A DNA stretch of 64,000 nt. Source: an uncultured Mucispirillum sp. Its GTDB lineage: Bacteria; Chrysiogenota; Deferribacteres; Deferribacterales; Mucispirillaceae. The position numbers and the translations under genes are program-made. The stretch's first letter is position 1. Each line of letters begins with the position of its first letter. The notes beneath the pieces are model-generated. The model was not told the DNA's origin, made no database searches, and saw only the letters and a list, made by a program, of their open reading frames with translations. Below, one piece after another: positions 1-64,000 of this stretch. Location of the stretch: assembly GCA_944326705.1 (NCBI GenBank), contig CALVEY010000004.1:1-64000 (forward strand). The letters are read 5' to 3'.

Positions 1-180
1 GGTGCAGGCTGGCACTTTGAATTGCCGGATTTATATATTAAATCTAAGAGATATGATGATGCTCTTGCCTTTGTGACAAAGCTGAAGAAACAGAAGCCGA
101 CTTATACACATAAAGCAGATACCTATATTAAAAAAATTGAAGAATTAAAGGCTAAACAGATAGCAAAGAAAAAGAATTGA
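1..180 (+). CDS. C-terminal end of an unidentified protein (5' part outside window)
   Basis: An open frame runs from the first base to a TGA at 178-180 and gives 59 residues with no start, so the gene begins left of the window. The fragment is rich in Lys and Tyr. A segment reading LPDLYIKSKRYDDALAFV resembles one helix pair of a tetratricopeptide repeat, and the tail is a basic helix ending KKKN. The family cannot be named from this piece. It is convergent with the minus-strand lepA-lepB pair to its right. Confidence 0.6.
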   Translation, partial: GAGWHFELPDLYIKSKRYDDALAFVTKLKKQKPTYTHKADTYIKKIEELKAKQIAKKKN

Positions 181-212
181 GCAACTCATAACTACTCTTT
201 CATAGCATCTAA

Positions 213-362
213 ATTAATTCAGAAATTTATATAATAAGAAAAAATTATCAATTAGAACTTATTTATAAAGATAAGACAGAAAATGTGTATGATATAGAAT
301 GTATAGATGATATTTATAAATATGCTGATGATATAATAAATGCAGCAAAAAGTTTCCTATAA
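213..362 (+). pseudogene. Possible C-terminal gene remnant without a start codon
   Basis: An open frame of 49 codons follows a stop at 210-212 and ends with TAA at 360-362. It has no ATG, GTG or TTG start with a ribosome site near its beginning. The translation is protein-like and acidic, including the segment DIECIDDIYKYADDIINAAK, which looks like an amphipathic helix. It may be the tail of a decayed gene or simply AT-rich DNA that stays open by chance. The last codons contain a 17-base near-repeat of the sequence just before the terminator (336-352 against 367-383). Confidence 0.25.
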
Positions 363-379
363 GATATAAATGCAATAAA

Positions 380-409
380 AAGCCCTGCTTAATACTATAA
401 GCAGGGCTT
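380..409 (-). terminator. Rho-independent terminator for lepA-lepB
   Basis: A perfect 12-bp inverted repeat (380-391 with 398-409, core GCCCTGC/GCAGGGC) encloses a 6-base loop. The run of A on its left flank gives a U-rich tail for minus-strand transcripts. It lies 7 bases past the lepB stop codon. It could also stop plus-strand transcription from the left, but the U tail is poorer in that direction. Confidence 0.85.
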
Positions 410-416
410 ATATATA

Positions 417-1004
417 CTAATGGATTAAATTAAACAGTCTTGAAAATCTAGGTCCGTTTTCTCCCCATGACCAGTAGATGATAAATGCTTTACCGACAAT
501 TGCATCTTCTTTCACATATCCCCAAAAGCGGCTGTCTGCACTGTTATCCCTGTTATCGCCCATCATAAAATAAAAGCCTTCTGGAACAGTGAATTTTTCC
601 ACATTATCGGCTATTGCAAGATGATACCCTTCTTCAAAGCGTACATAATCAGGCTCTAATTTTTCGCCATTTCTATATACTATTTTATCTTTTATCTCTA
701 TAACATCACCAGGCACACCTATAACCCTTTTAATATAGTCTACTTTTGGATTAAGTGGGTATTCAAATACAACTATATCATCATGCTCTGGTTTAGAAAA
801 TTTATAAGAGAGTTTATTTACAAGTATAAAGTCGCCTATCTGCAGAGTTTCAAGCATAGAGCCAGTAGGGATTGTGTATACACCTAAAAAGAAAGTTCTT
901 ATAAATATAGCAATAACAAATGCAACAACAATGCTGTCTATAATCTCTTTTGAAGAGTTTTTAGGTTTTTCTTCTGTATTTTTATCTTTTTCTTTTTCGC
1001 TCAT
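417..1004 (-). CDS. lepB: Signal peptidase I
   Basis: This membrane-bound serine protease cleaves signal peptides from exported proteins at the periplasmic face of the inner membrane. The 195-residue product has a charged Lys/Glu-rich cytoplasmic tail and one membrane segment at about residues 22-43. The catalytic Ser49 lies in PTGSMLETL and the general-base Lys92 in DYIKRVIG. The family box GDNRDNSADSRFWG is near residue 148. The length is short but normal for single-anchor bacterial type I peptidases. The gene starts one base after the lepA stop codon, so the two are certainly co-transcribed, the same order as in Escherichia coli. The terminator at 380-409 closes the unit. Confidence 0.95.
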   Translation of the reverse strand: MSEKEKDKNTEEKPKNSSKEIIDSIVVAFVIAIFIRTFFLGVYTIPTGSMLETLQIGDFILVNKLSYKFSKPEHDDIVVFEYPLNPKVDYIKRVIGVPGDVIEIKDKIVYRNGEKLEPDYVRFEEGYHLAIADNVEKFTVPEGFYFMMGDNRDNSADSRFWGYVKEDAIVGKAFIIYWSWGENGPRFSRLFNLIH

Positions 1005-1005
1005 A

Positions 1006-2811
1006 CTACTTATCTTCTCCTATACGCAGCACTGCTAAAAATGCTTCCTGCGGCAGCTCAACAGAGCCTATTTGTTTCATTCGTTTTTTACCTTCTTTTT
1101 GTTTTTCTAAAAGTTTTCTTTTACGAGATATGTCACCGCCGTAACATTTTGCAATAACATCTTTTCTAAATGCTTTTACAGTGCTTCTTGCTATTACTTT
1201 ATTGCCTATTGCGGCCTGTATTGCTACTTCAAACATCTGCCTAGGGATAACTTCTTTCATTTTTTCAACTAATTCTCTGCCTTTATAGTCTGCCTGGTCT
1301 CTATGCACTATAATAGATAAAGCATCAACAGGCTCTTTATTTATAAGAATATCAAGTTTTACAAGCTTGCTTTCCCTGTATTCTGCAAATTCATAATCAA
1401 AAGAAGCATAACCTCTTGAGCATGATTTTAATTTATCATAGAAATCCATTACTACTTCCATAAGCGGCAGCATATATTCTAATATTACACGGCTTTGTGA
1501 TAAAAACTTCATATTAGTCTGCCAGCCGCGCCTTTGCTGTAAAAGCTGTATTACTGCACCAACATATTCTGAAGGCAGTATTAATGTGGCAGAAATATAT
1601 GGTTCTTCTATTTTTGTATAGTTATTAGGGTCCGGCAAATCAGCAGGGTTATCTACTTCCACACATGTGCCGTCAGTTTTATATATTTTATAAATAACAG
1701 TAGGGGCGGTAGAGATAAGGTTTAAGTTAAACTCTCTTTCAAGCCTTTCCTGCACGATTTCCATATGTAAAAGACCTAAGAAACCGCATCTAAAACCAAA
1801 TCCTAATGCAGCAGAGCTTTCTGGTTCAAATGTAATAGCACTGTCATTTAATATAAGTTTTTCTATTGCATCACGCAAATCTTGATACTGGTTTGGGTCA
1901 ATTGGATAAAGACCGCAGAAAACAACAGGTTTAACGTTTTTAAATCCAGGAAATGGGTCTTGTGTAGGGTTTTTTGCGTGTGTTACAGTATCGCCGATTT
2001 TTACTTCATGCACATCTTTAATACTTGCAGAAATAAAACCAACTTCCCCAGGTCCTAATTCTTCCATTTGAGTAGCCTGTGGCAGAAACTTACCTATTTC
2101 TATAACTTCATATTCCTTACCTGTTGCCATAAACTGCACTTTATCGCCTTTTTTGATAACGCCGTCCATTACGCGGATAAGGATAATAATACCGCGGTAT
2201 GAATCATACCAGGAGTCAAATATCATAGCTTTTAAGTTTTTATCTGCATCGCCTTTTGGTGCAGGCACATGTTTGACAATAGCTTCAAGTATTTCTTTTG
2301 TGCCTATATTTTCTTTTGCACTTGCTGGTATTGCGCCGCTTGCATCTATGCCGATAGAGTCTTCTATTTCTGCTTTAACTCTTTCTATATCAGCAGAAGG
2401 CAAATCTATTTTATTAATAACTGGGATAAGCTCTAAATTCTGGTCAACAGCCATAAATGTATTTGCAATAGTCTGAGCTTCCACACCTTGAGAAGCATCT
2501 ACCACAACTAATGCACCTTCGCATGCAGCTAAACTTCTTGAAACTTCATAAGTAAAGTCCACATGTCCTGGAGTATCAATTAAGTTAATTATATAGTCAT
2601 TTCCGTCATCGGCTTTATAGTTTAAACATACTGTCTGGGCTTTAATAGTAATGCCCCTTTCTCTTTCTATATCCATAGAATCAAGCACCTGAGCTTTCAT
2701 CTGCCTTTTTTCAAGTGCACCTGTGTATTCTATAAGCCTGTCTGCAATAGTAGATTTACCATGGTCAATATGGGCAATAATACTAAAATTGCGGATAAAT
2801 TCAGTTTTCAT
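1006..2811 (-). CDS. lepA: Elongation factor 4 (translational GTPase LepA)
   Basis: LepA is a ribosome-associated GTPase, known as back-translocase or EF4, that helps ribosome assembly and translation under stress. The 601 residues match the usual full length. The P-loop AHIDHGKST is at residues 13-21, the G3 motif [16 protein letters not shown] follows near residue 78, and NKID gives G4. The C-terminal LepA-specific domain includes [14 protein letters not shown] purine-rich site (AAGGACAGGAA on the minus strand) precedes the ATG. The gene is the first of the lepA-lepB pair. A possible weak promoter lies on the minus strand between the ybgF terminator and the start. Confidence 0.97.
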
Positions 2812-2892
2812 TAAATATTCCTGTCCTTAAATTCTTTATATCTATGTTATTCTTAAAATATGTAACAGAAAATATAAAATTTAGCAATAAAA

Positions 2893-2921
2893 AAAGCCCA
2901 TACAGTGTATGTATGGGCTTT
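2893..2921 (-). terminator. Rho-independent terminator after ybgF
   Basis: An 11-bp inverted repeat (2893-2903 with 2911-2921, core GCCCATAC/GTATGGGC) has a 7-base loop. On the minus strand it runs into a T-rich stretch. It sits about 20 bases past the stop of the ybgF-like gene and separates the cheV-ybgF unit from lepA-lepB. Confidence 0.85.
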
Positions 2922-2942
2922 AAAATATATTAGATATTTCAA

Positions 2943-3764
2943 TTATGCGCCTAAAGTCTGTAATTTCTGCCTTGCAAGTGTTGCAGGTTTAGATTTAGGA
3001 TATTTTTTTAATAAATTCTGGAATGTAGCAACTGCTTCCTGTTTTTTGCCCTGTTTTTCCTGTACATAGCCTATTTTCAGCATTGCATCAGGGATTTTAT
3101 TTGATTTAGGGAATTTATTTATAACATCTTGAAATGCTTTCATAGCATTATTCATATCATTAACTGAGTAGTAAGTTTCCCCTATCCAGTATTGAGCGTT
3201 GCCTGCAAGCTGGTCTTTAGGGTATTTTTTAATAAATTCCTGAAATTTTGCTCTTGCTTCGTTATATTTTTTCTGTCTGTTTAATTCTATAGCATAAGAA
3301 TAAAGGCTGTTTTTTGCAGCGCCAGAATCTTCTATAACTACTATCTGTGGAGCTTCTTCTTTTGGAGCTGCTGGAGCTTTTTCATCAAGAATAATAATAT
3401 TATTTAATGGTGCAGAATTGCCTTTTGATGTAGTAGTAGAGCTTACATTTTTACTGTTTGTATCCTGCACAGGTGCTGCTGTTGCACCTTTATTGCCTTT
3501 TAATACTAATATTTCATTGTTAAGATATGCTATTTCTGAACGAAGCTCTGCAATTGCATCTGCATTTGTTGTAACATCATTTTGCAGGTTGCCGTTAGCT
3601 GACTGCACATCTTCCATATTCATTTGAGTATCTGTTAAAGATTTTTGAATAACAACAAGTTCTTCATTAATGTTAGTTAAACTTTTTTTAACAGCATCGT
3701 TGCCAGTGCTGGCACATGATGCAGCAAGTAAAGCAATTAAAGTAGAAAATAATACTTTTTTCAT
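2943..3764 (-). CDS. ybgF: YbgF/CpoB-like periplasmic TPR lipoprotein (Tol-Pal associated)
   Basis: The 273-residue product has a signal sequence ending in AASC, which fits a lipobox with Cys17 as the lipidated residue. A coiled-coil stretch follows at about residues 25-90, then a Thr/Ser/Ala/Pro-rich linker. At about residues 150-273 there are three tetratricopeptide units of the YbgF type (for example YAIELNRQKKYNEARAKF). YbgF/CpoB proteins work with the Tol-Pal system and coordinate outer-membrane constriction with peptidoglycan synthesis at division. Here the gene lies behind cheV (15-base gap) and not next to tol or pal genes, so the link to Tol-Pal rests on domain order only. A lipidated version is an alternative layout to the soluble E. 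coli protein. Confidence 0.8.
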   Translation of the reverse strand: MKKVLFSTLIALLAASCASTGNDAVKKSLTNINEELVVIQKSLTDTQMNMEDVQSANGNLQNDVTTNADAIAELRSEIAYLNNEILVLKGNKGATAAPVQDTNSKNVSSTTTSKGNSAPLNNIIILDEKAPAAPKEEAPQIVVIEDSGAAKNSLYSYAIELNRQKKYNEARAKFQEFIKKYPKDQLAGNAQYWIGETYYSVNDMNNAMKAFQDVINKFPKSNKIPDAMLKIGYVQEKQGKKQEAVATFQNLLKKYPKSKPATLARQKLQTLGA

Positions 3765-3779
3765 TAATATACCTCTATT

Positions 3780-4721
3780 TTATCGTTGAGCTATGTTTTT
3801 ATGTATAATAGTGCCTTTATGGTCAAGAACAAAGTCATCAACCGCCTGTATTAAGTCACTTAAATCAGGTTTACCTATAAATCTTGATGCACCAATACTT
3901 AAAAGTTTTCTTTCATTTTCTATGCTTACCATAGATGAGAAAACTAATATAGGCACATCGTTAAATACTTCTTTTTCTCTAGTTTTTCTAACAACATAGT
4001 CACCACTGCCGCCAGGCATTTCAAGGTCTGTAATTATAAGGTCAGGTTTTTCTTTTCTAAGTCTTGTAAGTAAATCTATACCATTTTCAAAAGCAATAAT
4101 ATTATATCCTGCACGAGAAAAGCTGCCTTTTAAAAGTTTTCTAATAGTAGGCGAATCTTCTGCTAAAAATATTGTTTTACCATTTCTGTCATAGTAGCGT
4201 GACATATCTATTTCAGTAGTTTCTCTAACCATAGTAATAGGGTTAATTTCTGCAACTATTTTTTCAAAGTCAAGCATTTGAATAAGCCTGCCGTCAATAG
4301 TAACAACACCTAAAACAGAATCTACGATATTTAAGTCACTCATAGCAGAATAATCTTTAATATCACCCCATGTGATACGGTGAATACGAACAACTTCATC
4401 TACTAGAAAGCCATTATATGCACCATTGAAGTATGTAACGATTACTTTAGATTTACTGAAATCTGGGTCCTGCTGACGAACACCTATCCACTGACCAAGA
4501 TTAATAATTGGCACAAGGTTTTGGCGTATATTTGCTGTGCCTATAATTGCAGGGTGTGCATCTGGCACTTGAACAGTAGTTTCTGGAAATACTATTACTT
4601 CACGCACTTTTGCAACATTTATGCAAAAATGGTATGGCATATTTCCATTATTGATAATAAATTCCACGATTTCAAATTCATTTGTTCCTGTTTCTAATAA
4701 TATACCATGATTTAGAGCCAT
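3780..4721 (-). CDS. cheV: Chemotaxis protein CheV (CheW-REC fusion)
   Basis: CheV couples chemoreceptors to the kinase CheA and carries a receiver domain that tunes the coupling. The 313-residue product has a CheW-like domain at about residues 15-165 and a receiver domain from about 182 to 305. In the receiver, Glu188-Asp189 form the acidic pocket and Asp232 in LIITDLEMP is the expected phosphoacceptor. A Lys-Pro pair near residue 274 completes the site. The ATG has a clear ribosome site (AATGGAGATAATTT) on the minus strand. It is the first gene of a pair with the ybgF-like gene. It indicates a motile, chemotactic organism. Confidence 0.92.
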   Translation of the reverse strand: MALNHGILLETGTNEFEIVEFIINNGNMPYHFCINVAKVREVIVFPETTVQVPDAHPAIIGTANIRQNLVPIINLGQWIGVRQQDPDFSKSKVIVTYFNGAYNGFLVDEVVRIHRITWGDIKDYSAMSDLNIVDSVLGVVTIDGRLIQMLDFEKIVAEINPITMVRETTEIDMSRYYDRNGKTIFLAEDSPTIRKLLKGSFSRAGYNIIAFENGIDLLTRLRKEKPDLIITDLEMPGGSGDYVVRKTREKEVFNDVPILVFSSMVSIENERKLLSIGASRFIGKPDLSDLIQAVDDFVLDHKGTIIHKNIAQR

Positions 4722-5376
4722 AAATTATCTCCATTTGTAAATACTATTATTTTTATCACATGTTTAAATCTTTTGCAATAAAAATAAAAACATAATTTAC
4801 CAAAAATATGCATTTTTAAAATTTCTGGTGGTATTCCCGTTTTTTACAGCACACATTAAATATTTAAATTACCCGAAAAATTGAATAAGAAATACAAGAA
4901 GTTTATTTTATCCCTATTTTATATTATTATTTCTATTATAATAAATTTTAAAAGCAGTTCTATATAAAAATACTATTTTCTTAAATCATAATAACTACTT
5001 ATAAAATATTAATACAGAAAAATGTGATGCTATCTAAAATTTTCATTGCAAAATTATCAAACATTTTGTAGAGTAATAACAAGTTATGGAAGAATATATC
5101 GGGGGGGGGGATTTCGCTGGTAAGTTTTAATATTTGATTTTTCAGTAGAAAATCTTCCCTTGTGTTCTTTTTGTCTTATAACACTATCTCCAATTTCTTT
5201 TTCCTTTTAACTTAAATAAGTATAGTATTATCTCAATACCATTGTATCTATATCTACAATTATATTTTTATATTGTTTAAATTACAGGAAAATCTGAAAT
5301 TTATTTATTCATAATTAATTTTTTATAAAAATTAAATAGGAATTTCTCACTTATTTAGTTCTTTGGAGGATAATTT
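4722..5376. other. 655-bp AT-rich gap between divergent genes, containing a G10 tract
   Basis: This gap separates cheV (minus) from the lipoprotein gene (plus) and must hold both promoters. I see no ORF with a convincing start, no tRNA and no strong terminator. A weak minus-strand promoter candidate for cheV is TTGCAA at 4773-4778 with TAAAAA 17 bases further (4750-4755). Near the plus gene there is a good ribosome site (TTTGGAGGATAATTT) before 5377. The most unusual element is the homopolymer at 5101-5110, listed separately. Confidence 0.6.
5101..5110 (+). repeat. Homopolymeric G10 tract, candidate phase-variation element
   Basis: Ten consecutive G lie in an otherwise strongly AT-rich gap, 266 bases before the lipoprotein start. 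Tracts of this length slip during replication in other mucosal bacteria and switch genes on and off. Here the tract falls in a 14-codon ATG-initiated frame beginning at 5086 (MEEYIGGGDFAGKF). Changing the G number by one still gives only short frames, so a promoter-spacing or leader-RNA effect is more likely than a coding switch. Function is inferred. Confidence 0.5.
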
Positions 5377-7449
5377 ATGAGAAAACTAATCTTCATTTTA
5401 CTGAGTCTATTGGCTGTTATGTCACTTACAGCCTGCTCAGATTCATCATCCAGCAGTGGTAGTTCTAATACTCCACCACCACAAACATCACCTAAAGGTG
5501 TTACTCCATTAAATGTAGTACCTGTTGCATCAAGTTTTACTGGTGCTGATGTTATTGATATAATATACAGGGTAGTTGATTTTGAACATGCTGGATATTC
5601 TTATTATCTTGTTGATAAAAATGGCACTATTCAGAATAAATTAAGTAATAATGTTAATGATGTCAATAATATGTATAATATTAAAGTAGGACCTGAATAT
5701 ACTTCTGATGCAGTAAGCGCAAATAGTGTTGTTATTAGTATACCATCTACACGTTTTACACAAGTAGGTGATGCTCAAAATGAGGCAAATATTCAATACG
5801 GCACTAAAATTACAGCAATAGATAGTAATATAGAAGTTATAGCAGGAACAACAAAACTTGCAGATATTAATGGAACAAAACCAAGTGTAGATTTATTAAC
5901 ATATGCAGAAATGACGCAAGGTTATTTCAGTGGATGTTCAGAAACAACTAATATATGTCGTAGCGAATTTACAAGATTTCCTGACAGTTCTGCAGTAGTA
6001 ATAACACCAACAACAGCAGACACAAAATATGAAAATGGTGTTATATCATCAAATACTGATACTATTAACTTATCTGTTGAACTTACAGCAAGACCAGAAG
6101 AAAGAGAAGATGGATATACTTATCTTGGTGGCAGTATTATCACTCAAACAACAGCTACTCAAGTTGTATCAGACAATTCTATATCTTATAAAATAGAAAA
6201 AATAACACCAGAGATATCTATAAAAGATATGCTAAGGGTTCAAGTAATTAATAATAAAGCATGGAATGCTTATATAACACCAGCTATTACTGCTGATGAG
6301 TGGAAATATGATGTTACTATATTAAATTTATCAAATGAAGGTATAGAAATTAGCTCTGATAACACTAAAAATTCTCATGTATCTTTTTCCTTAAATATTT
6401 ACAATAATGGAGATTCTGCTTTATGTTTAAATCTGTTGCCAATTAAAATAGCTGGCTCAACTGAAAATTATGCTGTTTGTAATAATGTTGATTTTGAATA
6501 TATAGATTTAAAGCTTGATCCAAAATCAGCAGAAACGATATTACCACTTACAATAAATGCTAATGGGCTTGAAAGGGCTTTACAAGAACAAATAGTATAT
6601 AGTATGACTGGTATAACAGAAGAGCAAATAAAATGTATAGATGTTCAATTTCAAATGTATAAAGCAAGTTCTGTAAATACAGAGCATCCTTTCTATGAAG
6701 GTAAAATAGCAGCAAAAGATAATAACTATTATGTTATGCTTGACCCAGCTAAATCAATAGATAGATTAGATTTTAAAGATGGAGAAGCTCCAGAAACCAG
6801 AATTAAAATAAAAAATATAGTAAATAATAATGTTATGTATTATGTTAATGATTTATCTCTTGAAACAGGAATCACAGAGTCTTTTATAGATGCAACAACC
6901 TTTACTGATTTATTTAAATGGGGATATGTAGAAGATGAGACAACTGCTGAAGAAGGTGCCCTTAGTGATAGATTTTATCTGTTATTTGTAAATAAAGATA
7001 CTATTAATACTATAGGAACGCCTGTTGCTATTGATAATAGTAAAGTTATACTTGATGAATACAGAGAAACTAAACTATCTGAAACAGAACAATTCTTAAA
7101 AGATAATTTAGGCAGTTCTTTGGCTTTTAAACCTAAAGGTGCATATATTGAATTACCAGTATCCACAGAGTTTGTAACTACATCTGATACTTTTGACATA
7201 GATATTGATGGCACACAAAAAGTTACGGTAGTAAATATTATGTCAGATGGATATGAGAGCTCAGAGCAATACAGTAAAGGTTTATTTGGTTCTCTTAAAG
7301 AATATGACGCCAAAGGTACACCAGTTTTTAGTACTGGTTTTGGATTTAAGATAACAACATTTGCTGATGCAGGAAATGATCCTGATAGAGCAATCATTCC
7401 GCATCTTAATGATATAATAAATCCACAGATAGTTGATATTATTTACTAA
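5377..7449 (+). CDS. Large surface or periplasmic lipoprotein of unknown function
   Basis: The product has 690 residues. A type II signal sequence ends in LTAC with Cys20 as the lipidation site, followed by a Ser/Gly/Asn/Pro-rich tether at about residues 21-45. The rest alternates short beta-like strands rich in Thr, Ile, Asn and Asp and contains a few Cys residues, which suggests an extracytoplasmic beta-rich fold. I recognise no catalytic motif or named domain. The ATG has a strong ribosome site (GGAGG, spacing 7). The G10 tract upstream may regulate it. A hairpin follows at 7479-7510 and a second, signal-less ORF of similar composition lies downstream. Confidence 0.75.
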   Translation: MRKLIFILLSLLAVMSLTACSDSSSSSGSSNTPPPQTSPKGVTPLNVVPVASSFTGADVIDIIYRVVDFEHAGYSYYLVDKNGTIQNKLSNNVNDVNNMYNIKVGPEYTSDAVSANSVVISIPSTRFTQVGDAQNEANIQYGTKITAIDSNIEVIAGTTKLADINGTKPSVDLLTYAEMTQGYFSGCSETTNICRSEFTRFPDSSAVVITPTTADTKYENGVISSNTDTINLSVELTARPEEREDGYTYLGGSIITQTTATQVVSDNSISYKIEKITPEISIKDMLRVQVINNKAWNAYITPAITADEWKYDVTILNLSNEGIEISSDNTKNSHVSFSLNIYNNGDSALCLNLLPIKIAGSTENYAVCNNVDFEYIDLKLDPKSAETILPLTINANGLERALQEQIVYSMTGITEEQIKCIDVQFQMYKASSVNTEHPFYEGKIAAKDNNYYVMLDPAKSIDRLDFKDGEAPETRIKIKNIVNNNVMYYVNDLSLETGITESFIDATTFTDLFKWGYVEDETTAEEGALSDRFYLLFVNKDTINTIGTPVAIDNSKVILDEYRETKLSETEQFLKDNLGSSLAFKPKGAYIELPVSTEFVTTSDTFDIDIDGTQKVTVVNIMSDGYESSEQYSKGLFGSLKEYDAKGTPVFSTGFGFKITTFADAGNDPDRAIIPHLNDIINPQIVDIIY

Positions 7450-7478
7450 TTAATAAATTGAATTAAAAATTTTATAAA

Positions 7479-7510
7479 AAATCATCTACCATTAAGCAGG
7501 TAGATGATTT
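7479..7510 (+). terminator. Hairpin between the lipoprotein gene and the next ORF
   Basis: A perfect 12-bp inverted repeat (7479-7490 with 7499-7510, core ATCATCTACC/GGTAGATGAT) has an 8-base loop. The right arm ends in TTTT but is followed at once by GTAGGAGAAAA, a strong ribosome site. It may terminate the lipoprotein transcript. Alternatively it may be an attenuator or mRNA processing element between two linked genes. Confidence 0.6.
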
Positions 7511-7533
7511 TGTAGGAGAAAAATGGTGCAGAA

Positions 7534-8253
7534 TTGACAAATATGGGTACTATTAAAGCATATCTTTATGAAAATGTAGTAGATTTACCTAAAAATTCTA
7601 TTAGATCATTAATTGTTGAATTACCATATCATGGAGAAGTCAAAGAAAATGTTGATTTATCTATTAAGATTGAAGCAGATGGTTTGGAAGAAGAAACAGT
7701 AAATGCCAAACTAAACTTTTATTCTACTATTCAACCATTTACTGTTAAAGATAATAAACTTGTTCCTGTTACTGATAATATTGATATTGCAACAAACAGC
7801 TCTATGAATATAGTTTTTCTAAAAACAGATGCTTACGGCTGTAAAAAATTCACTGGAAACAGCTACTCACCTCATGACAGTTGTCTTATTCTACCTTATG
7901 GAGCATTATTAGAATATAGTGATACATTGTTCGGTATAGAAGAAGGCACAGATAATATCACAGTTAATAATGTTAATATACCAGCTTGCAAGTTTAGTAG
8001 TAGGGGAACTGAAACTGGCAAACAAACTATTCGTCTTAAAAATAACGGTGCAGAAGACGTTTATCTTCCATTTGCACCATTTTACTGTTATGTTAATGTT
8101 TCAGCAAAGCAAGCAGCAGACGAAGGTAATCCTGCAGATATAAAATATAATATGTATAAGTATCTTTCAGGAACATTTACATTACCAGGACTTATGCCTA
8201 CTACACCTATGAAATTTAATATTATTGACAGTGCTTCCACCAGCCAGCAATAG
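7534..8253 (+). CDS. Unknown 239-residue protein, possibly a frameshifted or truncated lipoprotein relative
   Basis: The frame opens with TTG at 7534 and lacks a signal sequence, although its composition (Asn, Thr, Asp, beta-rich, four Cys) resembles the extracytoplasmic lipoprotein before it. The best ribosome site (TAGGAGAAAA) is placed for an ATG at 7523, which reads only MVQN before a TGA that overlaps the TTG (TTGA). Two readings are possible. A four-codon leader could be translationally coupled to this gene, or a frameshift could have cut off the true N-terminus. I recognise no domain. A terminator follows at 8285-8321. Confidence 0.5.
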   Translation: MTNMGTIKAYLYENVVDLPKNSIRSLIVELPYHGEVKENVDLSIKIEADGLEEETVNAKLNFYSTIQPFTVKDNKLVPVTDNIDIATNSSMNIVFLKTDAYGCKKFTGNSYSPHDSCLILPYGALLEYSDTLFGIEEGTDNITVNNVNIPACKFSSRGTETGKQTIRLKNNGAEDVYLPFAPFYCYVNVSAKQAADEGNPADIKYNMYKYLSGTFTLPGLMPTTPMKFNIIDSASTSQQ

Positions 8254-8284
8254 ATACTAGAATAATAATATTAAAGTACAATAT

Positions 8285-8325
8285 ATGCTCTTAACTTGTA
8301 TATTATCATACAGTTGAGAGCATTT
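8285..8325 (+). terminator. Rho-independent terminator
   Basis: An 11-bp stem with one G-U pair (8285-8295 with 8311-8321, core ATGCTCT/AGAGCAT) is followed by a run of T. It ends the lipoprotein region. From here to 8526 the DNA is AT-rich without genes. A weak promoter candidate, TTGTAA at 8491-8496 with TAGTAT at 8513-8518, precedes the next gene. Confidence 0.8.
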
Positions 8326-8526
8326 TTAGTATTATATTTATTAGTAATTATTATTTTCTTAATCTATTTTCTTATTTGAAAAGATTATTTAATTTAAAGA
8401 CTTTTAATACTTATTGTCTTTTTAATTATTTTTGAATATTACCAAAAATAGAGAAATTATAAAAAAATCATAGATATATTAAACTTTTTCTTGTAATATT
8501 ATTGAAAATATGTAGTATTATGTATT

Positions 8527-11166
8527 ATGATGAGAAAGTTATGTTTAGTAATAATTATCCTTATTATCAGCTTCAGCAGTTTATATGCTCAACAGCTTTT
8601 TTTAAGAAAGGATAAATATTTTACAGAAGTATATTTAAAACTTGATAAAAAAAATATCAAAAACATTGAAAAAGGCACAAATCAGGTAATTATATCGTTC
8701 CAAAACAGTATTAAGCAGCCTTTTTCTCAAGATATTAATGATGACTATGTATCAAGCATACGGGGCAGCGGCAGTAGTTTTGTAATCAATATTAAGCCTG
8801 ATGCAGAATTTTCTATTGTTAATGATACTGCAGGGGTTAAGGTTGTAGCTACTAAATCTAAAACTAATGACGATACTCTTTCAAGCTATGGAGTTGCAAA
8901 ACCGCTGCTTTCTACAAAATCTCAAGGTCTTGAAGATAAAAATATGCAGGATATGCTTGACCAGGCAGATAGATATATAGCTGCAAAACAGTTTGGGATG
9001 GGCGCGCAGGTGCTGCAGCAGATATTAGCTTCTACTCAAAATGAGTTTTATAAACAGGAAGCAATGTATAAGCTAGGTGAAACATATCTTTTAATGGGGC
9101 AGTATGACGGCCTTTATTATACAAGTGCTTATGAAATATTTGATGAATTTGTAAAACAGTATCCAGATAACTTCCGCACTCCAGATGCTCTTTTAAAATC
9201 TGCACAGGCAAAAGAAGATGCAAACCAACAGTTTGAAGCTATCAATACATACTTAAAAATATATAATACAGTGCCTGACTTAGAAACAAAAAGAGCTGCT
9301 TTGAAAAAAATGGCAGAACTTTATAAAAAAGTAGGTCAGGTTGATAAAGCAATAGAAACATATCTTTCATATCTTCGCAACTTTAAAACAGACCAGGATA
9401 TTATTAACGGCGAAGTTGGGCAGATGTATTATGATATGAACGAAGAAAACTTAGCATTTGAATATTTTTCTACATTAAATCTAGATGAGCTTTTAAATAA
9501 CCCAGATACTACTCTTGCACGGCTTAACTCTGTGGCAGATACTTTTTATAAAAAGAACAGGTTAGACCCTGCATTAAAGCTTTATACTCATATATATGAA
9601 AAATATCCAGATGATGCGTCAGCTAACACTGCAATTTTTAGAGCAGCTTCAATTCTGCATAATACAGGCAGGGAGACAGATGCAGACCAGCTTTTATTAA
9701 GGCTTAAACAGCTTTATCCAGACAGGGAAGGCGGTCAGAGAGCAACTATTGAGTATGCAGAAAAATACTTAAATACAAAACCTTATGAATACTGGAATAA
9801 GTTTTTTGAAGACTTATTTACAAGGCCTGACTCTTACGGACTTCATGAGCAGGCAAAATATATGCTTATAAAAACATTATATAAAGAAAACAGAATGGCA
9901 GAAGCTGTTGATATGATATCAAACTTTTTAGGAATGTATCCTGAAAGTAAATATTATGATGAGCTTAACACTATAAAAGAAGATTATATGTTTGCTCAGC
10001 TTTCAGATGTATATAATAAAAAAGATTATGTTACAGCAGAACCACTTATAAACAGGTTTAATGCAGAATATCCAAACTCTAAGTATAAACCTAGAACTGA
10101 TATTATGCTTAATGAAATAAAATACGGCAAAATTGACGGAATTTATAAAAATAATGATTATAAAAGTGTAATCTCTTTTGCCGAGGCTCAGCTTGCATCC
10201 CCTGACCCTGCAAAATACGGGGATAAAGCAAGGTGGGAAGCTTTGCTTGATGAAGCAACATATAAAGATATTAATGTTATATACGGCTCTAAAAACTACC
10301 CAGCAGCAAGGGCAGAAGCTAAAGAATATCTTGATAAGTTTAAAAACGGTAAATATAGAAAAGAAGTTTCTGCTATATTAGAAAATTCTATGCTTAAGCC
10401 TATGGAAGAATCATACAAGGCTCTTGATTATCCATCAGTAGTGCAGCTTTATGATGCAAATTCTGACTGGATAGGCTCATGGAATAATAAAGCATTTCAA
10501 GATAAAGTAAAAACTATGGTTGCAATGAGTGTTTACAGACTTGGCTCTCCAAGTAAAGCAAGAACTTTTTATGCAGAAATTACACCAAACCCTGCAAATA
10601 TGGACTATGCAGTCCTTGGTTATCTTTTAGGGGATAAAAACTTAAAAGCAGATGTAAACAGCTTTGATAAAGATACATTTAAATATATTATAGGCGAATT
10701 AGAACAGCTTGATACAGATATGGCGGTATCGCTGCTTGATAAATATACAAGGGATAAAAAATATGCACTCAGCTTAAAATATTCCCTTGCTAAAAATATA
10801 CCTAGTGATGCAAAACGCCAGCAGATACTTATGAGCATATATGATACTATAAGACAGGATACTGGAGCAAGGTTTGAAGGCAGTAATAATGTTTATATGG
10901 ATATAGGCTTAATTTTTTACAGGAAAAATGACTTTAAAAATGCAGTGCTTCCATTAAAACAGTTTACTGATAATTATAAGGAAAAAGATGACAGGCGGGC
11001 AGAAGCTTTATACTACCTTGGCAAATCATTTATTAATATGGGCGATGTTCAGCGTGGATATAATTATTATAACGATATAATATCAAATATTCCAACAAGT
11101 ATATATGCAGGTATAGCAAAAGGCGAGATGGAAGAAGATGAATGGCGTAAAAACCTTAATAAATAA
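8527..11166 (+). CDS. Exported tetratricopeptide-repeat protein
   Basis: The 879-residue product begins with a signal peptide (cleavage likely after Ala21, SLYA-QQ). A short beta-rich region at about residues 22-110 resembles AMIN-type domains. The rest, from about residue 145, is a long chain of TPR-like helix pairs, with recurrent YP-DN or YP-S-K turns such as FVKQYPDNFRTPDALL. Such proteins scaffold complexes in the periplasm. The exact partner cannot be read from the sequence. The start could be either of two adjacent ATG codons (8527 or 8530), and no strong ribosome site is visible. It lies 20 bases before a histidine kinase gene and may be co-transcribed with it. Confidence 0.8.
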   Translation: MMRKLCLVIIILIISFSSLYAQQLFLRKDKYFTEVYLKLDKKNIKNIEKGTNQVIISFQNSIKQPFSQDINDDYVSSIRGSGSSFVINIKPDAEFSIVNDTAGVKVVATKSKTNDDTLSSYGVAKPLLSTKSQGLEDKNMQDMLDQADRYIAAKQFGMGAQVLQQILASTQNEFYKQEAMYKLGETYLLMGQYDGLYYTSAYEIFDEFVKQYPDNFRTPDALLKSAQAKEDANQQFEAINTYLKIYNTVPDLETKRAALKKMAELYKKVGQVDKAIETYLSYLRNFKTDQDIINGEVGQMYYDMNEENLAFEYFSTLNLDELLNNPDTTLARLNSVADTFYKKNRLDPALKLYTHIYEKYPDDASANTAIFRAASILHNTGRETDADQLLLRLKQLYPDREGGQRATIEYAEKYLNTKPYEYWNKFFEDLFTRPDSYGLHEQAKYMLIKTLYKENRMAEAVDMISNFLGMYPESKYYDELNTIKEDYMFAQLSDVYNKKDYVTAEPLINRFNAEYPNSKYKPRTDIMLNEIKYGKIDGIYKNNDYKSVISFAEAQLASPDPAKYGDKARWEALLDEATYKDINVIYGSKNYPAARAEAKEYLDKFKNGKYRKEVSAILENSMLKPMEESYKALDYPSVVQLYDANSDWIGSWNNKAFQDKVKTMVAMSVYRLGSPSKARTFYAEITPNPANMDYAVLGYLLGDKNLKADVNSFDKDTFKYIIGELEQLDTDMAVSLLDKYTRDKKYALSLKYSLAKNIPSDAKRQQILMSIYDTIRQDTGARFEGSNNVYMDIGLIFYRKNDFKNAVLPLKQFTDNYKEKDDRRAEALYYLGKSFINMGDVQRGYNYYNDIISNIPTSIYAGIAKGEMEEDEWRKNLNK

Positions 11167-11186
11167 TATAGTAATAAGGTGATAAA

Positions 11187-12296
11187 TTGTCAGACATACA
11201 GAATATAGATGTAAATTTATTAAAAGAAGTTGTTGATGCAGTAAACAGAACAACAGAAAGTTTAAAAGAATCTTATGCTCTTTTGCAGAAAAAATTAGAG
11301 CAGACACAAGGGCTGTTAGATTCTGTGCTTGATAATACAAACTCTGCTATTATTGCTCAGGATAATAAAAACGGCGTGTTTTTAAAAAACAGGCGGGCAA
11401 AAGAATTAATAGAAGAGCTTGGATATGATAAAGTTTTTGGCATATTAAGCTCATTTCATACAAGTGGCGTTCATGATTATGATGATGAAGGCAGAAGATA
11501 TTTCAGGCTAAGCGTTAGTGCTTTAAAATCAGAAGATTCTGAAGGCTTTGTATATGTAATGGATGATATTACAAGGCTTAAAAAGTTTGAGCAGGAAAAG
11601 CAGCGCAACGAAAGGCTGCGTATTATGGGTGAAATGGCTGCAAATATTGCCCATGAAGTTAGAAACCCTCTTGGCTCTATTGAGCTTTATGCATCACTTT
11701 TAGCAAGGGATTTAGAGCAGGACCCTGATAAAAAAAGGCTGACAACATCTATAATAAAAGGTGTCCGCACTATTAATGCAGTTATAAGTAACACACTGCT
11801 TTTTGCAAAGGAAATTAAAATAAACCCATCTAAGCATGTGCTTGTAGATATTGTTGATGAAGTAGTTCTTTATCTGCAGCATATTATAAGAGATAAAAAA
11901 GTTAGAGTTATAAACAAGCTTGATGAAGAGCATATTGTTTTTTGCGATGAAGATATGTATAAGCAGGTTATAATGAACTTAATTGGCAATGCAGTAGATG
12001 CTGTAAATGTTGGCGGCGAGATTACTGTTACTTCTGAAATGACAGAAAAGGAAACTGTTCTGCATATTAGAGATAACGGCTGTGGGATAGATGAAGATAT
12101 GCTTTCCCGCCTTTTTATGCCATTTCAAACAACAAAGGCAAAAGGCACTGGCTTAGGTCTTTCTATATCATATAAAATTATAAAAGCCCATGGGGGAGAT
12201 ATTACAGCAGAAAGCAACGGTAAAGATTATACAATGTTTACTGTAACACTGCCAACTGCTGAGTATGCTTTAACTGGTGGAGAAAATAATGATTGA
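11187..12296 (+). CDS. Soluble PAS-type sensor histidine kinase (NtrB/FlrB-like)
   Basis: The 369-residue kinase has no membrane segment. An N-terminal coiled coil (about 15-45) leads into a PAS-like domain (about 45-130). The dimerisation and phosphoacceptor domain has His156 in NIAHEVRNPLGS, and the ATPase domain has NLIGNAVDAV, DNGCGI and KGTGLGL as N, G1 and G2 boxes. It starts with TTG, supported by the ribosome site AAGGTG seven bases upstream. Its stop overlaps the start of the NtrC-type regulator, so it very probably phosphorylates that protein. Cytosolic kinases of this build control flagellar (FlrB/FleS/FlgS) or nitrogen regulons. Which applies here is not shown. Confidence 0.9.
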   Translation: MSDIQNIDVNLLKEVVDAVNRTTESLKESYALLQKKLEQTQGLLDSVLDNTNSAIIAQDNKNGVFLKNRRAKELIEELGYDKVFGILSSFHTSGVHDYDDEGRRYFRLSVSALKSEDSEGFVYVMDDITRLKKFEQEKQRNERLRIMGEMAANIAHEVRNPLGSIELYASLLARDLEQDPDKKRLTTSIIKGVRTINAVISNTLLFAKEIKINPSKHVLVDIVDEVVLYLQHIIRDKKVRVINKLDEEHIVFCDEDMYKQVIMNLIGNAVDAVNVGGEITVTSEMTEKETVLHIRDNGCGIDEDMLSRLFMPFQTTKAKGTGLGLSISYKIIKAHGGDITAESNGKDYTMFTVTLPTAEYALTGGENND

Positions 12297-13749
12297 TAAA
12301 AATATTTTGATAGTTGATGATGATGACAACATGCGGGAAGCCATGAAAGAAACTGTATTAAGGCTAGGAGTAAGCGTAGATACAGCGGAAAATGGGCGTA
12401 TTGGTTTTGAAAAAGCAACGAAGAAAGTATATGATTTAATCATAAGTGATATGCGTATGCCTGAAATAGACGGGCTTTCTATGTTTGAAATGTTAAAAGC
12501 TACAGGTATAAAAACACCAGTGTGTTTTGTTACAGCTTACGGCTCAGTAACAGGTGCTGTAGAAGCCTTAAAGATAGGTGCTTATGACTATATATTAAAG
12601 CCATTTTCACCAGAAGTTATAGAAGAGTTAATAAGAAGAACATTTGAGCTTGCAGGAAGTGAAAGCAGCGCCTCAGTAAATAAGGCATCAGAAGATAACA
12701 GTAAAAAAGGCACAGTTTACAAAAGTGCTTATATGGAGCATATTTTTACTTTGGCAAAAGATGTGGCAGAAAGCGAAGCTACAGTTTTAATTACTGGTGA
12801 ATCTGGAACAGGTAAAGAAGTGCTTGCAAGGTTTATTCATGAAAATTCAGGTCATGCAAAAGGACCATTTGTTGCCGTAAACTGTGCAGCAATACCAGAA
12901 AATTTAATAGAAAGTGAGCTTTTTGGTTATGAAAAAGGTGCATTTACTGGTGCAGTTAATAAAAAAATAGGTAAATTTGAAGCAGCTGACGGCGGCACTA
13001 TACTGCTTGATGAAATAGGCGAAATACCTTTGCATTTACAGGCAAAACTTTTAAGGGTGCTTCAGGAAAGAGAAGTGGAAAGGCTTGGTGCATTAAAGCC
13101 TTCTAAAATAAATACAAGGGTGCTTGCCACAACTAACAGAAACTTAAAAGTAATGAGTGAAGAAGGCACTTTCAGGGAAGATTTATATTACAGGCTTAAT
13201 GTTATTAGTATGGAGCTTCCGCCTTTAAGAGACAGAAAAGAAGATGTGGCAGACTTATCATCATTTTTTATAAAAAAATATTCAGAGATAAATAAAAAAC
13301 CAGTTAAGCCATTATCTGATGATGCTTTAAAAACACTGCAGAGTTATGAATGGCCTGGTAATGTAAGAGAGCTTGAACATACTATTGAAAGAGCAGTTGT
13401 TCTTTCAAAAACTGCTGAAATTACATCAAAAGATTTATTTCTGCATGGTATAACTATTGCAGGCTTTAAATCAAACCCTAAGGAAGAAATAAAAGATATT
13501 ATAAAAGAAGAAAGGGCAGAAAAAGAAGTTAAAGAAGTAAAACATACTGCTGAAGAAAGCAAGGTAGATAATGCAGTAGGCAGAACTATTGCAGATGTGG
13601 AGCAGGAATTAATACTTAAAACTCTGCAGGACGTTGCAGGAAACAGAACAAAAGCAGCTGAAATATTAGGCATAACTGTAAGAACTTTAAGAAATAAGTT
13701 AAATGAATACAGAGATGCAGGTATTGATGTGGAAGAATATTTAAAATAA
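12289..13749 (+). CDS. Sigma-54-dependent NtrC-family response regulator
   Basis: I place the start at ATG 12289, after the ribosome site GGTGGAG, rather than at the in-frame GTG 12277. The 486-residue product has a receiver domain with Asp54 as phosphoacceptor. A sigma-54 AAA+ domain follows, with Walker A GESGTGKE at 170-177, the sigma-54 contact loop GAFTGA at 217-222 and Walker B LLDEIGE. A Glu/Lys-rich linker leads to a Fis-type helix-turn-helix at the C-terminus (NRTKAAEILGITVRTLRNKL). It activates sigma-54 promoters when phosphorylated, presumably by the kinase whose gene it overlaps by 8 bases. The regulon is unknown; flagellar control is a reasonable guess. Confidence 0.93.
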   Translation: MIDKNILIVDDDDNMREAMKETVLRLGVSVDTAENGRIGFEKATKKVYDLIISDMRMPEIDGLSMFEMLKATGIKTPVCFVTAYGSVTGAVEALKIGAYDYILKPFSPEVIEELIRRTFELAGSESSASVNKASEDNSKKGTVYKSAYMEHIFTLAKDVAESEATVLITGESGTGKEVLARFIHENSGHAKGPFVAVNCAAIPENLIESELFGYEKGAFTGAVNKKIGKFEAADGGTILLDEIGEIPLHLQAKLLRVLQEREVERLGALKPSKINTRVLATTNRNLKVMSEEGTFREDLYYRLNVISMELPPLRDRKEDVADLSSFFIKKYSEINKKPVKPLSDDALKTLQSYEWPGNVRELEHTIERAVVLSKTAEITSKDLFLHGITIAGFKSNPKEEIKDIIKEERAEKEVKEVKHTAEESKVDNAVGRTIADVEQELILKTLQDVAGNRTKAAEILGITVRTLRNKLNEYRDAGIDVEEYLK

Positions 13750-13779
13750 TAATCATATACATATATAAGGAGTATATTC

Positions 13780-15435
13780 TTGAAAGAAAAACTTACATTA
13801 ATCATTGATGAAATAGTAAAAGATATGCTGAATACTGCAGGGGTGTCAGAAGAAGTATCTTTTACACTTGTTATACCAGAAAAAGAAGAACATGGGGATT
13901 TTGCATGTAATGCAGCTATGCAGCTTGTGCGTTATTTAAAGAAAAACCCTAAAATGATAGCTGAAGAAATATGCACAGCATTAGTTGAAAAAATGAATGG
14001 TCAGGTAACTGTAGAGATTGCTGGTCCTGGATTTATAAATATAAAAATAGCAAAAAGCTTTTTTGCAGAAACTGTTATGGATATTATTAATGATAAAAAA
14101 TATTTCCACAATAATACAGGTAAAGGAAAAAAAGCAATGGTAGAGTTTGTTAGTGCAAACCCAACAGGACCGCTGCATATAGGGCATGGCAGAGGGGCTG
14201 CTTATGGTGATTCTGTTGCAAGAGTGCTTTCTATGTCTGGGTATGATGTAACAAGAGAATATTATGTTAATGATGCAGGCAACCAGATGAATAATCTGGC
14301 ATTAAGTGTATATTCCAGATATGCAGAGCTTTTAGGCAGGGCAGAAGAGGTGCCGTTTCCAGAAGCAGGCTACCATGGCGACTATATAAAAGATATATCT
14401 GCTGAGCTTTTAAAAGAAAGAAAAGATATATTAGATATTGATAAAAAAGAGGCATTAGAAATCTGTCTTGATATAGCTGTGAAAACTATTCAAAGTGATA
14501 TAGATGATGATTTAAAAGAATTTAGAGTAGAATTTCATAACTATTTCAGTGAAAAAAGTCTATATAAGCAGGGCTTAATAGACAAAGCACTTGAAAAATT
14601 AAGCAAGTCTGGCAAAACTTTTGAGCAGGACGGAGCATTATGGCTTAATACTTCAAGTATGGGCGATGATAAAGACAGAGTATTAAGAAAATCTACAGGT
14701 GAATATACTTATTTTACTCCAGATATTGCATATCATCAGAATAAATATGACAGAGGATATGAATATTTAGTAGATATATGGGGAGCAGACCACCATGGCT
14801 ATATTAAAAGAATGCAGTGCGCTTTAGAGTGCTTAAACCATGATTTATCTACATTTAAAGTATCATTAATCCAAATGGTTAATTTAATACAGAATGGGGA
14901 AAAAATCAGTATGTCTACAAGAAGTGGCGAATTTATACCACTTTCATGGCTTATTGATGAAGTTGGCATTGATGCAGCAAGGTTTTTCTATAATATGAGA
15001 AGTCATGATGCTCAGTTTGATTTTGATATAGATTTAGCAAAATCAAAATCAAATGATAACCCTGTATATTATATTCAGTATGCACATGCAAGGGTGCACA
15101 GCTTAATAGCAAATGCTGAAGAAAAAGGCATAAAATATGAAAGAGGAAAAGGCTTGGAAAAAGCTCTTGGCACAGAAGAAATACAACTTATTAAAAATAT
15201 GATAAGGTTAAAATATGTTATTGAGCTTGCAGCGCTCCATTTAGAGCCTCATAGAGTTGCTTATCATTTACAGGAGCTTGCAGCAGCATTTCATTCATAT
15301 TATTACAGTAATAAAATATTAAACCCTGAAGATAAAGAGCTTACAACAGGCAGGCTCTCATTATGTGAAGCTGTTGCTGTAACTATTAAAACAGGGCTTG
15401 AAATATTAGGTGTTTCTGCACCTGAAAAAATGTAG
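13780..15435 (+). CDS. argS: Arginyl-tRNA synthetase
   Basis: This class I aminoacyl-tRNA synthetase charges tRNA-Arg. The 551-residue length is normal. The N-terminal additional domain spans about residues 1-110. The class signature PLHIGHGRGA puts HIGH at 133-136. The KMSKS-equivalent loop reads KISMSTRSGEF and the C-terminal DALR anticodon-binding domain follows. The start is TTG at 13780, supported by AAGGAG seven bases upstream. The SPOR protein gene begins eight bases past the stop, so the two are likely one transcript. Confidence 0.96.
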   Translation: MKEKLTLIIDEIVKDMLNTAGVSEEVSFTLVIPEKEEHGDFACNAAMQLVRYLKKNPKMIAEEICTALVEKMNGQVTVEIAGPGFINIKIAKSFFAETVMDIINDKKYFHNNTGKGKKAMVEFVSANPTGPLHIGHGRGAAYGDSVARVLSMSGYDVTREYYVNDAGNQMNNLALSVYSRYAELLGRAEEVPFPEAGYHGDYIKDISAELLKERKDILDIDKKEALEICLDIAVKTIQSDIDDDLKEFRVEFHNYFSEKSLYKQGLIDKALEKLSKSGKTFEQDGALWLNTSSMGDDKDRVLRKSTGEYTYFTPDIAYHQNKYDRGYEYLVDIWGADHHGYIKRMQCALECLNHDLSTFKVSLIQMVNLIQNGEKISMSTRSGEFIPLSWLIDEVGIDAARFFYNMRSHDAQFDFDIDLAKSKSNDNPVYYIQYAHARVHSLIANAEEKGIKYERGKGLEKALGTEEIQLIKNMIRLKYVIELAALHLEPHRVAYHLQELAAAFHSYYYSNKILNPEDKELTTGRLSLCEAVAVTIKTGLEILGVSAPEKM

Positions 15436-15442
15436 GTGTATC

Positions 15443-16222
15443 ATGGCAGAAGATAATAAAAATTCATTCAGGGATATGATTTTAATCATATTTGTAGTGC
15501 TTATATGTTTTGGTATTACAATATATGGTATAGCATATTTAACAGGCAAAGTATTTTCAAGCAGTCCAGAGCCTGAGGTGGCAGCAAATGAAAGACCGAA
15601 GGAAGTAACAACTAACCCGCAGGAAGGTGACACTTTAACTTTCACATCAATGGGTGAGACAGCTGATGAAGTTATGCCTGATGGAGATAATATCCGCACA
15701 ACAGTTACACCGCCAAAGCAGAATAATACAGAGATGGCTGCAGTAGAGCAGGATAGTGCTGCTCCAATCCCTGCACCAGTTGTGGAAGAAAAACCTGTGC
15801 AGACAGCCGAACCTGTTAAACAGCAGGAAATTAAAGAAACTGCAAAGCAAAAAGAAGAAGTGCAGAAAATTCCACCTGCAAAAAAAGTGGAGCAGGCAAA
15901 ACCAAAACAGGAAGCAGCTCCAAAACCTGCACCTAAAAAAGAAGAGCCTAAAAAAGAAACTGTAAAAGCTGCACCACCTGCCCAGACTGGCGCTTATGTA
16001 GTTCAGCTTTTAGCTGTTCAGTCAAGAGATGCAGCAGAGAAAGAGGCAGCAAAATATAGAAGTAAATATCCAGATGTGTTTATAAAACAGGTGGTTATAA
16101 ACGGCAAAACATGGTACAGGGTGCGTCTTGGTGTAAGTGCTACAAAAGAGCAGGCACAGCAGAAAGCTGACAGAGTAGCATCTGAATTTAAAATAAAACC
16201 AATTGTTACTAAAAATAACTAA
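15443..16222 (+). CDS. SPOR-domain inner-membrane protein
   Basis: I choose ATG 15443, which follows TAGGTG; an upstream in-frame start would overlap argS. The 259-residue product has one membrane segment at about residues 11-34. A long Pro/Lys/Glu/Ala-rich periplasmic linker follows, then a C-terminal SPOR domain at about 185-259 (GAYVVQLLAVQSRDAAEKEA and KTWYRVRLG). SPOR domains bind denuded glycan strands of peptidoglycan and target proteins to the division septum. An argS-SPOR order is common in Gram-negatives. A division or cell-wall role is inferred from the domain only. Confidence 0.9.
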   Translation: MAEDNKNSFRDMILIIFVVLICFGITIYGIAYLTGKVFSSSPEPEVAANERPKEVTTNPQEGDTLTFTSMGETADEVMPDGDNIRTTVTPPKQNNTEMAAVEQDSAAPIPAPVVEEKPVQTAEPVKQQEIKETAKQKEEVQKIPPAKKVEQAKPKQEAAPKPAPKKEEPKKETVKAAPPAQTGAYVVQLLAVQSRDAAEKEAAKYRSKYPDVFIKQVVINGKTWYRVRLGVSATKEQAQQKADRVASEFKIKPIVTKNN

Positions 16223-16225
16223 TAT

Positions 16226-17386
16226 ATGAAGAAATTATCAGTATTAATATTTGTTTTTGTATTTTACAGTGCAGCATGCAGTGAAACTATAATTTCCAGT
16301 GAAGATATATATTTAATCAATGGTGCACAGGTATTTGTCCTTGATGAAAGATATAATGGTAATCTTGATTTATTTTTCAAGGAAGTAAAATCAAAGGGTA
16401 TTAATACTGTTTTTTTTAGAGTATTTCATAATAATAAAGACAGAAGCCACTTAAATATGCCTTTAAACTGCGAAAGTGGTGTCTATTTTGAAACAAAACA
16501 CGCCTGCACAGTAAATAATCTTTTAAAAGATATGGTAGATTATGCCCATAAAAATAATATTAAACTTTATGCGTGGATGGCAACCCGTTCGCTTTCATTT
16601 TTAAAGACAGCAGATAATATGAGTATGAGCTTAAGTGCAGAGGGTTGCGATGTTACAGGCTATGGTGCAAATATATTTAAAAAGGAAGTGCGCGATACCC
16701 TGCTTAACCTTTTTGAAGATTTAGCAAAATATGAAATAGACGGCATACTTTTTCAAGATGATTTTATAATAAAATATACAGAGGGCAGTGATAAATATGC
16801 AGCTGCACTTTTTAAGAAAGAAACAGGGATAGAAGTAAAAAAAGAAAACTTTTTTAAAAGCATAAAAGAATATAACGGCAGAAAAGTTTTTTCAGAATAT
16901 AAAGATGAATTTTATGTATGGGCAGAATGGAAAAGCAGTCAGCTTGCTTTATTGTTTAAAGAATTAAAAGAACGGGCAAAAACAGTAAACCCTAAAATAA
17001 AGTTTGCAGCAAATGTATATTATGAAACACCTGTTGATGAGGCGGCAGCTTTATCATGGTATTCTCAAAAACTTTCCACTTTAAAATCTGCAGGGGCAGA
17101 TTATTTTGCAGTAATGGGCTATTTTGAGCAAATCAGCAGCGAGCAGAAATTAGACAGAGTAGAAACAGCATCACTTATTGGCAGTATTGCAGAAAATGCT
17201 GTAAAAGTAATGGGTAATGAAAAAGCTGTTATAATGAAGCTCCAGTCCAGGTCATTTTTAGGAAAAGGTATGCTTTCTTATGATGATTATAAACTTGTAT
17301 GCAGGCAGGTAAAACTTGCAGGCAATATAAGCTATGCTGTGGTACCAGTGTTTTCTTCTGATGATATTTATATGTGTCCAAAGTAG
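16226..17386 (+). CDS. PgaB C-terminal-like glycoside hydrolase (GH153-type) protein
   Basis: The 386-residue product has an export signal at residues 1-18; Cys18 in SAAC could be a lipid site. The mature part looks like the C-terminal hydrolase domain of PgaB: a TIM-barrel-like protein with FRVFHNN near 66 and YAWMAT near 116. The hallmark IDGILFQDDF near 171-180 has paired Asp178-Asp179 as likely catalytic acids. In PgaB this domain cuts de-N-acetylated poly-N-acetylglucosamine. Here the deacetylase domain is absent and no pga synthase or exporter lies nearby. The substrate is therefore open and could be peptidoglycan or a surface polymer. It starts three bases after the SPOR gene. Confidence 0.75.
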   Translation: MKKLSVLIFVFVFYSAACSETIISSEDIYLINGAQVFVLDERYNGNLDLFFKEVKSKGINTVFFRVFHNNKDRSHLNMPLNCESGVYFETKHACTVNNLLKDMVDYAHKNNIKLYAWMATRSLSFLKTADNMSMSLSAEGCDVTGYGANIFKKEVRDTLLNLFEDLAKYEIDGILFQDDFIIKYTEGSDKYAAALFKKETGIEVKKENFFKSIKEYNGRKVFSEYKDEFYVWAEWKSSQLALLFKELKERAKTVNPKIKFAANVYYETPVDEAAALSWYSQKLSTLKSAGADYFAVMGYFEQISSEQKLDRVETASLIGSIAENAVKVMGNEKAVIMKLQSRSFLGKGMLSYDDYKLVCRQVKLAGNISYAVVPVFSSDDIYMCPK

Positions 17387-17575
17387 ATGATATAAGATAA
17401 AATTTGTCTTTGTTGAAGAAAATGTGATGAAAAATTTTTAGAATATTATTTTATTTATAATATATTTATAAGATTTCTAATAAAATAAAACACTTTTTTA
17501 TAAAAATATTTCTTGCAAAATTTTAAAAAAGGTTTATTCAATAATAATAACGACAATATAAAAAAGGAGCAATCT

Positions 17576-18943
17576 ATGAAAGTTGGGGTAATAGGTGGAG
17601 GTATTTCTGGTGTATCTCTTGCATTAAAACTTGGTTTATTAAAAGAACAGGGAAAAGATATTGATATTATACTGCTTGAAGCATCAAATAGATTAGGCGG
17701 CACAATAGATTCTGTTCATAAAGATGGTTATGTTATAGAATCTGGTACAAATGGATTTTTAGACAGTAAACCATTTACATTAGAAGTATTTGAAGAGGCA
17801 GGCTTAAAAAACAAACTTGTAAGAAGTAATGATAATGCAAGGATTAGATATATTCAAAGATATGGTGCATTACAAAGACTTCCTGAAGGAGCAGGTGCAT
17901 TCCTTACATCAAAACTTTTAAGTTTTGGCGGCAAAATGCGCCTTGCAAAAGAGTTTTTTGTGCCACAGAAAAAAGATGACAGTGATGAAACTCTTGCTCA
18001 TTTTGCAGAAAGAAGACTTGGCAGAGAAGCTCTTGATTACTTAATAGGCCCTATGGTATCTGGTGTATTTGCAGGCGACCCAGAAAAAATGAGCTTACAG
18101 TCATGCTTTCCTGTAATATATGATTTAGAAAAAACTTACGGCGGCTTAATAAAAGGTATGTTTAAAAAACCTAAAAAGAAAAGCGGCCCTGCAGGTCCTG
18201 GCGGAGCTTTAACAAGCTATGAAGGCGGTATGGGAGAATCTGTTAAAGATTTAGCATCTGTTGCAGAAAGCAAAGGTGTAAAAATATATTTAGAAAGCCC
18301 TGCAGAAAAAGTTGTAAAAAAAGACGGTAAATATATTGTAACAAGCAGCAATAAAGAATATGAATTTGATGTGCTTGCAATATGTGCCCCAGCTTATGCA
18401 AGTGGTAAATTCTTAAAAGAATTAGACAGCGAACTTTCAGATACATTATCAAGCATACCTTATGCACCAATGTTTGTTGCAGGTTTAGGATTTAACAGTG
18501 AAGATATAGAAGATGCTATCCATGGTTTTGGCTACCTTATACCTAAAAAAGAAAATATGCGTATATTAGGTGCATTATTTACATCAAGTATGTTTCCAGT
18601 GCAGGCGCCGCAGGGTAAAAAATTCCTTAGAATTATGGCAGGTGGCGATACAAACCATGAGCTTATGCAGAAAAGTGAAGATGAACTGCTTAGAATATGT
18701 ATAGAAGATGTAACAAAAATATTAGGTGTTAAAAAAGACCCATATATGGTGCAGACATTTAAAGTAATGAAAGCAATCCCGCAATACCATGTAGGCCACC
18801 GCGAAAAAGTAGCAAAAATAGAAGAAGTTACTTCAAAATTAGGTAATATTTATATTGGCGGTAATGTGCTTTATGGTATAGGCTTAAACGACTGCACAAA
18901 AACAAGTAAAATGATTGCTGAAAAAATTGCAGAAAAATTATAA
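17576..18943 (+). CDS. hemG: Protoporphyrinogen oxidase (HemY/HemG type)
   Basis: This FAD enzyme oxidises protoporphyrinogen to protoporphyrin IX in haem synthesis. ATG 17576 is chosen over an upstream frame opening because AAAGGAG lies just before it. The 455 residues fit the family. The FAD-binding GVIGGGISG sits at residues 4-12, followed by LLEASNRLGG at the end of the Rossmann beta-alpha-beta unit. The C-terminal flavin motif is YIGGNVLYGIGLNDC. It is transcribed alone, with about 190 bases of AT-rich DNA before it and a strong terminator after it. Related amine-oxidase-fold desaturases are an alternative, but the motif order and length favour haem synthesis. Confidence 0.87.
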   Translation: MKVGVIGGGISGVSLALKLGLLKEQGKDIDIILLEASNRLGGTIDSVHKDGYVIESGTNGFLDSKPFTLEVFEEAGLKNKLVRSNDNARIRYIQRYGALQRLPEGAGAFLTSKLLSFGGKMRLAKEFFVPQKKDDSDETLAHFAERRLGREALDYLIGPMVSGVFAGDPEKMSLQSCFPVIYDLEKTYGGLIKGMFKKPKKKSGPAGPGGALTSYEGGMGESVKDLASVAESKGVKIYLESPAEKVVKKDGKYIVTSSNKEYEFDVLAICAPAYASGKFLKELDSELSDTLSSIPYAPMFVAGLGFNSEDIEDAIHGFGYLIPKKENMRILGALFTSSMFPVQAPQGKKFLRIMAGGDTNHELMQKSEDELLRICIEDVTKILGVKKDPYMVQTFKVMKAIPQYHVGHREKVAKIEEVTSKLGNIYIGGNVLYGIGLNDCTKTSKMIAEKIAEKL

Positions 18944-18949
18944 AATATT

Positions 18950-18975
18950 AGGGGGCATAAGCCCCCTTTCTTTTT
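18950..18975 (+). terminator. Rho-independent terminator after hemG
   Basis: A GC-rich 7-bp stem AGGGGGC/GCCCCCT (18950-18956 with 18961-18967) has a 4-base loop and a T-rich tail. It lies just after the hemG stop codon. Confidence 0.93.
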
Positions 18976-19063
18976 ATTAGAAAATATAAAATATCAATTT
19001 TATTGTAAAATAATCACTGTTCAATGCAGTTTAAAAAAATGGGGTAATCAGTTTCATTTCTGC

Positions 19064-19093
19064 TTGACATTTTCCATAAAATAAAAATAAATT
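19064..19093 (+). promoter_or_regulatory. Sigma-70-type promoter candidate for the lipoprotein hydrolase
   Basis: A perfect -35 TTGACA (19064-19069) is followed after 18 bases by TAAATT (19088-19093). The ATG begins only 6 bases past the -10 box and no ribosome site is visible, so the transcript would be leaderless or nearly so. Confidence 0.45.
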
Positions 19094-19098
19094 AAAGT

Positions 19099-19935
19099 AT
19101 GAATAAATTAAAAATTATATTATTAATAACAGTTTTATTATTACTTGCAGGTTGTGAAAAATATTTTTTCTTTCCAAAGCAGCAGCTTTTTTATATGCCT
19201 GAAACATGTGCACATAACCCTGAAAATATTATTGTGGAAACAAATGAAGGGAAACTGCTTCACGGCTGGTATTTTAAAACGAAAGTAAAAAATCCTAAAG
19301 GCACAGTCTTTTTTCTCCATGGTAATTCAAATAATATAAGCACAGAAAGTGTTGCTATGATGTGGCTTGTAGATAAAGGCTATAATGTGTTAACCTTTGA
19401 TTACAGGGGATATGGCATATCTCAGGGAAAGCCCGATATAAAAGGTGTGCTGCAGGACGGTTTAGAATATACAGAAGCCATATTTAAGGATAATAAAGTA
19501 GATAAACGAAATATGGTGCTTTACGGTCAAAGCTTAGGTGGTGCAGTTGCTGCCCATATTGCAAGGTATTCTCCTTATGCAGATAAATTTAAAGTGCTTG
19601 TTTTAGAATCAACTTTTACTTCATGGCGCAGTATTGCAAAGGAAGTGGCAGCAAGTAATTTTTTTACATATATATGGCAGTATGCTGTTGCATGGAGCAT
19701 ACCAAAGGAATATTCTTCCCTTGATAATTTAAAATACAGTAAAATAAAAAATACAATTATAATACACTCAGAGGCAGATAAACTTGTAAAATTTGATAAT
19801 GGAGATGCTATTTATCAAATGGCACATGAACCAAAAATTTTCTTGAAAGATAATATATCAAACCATGCACAAATTATGAGTAACCCACGGGTTAGAAAAG
19901 AATTTTTAAATGCATTAGATACTTATTTAAATTAA
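19099..19935 (+). CDS. Alpha/beta-hydrolase lipoprotein
   Basis: The 278-residue product has a lipoprotein signal ending LLAGC with Cys19 as lipid site, so it is anchored in the cell envelope. The fold shows FFLHGNSNN near 72 (oxyanion loop), the nucleophile elbow YGQSLGG with Ser145, Asp227 in SEADK and His256 in NHAQ. It belongs with the BEM46/YfhR group of serine hydrolases, whose natural substrates are mostly unknown. The gene stands alone between the hemG terminator and the DUF3015 promoter. A canonical -35 box lies very close to the ATG. Confidence 0.85.
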   Translation: MNKLKIILLITVLLLLAGCEKYFFFPKQQLFYMPETCAHNPENIIVETNEGKLLHGWYFKTKVKNPKGTVFFLHGNSNNISTESVAMMWLVDKGYNVLTFDYRGYGISQGKPDIKGVLQDGLEYTEAIFKDNKVDKRNMVLYGQSLGGAVAAHIARYSPYADKFKVLVLESTFTSWRSIAKEVAASNFFTYIWQYAVAWSIPKEYSSLDNLKYSKIKNTIIIHSEADKLVKFDNGDAIYQMAHEPKIFLKDNISNHAQIMSNPRVRKEFLNALDTYLN

Positions 19936-19998
19936 ATTATTTATTTTAATGAAAAATTTAAAGTAAAACTTAAAATTTATATGTTTTTATATAATAAC

Positions 19999-20027
19999 TT
20001 GACAAAATATATTCTTTATGTTAAACA
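19999..20027 (+). promoter_or_regulatory. Promoter candidate for the DUF3015 gene
   Basis: TTGACA at 19999-20004 is followed after 17 bases by TAAACA at 20022-20027, leaving about 25 bases of leader before the GGAGGAG ribosome site and the ATG at 20059. The -35 is perfect and the -10 is moderate. Confidence 0.55.
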
Positions 20028-20058
20028 AAAGTATAACATCTTTTATGGAGGAGTATAT

Positions 20059-20517
20059 ATGAAAAAAGTTTTATTAGTTTTCATTATTGTGTCAATGATG
20101 GCGCCAGCTGCTTTTGCAGGAGCAGTAAGAAATAATGTTGGCTGCGGTATAGGAACATTATTATTTGAATCTGTTGGTAAACCAAATGGGGGTTGGTTAT
20201 TACAAATAACTGCTGCTTGGACTAATAATGCATTATCAAACACATTTTCTATGACTACTGGTACTATTAACTGTGATGGTAACATTAACAAAGCTGTAAG
20301 TGTAGAAGTTTATGAGTTTGTTACTGCAAATATGGACAACCTTGCTAAAGATATTGCTATGGGCCATGGGGACACTATCAATTCTTTAGGCACTATGCTT
20401 GCTGTTAAAGATGTAGATGCATTCGCAAGCAAATTACAAGCTAATTTCAGCGACATTTTCCCAAATGCTGAAGTTCAATCTGACTCAGTTGCTAATAAAA
20501 TTATAGCACTCAGCTAA
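20059..20517 (+). CDS. DUF3015-family small periplasmic protein
   Basis: I use ATG 20059, after GGAGGAG, instead of an upstream frame opening. The 152-residue product has a signal peptide cleaved after about Ala20 (AAFA-GA). The mature protein has the DUF3015 pattern: Cys-Gly-x-Gly near the start (GCGIGTLLF), a Thr/Ser-rich beta segment ending in TGTINC with a second Cys, and a helical C-terminus (EFVTANMDNLAKDIAMGHGD). Function is unknown for the family. It shares a likely transcript with the DUF4105 gene 23 bases downstream. The promoter and ribosome site are strong, suggesting high expression. Confidence 0.85.
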   Translation: MKKVLLVFIIVSMMAPAAFAGAVRNNVGCGIGTLLFESVGKPNGGWLLQITAAWTNNALSNTFSMTTGTINCDGNINKAVSVEVYEFVTANMDNLAKDIAMGHGDTINSLGTMLAVKDVDAFASKLQANFSDIFPNAEVQSDSVANKIIALS

Positions 20518-20528
20518 TTAAACATAAT

Positions 20529-20550
20529 GAGGGCATTTTTATGCCCTCTT
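20529..20550 (+). terminator. Hairpin that doubles as terminator and cover of the next start codon
   Basis: An 8-bp perfect stem GAGGGCAT/ATGCCCTC (20529-20536 with 20541-20548) has a TTTT loop and a T-rich tail. It looks like the terminator of the DUF3015 gene. Its left arm holds GAGGG, which could be the ribosome site of the next gene, and its right arm begins with the ATG at 20541. Confidence 0.75.
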
Positions 20551-22469
20551 TATTTTCTATGATATATAAGAAATTTCCACTAATTATTTTTGTATTTATT
20601 ATCTATTTATTTCCAGTGTATTCTCAAGCAGAGCCAAGCCAGTATGGTAAAAAAATGGCAGAAAAAGCACTAAATGAAAAAATATACGATGAAAGAATGT
20701 GGCATGTGCTTATGCAGTATAAAAAGCCAGGGGGCAGAAAGCTGAGAAGTTTAGTAGATGATGAAAAATTCTTTCTTGCTGAAAATGGTAAATATTCCCC
20801 AAAAGATGAGCTGAAAGCAACAATATATGCTTTATTTGATGATGATTTATCTAAAAATGATGATAATAATCACCCAGTATGCGTTTTCTCTGGCAGACGG
20901 GAATGGTTAGTGGAAAGGTTAGGTATTGATAGAAATAAACTGCCTAAAAAATCATGTACTAAATATAATGAATTTAGGAAAAAGCTGGACCCTGCAAGTG
21001 TAACAGTAATATTTCCATTTATGTATCTTAAAAACCCTGCCAGTATGTTTGGGCACACTATGCTTAGGATAAATAATTCAAGAAACGACCCTCTTACATC
21101 ATACAGTGTTACCTTTGCAGCAAATGTTCCAGAAGATGTAAGTTCTTTTGACTATATAACAAAAGGTCTTTTTGGTGGCTATTTAGGATATTTTACAGTT
21201 AAGCAGTATTATAAAACAATTTATGAATATGGGTATGCGGAAAACAGGGATATTTGGGAGTATGACTTAAACCTTACAAAAGAAGAAACTATCAAGCTTT
21301 TTAATCACTTATGGGAGATGCAGGGTATTGGCAGCGATTACTATTTTTTTGATGAAAACTGTTCATATAATATGCTTATGCTTTTAGAATCAGCACGGCC
21401 TGATTTATATTTATCTACAAGTATATTATGGGAAGCGCCAACTGACACTATTAAAAAGGTTAAAAAAAGCGGTTTGATTACAGATAAAAAATACAGACCG
21501 TCCCATATAAAAATATTAGAAATAAATTCTAAGGGATTATCAAATAATGCTGTTAATCTTGCGCAGGATGTGGCAGAAGGTAAGAAAACTATTGATGCTA
21601 TAAATAACAGCAGCTACTCAGCTGAAGAAAAGGCTGCCATATATGATTTAGCCATTGAGGCTATGCGGTTTATATTTTTACAGCAAACAGTTTTAACAGA
21701 ACAAATGGTAAAAGATTACCAAAAAAATACAATAGATATACTTGCAAACAGGGCTAGGCTTGGAGTAAAAAGCCATAAAAAAATAGAAGAGCCAGGCTCA
21801 CCAGATGAAGGTCATGCTATCACTCGCATAAAAATAGGTGTGGGGGCAGAAAATTTTAAAGAGTTTTATACAGAAGCTGGATTTAAGTTAGGGTTTCATG
21901 GATTAGATGATATAGATAAAGGATTTATCCAGAACAGTCAGCTTGATGCAATAGATGTAAATGTCAGGTGGAATACACGTACAAATGAAGTTACAGTGCC
22001 GGAAGCTGCTTTATTAAGATATGCATCGTATTCTCCTATAAAACGAATGACAAAATCACTTTCATGGAAAATAGAGATAGCAGGAGAAGAAAAAGATTAT
22101 AAAAAGGGCAGTTTTTTCACGCCGTATATAAGGGGTGGAGTAGGGCTTACTTTTGCAGCAGGTGGTTTTTCTTCATGGATTATGGCAGATATGGATTTAG
22201 CTTTTTCAGAAGGCTATAACCCTTACTGGACAGGGCTTGGTTTTGGGGGCGATATTGGTTTAATGTACAGCTTTATTGGGGGTAAATTTTTAGCACGCGG
22301 CTATTACAGATATTTTGTATTAGAAAATTTAGGGGCAGAGTTTGGCGGGAATTTTACATATACTATCCCTGTAACACAAAATAACTCAATAGAAATAAAA
22401 TATGGCTATAAAAACCACTGGGAAATAGAAAACCATGATATAGGTGTATTCTGGCGTTTTTATTTTTAG
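20541..22469 (+). CDS. DUF4105 (Lnb N-terminal-like) outer-membrane protein
   Basis: The 642-residue product (624 or so if ATG 20559 is used) has a signal peptide ending near SQA. The DUF4105 domain spans about residues 100-330. It shows SMFGHTMLRI, with a His typical of a cysteine-protease-like fold, and DENCSYNMLMLLE with the matching Cys. The C-terminal 220 residues alternate aromatic and polar strands and end in Phe (VFWRFYF), as in an outer-membrane beta barrel. Active enzymes of this class are not well defined; Lnb is a lacto-N-biosidase in bifidobacteria, but the shared domain is not its catalytic part. It is probably read through from the DUF3015 gene; its start lies in the hairpin. 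Confidence 0.82.
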   Translation: MPSLFSMIYKKFPLIIFVFIIYLFPVYSQAEPSQYGKKMAEKALNEKIYDERMWHVLMQYKKPGGRKLRSLVDDEKFFLAENGKYSPKDELKATIYALFDDDLSKNDDNNHPVCVFSGRREWLVERLGIDRNKLPKKSCTKYNEFRKKLDPASVTVIFPFMYLKNPASMFGHTMLRINNSRNDPLTSYSVTFAANVPEDVSSFDYITKGLFGGYLGYFTVKQYYKTIYEYGYAENRDIWEYDLNLTKEETIKLFNHLWEMQGIGSDYYFFDENCSYNMLMLLESARPDLYLSTSILWEAPTDTIKKVKKSGLITDKKYRPSHIKILEINSKGLSNNAVNLAQDVAEGKKTIDAINNSSYSAEEKAAIYDLAIEAMRFIFLQQTVLTEQMVKDYQKNTIDILANRARLGVKSHKKIEEPGSPDEGHAITRIKIGVGAENFKEFYTEAGFKLGFHGLDDIDKGFIQNSQLDAIDVNVRWNTRTNEVTVPEAALLRYASYSPIKRMTKSLSWKIEIAGEEKDYKKGSFFTPYIRGGVGLTFAAGGFSSWIMADMDLAFSEGYNPYWTGLGFGGDIGLMYSFIGGKFLARGYYRYFVLENLGAEFGGNFTYTIPVTQNNSIEIKYGYKNHWEIENHDIGVFWRFYF

Positions 22470-22660
22470 CCTTGTATACTTATATTTTTATGAAAGGGTT
22501 AATAACATACATTTCACTTCCATTATAAAGTAAGCAGATACTCGCATATATCTTTCATTATCAGTAATATTATATGCTGCCTATATTATTATTTTTATGA
22601 TAACCTTTGAATATTAATGGAAATAAGAAAGGAAACAGTTGTGCTGTATACATAAAAAAC

Positions 22661-22696
22661 AGCTGTAAGCCTGTTTTAAAGATTATGCTTACAGCT
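22661..22696 (-). terminator. Terminator of the PHP-like gene
   Basis: A perfect 10-bp stem AGCTGTAAGC/GCTTACAGCT (22661-22670 with 22687-22696) has a 16-base loop and, on the minus strand, a following GTTTTTTATG. It lies 25 bases past the stop of the minus-strand gene. The rest of the 250-base gap from 22470 shows no gene. Confidence 0.7.
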
Positions 22697-22721
22697 TATT
22701 TTAGATATTAATTCTATTTAA

Positions 22722-23936
22722 TTAATCATTATTTTTTCTTTTTAAATAAATTTTAACAGCAAAGAAAATTAAAGCCATTAAAACAGCAGCAGTAAATATC
22801 CATTTAATAATGCTTATGGCATAATTTACTGAAACAGCAGGCATATTAGGTTTTAAGCCGTCATTAGTTCTAATTACTGGGTTAAAATAAGCTATTGAGC
22901 CGTTATCAAAATAAACTGTTGCTCTTGCATAGCTGTCATTATCTGCAATATTATATGATGCTTCAGAAACATTATCGTATTCTGCCTTAACTACTCCATT
23001 ATCTGCTGAAAAGGAAATTTTATCAACCTGTCTATTTAATTTAATATTTAAAGTGTTATCCTGCACCTGCATAGATAAAAGCTGTGGGTGAGTATCTAAG
23101 ATTTTTACTTTTTCGCTTCTATCAAGCATAGCAACAGTATGAGGAACAGTTATGCCGTAAGCTGCACCGCTTTTTAATGTATCATATAATTTATCGGCTT
23201 CTGTATCAGGGTTTAGTGGTATCATAGTGATATTTCTGCCAATATCTGTGTTTTTAAATACATTGTGAGTGTCATCACTTGCCAGTAAAAAAGCAGGTCT
23301 TCCACTTGATAATGCAGTATCCCAGTGGGAAACAGAGTGAGCAAATGTATTTACTACTTCCATTAAGTCATAGCCTGTAAGCTTTGCCATATATTCTACT
23401 TCTATGCCGTTTAAAAATGCAGGGTGTGCAAGAGTTACTATATCATTATAAGGCTTAACTCTGTTAATGCGATATTGTATAGTATTTGCACCCTGCCATA
23501 AAGGCTGGTCAAAATATTCTTTTCTTTTAGTGCCTATAAGCAGCAGGTGTGTTTTAAAAATATTTACTCCGTATTCTTGAGCAGGTACATAAGGAAAATC
23601 GTAATATGGCGGCTTGCTTGTAATATGATGATAGTTAGAAACTGTTGCAAAGCCGTAATTTAAATCCCTGTATGCTTTAAACACATCTTCTTCGCTGTTT
23701 GCTCTACCGTTAGTAAGCCCCCCTCCAAGTCTTGAATGGCCATGGAAGTTTGCACGCACGTAGTGAGTGTTATCATAATTTTTATATGGGTTATAAAATT
23801 TGTTACCGTTAAAAGATATGCTTTCAGGAAATTTATATACTGGAGTAATACCCCACACAACAAAACATATTAATAAAGCAAATAAAATAATGCCAGAAAG
23901 AGTATAAAGAAAATATTTTAAAACTTTTTTAACCAT
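22722..23936 (-). CDS. Membrane-anchored PHP-like metal-dependent phosphoesterase
   Basis: I place the start at ATG 23936, which follows TTGGAGAAGCT, rather than an in-frame ATG 12 codons upstream. The 404-residue product has membrane segments near both ends (about 10-32 and 370-392). Between them is a PHP-type metal-site pattern: ANFHGHSR with His65 and His67, SNYHH, LAHPAF and SDDTHN. Such proteins hydrolyse phosphoesters; this one faces either side of the membrane and its substrate is unknown. The gene is transcribed alone and has its own terminator. The extracytoplasmic domain between two anchors is less common than soluble PHP enzymes. Confidence 0.75.
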   Translation of the reverse strand: MVKKVLKYFLYTLSGIILFALLICFVVWGITPVYKFPESISFNGNKFYNPYKNYDNTHYVRANFHGHSRLGGGLTNGRANSEEDVFKAYRDLNYGFATVSNYHHITSKPPYYDFPYVPAQEYGVNIFKTHLLLIGTKRKEYFDQPLWQGANTIQYRINRVKPYNDIVTLAHPAFLNGIEVEYMAKLTGYDLMEVVNTFAHSVSHWDTALSSGRPAFLLASDDTHNVFKNTDIGRNITMIPLNPDTEADKLYDTLKSGAAYGITVPHTVAMLDRSEKVKILDTHPQLLSMQVQDNTLNIKLNRQVDKISFSADNGVVKAEYDNVSEASYNIADNDSYARATVYFDNGSIAYFNPVIRTNDGLKPNMPAVSVNYAISIIKWIFTAAVLMALIFFAVKIYLKRKNND

Positions 23937-24072
23937 AGCTTCTCCAAAAAATTTATTGAAATATTTTATCAAAAATGTTATAGAAAGTCAATCATATAAC
24001 ATTACAATTTCATATTTATTTCTTAACTAACAACACATATGTTACACTTTTAAAAAAATAAATCTTATTATA

Positions 24073-24201
24073 TTATAAATCAAGCAATAATTTATTTTCC
24101 TCAGCAACCTCACAAGGAGATTTAAAGTTTAAGCATATTTTAGCTGTATTATTATATCTATCCTGATGTATTTTAACAGCATTAATTAATTCATTTTGCA
24201 A
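24073..24201 (-). pseudogene. C-terminal scrap of an integrase-core (DDE) transposase
   Basis: On the minus strand a frame ends at 24073-24075 and, reading up to about 24201, encodes a tail with HQDRYNNTAKICLNFKSP followed by CEVAEENKLLLDL. This RYNNT...LNFKSP-EV pattern is the usual end of DDE transposases of the IS3/IS30/IS481 type. There is no start, and the catalytic part is gone. The frame stays open to 24232, but the transposase-like similarity stops where the plus-strand IS30 scrap begins. The exact family is unsettled. Confidence 0.6.
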
Positions 24202-24482
24202 GTATAGAAAAATCAGTGTATGATAAATTATCTAAACGGACTACAATATATTATGCTCATCCTTATTGTTCATGGGAAAGGGGCAGTAATGAAAATAATA
24301 ACAAGTTGATTAGAAAATTTATTAAAAAGAAAACTGATATTAAAAATTTTTCAGTTGCTTATATTAAAAAAATACAAGACTGGATTAATAATTATCCTAG
24401 AAAATTATTTAATTATAAATCGGCTAATGATATTTTTTATGAGAATTTAAACGACTGCTTAAAATGTTGCAATCGTTTTTAG
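24202..24482 (+). pseudogene. C-terminal fragment of an IS30-family transposase
   Basis: About 92 codons from 24202 (a GTG-initiated part starts at 24216) to the stop at 24480-24482 match the end of IS30-family transposases. The evidence is YYAHPYCSWERGSNENNN, the final Glu of the DDE triad region, and WINNYPRKLFNYKSANDIF. The full protein is normally over 300 residues, so more than two thirds is missing. It lies back-to-back with the minus-strand scrap at about 24200 and just upstream of the cobalamin promoter. Confidence 0.85.
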
Positions 24483-24513
24483 ATTTTATAGAATAAATTG
24501 TTTGCATATTGAT

Positions 24514-24542
24514 TTGACAATATAAGTTATATGTGATATTTT
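24514..24542 (+). promoter_or_regulatory. Promoter of the cobalamin operon
   Basis: TTGACA (24514-24519) is followed after 17 bases by TATTTT (24537-24542) with an extended -10 TG at 24534-24535. Transcription would begin about 24550, just before the riboswitch. No other strong promoter is visible in the following 20 kb, though internal ones cannot be excluded. Confidence 0.7.
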
Positions 24543-24561
24543 TAGTCTAATTTAATAGCTG

Positions 24562-24733
24562 AATATCGGTTTGAAAGATTAAAAGGGAAGCAGGTGCAAA
24601 TCCTGCGCAGTCTTGCTGCCGTGTTGATGAGAATGTTTTCACAGGTATTAAAAAGTGTATAGTTTAATACTTAGCCACTACTTGGGAAGGCGAAAACAGA
24701 CTTTGATTCTTAGCCGGAAGACCTGCCGATATT
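24562..24733 (+). promoter_or_regulatory. Cobalamin (B12) riboswitch
   Basis: The closing helix P1 pairs AATATCGG (24562-24569) with CCGATATT (24726-24733). The conserved core shows GGGAAGCAGGTGCAAATCC, then CACTACTTGGGAAGGCG, and the B12 box AGCCGGAAGACCTGCC at 24712-24727. A variable arm forms from GTATTAAA and TTTAATAC. Binding of adenosylcobalamin to this family represses downstream genes, which fits cobalt uptake and cobalamin synthesis following it. Confidence 0.95.
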
Positions 24734-24734
24734 T

Positions 24735-24762
24735 GCCGCATATATTTGAGGACTTATGCGGC
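24735..24762 (+). promoter_or_regulatory. Hairpin after the riboswitch (possible P13 or platform element)
   Basis: An 8-bp stem GCCGCATA/TATGCGGC (24735-24742 with 24755-24762) with a 12-base loop begins one base after P1. It has no T run, so it is not a standard terminator. Its position fits the P13 hairpin whose loop kisses L5 in B12 riboswitches. The cbiM ribosome site (AGGAGG at about 24855) is some 90 bases further on, so direct masking is not evident. Confidence 0.5.
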
Positions 24763-24868
24763 TGATTATAAAAGCACAATGAATGCTTTATATAATTTGC
24801 TTTAATTGCTTATGCAGTTTGTCCTTTATGCTTTTTAAAGCACACTATTAAATAGGAGGTTATCGCTT

Positions 24869-25606
24869 ATGATAACAAAAAATCTCTTTGCAGGTATTTT
24901 TCCTGCCCTTTTATCTATTATTCTCACTCTCCCAGAAAAATCTTATGCAATGCACATTATGGAAGGCTACCTTTCACCTGCCTGGTCTGTCTTTTGGATA
25001 GTTTTAGCTGTGCCTTTCATCATTTACGGCTTTTTTGCAATAAGAAAAAAAATCTCAGAAAATACTAAGTTTTTTGTTCTGCTTGCAATGTGCGGAGCAT
25101 TTGCTTTTGTGCTTTCTTCTTTAAAAATACCATCAGTTACAGGAAGCTGCTCTCACCCAACAGGTGTTGGCTTAGGTGCTGTGCTTTTTGGACCTACACC
25201 TATGGCAGTTATAGGATTTATTATACTTTTATTTCAGTCACTTTTACTTGCTCACGGCGGACTAACTACTATTGGAGCTAATGTATTTTCTATGGCAGTA
25301 GTTGGACCATTTGCAGCTTACGGCGTATTTAAGGGCGTATTAAAAGCAGGTATTTCAAGCAGCATAGCCGTATTTTTAGCAGCTTTTGCAGGGGATATAT
25401 TAACTTATGTAGCCACATCTATTCAGCTTGCTTTAGCTTATCCTGATGCAGTAGGCGGATTTATAACTTCTTTATGGAAATTTATGGGCATTTTTGCTTT
25501 AACTCAAATACCATTAGCTGTAAGCGAAGGTTTATTATCAGTTATAGTTTATAATGTTTTACTTAAATATTCATATAAAGAACTAAATCTTTTAAAAGCT
25601 GTATAG
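24869..25606 (+). CDS. cbiM: Cobalt ECF transporter substrate-binding membrane subunit CbiM
   Basis: CbiM is the S-component of the cobalt ECF transporter and binds Co(II) through its N-terminal loop. The 245-residue product carries a cleavable leader; the metal-binding MHIMEGYL motif starts at about residue 28 ([12 protein letters not shown]), so after processing the Met-His end is exposed. Several hydrophobic membrane segments follow. It has a strong ribosome site (AGGAGG, spacing 8) and is the first gene after the riboswitch. Nickel-specific NikM relatives exist, but the cobalamin context supports cobalt. Confidence 0.95.
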
Positions 25607-25616
25607 GGGGTATATT

Positions 25617-25895
25617 ATGGCACTTTGGAAAAAAAATCTTATATTATCAATAATTGTAATAGCTTTGGCAGTGCTGCCTCTTGTTACATTAAAAAATGCA
25701 GAGTTTGCAGGAGCAGATGGATTAGCAGAAACTGCTATTACTGAAATAAATCCAGATTACAAGCCTTGGTTTTCATCAATTTATGAACCTGCAAGCGGTG
25801 AAATAGAGTCACTTCTTTTTGCTGTGCAGGCTGCTCTCGGTGCAGGAGTTGTAGGCTTTGTATTAGGCAGAATTACTGCTAAAAAAGGAGAATAA
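25617..25895 (+). CDS. cbiN: Cobalt ECF transporter small subunit CbiN
   Basis: CbiN is a small two-helix protein that helps CbiM load cobalt. The 92-residue product has membrane segments at about 8-25 and 65-85, with an exposed loop containing FAGADGLAETAI and IYEPASGEIESLLFA, both typical of the family. It follows cbiM after 10 bases and precedes cbiQ by 2, forming the usual cbiMNQO order. Confidence 0.93.
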   Translation: MALWKKNLILSIIVIALAVLPLVTLKNAEFAGADGLAETAITEINPDYKPWFSSIYEPASGEIESLLFAVQAALGAGVVGFVLGRITAKKGE

Positions 25896-25897
25896 TT

Positions 25898-26659
25898 TTG
25901 CTTGTAACTGACAAATACGCATACTCTTCAAAACTTGCAAAAAAAGACCCGTTAGCAAAAGTAATATTTACTTTTACTATGCTTTTTTTATGCTTAATTT
26001 TAAATAATGTATTTGTCAGTATATTTATATTAATTTTTTTTGCAGGGTTTACCATTATTTCAAACCCTGCTGTTTCTTTTATAAAATATATAAAATTTAT
26101 GCTTATACCCTTTTCATTTTTAATTATGGGTATTATTCCTGTGCTTATTACTTTTGTTAAAGGTGACAGCATTATTATATTAATAGACAGGTTTAATATA
26201 GGTATAACTTATAATTCTTTATCTACATCTATAAACTTGTTTTTTAGAGCATTATCAGCTGTAAGTATCACTTATTTCCTTGCTCTATCTACTCCTATGA
26301 CCTGCTTTTTTGAAAGCCTTTATAAATTAAAACTTCCAAAACTTTTTATATCTCTTATGGAACTGATATACAGATATATTTTTATATTAATAGATGAAGC
26401 AGCGGCTATGTATAATGCACAAAAGCTAAGGCTTGGATACAGCAGTTTTAAATCAAGCCTGCAATGTGTTTCTTCTCTTGCAGCTATGCTTTTTATAAGG
26501 GCTTACAAAAGGGCAGATTTCAGCTATCAGGCTCTTTTGTCAAGGGGTTATGATGGGGAAATTACAACTATTAATAATGAATATGAAAGGGCATATATAT
26601 TTTATATACTAATGTTTTTTATTGCAGGCTTATGTATTATTTTAAAGGCAGTATTATGA
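25898..26659 (+). CDS. cbiQ: Cobalt ECF transporter transmembrane coupling subunit CbiQ
   Basis: CbiQ is the T-component that couples ATP hydrolysis in CbiO to CbiM. The 253-residue protein has about five hydrophobic segments. The conserved cytoplasmic coupling helices contain Arg-Gly type motifs, visible as ALLSRGYDGE near residue 210. The start is TTG at 25898, supported by AAGGAG seven bases upstream. The stop codon overlaps the cbiO start (ATGA), which indicates translational coupling. Confidence 0.9.
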   Translation: MLVTDKYAYSSKLAKKDPLAKVIFTFTMLFLCLILNNVFVSIFILIFFAGFTIISNPAVSFIKYIKFMLIPFSFLIMGIIPVLITFVKGDSIIILIDRFNIGITYNSLSTSINLFFRALSAVSITYFLALSTPMTCFFESLYKLKLPKLFISLMELIYRYIFILIDEAAAMYNAQKLRLGYSSFKSSLQCVSSLAAMLFIRAYKRADFSYQALLSRGYDGEITTINNEYERAYIFYILMFFIAGLCIILKAVL

Positions 26660-27507
26660 GTGAAAGTATATTAAAGTGCGAAAATTTATGTTTTTCTTAT
26701 GAAGATGAGTTATCATTAAATAACATATCTTTAGATATAAAAAGGGGCAGCGTTACAGCTGTGCTTGGCAGAAACGGAGCTGGCAAATCAACTCTTTTTT
26801 TAACATTAAACGGCATAAATATAAAAGATAAAGGCAGCGTATATTTTAATGATAAGTTAGTAGAGTATAATAAAAAGGGTATATCAGAAATCCGCAGGAA
26901 TATAGGCATAGTTTTTCAAGACCCTAATGACCAGCTTTTTTCTGCAAGTGTTATAAAAGATGTTTCTTTTGGTGCACTAAACTTAGGCTTATCCCATGAT
27001 GAAGCAAGAAAACGGGCAGAAAAAGCATTAAAAGAAGTTGAAATGTATGACTATATGAAAAGACCAACCCATGCTTTAAGCTTTGGTCAGAAAAAAAGGG
27101 TGGCAATAGCAGGTATTCTTGTTATGGAGCCTGAGCTTATTATTTTAGATGAACCGACAGCAGGGCTTGACCCAATGGGAGCAAATGAAATACTTGTGCT
27201 TTTAAAAAAGATAAATAAAGAAAAAGGCACAACAATAATCATAGCAACTCATGAAATGGATATAGTGCCACTTTACTGTGACTATGCTTATGTGCTTGAT
27301 AAGGGCAGCGTTGTAATGCAGGGAAGTCCTGAAGAAATATTCTGCCATGCTGATGAATTAAGAAAGTATGATTTAAGACTTCCGCGGATTGCTCACCTTA
27401 TGGAAATACTTAAAAAATATGATAATATTGCAGTAGATGAAAGTATAGATACTATTTCTAAAGCACGCAGAGCAATAAAAGAGCTGGTTAATGGAAAAAG
27501 TAATTAA
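26656..27507 (+). CDS. cbiO: Cobalt ECF transporter ATPase CbiO
   Basis: The true start is the ATG at 26656, overlapping the cbiQ stop; an upstream frame opening would lie inside cbiQ. The 283-residue ABC ATPase has Walker A GRNGAGKS at 38-45, the Q-loop FQDPNDQLF, signature LSFGQKKRVAIAG, Walker B LIILDEPTAGLDP and a switch His in ATHEMD. The Q-loop form FQDPNDQ is typical of ECF and cobalt-type ATPases. It powers cobalt import for the pathway encoded downstream. Its end overlaps cbiD by 17 bases. Confidence 0.95.
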   Translation: MSESILKCENLCFSYEDELSLNNISLDIKRGSVTAVLGRNGAGKSTLFLTLNGINIKDKGSVYFNDKLVEYNKKGISEIRRNIGIVFQDPNDQLFSASVIKDVSFGALNLGLSHDEARKRAEKALKEVEMYDYMKRPTHALSFGQKKRVAIAGILVMEPELIILDEPTAGLDPMGANEILVLLKKINKEKGTTIIIATHEMDIVPLYCDYAYVLDKGSVVMQGSPEEIFCHADELRKYDLRLPRIAHLMEILKKYDNIAVDESIDTISKARRAIKELVNGKSN

Positions 27508-28615
27508 AAAAGGCAGAAGATTAGAGCAGGGATATACAACAGGTACATGTGCGCAGGCTGCAGCAAAAGCAGCAGCCCTATACTTATTTACTGATAAAAA
27601 GCATGACTATGTGGAAGTAAATGTTCCAGCAGGAAAGCTTTTAAAAATAAAAATAAAAAGCTTAGAAAAATATGATGGTTATACAGAATGCTCTATAATT
27701 AAAGAAAGCGGCGATGACCCAGATGTTACTAACGGCATAGAAATAAAAGCAGCAGTATATAAAGGATATGATGAATTAATAATAGATGGTGGCAAAGGTA
27801 TAGGCAGAGTAACAAAGCCGGGGCTTAAAGTGCCTGTTGGGGAAGCTGCAATAAACCCTGTGCCTAGAAAAATGATAGCTTATGAAATGGAAAAGATATG
27901 CTTAGATTTTGGATATGATAAAAGCTTTAAAGTGATTATTTCTGCAAAGGAAGGAATAGAAACAGCTAAAAAAACCTTTAATGAAAAACTTGGCATTATT
28001 GGGGGTATATCTATTCTTGGCACAACAGGCATAGTTGAGCCAATGAGTGAAAAAGCATTGATAGATACAATATATCTAGAAATTGACAGCCAGATAGAGC
28101 AGGGCAGGAAAAATATACTTTTAACACCTGGCAATTACGGCAGAAATGCAGCTCTTGAAAAGTTTGGCATAGATATAGAAAAAGGCATAAAAATATCAAA
28201 CTATATAGGGGATACTCTTGACTACATTTTATATAAACAGCCAGAAAGGGTGTTGATTATAGGCCATGCTGGCAAGCTTTCAAAAGTGGCAGGTGGTATA
28301 ATGAACACCCATTCAAGTTATGCAGACTGCCGTCATGAAATATTTGCTGCCTATGCTGCCCTTTGCGGAGCTGATAAAAAAGTTATAGAAGAAATATTTA
28401 ATGCAGTATCTACTGATGAAATAGATTATATTTTAATTAAACATAATCTGCATGAAAAAGTATGGGATATAATTATAAATAAGATTATGGAAAATATTGA
28501 AAGACGGCTTCAAAATAAAATAAAATGCGAAGTTATGGTATTTACAAATAAAGAAAATACATGGAAATACAGCAGTAACGCATTAGAATTTATAAAATAT
28601 TTTAAGGATATATAA
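27491..28615 (+). CDS. cbiD: Cobalt-precorrin-5B C1-methyltransferase CbiD
   Basis: CbiD methylates C1 of the contracted macrocycle in the anaerobic pathway, using S-adenosylmethionine. The 374-residue length is normal. The N-terminal family signature GYTTGTCAQAAAKAA is at 14-28, and a glycine-rich stretch near residue 255 (LIIGHAGKLSKVAGG) matches the CbiD C-terminal half. The presence of CbiD and CbiG, rather than aerobic CobF and CobG, fixes this as the cobalt-early route. The gene overlaps cbiO by 17 bases. Confidence 0.95.
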   Translation: MEKVIKKGRRLEQGYTTGTCAQAAAKAAALYLFTDKKHDYVEVNVPAGKLLKIKIKSLEKYDGYTECSIIKESGDDPDVTNGIEIKAAVYKGYDELIIDGGKGIGRVTKPGLKVPVGEAAINPVPRKMIAYEMEKICLDFGYDKSFKVIISAKEGIETAKKTFNEKLGIIGGISILGTTGIVEPMSEKALIDTIYLEIDSQIEQGRKNILLTPGNYGRNAALEKFGIDIEKGIKISNYIGDTLDYILYKQPERVLIIGHAGKLSKVAGGIMNTHSSYADCRHEIFAAYAALCGADKKVIEEIFNAVSTDEIDYILIKHNLHEKVWDIIINKIMENIERRLQNKIKCEVMVFTNKENTWKYSSNALEFIKYFKDI

Positions 28616-28616
28616 A

Positions 28617-29300
28617 ATGGAAAAAGGAAAATTATATGGTGTAGGAATAGGCCCTGGAGATAAAGAGCTTATTACATTAAAAGCAGTAAATACATTAAAA
28701 AATGCTGATGTAATAGCACTGCCAGACAGCCTTTCTGGTAAAAACAGAGCCTATGAAATAGTAAAAGAATATATTCAAGGTAAGGAAACAATATATCTGC
28801 CTATGCCTATGACAAAAGATAAAGAGCATTTAAAAGCAAGCCATGAAAGTGGAGCAGAGCTTATTATAAACTATTTAGAAAAAGGTAAAAATACTGCATT
28901 TGCTACCCTTGGTGACCCCTCTGTTTATTCTACATATATGTATGTGCACAGGATAGTAGAAAGCAAAGGCTATAATGTGGAAATGGTGCCAGGAATTACA
29001 TCATTCTGCGCCAGTGCTGCACGCCTTAATATGTCGCTTTGTGATGGTGATGAGCCATTAATAATAATTCCTGCAAATTATAAAGATAATAAAGAGCTTT
29101 TAAAAATATCAGGAAATAAAGTGCTTATGAAAAGCGGTAAAAAAATGGGGAAAGTAAAGCAGGAAATAGAAGAATGTAATTTAACTGATAAAACATATAT
29201 GGTAGAAAACTGCGGTATGGAAGAAGAAAAAGTATATAGAGATTTTTCTAAAGTATCAGATGAAAGCAGTTATTTTTCATTAATAATAGTAAAGGGGTAA
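28617..29300 (+). CDS. cbiL: Cobalt-precorrin-2 C20-methyltransferase CbiL
   Basis: CbiL adds the C20 methyl group to cobalt-sirohydrochlorin. The 227 residues form the usual tetrapyrrole-methylase fold, opening with VGIGPGDKELITLKA. The pattern TLGDPSVYSTYMYVH near residue 98 marks the CbiL/CobI branch among the methylases of this operon. The gene starts one base after cbiD and ends four bases before cbiF. Confidence 0.93.
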   Translation: MEKGKLYGVGIGPGDKELITLKAVNTLKNADVIALPDSLSGKNRAYEIVKEYIQGKETIYLPMPMTKDKEHLKASHESGAELIINYLEKGKNTAFATLGDPSVYSTYMYVHRIVESKGYNVEMVPGITSFCASAARLNMSLCDGDEPLIIIPANYKDNKELLKISGNKVLMKSGKKMGKVKQEIEECNLTDKTYMVENCGMEEEKVYRDFSKVSDESSYFSLIIVKG

Positions 29301-29304
29301 ATAT

Positions 29305-30063
29305 ATGGTGTATTTTGTAGGTGCTGGCCCTGGTGCTGTTGATTTAATAACAGTCCGTGGAGCAGAGCTTTTAAAAAAAGCAGATGTTATTATATATGCA
29401 GGCTCACTTGTTAATCCTGAGCTTTTAAATTATGCAAAAAAAGAATGTGTTATATATAATAGTGCCTCTATGACATTAGAAGAAGTAATAAATGTTATGG
29501 AAGAAAGCTATAAAAATAATAAAATGGTTGTGCGTCTGCACACTGGCGATATGAGTATATATGGAGCAGTAAGAGAGCAGTCAGACATATTAAAAAGTAA
29601 AAATATACCTTTTGAAAGTGTGCCAGGAGTAAGTTCATTTTTAGGGGCTGCTGCAGCTTTAAATGCTGAATATACTCTGCCTGCAGTTTCCCAGACTGTA
29701 ATACTTACAAGAATGGCTGGCAGAACAGCAGTGCCTGAAAAAGAAGATATTAAACTTTTAGCATCACATAAAGCATCTATGGTTATATTTTTAAGTTCAT
29801 CTATGCTTGGAAAATTATCTGAAGAATTAATATCAGGCGGCTACAGTAAAGATACACCTTGCGCCATAGTATATAAAGCCACATGGGAAGATGAAATAAA
29901 AGTAGTTACAACTTTGGAAAGTTTAGAAAAGGCAGGCAAAGAAAATAATATTTCTAAAACTGCACTTGTGCTTGTAGGGAATTTTTTAGGGGATATATAT
30001 GACCGCTCAAAACTTTATGACGGTACATTTTCCCATGAATTTAGAAAAGGCACTAATGGATAA
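29305..30063 (+). CDS. cbiF: Cobalt-precorrin-4 C11-methyltransferase CbiF
   Basis: CbiF methylates C11. The 252-residue methylase begins VYFVGAGPGAVDLITVRGA and has the CbiF/CobM landmarks IYAGSLVNPELL and LHTGDMSIYGAVREQ. The SAM-binding VPGVSSFLGAAAAL follows near residue 108. It precedes cbiG, whose start overlaps its last codons. CbiG acts on the product of this step. Confidence 0.94.
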   Translation: MVYFVGAGPGAVDLITVRGAELLKKADVIIYAGSLVNPELLNYAKKECVIYNSASMTLEEVINVMEESYKNNKMVVRLHTGDMSIYGAVREQSDILKSKNIPFESVPGVSSFLGAAAALNAEYTLPAVSQTVILTRMAGRTAVPEKEDIKLLASHKASMVIFLSSSMLGKLSEELISGGYSKDTPCAIVYKATWEDEIKVVTTLESLEKAGKENNISKTALVLVGNFLGDIYDRSKLYDGTFSHEFRKGTNG

Positions 30064-31072
30064 AATATACATAATATCTTTTACAGAAAAAGGGGCAGAA
30101 TTAAGCTTAAAACTACAGAATATATACCCTGATGCTCTGCTTTACAGTAAATATCCTGCTGAAAATATAAAAATGCTTGAAAAAGATATAAAATCTTTTA
30201 CAGCAGATATTTTTAAGGAAAGTAAAGCTGTAATATTTATATCAGCAATAGGAATAGCTGTGCGTGCAGTTGCTCCATTAATTGTATCTAAAGATAAAGA
30301 TGCAGCAGTTATTGTGATAGATGATACAGGGACATATGTAATACCTGTGCTTTCAGGTCATATTGGAGGCGCAAACGAAATGGCATTAGAAATAGCTGAA
30401 TATATAAATGCTGAGCCTGTGATAACTACTGCAACAGACAGGAATAATAAATTTGCAGTAGATGTGTGGGCAGAAAAAAATAATTTATATATTGATGATA
30501 TAACTATGATAAAAGAAGTATCATCAAGGCTTTTGCGTAATGAAAAAGTGGGTTTTATTTCAGACTATGAAGTAAATGGAACACTTCCAGAAAATGTGAT
30601 TGCAGATGTGCAGCGAGAATGCGGAATAGTAATAGCCGATAATATAGATATTTTACCATTTCCATATACAATGCAGCTGATACCAAAAGAATATATTTTA
30701 GGTATAGGAGCAAGAAAAGGGGCGGAATACAGTCACTTAAAAGATTTAATAGAAAGAGTATTAAAAGAAAATAACATAGATAAAAGAAAAATACTAAGTA
30801 TTGCAAGTATTGATATAAAAAAAGATGAAAAAGCCATAAATATGCTGGCAGAAGAATTAAATGTGCCTTTTATAACATATTCTAAAGATGAGCTTGCAAA
30901 TGTGCAGGGTGATTTTACATCTTCAAACTTTGTAAAAAGTATAACTGGAGTAGATAATGTGTGTGAAAGAGCAGTAAAATGTTTTAATGACAGTAAGATT
31001 ATAGTAAAGAAAATATGTGAAAATGGATTTACTTTATCAATAGGTTTTATAAAATGGCATGGAAGTTTTTAA
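30056..31072 (+). CDS. cbiG: Cobalt-precorrin-5A hydrolase CbiG
   Basis: CbiG opens the delta-lactone of cobalt-precorrin-5A and releases acetaldehyde, a step unique to the anaerobic route. I choose ATG 30056, after AAAAGG, overlapping the cbiF stop by 8 bases. The 338 residues contain the N-terminal domain with IFISAIGIAVRAVAP and PVLSGHIGGANE, a middle region and the C-terminal CbiG/CobE domain beginning LGIGARKGAEY. All three parts are present, so it is a full-length CbiG. Confidence 0.94.
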   Translation: MDKIYIISFTEKGAELSLKLQNIYPDALLYSKYPAENIKMLEKDIKSFTADIFKESKAVIFISAIGIAVRAVAPLIVSKDKDAAVIVIDDTGTYVIPVLSGHIGGANEMALEIAEYINAEPVITTATDRNNKFAVDVWAEKNNLYIDDITMIKEVSSRLLRNEKVGFISDYEVNGTLPENVIADVQRECGIVIADNIDILPFPYTMQLIPKEYILGIGARKGAEYSHLKDLIERVLKENNIDKRKILSIASIDIKKDEKAINMLAEELNVPFITYSKDELANVQGDFTSSNFVKSITGVDNVCERAVKCFNDSKIIVKKICENGFTLSIGFIKWHGSF

Positions 31073-31084
31073 AAAGAGGATAGT

Positions 31085-31816
31085 ATGAAAGGAAAAATAT
31101 ACTGTATAGGTACAGGGCCTGGAAAAGAAGACTTAATATCAGAAAGAGCGTTAAAAGCTATAGAAGAAAGTGATGTTATTGCAGGATACGGAGTATATAC
31201 TGACTTAATATCTCACTTAATAAAAGATAAAGAGTTAATAGTAACACCTATGAAGCAGGAAAAAGCAAGGTGTGAAAAAGCATTAGAAAAGGCAGAAGAA
31301 GGTAAAATAGTATCTCTTATTTCAAGCGGCGATGCAGGAGTATACGGCATGGCAGGACTTTTAATAGAAGTTGCAGAAAAAAGTGATGTGGAAGTGGAAG
31401 TAATACCAGGAATCAGCGCTGTTTTAGCAGCTGCTGCAAAACTTGGAGCACCACTTACTCATGATTTTGCAGTTATATCATTAAGTGATTTGCTTACTCC
31501 ATGGGAAAAAATAGAAAAAAGGTTAATAAGTGCTGCTTCTGCTGAATTTATTATTGCAATATATAACCCGTCCAGCAAAAAACGGGCAGACTATTTAAGA
31601 CAAGCATGCGAAATTATGTCCCCATATATAGATGAAAATACCTTATGCGGCTATGTGAGAAACTGTGAAAGAGAGCAGGAAGAAAAAGGTATTTTAACAT
31701 TTAAGGAATTAAAAGATTTTCAGGCTGATATGTTTACTTTAATTATTATAGGCAACAGCACTACAAAGTTAATAAAAAATCAAATGGTTACACCAAGGGG
31801 ATATAAAGGATTATGA
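31085..31816 (+). CDS. cbiH: Cobalt-precorrin-3 C17-methyltransferase CbiH
   Basis: CbiH methylates C17 and contracts the ring. The 243-residue methylase opens YCIGTGPGKEDLISERA and shows the CobJ/CbiH landmarks VIAGYGVYTDLI, SSGDAGVYGMAGL and ISAVLAAAAKLGAPLTHDFA. The ribosome site AAAGAGGATAG lies before the ATG. Its end overlaps the start of cbiJ by 4 bases (ATGA). No extra ferredoxin or CbiH60-type domain is fused. Confidence 0.94.
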   Translation: MKGKIYCIGTGPGKEDLISERALKAIEESDVIAGYGVYTDLISHLIKDKELIVTPMKQEKARCEKALEKAEEGKIVSLISSGDAGVYGMAGLLIEVAEKSDVEVEVIPGISAVLAAAAKLGAPLTHDFAVISLSDLLTPWEKIEKRLISAASAEFIIAIYNPSSKKRADYLRQACEIMSPYIDENTLCGYVRNCEREQEEKGILTFKELKDFQADMFTLIIIGNSTTKLIKNQMVTPRGYKGL

Positions 31817-32571
31817 TACGCCCCCTTATTTTTGCAGGCACAACAGAAGGCAGAGAGATAGCAGTATTTTTTAATGAAAATAAAGTAGCAGCTGATGTTT
31901 ATACTGCTACAGAATACGGTGTGCAGGTGCTGCCTGATATGGAATATATAAATACTCATGCTGGCAGGCTTACTTATGATGATATAAATAATATGCTTAA
32001 AAGCAGAAAAGATGAAAATATAATTATTATTGATGCAACTCACCCTTATGCAGCATGTGTCACTGAAAATTTATATAAAAGTGCAGAAAATAATAATATT
32101 AAATATTTCAGACTTTTAAGACCGTCTACTTATACAGGCGGTGGCATAATGTTTGAAAGTATAGAAAAGGCAGCAGAGTATTTAAAAAATACTACTGGTA
32201 ATATATTACTTGCAACAGGCAGTAAAGAGCTTGCAAAGTATAAAGAGATAGGGGATATGACAAGGCTTTATCCAAGAGTGCTGCCAGATGAAAATGTTAT
32301 AAAAAATATATTAGATTTAGGTTATCCCATTAAAAATATTATATGTATGCAGGGACCTTTTTCTAAAGATATGAATACTGCCACATTAAAGCATATAAAG
32401 GGAGAATACCTTGTAACAAAAGATACTGGTAAAACTGGCGGATTTGATGAAAAATTAGAAGCTGCAAAAGCAGCAGGTGCAGAGCTTATTATAATAGGCA
32501 GACCAGAAGAGAAATCAAAGGGTTATACGATTAATGAGCTTAAAAAGATAATGCAGGAAGAATATATATAA
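31813..32571 (+). CDS. cbiJ: Cobalt-precorrin-6A reductase CbiJ
   Basis: CbiJ reduces the macrocycle of cobalt-precorrin-6A with a pyridine nucleotide. The 252-residue product shows FAGTTEGREIA at the N-terminus, IIDATHPYA near residue 75 and the late ELIIIGRPEE segment, all typical of CbiJ/CobK. Its ATG lies inside the cbiH stop (ATGA). Presence of this reductase completes the mid-pathway; some anaerobic clusters lack it. Confidence 0.93.
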   Translation: MIRPLIFAGTTEGREIAVFFNENKVAADVYTATEYGVQVLPDMEYINTHAGRLTYDDINNMLKSRKDENIIIIDATHPYAACVTENLYKSAENNNIKYFRLLRPSTYTGGGIMFESIEKAAEYLKNTTGNILLATGSKELAKYKEIGDMTRLYPRVLPDENVIKNILDLGYPIKNIICMQGPFSKDMNTATLKHIKGEYLVTKDTGKTGGFDEKLEAAKAAGAELIIIGRPEEKSKGYTINELKKIMQEEYI

Positions 32572-32583
32572 AAGAGATAAATC

Positions 32584-33018
32584 ATGGCATATTTTCCAAT
32601 ATTTATAGATATAGAAAATGTAAAAGTATTAGTTATAGGCTTAGGAAATATTGCTGCAAGGCGAATAGATGTGCTTAAAAATTTTGGTGCAGAAATATTT
32701 GTTATTACAAAAGAAGTCAAAACTAATGTGGAAAATATAAATATAGAAATAAAAGAATTTGAAGATGATGATATTAAAGAAATATATGATATTGTGATTG
32801 CTGCAACAGATAATGATGAAGTAAATAAAAATATTATAAGAAAAGCAAAAGAAAAAGGCATTAAATATTATAATAATATAAGTGATAAAAATGATAATAA
32901 CTTTTTCTTTCCAGCAGTTATAGAAAATAATGAAGCAGTATGTGGTTTAATATCTAAAGACGGCTTAAATCATAAAATTGCAAAAAAATATGCAGATATT
33001 TTAAGGAATACATTATGA
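32584..33018 (+). CDS. Precorrin-2 dehydrogenase (CysG-N/Met8/SirC type)
   Basis: This NAD-dependent enzyme oxidises precorrin-2 to sirohydrochlorin, the substrate for cobalt insertion by CbiX. The 144-residue product keeps the Rossmann start VLVIGLGNIAARRIDVL and IVIAATDNDEVN. It ends soon after NNFFFPAVIE, so it is a one-domain form without the C-terminal dimerisation and chelatase region of CysG or Met8. The stop overlaps the cobA-hemD start by 4 bases. That places it between the precorrin-2-forming enzyme and cobalt chelatase. It could also serve sirohaem synthesis. Confidence 0.88.
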   Translation: MAYFPIFIDIENVKVLVIGLGNIAARRIDVLKNFGAEIFVITKEVKTNVENINIEIKEFEDDDIKEIYDIVIAATDNDEVNKNIIRKAKEKGIKYYNNISDKNDNNFFFPAVIENNEAVCGLISKDGLNHKIAKKYADILRNTL

Positions 33019-34508
33019 GCGAAAAAAAAGGCAGAGTAATATTAATAGGTGCAGGTCCCGGAGATATTGGGCTTATTACTGTAAAAGGGCTTGAATATTT
33101 AAAACAGGCTGATGTTGTGGTATATGACAGGCTTGTATCCAGCGATATACTATCATTAAGTCCTAAAGGTGCAGAGTTTATAAATGTGGGCAAAGTTATG
33201 AACCACCATAATATTCCACAGCCTGAAATAAATAAAATACTTTTAAATAAAGCATTAGAAGGTAAAAATGTAGTCAGGTTAAAAGGCGGCGACCCATTTG
33301 TGTTTGGCAGGGGAGGCGAAGAATTAGAACTTTTAATAGAGCATAATATAGAATATGAAGTTGTGCCAGGTATTACATCTGCCGTTTCTGCTCTTGCTTA
33401 TGCTGGTATCCCTGTAACTCACAGAGATTTTGCATCATCTATCCATTTTGTAACAGGCCATGCAAAAGATGGACTTGTAGAAAATATTGATTTTAAAGCC
33501 TTAGTTGCTTCAAAAGGCACTATCCTTTTTTATATGGGAGTATCTACCTTAAATCAGTTAATTAATGGACTTATTGATGCGGGTATAGATAAAAGCACAC
33601 CTTGCGCTGCAGTAGAAAACGGCACAAGAAGCAATATGCGCACTCTTATTTCAACAGTTGAAAATATGGTATCAGATGCAGAAAAATTTCAGCTTAGAAG
33701 CCCTGCTGTTATTGCAGTTGGCAAGGTATGCTCTCTTGGTGAAAAGTTTGAATGGTTTACTAAATCAAAAATATTCTCTAAAAAGATTATTGTTACAAGA
33801 CCTGTTGTATCAAATAATATTTTAATAGACAGGCTTAAAAATTTAGGTGCAGAAGTAATTGATTATCCATGTATAAAAATAAATGAAATAGAAAATAATG
33901 AAAGTCTGGATAATTTAACTAAAAACCTTGATAAATATAATATGCTTGTATTTGCAAGTAAAAACAGTGCTGCATATTTCTTTAAAGCACTTAATAAAAG
34001 CGGAAAAGACAGCAGAGCATTAAGCCATTTAGTAATAGGTGCATTAGGTAAATCTACTTATGATGAGCTTAAAAAATACGGGATATATGCAGATATTATA
34101 CCTGATGAATATACATTTACTGCTTTTGCAAAATCTCTTAAAAAAGCAGAGATTAATGGCAGAATAGCAGTGCTTGAAGCTGTGCAGGATAAAAGGCTCT
34201 CTGATGAATTAAAAAATCAGGGTTTTAATGTTACATCATATAATGCTTATGATATAAAATATCTGCCATTAGATTATATAAAACCATTGCAGGAATATAT
34301 AGATAATGGAGTAATATCAGCCTTTACCAGCAGTGCAGCAGTCCATGGGTTTGTGCGTGGCAATAAAATAGAAGATTTAAGTAAAATAAAAGCAGTATGC
34401 ATTGGAAAATTAACTTACGAAACGGCTTTAAATTATAAAATGCAGGCTCATATGGCAGCAAAACCAACCATAGACAGCTTAATAGAAAAATTAAAAGAAA
34501 TGGAGTAA
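33015..34508 (+). CDS. cobA-hemD: Uroporphyrinogen-III C-methyltransferase / uroporphyrinogen-III synthase fusion
   Basis: The N-terminal half (about 7-245) is the SAM-dependent methylase that makes precorrin-2: VILIGAGPGDIGLITVKG, VVRLKGGDPFVFGRGGEE and VPGITSAVSALAYAGIPVTH. The C-terminal half (about 255-497) is uroporphyrinogen-III synthase, with IIVTRP and MLVFASKNSAAYFF. The fusion makes the branch-point macrocycle and commits it to corrinoids. Such fusions are common in Clostridia and related anaerobes. The gene overlaps the dehydrogenase by 4 bases and precedes cbiX by 4. It may be the cell's only HemD, in which case haem also depends on this operon. Confidence 0.94.
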   Translation: MSEKKGRVILIGAGPGDIGLITVKGLEYLKQADVVVYDRLVSSDILSLSPKGAEFINVGKVMNHHNIPQPEINKILLNKALEGKNVVRLKGGDPFVFGRGGEELELLIEHNIEYEVVPGITSAVSALAYAGIPVTHRDFASSIHFVTGHAKDGLVENIDFKALVASKGTILFYMGVSTLNQLINGLIDAGIDKSTPCAAVENGTRSNMRTLISTVENMVSDAEKFQLRSPAVIAVGKVCSLGEKFEWFTKSKIFSKKIIVTRPVVSNNILIDRLKNLGAEVIDYPCIKINEIENNESLDNLTKNLDKYNMLVFASKNSAAYFFKALNKSGKDSRALSHLVIGALGKSTYDELKKYGIYADIIPDEYTFTAFAKSLKKAEINGRIAVLEAVQDKRLSDELKNQGFNVTSYNAYDIKYLPLDYIKPLQEYIDNGVISAFTSSAAVHGFVRGNKIEDLSKIKAVCIGKLTYETALNYKMQAHMAAKPTIDSLIEKLKEME

Positions 34509-34512
34509 TAAA

Positions 34513-34875
34513 ATGAAAGGAATATTAATTATAGCTCACGGCAGCAGAAGAAAAGAGACTCTTGATACAATGGAGCAGGTATTTAAAATGGTACAGGATA
34601 ATATGCCTGATATAATAGTAGAGCATGCATATATGGAATTCTGCGATGTAAATTTAGAAAAAGGCCTTGATTTATTAAGAGAAAAAGGTGTAACAGAAAT
34701 AGTTGTAGTGCCTTATTTTCTTTTTGACGGTATGCACATAATAAAAGATATACCAGAAGAAATTGCAGCATATCTTGAAAATCATAAGGATATGAAAATA
34801 TCTATGGGTAAAACTCTTGGTGCAGATAAAAGAATAGCAGATGTGCTTTGTGATAGAATAAAGGAAGTGTTATAA
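34513..34875 (+). CDS. cbiX: Sirohydrochlorin cobaltochelatase, short form (CbiX-S)
   Basis: CbiX inserts cobalt into sirohydrochlorin and so starts the cobalt-early route. At 120 residues this is the half-size CbiX, which works as a homodimer. The metal-binding histidines are visible as His9 in LIIAHGSRR and His75 in LFDGMHIIKDIP. The gene lies between cobA-hemD and cbiET with 4-base gaps, the place expected for this step. Class II chelatases for iron (SirB) look similar, but context favours cobalt. Confidence 0.92.
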   Translation: MKGILIIAHGSRRKETLDTMEQVFKMVQDNMPDIIVEHAYMEFCDVNLEKGLDLLREKGVTEIVVVPYFLFDGMHIIKDIPEEIAAYLENHKDMKISMGKTLGADKRIADVLCDRIKEVL

Positions 34876-34879
34876 AAAA

Positions 34880-36067
34880 ATGCAGAATCTATATATAATT
34901 GGTGCAGGAATGGGGCATATTTCTGATTTAACAGAGTATGCAGCAGATATTATAAAAAATGCAGATATAGTTTATGGAAGTGCAAGACTTTATGAGCAGT
35001 ATAAAGTATTAACTACAAATATTTCTGCCCCAAAATATTCTGAAATAGAAAGTGTGCTTGAAAAAGAAACATTAAAAAATACTGCTCTTTTAGTATCTGG
35101 CGATGTTCTTTTTTACAGCATTGCAAAAAAAATACAGGAAAAATTTAGTAATAAATATAATATAGAGCTTGTACCTGGTATCAGCTCTATGCAGTATTTT
35201 CTATCCAAATTAAATATTATAAATTATGATATAAAAGCAGTATCAATGCATGGCAGAAATAATTCATGTCTTGGACCTGTAAGCTATAACGAATATACTT
35301 TTATGCTCACAGGCGGCGATAAAAAGGCAGATAATATTATAAATGAATTATATAACGCTGGACTTGATTATGTATATGTTTATGTAGGGGAAAACCTGCA
35401 CTCTGAAAATGAAAGAATAGTATCTGGTAAAATTTCAGATATGCTTGATTATAAGTTTTCAAGTTTAACAGTGCTGCTTATTCATAATAAAGAATATGTA
35501 AACCCTAAAACTAATTTAAGGGATAATGATTTTATCCGCGGAAAAGCACCTATGACAAAAGAAGATATCAGGTGGCTTTCTGCCTGTTATTTAGGAATAG
35601 ATGATAATGATATAGTATACGATGTAGGAGCAGGCACAGGAAGCTGTGCCATAGAATTTGCAGGTCATGCAAAAGACGGATTAGTATATGCAGTAGAAAA
35701 AGAAGATGAGGCATTTGAGCTTATAAACATAAACAAAAAAAATCTTAAAAGGCATAATGTTATAAGTATAAAAGGTGCTGCTCCAGAAATACTTACAGAC
35801 CTTCCTGCACCAGATAAAGTTTTTATTGGCGGAAGCTCTAAAACTATGAAAGATATCTTTAAAATAGTTTATGAAAAAAATAACCATGTAAAAATAACTG
35901 TTACAGCTATCACTTTGGAAACAATTGCGTCAGCAGTTGACGCTTTTAAAGATTATAATATAGAGCCAGATATTGTATGTATTAACAGTGCAAAATCAAA
36001 AAAAGCAGGGCCCTATCACATGATGATGGGAAATAATCCTGTATATATTATAACAGGCAGGTTATAA
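34880..36067 (+). CDS. cbiET: Cobalt-precorrin-7 C5- / precorrin-6B C15-methyltransferase fusion (CbiE-CbiT)
   Basis: The 395-residue fusion joins CbiE (about 1-200: LYIIGAGMGHISDLTEYA, GDVLFYSIAKKI, VPGISSMQYFLSKL) to CbiT (about 215-395: RGKAPMTKEDIRWLSACYL and the SAM-binding VYDVGAGTGSCAIEFAG). Together they methylate C5 and C15 and remove the C12 acetate carboxyl. Separate cbiE and cbiT genes occur in Salmonella; the fused form corresponds to CobL. The stop codon touches the GTG start of cbiA. Confidence 0.94.
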   Translation: MQNLYIIGAGMGHISDLTEYAADIIKNADIVYGSARLYEQYKVLTTNISAPKYSEIESVLEKETLKNTALLVSGDVLFYSIAKKIQEKFSNKYNIELVPGISSMQYFLSKLNIINYDIKAVSMHGRNNSCLGPVSYNEYTFMLTGGDKKADNIINELYNAGLDYVYVYVGENLHSENERIVSGKISDMLDYKFSSLTVLLIHNKEYVNPKTNLRDNDFIRGKAPMTKEDIRWLSACYLGIDDNDIVYDVGAGTGSCAIEFAGHAKDGLVYAVEKEDEAFELININKKNLKRHNVISIKGAAPEILTDLPAPDKVFIGGSSKTMKDIFKIVYEKNNHVKITVTAITLETIASAVDAFKDYNIEPDIVCINSAKSKKAGPYHMMMGNNPVYIITGRL

Positions 36068-37408
36068 GTGAATAAAAAAATAAGTCGTATTTTAATATCA
36101 GCTTTCAGCAGCGGCAGCGGAAAAACCACATTTACTATGGGGCTTTTAAGGTTTTTACAGAAAAAAGGCATAAAAGTTTCATCATATAAATGCGGACCAG
36201 ATTATATTGACACCATGTTTCATGCAAAAGCATTAGGTATACCTTCAAGAAATATTGATTTATTTTTATCTAATGATAATACAATAAAAAATATATTAGC
36301 AGATGCAGAAAATTTGGCAGTAATAGAAGGAGTTATGGGTTTTTATGACGGCATAGCTTTTACAGATGCAGCTTCAGCCAGCCACATAAGCAGCATAACA
36401 GATACCCCATGTATATTAATAGTAGATGTTAAAGGAAAATCTGCCACATTAAAAGCACTGATTACAGGTATGCTTCATTACAGAAAAAATAATATAAAAG
36501 GAATTATTTTAAATAGAATATCAAAAGCATCATACCCAGTATATAAAAATATGATAGAATCAGAGCTGCCTGTAAAAGTTTTTGGGTATATGCCGGAACT
36601 TAAAGACTGCACACTTAAAAGCCGCCATTTAGGGCTTATAACAGCTGAAGAAATGGCAGATATTAATAATATTATAGACAGAGTAGCAGAAGAACTTGAA
36701 AAAAGCATAGATTTAGAATGTATTATAGATACAGCAGAAAAAGCACCTGATTTAGAATATGATACGCAGGAAATAAACCTTATTGGCAGATGCAGGATAG
36801 GTATAGCTTATGATAAAGCATTTTGTTTTCATTATATAGATAATATAAAAGTCTTAGAAAAAATGGGAGCAGAAATAGTATATTTTTCCCCACTTGAAGA
36901 TAAAGCACTTCCAGAAAATTTAGACGGGCTTATATTTTACGGCGGATACCCTGAGCTTTATTTAGAAAAATTAAGCAGCAATAAAAGCTTTATAGAAAGC
37001 CTTAGAAAAGTATATAATAATAAAATACCACTTATTGCAGAATGCGGCGGGTTTATGTATATAAGCCAGAGTATAGATAATGTGGAAATGGCATCTTTAA
37101 TTAAAGGCAGTTGCACAATGACAAATAAACTGCAGAACTTTGGATATGTAGAGATTACAGCCCATAAAGACAGTATGCTTTTTAAAAAAGGGGAAAGTTT
37201 CCCTGCTCATGAGTTTCATTATTCTATAATTGATGAACCATATTCCGACTGCATTATGAGAAAACCTAAAAGCTTAAAAAGCTGGCAGGGAGTATATTTA
37301 TCAGACCATGTATATGCAGGATATCCACACTTATATTTCTTATCTAACTTAAAACTTGCAGAAAGATTTATTATAAAAGCAATCCACTATAACAGAGAGA
37401 TAGAATGA
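36068..37408 (+). CDS. cbiA: Cobyrinate a,c-diamide synthase CbiA
   Basis: CbiA amidates the a and c carboxylates of cobyrinate with ATP and glutamine. The start is GTG at 36068, immediately after the cbiET stop. The 446 residues hold an N-terminal dethiobiotin-synthetase-like ATPase (SAFSSGSGKTTFTMGLL; KCGPDYIDTMFHAKA) and a C-terminal class I glutaminase (IFYGGYPELYLEKL; nucleophile Cys in AECGGFMYIS). The end overlaps cobU by 4 bases. Nothing looks damaged. Confidence 0.95.
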   Translation: MNKKISRILISAFSSGSGKTTFTMGLLRFLQKKGIKVSSYKCGPDYIDTMFHAKALGIPSRNIDLFLSNDNTIKNILADAENLAVIEGVMGFYDGIAFTDAASASHISSITDTPCILIVDVKGKSATLKALITGMLHYRKNNIKGIILNRISKASYPVYKNMIESELPVKVFGYMPELKDCTLKSRHLGLITAEEMADINNIIDRVAEELEKSIDLECIIDTAEKAPDLEYDTQEINLIGRCRIGIAYDKAFCFHYIDNIKVLEKMGAEIVYFSPLEDKALPENLDGLIFYGGYPELYLEKLSSNKSFIESLRKVYNNKIPLIAECGGFMYISQSIDNVEMASLIKGSCTMTNKLQNFGYVEITAHKDSMLFKKGESFPAHEFHYSIIDEPYSDCIMRKPKSLKSWQGVYLSDHVYAGYPHLYFLSNLKLAERFIIKAIHYNREIE

Positions 37409-37908
37409 TATATTTAATATCAGGGGGCTCTGGCAGCGGTAAATCAAAATTTGCAGAAGATGAAGCAGTAAAGTATAAGGGCAGAAAGTTATATATTGCT
37501 ACAATGGAAAATAAAAGCAGCAGCGCAAAAAAAAGAATACTAAAACATAGGAATATGCGGCAGGGAAAAGGTTTTGATACAATAGAAAAAGAAAAATCTT
37601 TCAGAAGTATAGATTTATCAGATTATAAAATAGTGCTGCTTGAATGTCTGCCAAACTTAACTGCAAACCATATCTATGGTGGCGGAAATATTAATATGCT
37701 CTATGATGATGTAGACTATCTTTTAAAAAAGGCAGAAAATTTAATAATAGTAACAAATGATATTTCATCATGTGCTTTGCATTATGATGAAGAAGTATAT
37801 AAATATATGAAAGTATTAAATAATCTTGCATGCAGTATAGCAGAGCATGCAGATAAAGTAATAGAAGTAACAGCAGGTATTCCAATATATCATAAAGGTG
37901 AAAAATGA
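37405..37908 (+). CDS. cobU: Adenosylcobinamide kinase/guanylyltransferase CobU, with a degenerate C-terminal motif
   Basis: CobU phosphorylates adenosylcobinamide and then attaches GMP. The 167-residue protein keeps the P-loop GGSGSGKS, the YIAT strand and RILKHRNMR with the His that becomes guanylylated. The usual NEVG-G-VP motif after the second core strand is replaced by TNDISSCALHYDEE. The C-terminal helix and ADKVIEVTAGIP remain. The operon encodes a second CobU-like protein (38672-39064) with the opposite pattern. The end overlaps cobS by 4 bases. Confidence 0.85.
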   Translation: MIYLISGGSGSGKSKFAEDEAVKYKGRKLYIATMENKSSSAKKRILKHRNMRQGKGFDTIEKEKSFRSIDLSDYKIVLLECLPNLTANHIYGGGNINMLYDDVDYLLKKAENLIIVTNDISSCALHYDEEVYKYMKVLNNLACSIAEHADKVIEVTAGIPIYHKGEK

Positions 37909-38681
37909 GCCTTATAAAAAGTTTTTTTATATGCTTATCAATGTATACAACAATACCCGTGCCACAGATTATATGGGAAGAAAAAAATATGAAATATATT
38001 TTTTATAACCTTCCATTAATTGGCATAATGCTTGGGTTAGTAGAGTATTTATTATATATTCTTTCATTATATCTGGGCTTTTCAAGTGTATTATATGCTG
38101 CCCTTTCTGTTGCTGTGATTGTGCTTCTAACAGGGGGTATCCATTTAGACGGATATGCTGATACAATAGATGCAGTATTCTGCCATGGAGATATTGAAAA
38201 ACGCAGGCAGGTATTAAGTGATGCTCATACTGGAGCTTTTGCAGTAATTTATACTATTCTTTATTTTATAGTGCTTTTTGCCTGCTTTGAAAATATGTAT
38301 GATAAAAATTTACCAGTATTTATTTTTATACTTATTTTTACAATCAGCAGAATTTTAAGCCTTTTTTTAATAGCTTTAGTGCCTTCATCAGTTAATCGTG
38401 GACTTTTATATATTTTTTCATCAAAAGAGAATAAAAAATCATTATTAATATATGCTTTTTCTTTATCATTAGTATTTATTTTTTTAACTTATATATTAAT
38501 TAGTTATAAATTTATAATAATCCTTTTATTGATTTTAGTAATAATATCTATTATACTTATAAAGTATTTTAATAAAGTGTTTGGTGGTATTTCTGGAGAT
38601 TTAGCAGGCTTTAGTATATGCATATATGAAATATCTGCACTTTTATTGTACAGTATAAGCAGGCTGGTATTGTGGAATTAA
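37905..38681 (+). CDS. cobS: Adenosylcobinamide-GDP ribazoletransferase (cobalamin synthase) CobS
   Basis: CobS is the membrane enzyme that joins AdoCbi-GDP to alpha-ribazole phosphate. The 258 residues contain several hydrophobic segments and the catalytic signature GGIHLDGYADTIDA near residue 77, followed by GDIEKRRQVLSDAHTGAFA. The family's late GGISGDLAGFS is also present. The gene overlaps cobU by 4 bases and the CobU-like gene by 10. The lipid-rich site of action is the inner membrane. Confidence 0.94.
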   Translation: MSLIKSFFICLSMYTTIPVPQIIWEEKNMKYIFYNLPLIGIMLGLVEYLLYILSLYLGFSSVLYAALSVAVIVLLTGGIHLDGYADTIDAVFCHGDIEKRRQVLSDAHTGAFAVIYTILYFIVLFACFENMYDKNLPVFIFILIFTISRILSLFLIALVPSSVNRGLLYIFSSKENKKSLLIYAFSLSLVFIFLTYILISYKFIIILLLILVIISIILIKYFNKVFGGISGDLAGFSICIYEISALLLYSISRLVLWN

Positions 38682-39064
38682 TTATTGGCGGAGCATATAA
38701 CTCAAAACTTAATTTTGCTTTAAAATATTATAACTTAAAGCAGGAAGATTTTCAAAATGGTGCAGAATGTGACCTAAATACTGCGTTTAGTAAAAAAGGT
38801 ATATACAACCTGCATTTGCTTATAAGACGGTTTATCACATCAGGTATTGATGATTATAATAAAATTATAGAAAAGATACTTTCATCAAATATAGAAATTA
38901 TAATATGTAATGAAGTGGGAAACGGTGTTGTACCACTTGATGAAATAGATAGCCAAATGCGTGAATATGTGGGCAGAATACTTTGTCTGCTAAGTGAAAA
39001 AAGCACTAGAGTAATAAGAATTTATTACGGTATACCTTCTGTAATAAAGGGGATGGATATATGA
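38672..39064 (+). CDS. Second CobU-like protein lacking the P-loop
   Basis: The 130-residue product starts with GTG inside the end of cobS. Its opening GGAYNSKLNFALKYY follows the CobU start but lacks the GKS/T of a P-loop, and the YIAT and guanylylated His segment is missing. The C-terminal half is a good CobU match: IIICNEVGNGVVPLDEID, then a helix and YYGIPSVIKG. Those are the parts degraded in the main CobU. It may complement CobU in a heteromer or act as a regulator; catalytic action alone is unlikely. It overlaps cobC by 4 bases. Confidence 0.75.
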   Translation: MELIIGGAYNSKLNFALKYYNLKQEDFQNGAECDLNTAFSKKGIYNLHLLIRRFITSGIDDYNKIIEKILSSNIEIIICNEVGNGVVPLDEIDSQMREYVGRILCLLSEKSTRVIRIYYGIPSVIKGMDI

Positions 39065-39651
39065 AAACGATTTACTTTATCCGTCATGGTCAAACAAAAT
39101 ATAATGTAGAGGGCAGGTTTGTTGGCTCTACTGATTTACCATTATCTGAAGACGGAAGAAAACAAATTTTTAATAAATGGGACGGTATGCAGGCCCATAT
39201 TGATAGAGATATTATTTTTACAAGCCCTATGAAAAGGTGTGTAGAAACAACTGGTATTATATTTCCTTATGATAGTTTTGAAGTGCTTAAAAATATGCGG
39301 GAAATGAACTTCGGCATGTTTGAAGGCAAAACCCACGATGAATTAGAATATTTAGAAGAATACAGACATTTTAGAGAATCAAAAGGCAAAGCAAAAATAC
39401 CACAGGGAGAAAGTGGTATAGAATTTAGTATGCGGGTATTAAAAGCATTTTTTGAAATGATTGCATACATGGATAAAAAAGATGCTAATAATGCAGTGCT
39501 TGTATGTCACGGTGGCGTTATTATGTCACTTTTTTCTATGCTTTGCAATGAAAGCGATGATATTTACTATTACCATGTAGATAACGGCTCAGGATATAAA
39601 GCACACTATAATCAGTATACAAAAGAATTAATTATTATAGAAAAATTATAG
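39061..39651 (+). CDS. cobC: Alpha-ribazole phosphatase CobC
   Basis: CobC removes the phosphate from alpha-ribazole phosphate or from cobalamin phosphate. The 196-residue histidine-phosphatase protein has FIRHGQTKYN with catalytic His9, SPMKRCVETT as the second phosphate-binding element, EMNFGMFEGKTHDE and the late VCHGGVIMS with the second catalytic His. Phosphoglycerate-mutase relatives share the fold, but position among cobS and cbiB supports this name. A 25-base gap follows, the largest within the operon. Confidence 0.9.
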   Translation: MKTIYFIRHGQTKYNVEGRFVGSTDLPLSEDGRKQIFNKWDGMQAHIDRDIIFTSPMKRCVETTGIIFPYDSFEVLKNMREMNFGMFEGKTHDELEYLEEYRHFRESKGKAKIPQGESGIEFSMRVLKAFFEMIAYMDKKDANNAVLVCHGGVIMSLFSMLCNESDDIYYYHVDNGSGYKAHYNQYTKELIIIEKL

Positions 39652-39676
39652 CACAATAAGTGCAAGGCGAGTTTAT

Positions 39677-40654
39677 ATGAAAATAGGTTTTATGCTTATT
39701 ATAGCTTTTATTTTAGATTTAATATTTAAAGACCCAAAAGGTATTCCTCACCCTGTTGTAATGATAGGTAAAATAATTAAATATGGCGAAATTTCACTGC
39801 GTAAAATATTTAGAAATGGTGCAGTTTCTGAAACTATTGCTGGGACTGTGCTTACCTTATTTGTTGTTATAATATCATTTATTGTGCCATATGTTATTTT
39901 AAGTATATGTTACAGTGTTAATATAATACTTGGTATTTTAGTGGAAGTATTTCTCTGCTTCCAGATACTTGCTCTTGGCTCATTAAAAGAAGCTGCTATG
40001 AAAGTATATACAGAACTTTCTACAGGCTCACTTAATGGGGCAAGGAAAAACTTAAGCCATATAGTTGGCAGAGATACAGAAAATTTAGAAGAAAAAGGTG
40101 TTGTAAAAGCAACAGTTGAAAGTGTTGCAGAAAATACAAGCGATGGTGTTATTGCTCCGCTTTTTTATATGCTTATAGGCGGCGCCAGTTTTGGTATGCT
40201 TTATAAGGCAGTAAATACTCTTGATTCTATGATAGGTTATAAAAATAAAAAATATCAGTATTTTGGAAAGGTTGCAGCAAGGCTTGATGATATATTAAAT
40301 ATTATTCCTGCCCGTATTACAGGGTTTTTATATGTGCTTGCAGCACTGCTTTCTGGGTTTAATTATAGAAAATCTTATGAAATACTGCTTAGAGACAGGT
40401 GGAACCATTCAAGCCCAAACAGCGGATATCCAGAAGCTGCTATGTCTGGAGCATTAGGTATTCAGCTTGGCGGCCCTGCATCATATTTTGGTGAAGTAGT
40501 TGATAAAAAATATATTGGTGATGATGATAAAGAGCCAAATATGGAAGATATACCAAAAGCATGTATGCTTATGACTATTGTATCAGTGTTTGCATTAGTA
40601 TTAATGATTTTAGCAAAGTTTGCAGTTTTAACAATTATTAATTACGGCTTATAA
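39677..40654 (+). CDS. cbiB: Adenosylcobinamide-phosphate synthase CbiB
   Basis: CbiB is a membrane protein that attaches the aminopropanol (phosphate) arm to adenosylcobyric acid. The 325 residues begin with a hydrophobic segment and the family pattern FKDPKGIPHPVVMIGKII. Later come VGRDTENLEEKGVVKATVES and RDRWNHSSPNSGYPEAAM, both highly typical. It pairs with the downstream cobD gene, which makes its aminopropanol phosphate substrate. The ribosome site GCAAGGCGAG lies before the ATG. Confidence 0.94.
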   Translation: MKIGFMLIIAFILDLIFKDPKGIPHPVVMIGKIIKYGEISLRKIFRNGAVSETIAGTVLTLFVVIISFIVPYVILSICYSVNIILGILVEVFLCFQILALGSLKEAAMKVYTELSTGSLNGARKNLSHIVGRDTENLEEKGVVKATVESVAENTSDGVIAPLFYMLIGGASFGMLYKAVNTLDSMIGYKNKKYQYFGKVAARLDDILNIIPARITGFLYVLAALLSGFNYRKSYEILLRDRWNHSSPNSGYPEAAMSGALGIQLGGPASYFGEVVDKKYIGDDDKEPNMEDIPKACMLMTIVSVFALVLMILAKFAVLTIINYGL

Positions 40655-40659
40655 TCCTA

Positions 40660-41706
40660 ATGAGTAAAACATATACCCATGGTGGCGATATATACAGCTA
40701 TTATGAAAAATACGGCAGATATCCTGTAGATTTTTCCAGCAGTTTAAACCCCCTTAATGCACCTCTTGAAGTAACTAATGCTTATGTAGAAGCATATAAA
40801 TACAGCTTTGCATACCCACCACATGATTATAAAGAATTAAGGGAAAAAATATCAGAAAAAGAAAATACTGCTGTTGAAAATATATGTGTATCAAATGGTG
40901 CAGGGGAGCTTATAAGGTATATTCCTGTTATTTTTAAACCAAAAAATGCTTTAATTACAGCACCAGCTTTCAGCGAATATAAAAAATCACTTTTAGAATG
41001 TAATGTGCATGAATATTTATTAAAAAAAGAAAATAATTTTTTAATAGAAAATAATTTTTTAGATAATATAGCTTTTAAAGATATAGTGTTTCTAACAAAT
41101 CCTGATAACCCGATAGGCAACCTTATCAATTTAGACTTTATAGAAAAAACAGCAGCAAAATGCAGGAAAGAAAACTCATATTTAGTGCTTGATGAATGTT
41201 TTATTGATTTAGCAGAAAATGGGGCAAGTGCAGTCCCTTTAATAAAAAATTATAATAATCTTATTATTATAAAAGCATTTACTAAAACTTATTCATTTGC
41301 AGGACTTAGGCTTGGATATGCTTTAGCAGATGAGAAACTTATAGATATGATAGATAATATGCTCCCAGAATGGCGTGTATCTATGCCTGCAAATATGTGC
41401 GGAATAGCTGCATTAAGTGATAAATCTTTTATCCATTCATCTCTAGAGTATATCAAAAAAGAAAAAGCATATCTTATAAATAATTTAAAATCCTTCGGTT
41501 TTACTATATATGGCTCTAAAGCTAACTATATCTTTTTTTATGCTGATATTTTTAATTTAAAGGAAAGGCTTGAAAAGCATAATATATTAATAAGAGACTG
41601 TTCAAATTATAATGGACTTTCAAAAGGATATTATAGAATTGCAGTAAAAAAGCATGATGATAATAAAAAGCTTATAACAGCATTAAAGGAAATATTAAAT
41701 GGCTAA
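40660..41706 (+). CDS. cobD: L-threonine-O-3-phosphate decarboxylase CobD
   Basis: This PLP enzyme makes (R)-1-amino-2-propanol phosphate for CbiB. The 348-residue aminotransferase-fold protein starts with the CobD feature [14 protein letters not shown] and has VDFSSSLNP. The PLP lysine is probably Lys209 in [16 protein letters not shown]. Histidinol-phosphate aminotransferase is the close alternative, but the HGGD start and the location support CobD. It overlaps cbiP by 8 bases. No pduX threonine kinase gene is present in this window. Confidence 0.92.
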
Positions 41707-43189
41707 ATGTATAATGGTGCAGGGCACTTCATCAAATGTGGGAAAAAGTCTTATTAGTGCAGGCTTATGCAGAATATTTGCTAATGCTGGATATAAAACT
41801 GCTCCATTTAAATCACAAAATATGGCACTTAATTCATATATTACAAAAGACGGACTTGAAATAGGCAGAGCGCAGGCTGTGCAGGCAGAATGTGCTTATC
41901 AGCATATAGATGTTAGGTTTAATCCAATATTATTAAAGCCAACAGGAAATAAAACAAGCCAGATTATAATAAACGGCGAAGTATACGGCAATATGACAGC
42001 TAAAGAATATTTTACAGAAAAGCATAAGTTTATTAAATATGTAAAAGAAAGCTATGAAAGTTTAAATAAAGAATATGATATAATAGTAATAGAAGGGGCA
42101 GGAAGCCCTGCAGAAATAAACTTAAATTATAAAGATTTTGTAAATATGGGTATGGCATGTATTGCTCAAGCTCCTGTGCTTTTAGCAGGGGATATTGACA
42201 GGGGCGGCGTATTTGCATCACTTTATGGCACAGTAGAGCTTTTAAAAGAATATAAAAATTATTTTAAAGGCTTTATTATTAATAAATTCAGGGGAGATAA
42301 ATCTATATTAGAGCCTGGGCTTGTGCATTTAGAAAAAATAACAGGCATAGATGTATTAGGAGTGCTGCCCTATGAAAAATTTAATATAGATGAAGAAGAC
42401 AGTCTTGCAGAAACATTAAAAAATACAGAAAAAGGATTAATAGATATAGCAGTTATTAAACTTCCAAGAATATCAAATTTTACTGATTTTGCAGTATTTG
42501 AATATTATGAGGGAGTAGAAGTCAGGTATATTAACAGTATTTCAGATTTTGGCGAGCCTGATTTATTGATTATTCCAGGCACAAAAAATACTATTGATGA
42601 TATGCGTTATATCCGTTCATCTGGGCTTATTACAAAAATAATGCAGTATGCAGAAACTGGCAAAGGTATTATTGGTGTATGCGGCGGTTATCAGATGCTT
42701 ACAAGCAAAATATGCGACCCAGATAATATGGAATCTGGCGGCAGCGTGCAGGGGCTGGGATTAATAAAGGCAGAAACTGTATTTGAAAAAGAAAAAATCA
42801 GAACAGTAGTGCAGGGAAAATTTAACAATATAAAAGGCTATTTTTCATTTTTAAATGGTGCATGTTTTGCAGGCTATGAAATACATATGGGTAAAACTTA
42901 TTCAGAGAACAGTAATATTTCTGAAATAAAAGATGCTTTTGGAAGAAGTAAAAATGACGGACTTGCTGAAAATAATATATTAGGCACATATATTCATGGC
43001 ATTTTTGATGAAGGTGATGTGGTTAAAAGAATAATAGATAAGTTAAAGCAGGAAAAAGGAATAGATACAGCTACAGAAGAAAAAGATATAAATGAATTAA
43101 AAAATAAGGAATATGAAAAACTTGCAGATATGCTTATGAATTATTTAAATATTCCTAAAATATATGAAATACTAGAAAAAGGAGTGTAG
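41699..43189 (+). CDS. cbiP: Cobyric acid synthase CbiP
   Basis: CbiP amidates the b, d, e and g carboxylates of the adenosylated corrin. The 496-residue enzyme has an N-terminal ATPase part ([40 protein letters not shown]) and a C-terminal glutaminase with nucleophile Cys in [10 protein letters not shown] and the late [10 protein letters not shown]. Length and domains are normal. It follows cobD with an 8-base overlap and precedes cobO by 4 bases. Confidence 0.95.
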
Positions 43190-43193
43190 TAAT

Positions 43194-43727
43194 ATGGCAA
43201 AAGATAAAGGTCTTATACATATATACTGTGGAGAAAATAAAGGTAAAACAACTGCAGCAGTTGGGCTTGCTGTCCGCAGTTTTGGAAGCGGCTTTAAAGT
43301 TATTTTTTCCCAGTTTTTAAAAACTTCCCCAAGCGGCGAATTAGTAAGCTTTGAAAAACTTGGTATAAAAGTATATAGAATCACAAAACCAAAAGGATTT
43401 ACCTGGGAAATGAATGAAGAAGAGCTTGCACTTTTAAAAGAAGAACATAATAAGTTATTTAAAGAAGTTACTTCTTTAGTGGAAGGTGATGGGGATAAAA
43501 CACTGCTTGTATGCGATGAACTTGTGGGCGCTTATGCGGGCGGTCATATTGATAAAGAAATGGTTATGGAGTTTTTAAATAACAAGCCTGCTAATTTAGA
43601 AGTAGTATTAACAGGCAGAAACCCAGGTGAAGAATTAATGGAAATTGCTGATTATATTACTGAAATGAAAAAAATTAAACACCCTATGGATAAAGGGATA
43701 AACGCAAGAAAAGGCATAGAAATGTAA
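43194..43727 (+). CDS. cobO: Corrinoid adenosyltransferase CobO/BtuR
   Basis: This ATP:corrinoid adenosyltransferase forms the Co-C bond to the adenosyl group. The 177-residue P-loop protein opens GLIHIYCGENKGKTTAAVG with the inverted P-loop at 13-20, and has VIFSQFLKTSPSGE and LLVCDELVGAYAGG further in. This is the CobA/CobO/BtuR class rather than PduO. It sits between cbiP and cbiC, and also allows salvage of incomplete corrinoids. Confidence 0.94.
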   Translation: MAKDKGLIHIYCGENKGKTTAAVGLAVRSFGSGFKVIFSQFLKTSPSGELVSFEKLGIKVYRITKPKGFTWEMNEEELALLKEEHNKLFKEVTSLVEGDGDKTLLVCDELVGAYAGGHIDKEMVMEFLNNKPANLEVVLTGRNPGEELMEIADYITEMKKIKHPMDKGINARKGIEM

Positions 43728-43735
43728 GGTGAAGT

Positions 43736-44362
43736 ATGCAGGAAATATTAAAACCTATGGATATAGAAAAAAGAAGTTTTGAAATAATATCAAGTGAGTT
43801 AGGCGAGACAGATTTAAATGAAAAGGAACTGCTTGTTTTAAAGCGGGTAATACATACTACTGCTGATTTTGATTACAAAAAAAATCTTGTTTTTAAAAAC
43901 AATCCAGTAGAAAAAGGCATAGAAGCCTTAAAAAATGGCTGTGTTATTGTAACAGATACTAATATGGCTCTTGCTGGTATTAATAAACCGTCACTTAAAA
44001 AAGGCGGAAATAGTGCAGTATGCTATATAGGTGATGAAGATGTGGCTCTTGCTGCAAAAGAAAAAGGTGTTACAAGAGCTCAAACAGCAGTAGAAAAGGC
44101 TGCCAGATTAAATGAGCCTGTTATTTTTGCAATCGGTAATGCACCTACTGCTCTTATTAAAATAGATGAACTTATAAATAAAGGCGAATTAAACCCAGTA
44201 TTAATAATTGCATGTCCTGTTGGCTTTGTAAATGTGGTGGAAAGTAAAGAGTTAATCTTAAAACATAATATTCCAAGTATTACAGCATTAGGGAGAAAGG
44301 GCGGCTCAAATGTGGCTGCATCAATAATTAATGCTATGCTTTATCAGGCATTTCCAAGGTGA
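43736..44362 (+). CDS. cbiC: Cobalt-precorrin-8 methylmutase CbiC
   Basis: CbiC moves the C11 methyl group to C12 and gives cobyrinate. The 208-residue product has the catalytic His40 in VLKRVIHTTADFDY, and the later VTDTNMALAGINKP and IFAIGNAPTALIKI patterns typical of the family. It is separated from the other ring-modifying genes by the late-pathway block. The gene order is thus not strictly collinear with the pathway. It is followed by cobT after 3 bases. Confidence 0.95.
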   Translation: MQEILKPMDIEKRSFEIISSELGETDLNEKELLVLKRVIHTTADFDYKKNLVFKNNPVEKGIEALKNGCVIVTDTNMALAGINKPSLKKGGNSAVCYIGDEDVALAAKEKGVTRAQTAVEKAARLNEPVIFAIGNAPTALIKIDELINKGELNPVLIIACPVGFVNVVESKELILKHNIPSITALGRKGGSNVAASIINAMLYQAFPR

Positions 44363-44365
44363 TAT

Positions 44366-45445
44366 ATGAAAGAGCTGGAAAAAATAATAAATGAAATAAA
44401 AGGTGCTGATATAAAAGCTATCGAAAAAGCACAAATAAGGCAGGATAATCTTTTAAAACCAAAGGGGAGTTTAGGCACTCTTGAAAAAATAAGTATAAAA
44501 CTTGCAGGCATCACTGGTAAAATAAATAATAACGCAGATAAAAGAATACTTTTTCTTTTTGGAGCAGATAACGGCATTTATGAAGAAGGGGTGGCAGCCT
44601 CGCCACAGTATTTTACTAAAACATTAATACTAAGCTATGCTGATAATGTGGGAACAGGGATTAATACTATCACAAAAAGCTGCAATACAGACTTAAAACT
44701 TATAGATATGGGTATTAAAGGCGGCGTTAACCATAAAAATATAGATAATAGAAATTTAATGATTAATGGCACAAATAACTTTATGAAAGAAAAGGCAATC
44801 CCCTATGATATTGTTATAAAGGCAGTAAAAACAGGCATAGAGTATGCAAAATATGCTTGCGATAATGGCTACAATATTATAGGCAGCGGTGAAATCGGTA
44901 TGGCAAATACTACAACTGCTGCAGCCTGTATTATGTCTTTCATAAAAAGCAGCGATAAACAGCTGATAGGCAGGGGAGCAGGGCTTAAAGATGAACAGCT
45001 TGAAACAAAGCGAAATGTGATAAGACATGCTTTAATGGATTATGATTTATTCCATAAAGAGCCTTTTGAAGTACTTTCTTGTGTGGGCGGACTTGATATT
45101 GCTGCTATGACAGGCTTATATCTTGGAGCAGCATATTATAGAATACCTGTTGTAATAGACGGACTTATTTCTGCAGCTGCAGCACTTGCCGCTTATAATA
45201 TAAATAATAAAACGGCTGATTTTATGTTTACATCTCATTTATCAGAAGAGCCTGCATATTTAAAGGCAGTGCAGGCATTAGATTTAGAGCCTATGCTGAA
45301 TCTTCATATGCGGCTTGGAGAAGGCAGCGGCTGTCCTGTTGCTATGCAGATTATACAAAACGCATGCGATATTATGAATAATATGCAGACTTTTCAAGAT
45401 ATTAATCTAGAAGAAGAATATAGAAAAGATATAAAAATGAGCTGA
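44366..45445 (+). CDS. cobT: Nicotinate-nucleotide:dimethylbenzimidazole phosphoribosyltransferase CobT
   Basis: CobT activates the lower-ligand base to its alpha-ribazole phosphate for CobS. The 359 residues contain RQDNLLKPKGSLGTLEKIS at the N-terminus, GSGEIGMANTTTAAA, and the C-terminal LGEGSGCPVAMQI with the catalytic Glu. It is the last gene of the operon. No bluB or bza gene for making dimethylbenzimidazole accompanies it, so the base must come from another locus or from the environment. Confidence 0.95.
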   Translation: MKELEKIINEIKGADIKAIEKAQIRQDNLLKPKGSLGTLEKISIKLAGITGKINNNADKRILFLFGADNGIYEEGVAASPQYFTKTLILSYADNVGTGINTITKSCNTDLKLIDMGIKGGVNHKNIDNRNLMINGTNNFMKEKAIPYDIVIKAVKTGIEYAKYACDNGYNIIGSGEIGMANTTTAAACIMSFIKSSDKQLIGRGAGLKDEQLETKRNVIRHALMDYDLFHKEPFEVLSCVGGLDIAAMTGLYLGAAYYRIPVVIDGLISAAAALAAYNINNKTADFMFTSHLSEEPAYLKAVQALDLEPMLNLHMRLGEGSGCPVAMQIIQNACDIMNNMQTFQDINLEEEYRKDIKMS

Positions 45446-45461
45446 TAAAGTTATAAAATAA

Positions 45462-45502
45462 ATGGACAGGCAGCAGTATGTGGTATGTTGTAGTCTGTCC
45501 AT
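45462..45502 (+). terminator. Probable terminator of the cobalamin operon
   Basis: An 8-bp inverted repeat ATGGACAG/CTGTCCAT (45462-45469 with 45495-45502) encloses a 25-base loop that may form further pairs, followed by ATTTTCT. It lies 16 bases past the cobT stop. The large loop makes it weaker than the others in this window. Confidence 0.6.
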
Positions 45503-45667
45503 ATTTTCTACTTTAAAAATATATTTTTAAAAATAAAAATTTTTTGATATAAAATTATTTTTTCTGAAAAAATAATAAAAACTAATTTCAAAAACAAATA
45601 AAAATATCTTTTTATTATATTCTTTAATACAGGCTTTATTTCAACAGTTTTGTAGTCTTTTATTTCC

Positions 45668-45697
45668 TTGACATTAATATAGAATATTTAGTATAAT
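45668..45697 (+). promoter_or_regulatory. Near-consensus promoter of the polysaccharide locus
   Basis: Both boxes are perfect: TTGACA (45668-45673) and TATAAT (45692-45697), with an 18-base spacer. Transcription would begin about 45704, giving a leader of roughly 23 bases before the rfbA start. It is the strongest promoter match seen in the window. Confidence 0.85.
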
Positions 45698-45726
45698 GCA
45701 AAGATTACAGTTAGTTGGAGGCCTGT

Positions 45727-46605
45727 ATGAAAGGGATTATTTTAGCTGGTGGCTCAGGCACAAGGCTTTACCCACTTACCTTGACTATATCTAAACAGCT
45801 GCTGCCAGTATATGATAAGCCAATGATTTTTTACCCATTATCTACACTGATGCTTGCAGGTATTAAAGATATACTTATTATTTCTACGCCTAATGACCTG
45901 CCAAAATTCAGAGAGCTTTTAGGTGACGGCTCTTCTTATGGTATTAAATTATCTTATGAAGTGCAGCCAAGTCCAGACGGGCTGGCACAAGCTTTTATAA
46001 TAGGTGAAAAATTTATAGACGGCGATGCATGTGCTATGATATTAGGGGATAATATATTTTACGGCAACGGCTTATCAAGGCACTTGCAAAGAGCTGCAGG
46101 TCAGTCAAATGGTGCTACAATATTCGGCTATTATGTTGATGACCCAGAAAGGTTTGGTATTGTAGAGTTTGATGAAAATGGCAAAGCAATATCTATTGAA
46201 GAAAAACCAAAAAATCCTAAATCCAACTACTGTGTTACAGGGCTTTATTTTTACGATAACAGAGTGTGTGAATTTGCGAAACAGGTTAAACCATCAGCTA
46301 GAGGCGAGCTTGAGATTACTGATTTAAATAATATGTATTTAAAAGACGGCTCATTAAATGTGGTAACTCTTGGCAGAGGGTATGCATGGCTTGATACCGG
46401 CACAATAGAAGCTCTTGCTCATGCTGGAGAATTTATTAGAGTTATAGAAAAACGCCAGGGAATACAAGTGGCAGCAGTTGAAGAAATTGCATACCGCCAA
46501 GGATGGATAAGTAAAGAAGAATTATTAGCATCTGCTAAAAAATACGGAAAAAGTCCTTATGGAGAGTTTTTAAAATTAGTAGCAGATGGAGCATATTTAG
46601 GGTAG
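45727..46605 (+). CDS. rfbA: Glucose-1-phosphate thymidylyltransferase
   Basis: RfbA makes dTDP-glucose, the first step to dTDP-L-rhamnose. I choose ATG 45727, after GGAGG; an in-frame TTG 12 bases earlier would overlap the ribosome site. The 292 residues carry the nucleotidyltransferase signature [13 protein letters not shown] at the N-terminus, with [11 protein letters not shown] and [10 protein letters not shown] further in. It heads the rfbACBD set under the near-consensus promoter. Confidence 0.95.
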
Positions 46606-46613
46606 GTAATAAG

Positions 46614-47165
46614 ATGAATGTTATTAAAACAGCAATAGAAGATGTTTATATACTCGAGCCAAAAGTTTTTGGAGATAACAGAGGCTGGTTTATGGAAAGT
46701 TACTCTGAAAAAAAAATGAAAGAACACGGGCTTAATTATAATTTTGTGCAGGATAACCATTCTTTTTCTGCCACAAAAGGCACATTAAGAGGGATACATT
46801 TTCAAAAAGGAGATTCTGCACAGGCTAAACTTGTCCGCTGCTGCAAAGGAGCAGTGCTTGATGTGGCAGTTGATTTAAGAAAAGGCTCTCCTACATATAA
46901 AAAATGGGTAGCTGTAGAATTATCTGCAGATAATAAACGACAGCTTTTAATACCAAGAGGCTTTGGGCATGGGTTTGTTACATTAACTGATGATGTGGAA
47001 TTTTTATATAAAGCTGATAACTACTACGATGCAGCAAGCGACAGAAGTATATTATGGTGCGATGAAGAACTTGCAATAAACTGGAGTGTAGATAACCCAA
47101 TAATTTCAGAAAAAGACAGCCGAGCACCAAGGCTCTGTGACAGTGATGTAGATTTTAAATATTAA
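46614..47165 (+). CDS. rfbC: dTDP-4-dehydrorhamnose 3,5-epimerase
   Basis: RfbC epimerises C3 and C5 of the 4-keto sugar. The 183-residue cupin protein shows FGDNRGWFMESY, GTLRGIHFQ with the catalytic His, VDLRKGSPTYKKW and IPRGFGHGFVTL. It is a normal full-length member. It lies 8 bases after rfbA and 17 before rfbB. Confidence 0.95.
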   Translation: MNVIKTAIEDVYILEPKVFGDNRGWFMESYSEKKMKEHGLNYNFVQDNHSFSATKGTLRGIHFQKGDSAQAKLVRCCKGAVLDVAVDLRKGSPTYKKWVAVELSADNKRQLLIPRGFGHGFVTLTDDVEFLYKADNYYDAASDRSILWCDEELAINWSVDNPIISEKDSRAPRLCDSDVDFKY

Positions 47166-47182
47166 TATAACGAGGGAAAAGT

Positions 47183-48202
47183 ATGAAGATAATAGTAACT
47201 GGTGGTGCTGGTTTTATTGGCGGCAATTTTGTCCACTATATGCTTAATAAATATAATGATTATAAAATAATCTGCCTTGATGCATTAACTTATGCAGGCA
47301 ATATGGAAACATTAGAGCCTGTAAAAGATAATCCTAATTTTAAATTTTATAAGGCAGATATTGCAGATAGAGATGCAGTTTATGAAATATTTGAAAAAGA
47401 AAAACCAGATATTATTGTAAACTTTGCAGCAGAAAGCCATGTAGACCGCTCTATTGATAACCCAGGTATATTTTTACAGACAAATGTTATAGGTACAGGT
47501 GTATTAATGGATGCCTGCAGAAAATACGGTATCACAAGGTATCATCAGGTATCAACAGATGAAGTATATGGCGATTTACCGCTGGACAGACCTGATTTAT
47601 TTTTTACAGAAACTACTCCACTGCATACTTCAAGCCCATATTCTGCATCAAAGGCATCTGCTGATTTATTAGTGCAGGCATATCACAGAACATTTAAACT
47701 GCCTGTTACTATATCAAGATGTTCTAATAACTACGGACCATACCATTTTCCAGAAAAACTTATACCGCTTATGATTGCAAATGCATTAGCTGATAAAGAA
47801 CTGCCAGTATACGGCAAAGGTGAAAATGTCCGCGACTGGCTTTATGTGGAAGACCATTGCTCAGCTATTGATTTAATTATACATAAAGGCAGAGTTGGTG
47901 AAGTTTATAATATTGGCGGCCATAACGAAAAAACAAACTTAGAAGTAGTAAAAATAATATTAAAAGAGCTTGGTAAAAGTGAAGATTTAATTAGATATGT
48001 TACAGACAGACCAGGCCATGATATGCGTTATGCAATAGACCCAACTAAAATTCATAATGAATTAGGCTGGCTGCCTGCTACAAAATTTGAAGATGGCATT
48101 AAAAAAACTATTAAATGGTATCTTGATAATAAAGAATGGTGGCAGCATATAATAAATGGAGAATATAAAGACTATTACGAAAAACATTACAGCCAAAAAT
48201 AG
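47183..48202 (+). CDS. rfbB: dTDP-glucose 4,6-dehydratase
   Basis: RfbB forms dTDP-4-keto-6-deoxyglucose. The 339-residue extended SDR enzyme has the NAD motif GGAGFIGG at 7-14, the active-site STDEVYG at 124-130 with the Asp-Glu pair of this dehydratase class, and Tyr153 and Lys157 in YSASK. RCSNNYGPYHFPEKLIP is also typical. The gene is followed by a 60-base gap before rfbD. Confidence 0.96.
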   Translation: MKIIVTGGAGFIGGNFVHYMLNKYNDYKIICLDALTYAGNMETLEPVKDNPNFKFYKADIADRDAVYEIFEKEKPDIIVNFAAESHVDRSIDNPGIFLQTNVIGTGVLMDACRKYGITRYHQVSTDEVYGDLPLDRPDLFFTETTPLHTSSPYSASKASADLLVQAYHRTFKLPVTISRCSNNYGPYHFPEKLIPLMIANALADKELPVYGKGENVRDWLYVEDHCSAIDLIIHKGRVGEVYNIGGHNEKTNLEVVKIILKELGKSEDLIRYVTDRPGHDMRYAIDPTKIHNELGWLPATKFEDGIKKTIKWYLDNKEWWQHIINGEYKDYYEKHYSQK

Positions 48203-48262
48203 TCTGCAGTATAATTATTATTCATAAATATTATGAGTTAGTTATAAAAAGAGGCATATAAA

Positions 48263-49111
48263 ATGAAAGTATTAGTTACAGGTGTAAAAGGCCAGCTAGG
48301 ATTTGATGTTTGTAAAGAACTTGATAAAAGAAATATAGAAAATAAAGGCATAGATAGAGATGACTGCGATATTACAGATGAACAGGCAGTATTATCTTAT
48401 ATAAAAAATTATGCACCTGATGTGGTTGTTCACTGTGCTGCTTATACTGCTGTTGACAGGGCAGAAGATGAAAAAGAAATATGTTATAATGTAAATGTAA
48501 AAGGTACAGAATATATAGCCCGCGCCTGCAAAGAAATAGATGCAAAAATGGTATATATTTCAACAGATTATGTATTTGAAGGCACAGGTGATAAAGCTTA
48601 TGAAGTGCAGGATAACACAGCTCCAGATAACACATATGGCATTACAAAATATCAAGGGGAAGAAGCAGTCAGGAAAATATTAAGTAAATATTTCATTATC
48701 CGTATATCCTGGGTGTTTGGTATTAACGGGAATAACTTTATTAATACTATGATGAAGCTTGGTGAAAGCAGAAGTGAGTTAAATGTAGTTGCAGACCAGA
48801 TAGGAAGCCCAACTTATACTTATGATACAGCTCCATTAATATGTGATATGATTGCAACAGAGAAATACGGCACATACCATGCAACAAATGAAGGTTACTG
48901 CTCATGGGCTGATTTGGCAGAATATATATTCTCTGTAACAGGGCAGAAAGTATTAGTTCATCATATAAAAAGTGAAGAATATCCTACAAAAGCATCAAGA
49001 CCAAAAAATTCAAGGTTAAGTAAAGCAAGTCTTGATAATGCTGGTTTTAAAAGACTTCCAGACTGGCAGGATGCTGTTAAAAGATATATAAATGAAAAAT
49101 TAGGCAGATAA
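48263..49111 (+). CDS. rfbD: dTDP-4-dehydrorhamnose reductase
   Basis: RfbD completes dTDP-L-rhamnose by reducing the 4-keto group. The 282-residue SDR protein begins VLVTGVKGQLGFDV and shows VVHCAAYTAVDRAEDE, YISTDYVFEG and a YGITK catalytic pair. With rfbA, rfbC and rfbB all four steps are encoded. The stop lies two bases before the galE start. Confidence 0.95.
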   Translation: MKVLVTGVKGQLGFDVCKELDKRNIENKGIDRDDCDITDEQAVLSYIKNYAPDVVVHCAAYTAVDRAEDEKEICYNVNVKGTEYIARACKEIDAKMVYISTDYVFEGTGDKAYEVQDNTAPDNTYGITKYQGEEAVRKILSKYFIIRISWVFGINGNNFINTMMKLGESRSELNVVADQIGSPTYTYDTAPLICDMIATEKYGTYHATNEGYCSWADLAEYIFSVTGQKVLVHHIKSEEYPTKASRPKNSRLSKASLDNAGFKRLPDWQDAVKRYINEKLGR

Positions 49112-49113
49112 TT

Positions 49114-50082
49114 ATGGTATTAGTAACAGGCGGTGCAGGATATATTGGTGGTACAACTGCAAGATATTTAATAGAAAAAGGGGAACAGGTAGTTATTTTA
49201 GACAGCCTTGTTTCATCTAATATAGAAGATATACCAAGTGGGGCTGTATTTTATAAAGGTGATGTGGCTGATACTGCATTAGTTACTGAAATAGTAAAAA
49301 AACATAATATAGATGCATGTCTTCATTTTGCAGCTTTTATTGAAGTGGCAGAATCCTGCCAAAATCCATATAAATATTTTGAAAATAATACATCTAAAGC
49401 ACTTATTTTATTTAATACATTAAAAGATAATGGTGTATCAAAAATAGTTTTTTCTTCTACTGCAGCTGTATATGGTGAGCCAGAATATACTCCAATTGAT
49501 GAAAACCACCCATTAAAACCAGTTAATCCTTACGGCATGAGTAAATTTTTTACAGAAAATATTCTTTCTTCTTTTGATGCGTCATATAATGTCCGTCATG
49601 TAGCGTTAAGATATTTTAATGCATGTGGTGCCTGGGGCGGAAGTGGTGAAAAACATAACCCAGAAACTCATCTTATACCGCTTATATTACAAGTACCACT
49701 TGGCAAAAGAGAAAAAATATATATTAACGGCACAGACTATAATACAAAAGACGGCACATGTGTAAGAGACTATATTCATGTTTATGATTTAGCCCGTGCT
49801 CATTATGCAGCATTAAATTATTTAAGAGCAGGGGGCAGAAGCGAAAAAATAAACTTAGGCACAGGAAAAGGCTTTTCTATTAAAGAAGTAATAGAAGTAT
49901 GTGAAAAAGTGGCAGGCAAAGAAATAAATAAGGAAATACGTGGAAGAAGAGCAGGTGACCCAGCAGTGCTTATAGCATCAAATAAAAAAGCAAAAGATAT
50001 TTTGGGATGGGATATATCATATAATAATTTATATGATATAGTGCAGTCAGCATATGAATTTGCAGTGGCAAATAATGATTGA
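49114..50082 (+). CDS. galE: UDP-glucose 4-epimerase
   Basis: GalE interconverts UDP-glucose and UDP-galactose (or the N-acetyl forms). The 322-residue SDR enzyme has VTGGAGYIGGTT at the N-terminus, HFAAFIEVAESCQNP, SSTAAVYGEPEYTP and the YGMSK pair, followed by RYFNACGA, which are family hallmarks. Its presence suggests that galactose or N-acetylgalactosamine occurs in the glycan. It is translationally close to rfbD and 67 bases before the exporter genes. Confidence 0.93.
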   Translation: MVLVTGGAGYIGGTTARYLIEKGEQVVILDSLVSSNIEDIPSGAVFYKGDVADTALVTEIVKKHNIDACLHFAAFIEVAESCQNPYKYFENNTSKALILFNTLKDNGVSKIVFSSTAAVYGEPEYTPIDENHPLKPVNPYGMSKFFTENILSSFDASYNVRHVALRYFNACGAWGGSGEKHNPETHLIPLILQVPLGKREKIYINGTDYNTKDGTCVRDYIHVYDLARAHYAALNYLRAGGRSEKINLGTGKGFSIKEVIEVCEKVAGKEINKEIRGRRAGDPAVLIASNKKAKDILGWDISYNNLYDIVQSAYEFAVANND

Positions 50083-50149
50083 CAGTATATATCTATAATT
50101 GTATATGATAGAAAAAGCAATGATAATTAGTTAGATATTAAGATGTGAT

Positions 50150-50962
50150 ATGAAATTATTAGATAAATTTCGTATCGCTTTAAAATATAATGTTGAGAGA
50201 TATTGTAAAATGTTTAAATATTATTTTTTATTGCAGCAGCTTGTAGCAAAAGAATTTAAATTAAAGTACAGGGGAAGTATACTTGGTATTTTATGGAGTG
50301 TTTTAAATCCATTATTAAATATGTTAGTATTAAGTATTGTATTTGGGCAGGTTTTTAGTGCTGTAGATAACTATAAACTGTACTTATTGTCTGGTATTAT
50401 AATGTTTTCTTTTTTTGCAGAAGCAACAGCAAGCGGTACATGTGCAATAACTTATAATTTTGGTCTTATTAATAAAATTGCTTTTCCAAAAATAGTTCTG
50501 CCATTATCAAAAGTATTTTTATCATTTATAAACTTTATAATGTCATTTATTGTATTTTTAATATTAGGAAGTTTTATAGGATTGGAGTTCTGGGCTGGTG
50601 ATTTTGCTCTTATTTTACCTATAATTTTATTACTAATGTTTACAATTGGTTTTTCATTAATACTTTCTGTTGTTAACGTATATTTTAGAGATACTCAGCA
50701 TTTATTCAGTGTTATTCTTACTATATGGATGTATGCTACACCAATATTATATCCATTAAAACTTATTCCTGAAGAGTGGCAGTTATTATTTTCAAATAAC
50801 CCAATGTATTTATTTATAGATATGTTTAGAACTATTTCTATGAATAATATGATGCCTGAAGTTTCAAGTATTTTAATGTGTTTTGGCTGGGCATTTGGAA
50901 TGTTAATTGCAGGTATTGTATTTTTTAAACTTAATGAAGAAAAATTTATTTTTTACACATAA
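50150..50962 (+). CDS. wzm: ABC-2 type polysaccharide export permease (Wzm-like)
   Basis: This inner-membrane permease exports an undecaprenyl-linked glycan such as O antigen. The 270 residues begin with a polar segment, then LVAKEFKLKYRGSILGILWS, which is typical for Wzm/TagG proteins. About six hydrophobic segments follow, and PILYPL near residue 203 is also characteristic. It pairs with the ATPase gene 9 bases downstream. The ribosome site is weak. Teichoic-acid TagG is a homologue, but the Gram-negative envelope favours O antigen or capsule. Confidence 0.92.
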   Translation: MKLLDKFRIALKYNVERYCKMFKYYFLLQQLVAKEFKLKYRGSILGILWSVLNPLLNMLVLSIVFGQVFSAVDNYKLYLLSGIIMFSFFAEATASGTCAITYNFGLINKIAFPKIVLPLSKVFLSFINFIMSFIVFLILGSFIGLEFWAGDFALILPIILLLMFTIGFSLILSVVNVYFRDTQHLFSVILTIWMYATPILYPLKLIPEEWQLLFSNNPMYLFIDMFRTISMNNMMPEVSSILMCFGWAFGMLIAGIVFFKLNEEKFIFYT

Positions 50963-50971
50963 AAGGTGAGT

Positions 50972-51697
50972 ATGGTTATTGTTAAAAATGTATCAATGGA
51001 GTATCGTTTACACACTGGAGGCTCAACAACATTTAAAGAGTTTCTGTTTGCTAGTAAACAAAATAAAGTGCCTGTAACAAGCATTAAAGCTCTTGAAGAT
51101 ATAAGCTTTGAAGTTAATAAGGGAGAAATATTTGGCATTATTGGTGGTAACGGTGCTGGTAAATCAACTTTATTAAAATTACTTGCAGGTATAATGAAGC
51201 CAACAGATGGCTCTATTAAGGTTGATGGAACAATTGCTCCAATGATAGAGCTGGGTACAGGATTTGATTTTGAATTAAGTGCCATAGAAAATATATACTT
51301 AAGTGGAGCTATATTAGGTTTTAGTAAAGCATATCTGACTGATAAGATAGTTGATATTTTTAATTTTTCTGAATTATGGGAATTTAAAGATGTCCCAGTG
51401 AAATACTTTTCATCTGGTATGCTTGCCAGACTTGCTTTTGCAATATCAACAACAGTTGTACCAGATGTTTTAATTGTTGATGAAATTCTTTCAGTTGGTG
51501 ATGTTGCATTCCAGAAAAAAAGTTTAAGGCGAATGAATGAGTTAATGACAAGTGGAGCTACTGTTATATATGTATCCCACAATATTGATTCTGTGAAAGA
51601 ATTATGTGACAGAGTTATGTGGTTAGAAAAAGGAAAAGTAAAAATGATAGGTGCTTCACAAGAAATATGTGATACATACTTAAAAAATATATTATAG
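50972..51697 (+). CDS. wzt: ABC polysaccharide export ATPase (Wzt-like, short form)
   Basis: The start is ATG 50972, after AAGGTGAG. The 241-residue ATPase has Walker A GGNGAGKST near residue 52, APMIELGTGFDFELSA typical of Wzt/TagH proteins, signature YFSSGMLARLAFA and Walker B VLIVDEILSVGD. It lacks the extra C-terminal carbohydrate-binding domain of long Wzt proteins, so recognition of a glycan cap by the ATPase is not expected. It works with the permease encoded just upstream. Confidence 0.93.
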   Translation: MVIVKNVSMEYRLHTGGSTTFKEFLFASKQNKVPVTSIKALEDISFEVNKGEIFGIIGGNGAGKSTLLKLLAGIMKPTDGSIKVDGTIAPMIELGTGFDFELSAIENIYLSGAILGFSKAYLTDKIVDIFNFSELWEFKDVPVKYFSSGMLARLAFAISTTVVPDVLIVDEILSVGDVAFQKKSLRRMNELMTSGATVIYVSHNIDSVKELCDRVMWLEKGKVKMIGASQEICDTYLKNIL

Positions 51698-51708
51698 AGG
51701 ATAGATAT

Positions 51709-52539
51709 ATGAAGATATTAGTAACTGGTGCATCAGGTTATATTGGAAAACATGTTATAAATCAGCTTATAAATACAGAACATAGAGTAATTGCAAATGA
51801 TTTTTCTAATCCTGGTATCGATTGTGATAATGTGGAATATATTGGAAAAAATTTGTTTGAATCAGAAAATCCATATGAAGATGCAGACAGACCAGATGTA
51901 TGTATCCATTTAGCATGGAAAGATGGATTTGTACACAACTCTAATGCTCATATGGAGTATTTATCAGACCATTATAAATTTGTTGATAGAATGCTGTCTG
52001 CAGGTCTTAAACAGATAGTAATAATGGGTTCTATGCATGAAGTTGGTTATTTTGAAGGTGCAATTGATGAAAATACACCTTGCAATCCTTTATCTATGTA
52101 TGGTATAGCAAAAGACTGTTTAAGAAGAAGCTCTAAATTATTAGCAGAAAAATATAATGCTGTATGGCAGTGGATTAGAGCCTATTATATTTATGGTGAT
52201 GATAAAAGAGGTAACTCAATTTTTGCAAAAATTCAGCAGGCTGTAGAAAATGGTAAAACTACTTTTCCTTTTACTACTGGTAAAAATAAATACGACTTTA
52301 TTCATATTGATACATTAGCTGATATGATTGCTTCTGTTGCAACACAAAAAGAAGTAAATGGCATCATTAACTGCTGTTCTGGTAAACCAGTGTCTCTTGG
52401 TGAGCAGATTGAAAGCTATATAAAAGAAAATAACTTAAATATATCATTAGAATATGGTGCTTTTCCTGACAGGCCTTATGATTCTCCAGCAGTATGGGGA
52501 AATGATGATAAAATAAGGAAAATATTAAATAATAAATAG
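51709..52539 (+). CDS. NAD-dependent sugar epimerase/dehydratase
   Basis: The 276-residue SDR protein begins VTGASGYIGKHVINQL and has CIHLAWKDGF, the MGSMHEVGYFEG active-site strand and YGIAKDCL with the Tyr-Lys pair. It belongs to the extended SDR group that acts on nucleotide sugars. The substrate cannot be read from the sequence; 6-deoxyhexose or 4-keto sugar reduction is possible. It lies between the exporter and the coiled-coil gene in one transcript. Confidence 0.85.
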   Translation: MKILVTGASGYIGKHVINQLINTEHRVIANDFSNPGIDCDNVEYIGKNLFESENPYEDADRPDVCIHLAWKDGFVHNSNAHMEYLSDHYKFVDRMLSAGLKQIVIMGSMHEVGYFEGAIDENTPCNPLSMYGIAKDCLRRSSKLLAEKYNAVWQWIRAYYIYGDDKRGNSIFAKIQQAVENGKTTFPFTTGKNKYDFIHIDTLADMIASVATQKEVNGIINCCSGKPVSLGEQIESYIKENNLNISLEYGAFPDRPYDSPAVWGNDDKIRKILNNK

Positions 52540-52546
52540 GCGTATA

Positions 52547-53626
52547 ATGGATAAATTACTTTTATATGTATCTAAAAATGAAAAAATACTGCAGAAAAAA
52601 AATGATGGTATAACTGTATACAATGCAGTTATTACTCCAGAAAAAAAAGAAACTAGAGCAAATATATTTACAGGGGATAATGAGTATATACTGCAGCAGG
52701 TTATAGAAAATAATCTGCTTTTTGATGAGATAATCATTGATAATTATGAAGATATATCTACAGAAAGCGATAATTATGTATATGCTTACATTAAATGCCT
52801 TAATAAGACAGGTATATTTACTGTTAACAACTTATCTTCTGCAGATTTTGTACAGTATAGTAATTTATATACATTAAAAGAAGATGGCCAAAATATAGTA
52901 ATTAAGCATTTGCAAAAAGAAGAAACATCTAAAAGTATAGAAGTAATAAATTTTTCATATAAATATAAAGTATTAGCTGATAAACCATGTATGGATATAA
53001 GAGATTTAATATTAGAATTACAGAAACAGAAAGCCTATATTAATGAACTAGAAGAACAGTGTATTAATTTTAATAAATGGTATAAAGACTTGGAGAAAGG
53101 TGCAAAAAGCACATATGAAGAATTACAAAAATCTCAAGCTTATATTAAAGATTTAGAAAATATTTGTAAAGCAAGTGAAGAAAATAAACAGCAGTATCAA
53201 AAATATGTAAGTGAATTAGAAAATATCTGCAAAACGAATGAAGAAATTAAGTTACAGCAGCAAAGCTATATCAAAGAGCTTGAAAATATCTGTAAAAACA
53301 ATGAAGAATATAAACATCAGCAGCATAATTATATCAAGGAATTAGAAGACAGTGTAAAAAATGTATATAATCAGCTGGACGAAAAATCAAAATATATTAA
53401 TGAATTAGAAAATACATGTAAAGAGCAGGAACAAGTTATACAAGATAAAGATGAATATTTTAATAAAATGAAAGACGCACATGAAAACGAAATTACACAG
53501 TTAGTAGATGAAAATATTAGAAAAATTGAATCTACTAATAAAATACATGAAGATGCTGTTAAAAAATTATTAAAAATAGAAAATTCTATTTGGTATAAAT
53601 TTATTAATAAATTTATTAAATATTAA
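52547..53626 (+). CDS. Coiled-coil protein with 21-residue repeats, possible O-chain ruler
   Basis: The 359-residue protein has an N-terminal globular part (about 1-145) with IIIDNYEDIS and NKTGIFTVNN, faintly like the second half of a SAM methyltransferase but without a SAM-binding loop. Residues about 150-345 are a long coiled coil. Five units begin at 198, 219, 240, 261 and 282, exactly 21 residues (three heptads) apart, with the core YIKELENICK. A basic tail ends FINKFIKY. In WbdD a coiled coil sets O-antigen length. A similar role here is an inference from position beside the ABC exporter. Confidence 0.7.
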   Translation: MDKLLLYVSKNEKILQKKNDGITVYNAVITPEKKETRANIFTGDNEYILQQVIENNLLFDEIIIDNYEDISTESDNYVYAYIKCLNKTGIFTVNNLSSADFVQYSNLYTLKEDGQNIVIKHLQKEETSKSIEVINFSYKYKVLADKPCMDIRDLILELQKQKAYINELEEQCINFNKWYKDLEKGAKSTYEELQKSQAYIKDLENICKASEENKQQYQKYVSELENICKTNEEIKLQQQSYIKELENICKNNEEYKHQQHNYIKELEDSVKNVYNQLDEKSKYINELENTCKEQEQVIQDKDEYFNKMKDAHENEITQLVDENIRKIESTNKIHEDAVKKLLKIENSIWYKFINKFIKY

Positions 53627-53665
53627 TTTATCAGATAAATATATTTAATTTGGGAGACTAATTTA

Positions 53666-55549
53666 ATGAAAAGAGTTGTAATATATGCTTATTATGAAAA
53701 AAAAGGTAAAGTATATGACTATGTATATAAAATGCTAGAAGAATTGCGATTGTATAGTGATTATATTGTATTTGTCTCAAATGTATTTTTACAAGAAAAT
53801 GATAAAATAAATATAAATAAAGTTGTTGATCACTGTATAGAGAGAGATAATATTGGATATGATATAACTGCTTATAAAACAGGTATAGAATATATTGGAT
53901 ATGATAATATTCTTAAATATGATGAGTGTATTTTAGTTAACTCATCATTATTTGGACCAATTTTTTCATTTAAAGATATGTTTGAAAAAATGCAAAGTTT
54001 AGATATAGATTTTTGGGGCATAACTAAACACCATAAAGTTGATTTTGATCCTTTTAGAACATGCAAGTATGGTTATATTCCAGAACATATTCAATCATCA
54101 TTTATTGTCTTTAGGAAAAAATTTATGTCTACTGATTTCTTTATATCTAGATGGAAAGATTTACCCGCAATAAAAAATTATGCAGAAGCAATCGGTTTAT
54201 TTGAGGTAATATTCACTAAGGAAGCAGTTGAGGCAGGATATGAAGCAGATGTATATATTAATACAGATGATTTAGAAGGATACACTAGATATCCACTAAT
54301 GATGATGGCTGATGAATTAGTTATTAATCGTAAATGCCCGGTAATAAAGATAAAATCTTTTTCTCAAAATTATTATGATATACTTACAGATACTATAGGA
54401 AACTGTACACAAAAAATGTATGACTATATAAATAAGCATACAGATTATGATGTGAATCTTATTTGGGATTATATATTACAAAATTTTAACATGGCGGATA
54501 TAAAAAATATAATGCATTTAAATTATATTCTGCCAAAATACAGTTTAATAGATGACATTAAAATAAATCAGAAAATCGCTTTGATAGTTCATATATATTA
54601 TGAAGATTTGCTTGAAGATACAATTAAGTATATAAACAATATGCCTAAGACTGCAGATTTAATCATAACAACTCCAAAAAAAGAGCTGGTGCAGAAATTA
54701 AAAGAAAAATGTTCAAAATTAAATTTTAATGACTATAAAGTGCTGCTGATTGAAAACAGAGGCAGAGATGTTTCTTCTCTTCTTGTAGGGGCTGCACCTT
54801 ATATTAATGATTATGATTTAGTATGCTATATGCATGATAAAAAAACTACACAAATGAAACCTTATGCTAATGGAGTAGGTTTTAATTATAAGTGTTTTGA
54901 TAATTTACTTGGCAGTGAAAAATTAATATATAATATTATTGAAACATTTGAAAAAAATCCAAGATTAGGTATGCTTATGCCTCCACCACCTAACCATGGT
55001 AACTTTTATCAAATCATAGGGACTGAATGGGCAAGTAATTATGCGAATACATCAAGTTTGCTATATAATCTTAATATAGAAATTCCAATAGACTGGGCAA
55101 AAGAGCCAATTTCTCCTTTAGGAACAATGTTTTGGTTTAGACCAAAAGTATTAAAACCATTATTTGATAAAAATTGGGAATATACAGATTTTCCTCAGGA
55201 GCCAAATGCAAATGATGGAACATTACTCCATGCAATTGAGCGTTCTTATGGTATTGTCTGTCAGTATGAAGGATATTATCCAGCATGGGTAATGAATGAT
55301 GAATATGTAAGAATTGAAATTACAAATCTTTATTTCATGGTTAGGGAATTAAATTCTGTATTATTTAAGCACTATTATACGACTAATTTACTTGATATGA
55401 CAGAAAAAATGAAAAATAATATGTATTTTAAATGGGATATTCATACATCTATGAAATATAAAGTAAAAGCATTTATTAAAGCAATACTTCCAAAACCTGT
55501 CTTTAAAGCAGTAAGAAAAGTGTATAGAAAGGTAGGAAAATATGAATAG
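53666..55549 (+). CDS. RgpF-family (rhamnan synthesis F) protein
   Basis: The 627-residue protein has two related parts. The first (about 1-245) starts VVIYAYYEKKGKVYDYV and contains RDNIGYDITAYKTGI. The second (about 305-540) contains IALIVHIYYEDLLED, ENRGRDVSSLLVGA and VCYMHDKKT, all patterns of the RgpF family. Members build or modify rhamnose-containing polysaccharides and are thought to transfer sugars. The dTDP-rhamnose genes upstream fit that. No membrane segment is obvious. Its stop overlaps the next gene by 8 bases. Confidence 0.85.
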   Translation: MKRVVIYAYYEKKGKVYDYVYKMLEELRLYSDYIVFVSNVFLQENDKININKVVDHCIERDNIGYDITAYKTGIEYIGYDNILKYDECILVNSSLFGPIFSFKDMFEKMQSLDIDFWGITKHHKVDFDPFRTCKYGYIPEHIQSSFIVFRKKFMSTDFFISRWKDLPAIKNYAEAIGLFEVIFTKEAVEAGYEADVYINTDDLEGYTRYPLMMMADELVINRKCPVIKIKSFSQNYYDILTDTIGNCTQKMYDYINKHTDYDVNLIWDYILQNFNMADIKNIMHLNYILPKYSLIDDIKINQKIALIVHIYYEDLLEDTIKYINNMPKTADLIITTPKKELVQKLKEKCSKLNFNDYKVLLIENRGRDVSSLLVGAAPYINDYDLVCYMHDKKTTQMKPYANGVGFNYKCFDNLLGSEKLIYNIIETFEKNPRLGMLMPPPPNHGNFYQIIGTEWASNYANTSSLLYNLNIEIPIDWAKEPISPLGTMFWFRPKVLKPLFDKNWEYTDFPQEPNANDGTLLHAIERSYGIVCQYEGYYPAWVMNDEYVRIEITNLYFMVRELNSVLFKHYYTTNLLDMTEKMKNNMYFKWDIHTSMKYKVKAFIKAILPKPVFKAVRKVYRKVGKYE

Positions 55550-56957
55550 AAAACAGTTATTATTTGGTCAATGTGCTCTTGCTTTGTTGAGTATATATCC
55601 AGTGTTATCTCTTTATATAAATAATATAAATGAAGTGCGTATAATAGAGATTATATTACCTATTTTGATGAATATTACTATTATAGAAATCATTATGTTT
55701 CTCATTAAATTTATAACAAAAAATTATATATCAAGCATTGTTTATGCTTGTATAATTTTTTATATAATAATGTATTTTAAATTAATAGATGAAAATCAAA
55801 TGTCATCAATTCCTTATTGGAATTCTGTACCTTTAGTTCTATACATAACTATTGTATTATTATTTATTATTCATAAGACAAAACTAAGAAAGGTACTCGA
55901 TAAAATACTATTATTTTCTGTAATTGGTATAATCGCATCATTATTAGTTTCTATTATTAATAATATAGACCAAATAAAAATTTTATCTAGCAATGAAACA
56001 TTTAGTGATAACAAAGTAGAATTTATTGAAGATAATAATAGTATGGAATTTTATAAAAAGAATGAATTGCCTAATATATATTATATAATATTAGATGAAT
56101 ATTCATCATTTAAACAAATGAAAAAATGGTATGATTATGATAATAAAGAATTTTACGATTTTTTAAAAAAACATAATTTTAATATAATAGAAGATAGCCG
56201 AAATGAAAGTATGAATTCTTCAACAATGTATATAACTACTAATTTAATAAATATAAGTTATGTATCTGTGGACAATAATTATATAAAGGCAAATAAATTA
56301 AGAGAACAACCTTTTTTGTTTAAATTACTTGATAAATATGGATATAATGTAAATTATCAAGGTGGTCCACAAATAGGATGGAATAATTCTAAAATAAAAA
56401 TATCAAGTACAACTATAGAAGGTTATACTTTATTAGATATAATATATGGGAATAATATTCTATATCCATTGTTTGAAAAAAATATAAATGTTATGCAACA
56501 AAAAGAATTAGACTTATACAATTATCTAGAAAATTATATAAATATTGTTAAAAAGTCATCATTTTTATATATACATTTTAGAGCTGGACATGTTCCTCTA
56601 ATATTTAATGAAAATACTATAAATACACCTGATAAATTTTTTAATAATATAGATAAATCTCTATATATAGGACAAATAAAGTATACTAATAGTAGAATAA
56701 TGCAAATGGTATCAAACATAATAGAAAAAGATCCAGATAGTATAATAATTATACAAAGTGACCATTCTCAGAGAAATTTACGAAATGCAAGTAGAAAAAA
56801 AATAATACCTGTTAAAGATTCTCAGCAGGTTTTTAATGCAGTATATTATAAAGGCGAAACTTTAGAGTTTGATAATACTTTATCAGGCGTTAATACAGTT
56901 AGACTTGTAATTGATAAAATCTTAAATACAAATTTAGGAGTGATAGATGTTCCGTAA
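55542..56957 (+). CDS. Membrane protein with a sulfatase/alkaline-phosphatase-fold domain
   Basis: The 471-residue protein has about four membrane segments in the first 150 residues, then an extracytoplasmic domain. IYYIILDEYSS near residue 185 matches the first metal-site strand. FLYIHFRAGHVPL and IIIQSDHSQRNL near 405 match the later metal-site elements. LTA-synthase-like and phosphoethanolamine transferases share this layout. It could transfer a phosphorylated group to the glycan or remove one. The DNA is visibly more AT-rich than the flanking genes. It overlaps both neighbours (8 and 11 bases). Confidence 0.7.
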   Translation: MNRKQLLFGQCALALLSIYPVLSLYINNINEVRIIEIILPILMNITIIEIIMFLIKFITKNYISSIVYACIIFYIIMYFKLIDENQMSSIPYWNSVPLVLYITIVLLFIIHKTKLRKVLDKILLFSVIGIIASLLVSIINNIDQIKILSSNETFSDNKVEFIEDNNSMEFYKKNELPNIYYIILDEYSSFKQMKKWYDYDNKEFYDFLKKHNFNIIEDSRNESMNSSTMYITTNLINISYVSVDNNYIKANKLREQPFLFKLLDKYGYNVNYQGGPQIGWNNSKIKISSTTIEGYTLLDIIYGNNILYPLFEKNINVMQQKELDLYNYLENYINIVKKSSFLYIHFRAGHVPLIFNENTINTPDKFFNNIDKSLYIGQIKYTNSRIMQMVSNIIEKDPDSIIIIQSDHSQRNLRNASRKKIIPVKDSQQVFNAVYYKGETLEFDNTLSGVNTVRLVIDKILNTNLGVIDVP

Positions 56958-59190
56958 AAAATATTTTATTTTTACAACAGTTATATTAATACTCTATCTT
57001 ACAACATCAAATTTTTATATGTATAAATTATTTGATGATACAACTGAAAAAATAAAAAAAATTAATATTGAACACTATAATGAGATTTCATATTTAGAAA
57101 GTCATAAAGGTTTATATTTTTGGTTGTTAAATCCTCAAGAAAAATACAATATGATATCTGTTAATATTGATGGAGGATTCTATGATAAAAAGTCATGTGA
57201 AAATATAAAGTATGATAATATGAGTTTATATTTATTAGGTAAAACAAACTATATAATAGAAAGTTATAATAGATTCTCTCCATTTCTTACAAGAACTAAT
57301 GATATATCAGGCTCATATAAGGGGTTTAATAGCAATTTTAATACTTTTATAGTAAAAGATGGTGTATATAGTTTAGGTATAATGGATCAGGAAAATAATA
57401 TAATTAAATCAACTGAAAGAAAAATATATAAAAGAGATAATAAAGTAATGCAGACTGCATATGACCTAAATGATGATGAAGTAAAAAGATTAATGACTAA
57501 TAATTATAAAAATATAAATAATACAGAATTAACACTGATTAATCCAACTAAAATAAAAAGAATAGATAAAAATTTATATAATATATCAGGAATATTATTT
57601 ATCAAAAATGAAAATATAGATTCGTATGACAGTGTTGCATATATAAAAATAATGACAGATAATGAAAGTAAAATATATAGAATTCCAATGTTATATAATG
57701 AATGGATGGAAAAAAATATTGGAGAATATTCAAGAATATCTATGTTTATAACAAATGTGTATATAGAGGATTTTGACGAAGCAAATATAGAATATATGAT
57801 AGTAAATAATAATCAATTATATAAAAATGATAAAATATATTACTACCAAAATCAAATTGATAATGATAATTTAACATTATCATTTACGCATCAAGGGTAT
57901 AATATTAAGTATAACCCTGTATATGATAATATGTTGCGTGAAAAATATATAGGAATAGATAAAGATAATAAAAATTTTATTTTTAGAGGTTCTTTATATA
58001 AAGAAAATGACGAATCAAGCAGTTATGATATAATAGTAGAAATTAGAAATGAAAATGGTAATTTCAGTTATAATGTGCCAAAAACATACAGTAAGTATAT
58101 GGCAGATATCGAAGGAGAAAAATACGCATATTCTCATATATTATTAAATTTATCAAAAGAACAATTATCTAATAATGGAGTAATAAAACTATATCTGAAA
58201 AAAGGAGATAATTATTATACAACAGGAAGAGAGTATGAATATTTTTATGATAATGAAACTTATATAATAAAAGATGATGTAGATAATAAAAGCAAAATAG
58301 GTCAGAAAAAAGATATTTTTGAGGCTACTGAAGGAACAACATATAAAAGTGGCGTAAACGAACTAGAGACTGCATATGACCTAAATGATGATGAAATAAA
58401 AAGATTAATGACTAATAATTATAAAAATATAAATAATACAGAATTAACACTGATTAATCCAACTAAAATAAAAAGAATAGATAAAAATTTATATAATATA
58501 TCAGGAATATTATTTATCAAAAATGAAAATATAGATTCGTATGACAGTGTTGCATATATAAAAATAATGACAGATAATGAAAGTAAAATATATAGAATTC
58601 CAATGTTATATAATGAATGGATGGAAAAAAATATTGGAGAATATTCAAGAATATCTATGTTTATAACAAATGTGTATATAGAGGATTTTGACGAAGCAAA
58701 TATAGAATATATGATAGTAAATAATAATCAATTATATAAAAATGATAAAATATATTACTACCAAAATCAAATTGATAATGATAATTTAACATTATCATTT
58801 ACGCATCAAGGGTATAATATTAAGTATAACCCTGTATATGATAATATGTTGCGTGAAAAATATATAGGAATAGATAAAGATAATAAAAATTTTATTTTTA
58901 GAGGTTCTTTATATAAAGAAAATGACGAATCAAGCAGTTATGATATAATAGTAGAAATTAGAAATGAAAATGGTAATTTCAGTTATAATGTGCCAAAAAC
59001 ATACAGTAAGTATATGGCAGATATCGAAGGAGAAAAATACGCATATTCTCATATATTATTAAATTTATCAAAAGAACAATTATCTAATAATGGAGTAATA
59101 AAACTATATCTGAAAAAAGGAGATAATTATTATACAACAGGCAGGGAATATATCTATAATTTTGAAAATGATACATATTCCATTAAATAA
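56947..59190 (+). CDS. Membrane-anchored protein with two near-identical 258-residue repeats
   Basis: The 747-residue protein begins with one membrane segment (about 7-25) and a unique region to about residue 169. Then come two copies of the same domain, at about 170-427 and 475-732, joined by a 48-residue Lys/Asp/Asn-rich linker. The copies differ by one residue that I could find (Val/Ile in DDEVKRL and DDEIKRL). The domain is rich in Tyr, Asn, Ile and Lys and looks beta-structured. I recognise no family. It overlaps the sulfatase-fold gene and is strongly AT-rich. It may bind or modify the exported glycan outside the inner membrane. Confidence 0.75.
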   Translation: MFRKKYFIFTTVILILYLTTSNFYMYKLFDDTTEKIKKINIEHYNEISYLESHKGLYFWLLNPQEKYNMISVNIDGGFYDKKSCENIKYDNMSLYLLGKTNYIIESYNRFSPFLTRTNDISGSYKGFNSNFNTFIVKDGVYSLGIMDQENNIIKSTERKIYKRDNKVMQTAYDLNDDEVKRLMTNNYKNINNTELTLINPTKIKRIDKNLYNISGILFIKNENIDSYDSVAYIKIMTDNESKIYRIPMLYNEWMEKNIGEYSRISMFITNVYIEDFDEANIEYMIVNNNQLYKNDKIYYYQNQIDNDNLTLSFTHQGYNIKYNPVYDNMLREKYIGIDKDNKNFIFRGSLYKENDESSSYDIIVEIRNENGNFSYNVPKTYSKYMADIEGEKYAYSHILLNLSKEQLSNNGVIKLYLKKGDNYYTTGREYEYFYDNETYIIKDDVDNKSKIGQKKDIFEATEGTTYKSGVNELETAYDLNDDEIKRLMTNNYKNINNTELTLINPTKIKRIDKNLYNISGILFIKNENIDSYDSVAYIKIMTDNESKIYRIPMLYNEWMEKNIGEYSRISMFITNVYIEDFDEANIEYMIVNNNQLYKNDKIYYYQNQIDNDNLTLSFTHQGYNIKYNPVYDNMLREKYIGIDKDNKNFIFRGSLYKENDESSSYDIIVEIRNENGNFSYNVPKTYSKYMADIEGEKYAYSHILLNLSKEQLSNNGVIKLYLKKGDNYYTTGREYIYNFENDTYSIK
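57452..59141 (+). repeat. Direct duplication, 775 bp, period 915 bp, within the repeat protein gene
   Basis: Copy one spans 57452-58226 and copy two 58367-59141. I compared the first part base by base and the full protein translations. The only difference I found is G at 57481 against A at 58396. A 915-base period is 305 codons, so gain or loss of a unit keeps the frame. Divergence this low points to a recent duplication or ongoing gene conversion. Confidence 0.9.
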
Positions 59191-59249
59191 ATATTGATTA
59201 AATTTTTATATTTAATTAACCAAAATAGCTCTGCTTTAGGGAGAATATT

Positions 59250-60971
59250 ATGAGTGATTTTAGAACATTACAAAAAAACAGCCGTAAAGAGTGCGATGGT
59301 GCAAAAGTATCTGTTTGTATAATGGGGGATGTTGCTACACAGTTTTTAGCACAGGCGGTTAAAGGTTATGGTTACGAATGTAACTTAAACTTAAATATTA
59401 CAGATATAGATTATAATCAAATAGATATGCAGACAATGGACGCTGATTCTGAGCTGTATGAATCTAAAAGTGATTATGTGCTTATATATATGAGTGCAGA
59501 AAAACTGTATGAAAAATTCTGCCACACAGATATTTCTTTAAGAGATAAATTTGCTGAAATGCAGGTAGAATATATTAAAGAAGTGCATAATAGAATAAAC
59601 AGCAATGTAAATTCTAAAATTCTTCAGTTTAATTTTATAGAAATAAATGACGGCGTATTTGGCTCATACAGTAATAAAGTACCTGTTTCTTTTGTATTTC
59701 AAATAAAAAAATTAAACTACCTTTTAAATGAATATACAGTAACAGCAAAAAATGTATTTATTATAGATTTATCATCATTAGCAGTTAAATACGGCTATGA
59801 TTTTATATTGAATGAAAAATATTTTTATTCTGCAAAAATGGCTTTAAGCATAGAAATACTTCCACATGTGGCTAAATCTGTTATAGATGTAATAAAAGCA
59901 GTTTCTGGTTCAATTAAAAAATGTGTTATATTAGATTTAGATAACACATTATGGGGTGGAGTAATAGGCGATGATGGGCTTGGCGGTATACAGATTGGTG
60001 AGCTTGGTGCAGGCCATGCTTTTTCTGATTTTCAAGCCTATTTTTTAGAACTGAAAAAAAGGGGCATTATTCTTGCAGTATGTAGTAAAAATAATGAAGA
60101 TACAGCAAAAGAACCATTTAACAGTCATCCAGAAATGGTGTTAAAGCTAAGTGATATTGCAGTGTTTGTGGCAAACTGGGAAGATAAAGCAAGCAATATA
60201 AAATATATTAAAGAAACATTAAATTTAGGATATGACAGTTTTGTTTTTATAGATGATAACCCATTTGAAAGAAACCTTGTAAAATCTGTCCTTCCAGATG
60301 TTACAGTGCCTGATATGCCTGAGGACCCAGCATTATATTTAAGTTATATTCGCTCATTAAATTTATTTGAAACAGCATCATATTCCAGCGAAGATATAAG
60401 CAGAACTGAGCAGTATCAGGCAGAAATTGGTCGTAAATCATTAGAAGCGTCATACAGCAATATTGATGACTATCTGCAAAGTCTTGAAATGCAGGCAGAA
60501 GCAAAAGCATTTGATGAATTTCATTATTCAAGAATTGCACAGCTTACACAAAGGTCAAACCAGTTTAATTTAAGAACTATAAGATATACAGAAGCAGATA
60601 TAGAAAAAATCAGTAAAGATGATAATTATTTAACAATATATTTTACTCTTAAGGATAAATTTGGCGACCATGGACTTATCAGTGTGGTAATTATGAAAAA
60701 AGTTGATAATGAAACACTTTTTATTGATACATGGCTTATGAGCTGCAGGGTTTTAAAGCGCGGTATGGAAGAGTTTATAGTAAACAAAATGATTGACATA
60801 GCTAAAAAGAATGGATATAAAACTGTACAAGGCGAATATATTAAAACACCAAAAAATGCTATGGTAGAAAAAATATACTCAAAACTTGGCTTTCATGATA
60901 ATGGCGATAATTCCTACACAGCAGATGTTAATGCATTTATAAATAATAAAACACTTATCAAGGAGATTTAA
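59250..60971 (+). CDS. FkbH-like HAD-IIIC enzyme (acyl carrier protein loader)
   Basis: The 573-residue protein has an SGNH-like N-terminal part (about 18-215), a HAD domain with Asp229 and Asp231 in VILDLDNTLWGGVIGDDG, and VFIDDNPFERN as the later metal-binding strand. The C-terminal part is GNAT-like (about 420-560) and starts with IAQLTQRSNQFNLRT. In polyketide pathways FkbH proteins take 1,3-bisphosphoglycerate, remove phosphate and load a glyceryl group on an acyl carrier protein. The carrier gene lies one base downstream. A glyceryl or related three-carbon donor is therefore plausible. The ribosome site is TAGGGAGAATATT. Confidence 0.88.
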   Translation: MSDFRTLQKNSRKECDGAKVSVCIMGDVATQFLAQAVKGYGYECNLNLNITDIDYNQIDMQTMDADSELYESKSDYVLIYMSAEKLYEKFCHTDISLRDKFAEMQVEYIKEVHNRINSNVNSKILQFNFIEINDGVFGSYSNKVPVSFVFQIKKLNYLLNEYTVTAKNVFIIDLSSLAVKYGYDFILNEKYFYSAKMALSIEILPHVAKSVIDVIKAVSGSIKKCVILDLDNTLWGGVIGDDGLGGIQIGELGAGHAFSDFQAYFLELKKRGIILAVCSKNNEDTAKEPFNSHPEMVLKLSDIAVFVANWEDKASNIKYIKETLNLGYDSFVFIDDNPFERNLVKSVLPDVTVPDMPEDPALYLSYIRSLNLFETASYSSEDISRTEQYQAEIGRKSLEASYSNIDDYLQSLEMQAEAKAFDEFHYSRIAQLTQRSNQFNLRTIRYTEADIEKISKDDNYLTIYFTLKDKFGDHGLISVVIMKKVDNETLFIDTWLMSCRVLKRGMEEFIVNKMIDIAKKNGYKTVQGEYIKTPKNAMVEKIYSKLGFHDNGDNSYTADVNAFINNKTLIKEI

Positions 60972-60972
60972 T

Positions 60973-61212
60973 ATGACAAAAAGCGAAGTAATGGAAAAAA
61001 TAAAAGAAATTTTAAATGACCTATTTGATGATGATTTTGATGTTACAGAAAGCACTGTAGCAGATGATATAGACGGCTGGGATTCATTAGCTCATCTGCA
61101 GGTAATCTCTGCAATGGAATCAGGCTTTAATATACACTTTACTCTTGGCGAAATCAATAATTTTGCAAATGTAGGGGAAATGGCTGACAGTATTCTTAAA
61201 CATTTAGGATAA
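60973..61212 (+). CDS. Stand-alone acyl carrier protein
   Basis: The 79-residue acidic protein has the phosphopantetheine site GWDSLAHLQ with Ser38 and the four-helix pattern of carrier proteins (MEKIKEILNDLF; FANVGEMADSILKHL). It is not the fatty-acid AcpP, since it lies between an FkbH-like enzyme and an MBOAT gene. It should shuttle the acyl or glyceryl group from the first to the second. It needs a phosphopantetheinyl transferase encoded elsewhere. Confidence 0.93.
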   Translation: MTKSEVMEKIKEILNDLFDDDFDVTESTVADDIDGWDSLAHLQVISAMESGFNIHFTLGEINNFANVGEMADSILKHLG

Positions 61213-61277
61213 TGGTTAAATTTAATCATTATTCTGCTTTTTTCATAAAATTTAATTTCATAATATAGAAGGGTTGC

Positions 61278-62759
61278 ATGGCTTTTACTTCAGTTAGTTT
61301 TGTTTTTCTTTTTCTTCCAATAACTATAATATTATACTATTTACTGCCTAAAATTGCTTATAAAAATATTCTGTTAGTGATATTATCATTACTATTCTAT
61401 GCCTGGGGCGATAAAAATTTTATTTATCTATTTATCATAAGTATATTTGTAAACTACTGTTTTGGGCTGCTGTTTGATAAATATAAGAATAAGTTTATTA
61501 ATAAAATTTTTGTTTTCCTAATGATTGTATGGAACTTTGGAATATTATACTATTTTAAATACTTAATTTTTACAGTAAACAGTATTAACAGCATTGCAGA
61601 TTTAACTCTTACAGTTCCAAATATTATTACACCGCTTGGAATTTCATTTATTACTTTCAGGGCTGTATCATACTGTCTTGATGTATTTTTTCAGGCATGC
61701 TCGGCAAGCAGAAATCCTATAAATGTAGCTCTTTATATCACATTTTTCCCGCAGGTTATAATGGGGCCTATTACAAAATATTATGAATTTGAGCCGCAAA
61801 TTAATAAAAGAGAGTTCAGTTTAGATAATTTTACAGAAGGTATTGAACGTTTTATTATTGGTTTAGCAAAGAAAATCCTTATAGCTGATAATATTGCTCC
61901 AATGGTTAATACAATATTTACTATGGAAGCATCAGAAAGAACAATTGTTCTTGCATGGATTGGTGCACTAGGTTATTTAATTCAGCTGTATTTTGATTTT
62001 TCTGGATATTCTGATATGGCAATAGGCATAGGCAAAATGCTTGGATTTAAAACACCAGAAAACTTTAATTATCCATATATGTCCAGGTCTGCAGTGGAAT
62101 ACTGGAGCAGGTGGCATATTACACTTGGCACATGGGTAAAAGATTATATATATGTTCCTGTATATAGAGCAATGTCTAATAAGCAGAATATATTTACACA
62201 TGAAAAATTTTCTGTTACTGCATCAGATACTGCTGCTTTATTTTTGGTATGGCTTTTTATTGGTTTTTGGCATGGAGCAGGGTATGCATTTTTACTTCAT
62301 GGTATGTATTGGTTCTTTTTCATATTTTTAGAGAGAAGGTATGATGCATATAAAAAAGCAAAAAGGAAAAAGTTAAAAATTAAACGTCAGGCACTAACAA
62401 GAAATGAAAAGATACTTGCACATATATATTTCATAATAATACTTTTCTTTTCCCAAACATTATTTAGAATAGCAGATGTTACTGAATGGATAGATTATTC
62501 TAAAAATATGATAGGCTTAATGGGTGCAGGCTTATTAGATGATTATGCAGTAATAAATCTGATTGATAATTTAGTATTAATTATTGCAGGTATATTCTTT
62601 TCATTCCCTATAGGAAAATATATAGCTGATAAATTTAAGGAAAAAAATCAGACTGCATTTATTTTTTCTAAATATACGGTATTACTTATACTATTTTGTT
62701 TTTCAATACTATGGGTTATTTCTGGCACTAATAACTCGTTTATTTACTTCCAGTTTTAG
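61278..62759 (+). CDS. MBOAT-family O-acyltransferase (DltB/AlgI-like)
   Basis: The 493-residue membrane protein has about ten hydrophobic segments. The family marks are YFDFSGYSDMAIGIGKMLGF, NFNYPYMSRSAVEYWSRWH with His280, and the invariant His332 in LFIGFWHGAGYAFLLHG. DltB and AlgI move acyl groups across the inner membrane to an outer acceptor. Position after an acyl carrier protein and before an AlgJ/AlgX-like protein suggests a carrier-dependent route. The start follows GAAGGGTTGC. Confidence 0.93.
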   Translation: MAFTSVSFVFLFLPITIILYYLLPKIAYKNILLVILSLLFYAWGDKNFIYLFIISIFVNYCFGLLFDKYKNKFINKIFVFLMIVWNFGILYYFKYLIFTVNSINSIADLTLTVPNIITPLGISFITFRAVSYCLDVFFQACSASRNPINVALYITFFPQVIMGPITKYYEFEPQINKREFSLDNFTEGIERFIIGLAKKILIADNIAPMVNTIFTMEASERTIVLAWIGALGYLIQLYFDFSGYSDMAIGIGKMLGFKTPENFNYPYMSRSAVEYWSRWHITLGTWVKDYIYVPVYRAMSNKQNIFTHEKFSVTASDTAALFLVWLFIGFWHGAGYAFLLHGMYWFFFIFLERRYDAYKKAKRKKLKIKRQALTRNEKILAHIYFIIILFFSQTLFRIADVTEWIDYSKNMIGLMGAGLLDDYAVINLIDNLVLIIAGIFFSFPIGKYIADKFKEKNQTAFIFSKYTVLLILFCFSILWVISGTNNSFIYFQF

Positions 62760-62770
62760 GGGTATTCTTT

Positions 62771-64000
62771 ATGTATAAGAGAATTAAACAGGCTTTTATA
62801 GTAATATTCTTTGCTTTAATTTTTATACCAGTGCTTTTAAGTGATAAAACTGGTGGTGCAAAATCAGAAACTGAGAATAGGTATTTAGCAAAAATGCCAT
62901 CTATTAAGGAATTAAGTATTGGTTCATTTAATAACTGGCTTAATGATAATATTGCTTTCAGGCAGGATATTATAGGAATTAAAGGATATATTGAATATCA
63001 TTTTTTACATAAATCTCCAACTGATAAGGTTATTTTTGGAAAAGATGGATTTATGTTTTATACCTGGGATGATAATATAGCAATTGCACAAAACAAATAT
63101 CCACTATCAGAAATAGAGCTTAGAAAAAGTATAAAAAATTTAAGGCTTGCTAATGATATTTTAGCAAAACATCATAAAACATTTGTTTTTTCAATAGCTC
63201 CAAGTAAGGTGGGTATATATCCAGAATATTTATATGTAAAAACAGCAGATGAAATAAAAACTCCTATAGATATTTTTGATGAAGCACTAAAAGATAAAGT
63301 AAATTTTGTAAATTTAAAACAGGCACTGTATAAAGAAAAAGAGAAAAACAAAGATATGCTTCTTTATTATAAAACAGATACACATTGGAGACAGTATGGA
63401 GCATATATTGGCTATAAGCAGATATTAGATGAATTTAATTCCATAGGTGTATTTGGTAATAAAAAAGAGCCTTATATGGAAGTTGAGCTAGTAAAAGCAT
63501 TATGGACTGGTGAATTTGCAAATATGATGGGGGCATCATATATATTAAAACCAGAAGAAACTTTTAATACAGTAATAGTAAACTCAAAAATAATGCCAGA
63601 TGACTTACCAGAATTTATAAATAATTATCAGCAAAAGTATAATCCATTTAGAGTATTTGCTTTTAAAAATTATAATCAAGATAAAAATAGAAAAATACTT
63701 GTTATTGGAGACTCAATGTTTGGCGGCTGGAATTTACCCCAATTAATAGCTAACCATTTTAAAAATTATTATCATATATGGCAGCAGAAGTTTGATAATC
63801 AAACTGTTATGAATAGTGGGGCTGATGTAATATTATTTGAAATTGGAGAAAGATATTCAAGACTTGTTGGCTATGTATTAAATGATTTTGTACAGAAAAA
63901 TTATAGACCTAAAGCAGTTATTTCATCAGATGATATTCCAGAAGTAATGGAAAATGGAAAAACGTATTCATTTAATATAACAATAGAAAATAAAGGTGAA
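62771..64000 (+). CDS. AlgJ/AlgX-like SGNH O-acyltransferase, cut at the window edge
   Basis: The frame begins at ATG 62771, 11 bases after the MBOAT stop, and is still open after 410 codons at base 64000. Residues about 8-24 form a membrane anchor or signal. Then come the AlgJ/AlgX-type catalytic features: Asp203 and His205 in YKTDTHWRQYGA, and Ser315 in VIGDSMFGGW. ENRYLAKMPS near the N-terminus is also typical. Such proteins finish acyl transfer to polysaccharide in the periplasm after an MBOAT partner. The last residues seen (VMENGKTYSFNITIENKG) may begin an extra C-terminal domain. Confidence 0.88.
   Translation, partial: MYKRIKQAFIVIFFALIFIPVLLSDKTGGAKSETENRYLAKMPSIKELSIGSFNNWLNDNIAFRQDIIGIKGYIEYHFLHKSPTDKVIFGKDGFMFYTWDDNIAIAQNKYPLSEIELRKSIKNLRLANDILAKHHKTFVFSIAPSKVGIYPEYLYVKTADEIKTPIDIFDEALKDKVNFVNLKQALYKEKEKNKDMLLYYKTDTHWRQYGAYIGYKQILDEFNSIGVFGNKKEPYMEVELVKALWTGEFANMMGASYILKPEETFNTVIVNSKIMPDDLPEFINNYQQKYNPFRVFAFKNYNQDKNRKILVIGDSMFGGWNLPQLIANHFKNYYHIWQQKFDNQTVMNSGADVILFEIGERYSRLVGYVLNDFVQKNYRPKAVISSDDIPEVMENGKTYSFNITIENKGE

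Follow-up and report, generated by a model that had tools for sequence, protein, structure and literature searches.

A putative carrier-fed, Dlt-like acylation module with an FkbH-type enzyme in a Mucispirillum surface-polysaccharide locus

Four tandem genes at the 3′ end of a 64,000-nucleotide stretch of DNA from an uncultured Mucispirillum sp. (hereafter the window) encode an FkbH-type enzyme, a stand-alone acyl carrier protein (ACP), an MBOAT protein and an SGNH protein. We propose, at a probability of about two in three, that they form a carrier-fed, Dlt-like acylation module, in which the MBOAT–SGNH pair receives its acyl group from a carrier loaded by FkbH. To our knowledge, which here covers the open-licence literature, the four-gene set has not been described as a system.

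Results

Organisation of the locus and its proteins

The window covers the start (64 kb) of a contig of 98 kb, part of a 2.39 Mb draft genome, and the same numbering is kept beyond position 64000. The original prediction had placed an FkbH-like protein, a carrier, an MBOAT and an SGNH protein in four adjacent genes; open reading frames and profile matches bore this out, with the genes following one another on a single strand in the order FkbH, ACP, MBOAT, SGNH and separated by gaps of 1, 65 and 11 bases. The residues that it had singled out (Asp229/Asp231, Ser38, His332, DTHW and GDS) were all found in the translations. The end of the window at 64000 cuts the SGNH gene, which runs on to 64243. 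The features are as follows.

59250..60971, + strand: FkbH-type HAD-IIIC enzyme, 573 aa (PF21211, TIGR01686)
60973..61212, + strand: stand-alone ACP, 79 aa, Ser38 (NF002150 3e-8, below cut-off; PF00550 just under cut-off)
61278..62759, + strand: MBOAT (MBOAT1), 493 aa, His332, Tyr490 (PF03062)
62142..62276, + strand: MBOAT1 segment D289–G333, 45 aa, without GG[NS]R; counterpart of DltB D298–G337
62771..64243, + strand: SGNH/AlgJ-like transferase, 490 aa, Asp203-His205-Ser315 (PF16822)
64258–65676: second MBOAT (MBOAT2), 14 bases past the SGNH gene
65687–66913: second SGNH protein, weakly ALGX-like, partner of MBOAT2
68729–69031: second carrier protein (ACP2), preceded by a YidC-like protein and another gene
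69741–71084: AMP-binding ligase, with an SDR reductase between ACP2 and the ligase
Beyond the AMP-binding ligase, with one gene between: Asp/Glu-racemase family protein
50150–50962 and 50966–51697, + strand: putative ABC-2 exporter genes, Wzm/Wzt type (by sequence reading, not profile search)

In profile searches, the FkbH protein matched PF21211 (3e-67) and was placed in TIGR01686, scoring 309 bits against a curated cut-off of 147 with the HAD aspartates D229/D231 in place. Its closest solved relative is BF1531 (3SLR, 9e-116). Residues D229, D231 and T233 are kept in all 115 of 115 relatives, C499 in 113 and C278 in 98 of them.

The ACP scored 18.9 bits with PF00550, against a cut-off of 20.8, and its phosphopantetheine site, W36-D37-S38, lies within the motif W-D-S-L-A-H. 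The best solved match is not DltC; it is 2LML (2e-14), a Geobacter carrier protein that we equated, by sequence and description, with GmACP3 of Geobacter metallireducens. The window ACP carries the GmACP3-type mark WDSLx[HN], which is found in 76 of 88 FkbH-linked ACPs, a somewhat circular figure, since the window ACP itself served as the seed of the search model; carriers adjacent to ligases have the LLDSF type instead of the WDSLAH of the window ACP. DltC-like hydrophobic contacts on the ACP helix were set aside as a mark, being general among ACPs and non-discriminating.

The MBOAT matched PF03062 (83 bits), and its AF2 model (pLDDT 91.6, pTM 0.90) had DltB as the top Foldseek matches (6e-13), as did the sequence (1e-23). 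Its C-terminus, FIYFQF, fits the motif FXYXXF, with F488, Y490 and F493 each conserved in at least 90% of 40 sequences; this motif is an acyl shuttle, and acyl-Tyr is carried in PatA (PMC12148441). The SGNH protein matched ALGX (PF16822, 58 bits) and has an N-terminal membrane helix followed by D203-T-H-W and G-D-S315; the catalytic Asp, His and Ser are nearly invariant among its relatives. PatB1 and AlgJ were its sequence matches, and AlgJ (2e-12), PatB1 (8e-12) and AlgX (9e-11) its top Foldseek matches, obtained with a model of pLDDT 68 whose C-terminal domain is unreliable.

Recurrence of the four-gene set

A conservation survey had been named beforehand as one test by which the original prediction could fail, and in it the four genes recurred together. 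The 80 best FkbH relatives were taken from a species-wide genome collection, and the genes around each were called. The set was present, in varied order, in about 30 of these 80 loci, distributed over five phyla (Clostridia, a Desulfovibrio, a Verrucomicrobiota, a Spirochaetaceae and a Bacteroidota record). More than 20 loci have FkbH, ACP and MBOAT followed by an SGNH-type gene, sometimes as FkbH-ACP-(MaoC)-MBOAT-SGNH, and several more have the orders MBOAT-SGNH-FkbH-ACP, SGNH-MBOAT-FkbH-ACP or SGNH-MBOAT-ACP-FkbH; several SGNH calls in the sister loci were made on the G-x-S and D-x-x-H motifs only, with no Pfam match. Two of the 26 genes 3′ of an MBOAT are not SGNH genes, one being an opposite-strand ORF and the other an integrase. 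The next same-strand gene was an MBOAT after 19 of 57 ACP genes versus 26 of 729 other genes in the same loci (p = 6e-12), and the tandem arrangement is therefore not due to chance.

A second sample was drawn without reference to the window and comprised 245 Clostridia genomes, in which 30 FkbH loci were read. An ACP was present in 19 of the 30, six of these 19 led into an MBOAT (one via a VOC gene), and three further loci had an SGNH gene directly upstream of FkbH. The set is rarer in Bacteroidota and Desulfobacterota than in Clostridia; an MBOAT lay near the FkbH–ACP pair in 2 of 15 Bacteroidota, the starting genome being one of the two. FkbH occurs in 6 of 51 genomes of the window's own phylum, and no MBOAT was seen in the neighbourhoods of the other five FkbH genes; as three of these five lie on short contigs or lack an ACP, they carry little weight.

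Among named organisms, Sinorhizobium meliloti has MBOAT-SGNH-like-ACP-FkbH on pSymB, where the SGNH-like gene bears the annotation TonB-dependent receptor; in Rhodobacteraceae SC52 the order is ACP-FkbH-MBOAT-SGNH-like-VOC. Stand-alone cassettes among housekeeping genes, with no glycan-synthesis genes, occur at loci L022, L045, L086, L034, L030 and L023. Reading their sequences, we take the neighbours to be recG, glutamyl-tRNA synthetase and aminopeptidase genes at the first three, and genes for lysyl-tRNA synthetase and single-strand binding protein at the last three. Three genomes (G051, G052 and G054) have no MBOAT besides the linked one.

The MBOAT docking segment

DltC contacts the horizontal helix HC of DltB (residues 302–312) and Arg317, just before the catalytic His336 (PMC11035591, whose numbering matches that of the 6bug chain). 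The span from Asp to the Gly of WHG is 30–33 residues in ordinary MBOATs, where it reads PLGG[NS]R, and 40 residues in DltB; in FkbH-linked MBOATs it is mostly 38–52 residues and lacks GG[NS]R. The same operon provides an internal contrast, as the span has 45 residues without the motif in MBOAT1 but 31 residues with GGNR in MBOAT2.

Across all MBOATs of an unbiased sample of 60 Clostridia genomes, GG[NS]R was missing from 10 of 11 carrier-linked proteins (those encoded no more than three genes from a carrier gene) versus 3 of 61 unlinked ones, with an uncorrected p of 6e-9. Because of shared descent, this Fisher p overstates the significance, and independent pairs on a tree were used instead. 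A careful tree was built without the docking-segment columns and with fewer rows, linkage being labelled by FkbH, ligase or carrier. On this tree, linkage changes at least 15 times, and 10 independent pairs are well supported; the motif change tracks linkage in 5.5 of the 10 and never runs opposite, for a p of 0.031 from few informative pairs. A quick tree built first, whose linkage label was narrower, had too few informative pairs (p 0.25), and part of the gain from 0.25 to 0.031 is owed to the wider label and other choices made for the second tree. The window MBOAT falls within a clade of eight (support 100/99), in which all eight members are FkbH-linked and none has GG[NS]R. There are exceptions in segment length among linked MBOATs without GGNR, the segment having 30 aa in L025 and 35 aa in L076 and L121, and the FkbH–ACP-neighbouring MBOAT of L234 keeps GGSK. 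An altered docking segment accompanies carrier genes, which is a correlation and not proof of docking. If our reading is true, the presence or absence of GG[NS]R would be a sequence mark predicting the use of CoA or a carrier by MBOATs.

Many FkbH–ACP pairs have no MBOAT, and FkbH–ACP therefore has several uses, of which the module is one; in Niveispirillum, the pair adjoins a WcbI-type acyltransferase instead. That such pairs are common, and that carrier-free MBOAT–SGNH pairs are the majority type, would fit two unrelated functions lying side by side: a glyceryl or derived thioester made by FkbH–ACP and spent in the cytoplasm, for instance on N-acylation of an amino sugar nucleotide, next to two MBOAT–SGNH pairs that are both acetyl-CoA O-acetyltransferases. 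This appears distinctly improbable to us in view of the stand-alone four-gene cassettes without sugar genes, the three genomes whose only MBOAT is carrier-linked, the FkbH linkage across a whole MBOAT clade and the near-confinement of GG[NS]R loss to carrier-linked MBOATs. Recurrence and the lost GG[NS]R at the DltC-docking site instead support the earlier proposal that FkbH stands in place of DltA in a Dlt-like module.

Comparison with known systems

The module shares with Dlt (DltABCDX) a recurring four-gene set of loader, stand-alone carrier, MBOAT and SGNH protein, an MBOAT nearest to DltB in sequence and fold, and the acyl-shuttle motif. The Dlt-like, carrier-fed layout with FkbH for DltA, as originally suggested, is supported; gene linkage and the docking-segment correlation suggest that the MBOAT may draw its acyl group from a carrier. 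By membership, the module is not a Dlt system. FkbH takes the place of the adenylating ligase: in profile searches none of the four proteins was of the AMP-binding kind, and the nearest ligase (69741–71084) has its own ACP. The carrier is of the WDSLxH type and not DltC, and the SGNH protein is AlgJ/PatB1-like. No DltX microprotein was found between the module genes, where the gaps are only 1–65 bases; its motif instead forms the C-terminal end of the MBOAT. With TIGR04091, the MBOAT scored 166 bits against the DltB equivalog cut-off of 375, and on the tree it falls outside the DltB clade.

Like AlgI–AlgJ/AlgX and PatA–PatB, the module has an MBOAT with His332 and a C-terminal FXYXXF tail, together with an AlgJ/PatB1-fold SGNH partner bearing Ser-His-Asp; unlike them, it encodes a carrier and a loader, clade-wide, and its MBOAT is without the GG[NS]R segment. 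We conclude that the module lies outside both Dlt and the acetyl-CoA AlgIJ/PatAB families. The MBOAT2–SGNH pair (64258–66913) is probably an ordinary acetyl-CoA-type pair. ACP2, 6 kb away, was not favoured as a donor for MBOAT1.

FkbH with a stand-alone ACP has been assigned glyceryl-ACP formation in polyketide pathways (PMC7489565). The module resembles these glycerate-utilisation/methoxymalonyl genes in that FkbH adjoins a discrete ACP, and differs from them in having no FabH, PKS or methyltransferase. Whereas those pathways pass their product to a polyketide synthase, the module is proposed to pass it to a membrane acyltransferase.

Proposed mechanism, acyl group and acceptor

We propose FkbH as the enzyme that charges the ACP with a three-carbon acyl group, and infer the following route. 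AcpS would convert the ACP to holo-ACP at Ser38, and FkbH would then attach the acyl group, likeliest D-glyceryl taken from 1,3-bisphosphoglycerate as phosphate is released. The loaded ACP would dock at the cytoplasmic face of the MBOAT, on the segment after D289, with its arm reaching His332, and the acyl group would pass to Tyr490 in the C-terminal FIYFQF tail. The membrane-anchored SGNH protein would accept it from the acyl-Tyr tail on Ser315 and esterify a surface glycan with it; this glycan is probably the polysaccharide that the same locus produces and exports.

Glyceryl, the family default, is by analogy the likeliest acyl group. In sister loci, genes for MaoC (19 of 110), SDR (16 of 110), VOC (21 of 110) and split transketolase (4 of 110) proteins lie near FkbH, many of them with an MBOAT, and judging by their chemistry such accessory enzymes could alter the acid while it is bound to the carrier, by epimerisation, dehydration or reduction. 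Given these MaoC, ketoreductase, VOC epimerase-like and transketolase genes, the acyl group probably differs from one species to another. Their recurrence beside FkbH, and the presence of ACP2 together with SDR and ligase genes some 8 kb 3′ of FkbH within this cluster, would also be expected if the same machinery handled a lactyl, a 3-hydroxyacyl or another acid derived from glyceryl-ACP, or if FkbH had a different substrate. For the window we regard this as unlikely: the module itself has no accessory genes, and the window MBOAT clade shows only VOC (L023, L045) and a 60-aa MaoC-like fragment (L024). Since MaoC, SDR, VOC and transketolase are all missing from the window module, unmodified glyceryl is the simplest expectation here.

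The likeliest acceptor, judging by the neighbourhood, is a surface polysaccharide (O-polysaccharide or another polymer). Genes for sugar-nucleotide enzymes, the putative ABC exporter pair, RgpF and a sulfatase-fold protein lie 5′ of the module, and from their sequences the exporter genes are read as the context of a surface-polysaccharide locus; LPS is expected in the host because LpxC is encoded in the genome. An acceptor other than O-polysaccharide for the same machinery, namely peptidoglycan, another envelope polymer or the LPS core, would suit the stand-alone cassettes of Gram-positive Lachnospiraceae, which have no adjoining polysaccharide genes, and the PatB1-like SGNH enzymes that modify secondary cell wall polysaccharide (PMC12148441). 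It is nevertheless somewhat unlikely, as the window module continues a same-strand polysaccharide and exporter locus and the AlgJ/AlgX/PatB1 folds act on polysaccharides.

Wider implications

A 2025 mechanistic paper describes MBOAT–SGNH systems other than Dlt as having no carrier protein (PMC12148441), a statement that the module, if our reading is true, contradicts. Carrier-fed acyl export would then extend to acids straight from glycolysis, and many genes whose annotation stops at HAD-IIIC phosphatase, acyl carrier protein or MBOAT protein would gain a function. Some bacterial polysaccharides, native gellan among them, bear glycerate esters; we know of no enzymes that place them there, a gellan search of open-licence papers returned nothing relevant, and the genes of the module are candidates for this role. 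Open-licence papers joining FkbH with O-antigen or with MBOAT in a surface-glycan setting were likewise not found, the match for FkbH and exopolysaccharide being a pathway-reconstruction method paper and that for FkbH and MBOAT an aeruginosin review.

More broadly, carrier-fed MBOAT–SGNH export might be a general, repeatedly evolved form of surface-polymer decoration, in which FkbH or a ligase sets off a short acyl assembly line on a WDSLxH carrier, accessory genes for an epimerase, dehydratase, ketoreductase or transketolase diversify the acyl group, the MBOAT docking segment changes at each switch from CoA to carrier, and Dlt is one branch of a far larger class; we offer this tentatively, as a possibility rated somewhat short of even. 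GmACP3, the nearest solved carrier to the window ACP, has the WDSLxH motif in common with it, and the title of its report, as given in reference 51 of PMC4847154, names a putative role in lipopolysaccharide biosynthesis. A 66% identical relative of GmACP3 lies in genome G278 within ligase-ACP-MBOAT-(gene)-SGNH, and this order suggests that the GmACP3 carrier family may feed MBOAT–SGNH pairs. The role proposed for GmACP3, reportedly lipid A acylation, would then need re-examination.

Genomic setting

Genome-wide, four MBOATs, one FkbH and one holo-ACP synthase are encoded. Nine congeners have no FkbH, and the GC content drops to 23–26% at 52–60 kb; the locus therefore appears variable and was probably acquired.

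Putative ligase-loaded relatives of the FkbH type

MBOATs of about 500-530 aa with a long docking segment were found at seven loci (L173, L175, L177, L179, L060, L110 and L111), where they adjoin AMP-binding ligases and carriers that are mostly DltC-like; none of those included in the tree groups with the DltB clade. These MBOATs represent a sister to the FkbH type, with a ligase as the putative loader. An operon of a Desulfobacterota genome (L245, genome G278) has the order ligase-ACP-MBOAT-(gene)-SGNH, and its ACP shares 66% identity with GmACP3, the Geobacter metallireducens carrier protein (PDB 2LML) whose published putative role is in LPS biosynthesis. This operon suggests a Dlt-like role for the GmACP3 carrier.

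A possible second acyl-activation set and accessory genes

Past the window end, the following genes possibly form a second acyl-activation set within the module's locus:

Contig C4 64258-72943 (L005:5258-13943), in order: second MBOAT-SGNH pair (GGNR type), YidC-like protein, unassigned protein, second carrier protein, SDR, AMP-binding ligase, unassigned protein, Asp/Glu racemase-family protein

Four loci (L012, L017, L029 and L035) combine FkbH-ACP-MBOAT-SGNH with genes for a split transketolase and a MaoC dehydratase, and L012 and L017 also have an SDR gene; these additions hint that the acyl group is further processed there.

The S. meliloti pSymB locus contains:

L249:4217-5446, SGNH-like protein WQP24420.1, between MBOAT and ACP-FkbH

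This protein had no Pfam match, and its SGNH-like call rests on motifs; its database annotation, TonB-dependent receptor, is probably a misannotation.

Upstream protein and base composition

GC content drops to 23-26% at 52000-60000 of the window, versus ~32% elsewhere, resembling recently acquired surface-polysaccharide loci. Positions 56947-59190 encode a 747-aa protein with a long internal duplication: the 300-nt stretch 57343-57642 recurs at 58258-58557 with 88% identity, and the repeat extends further at the protein level.
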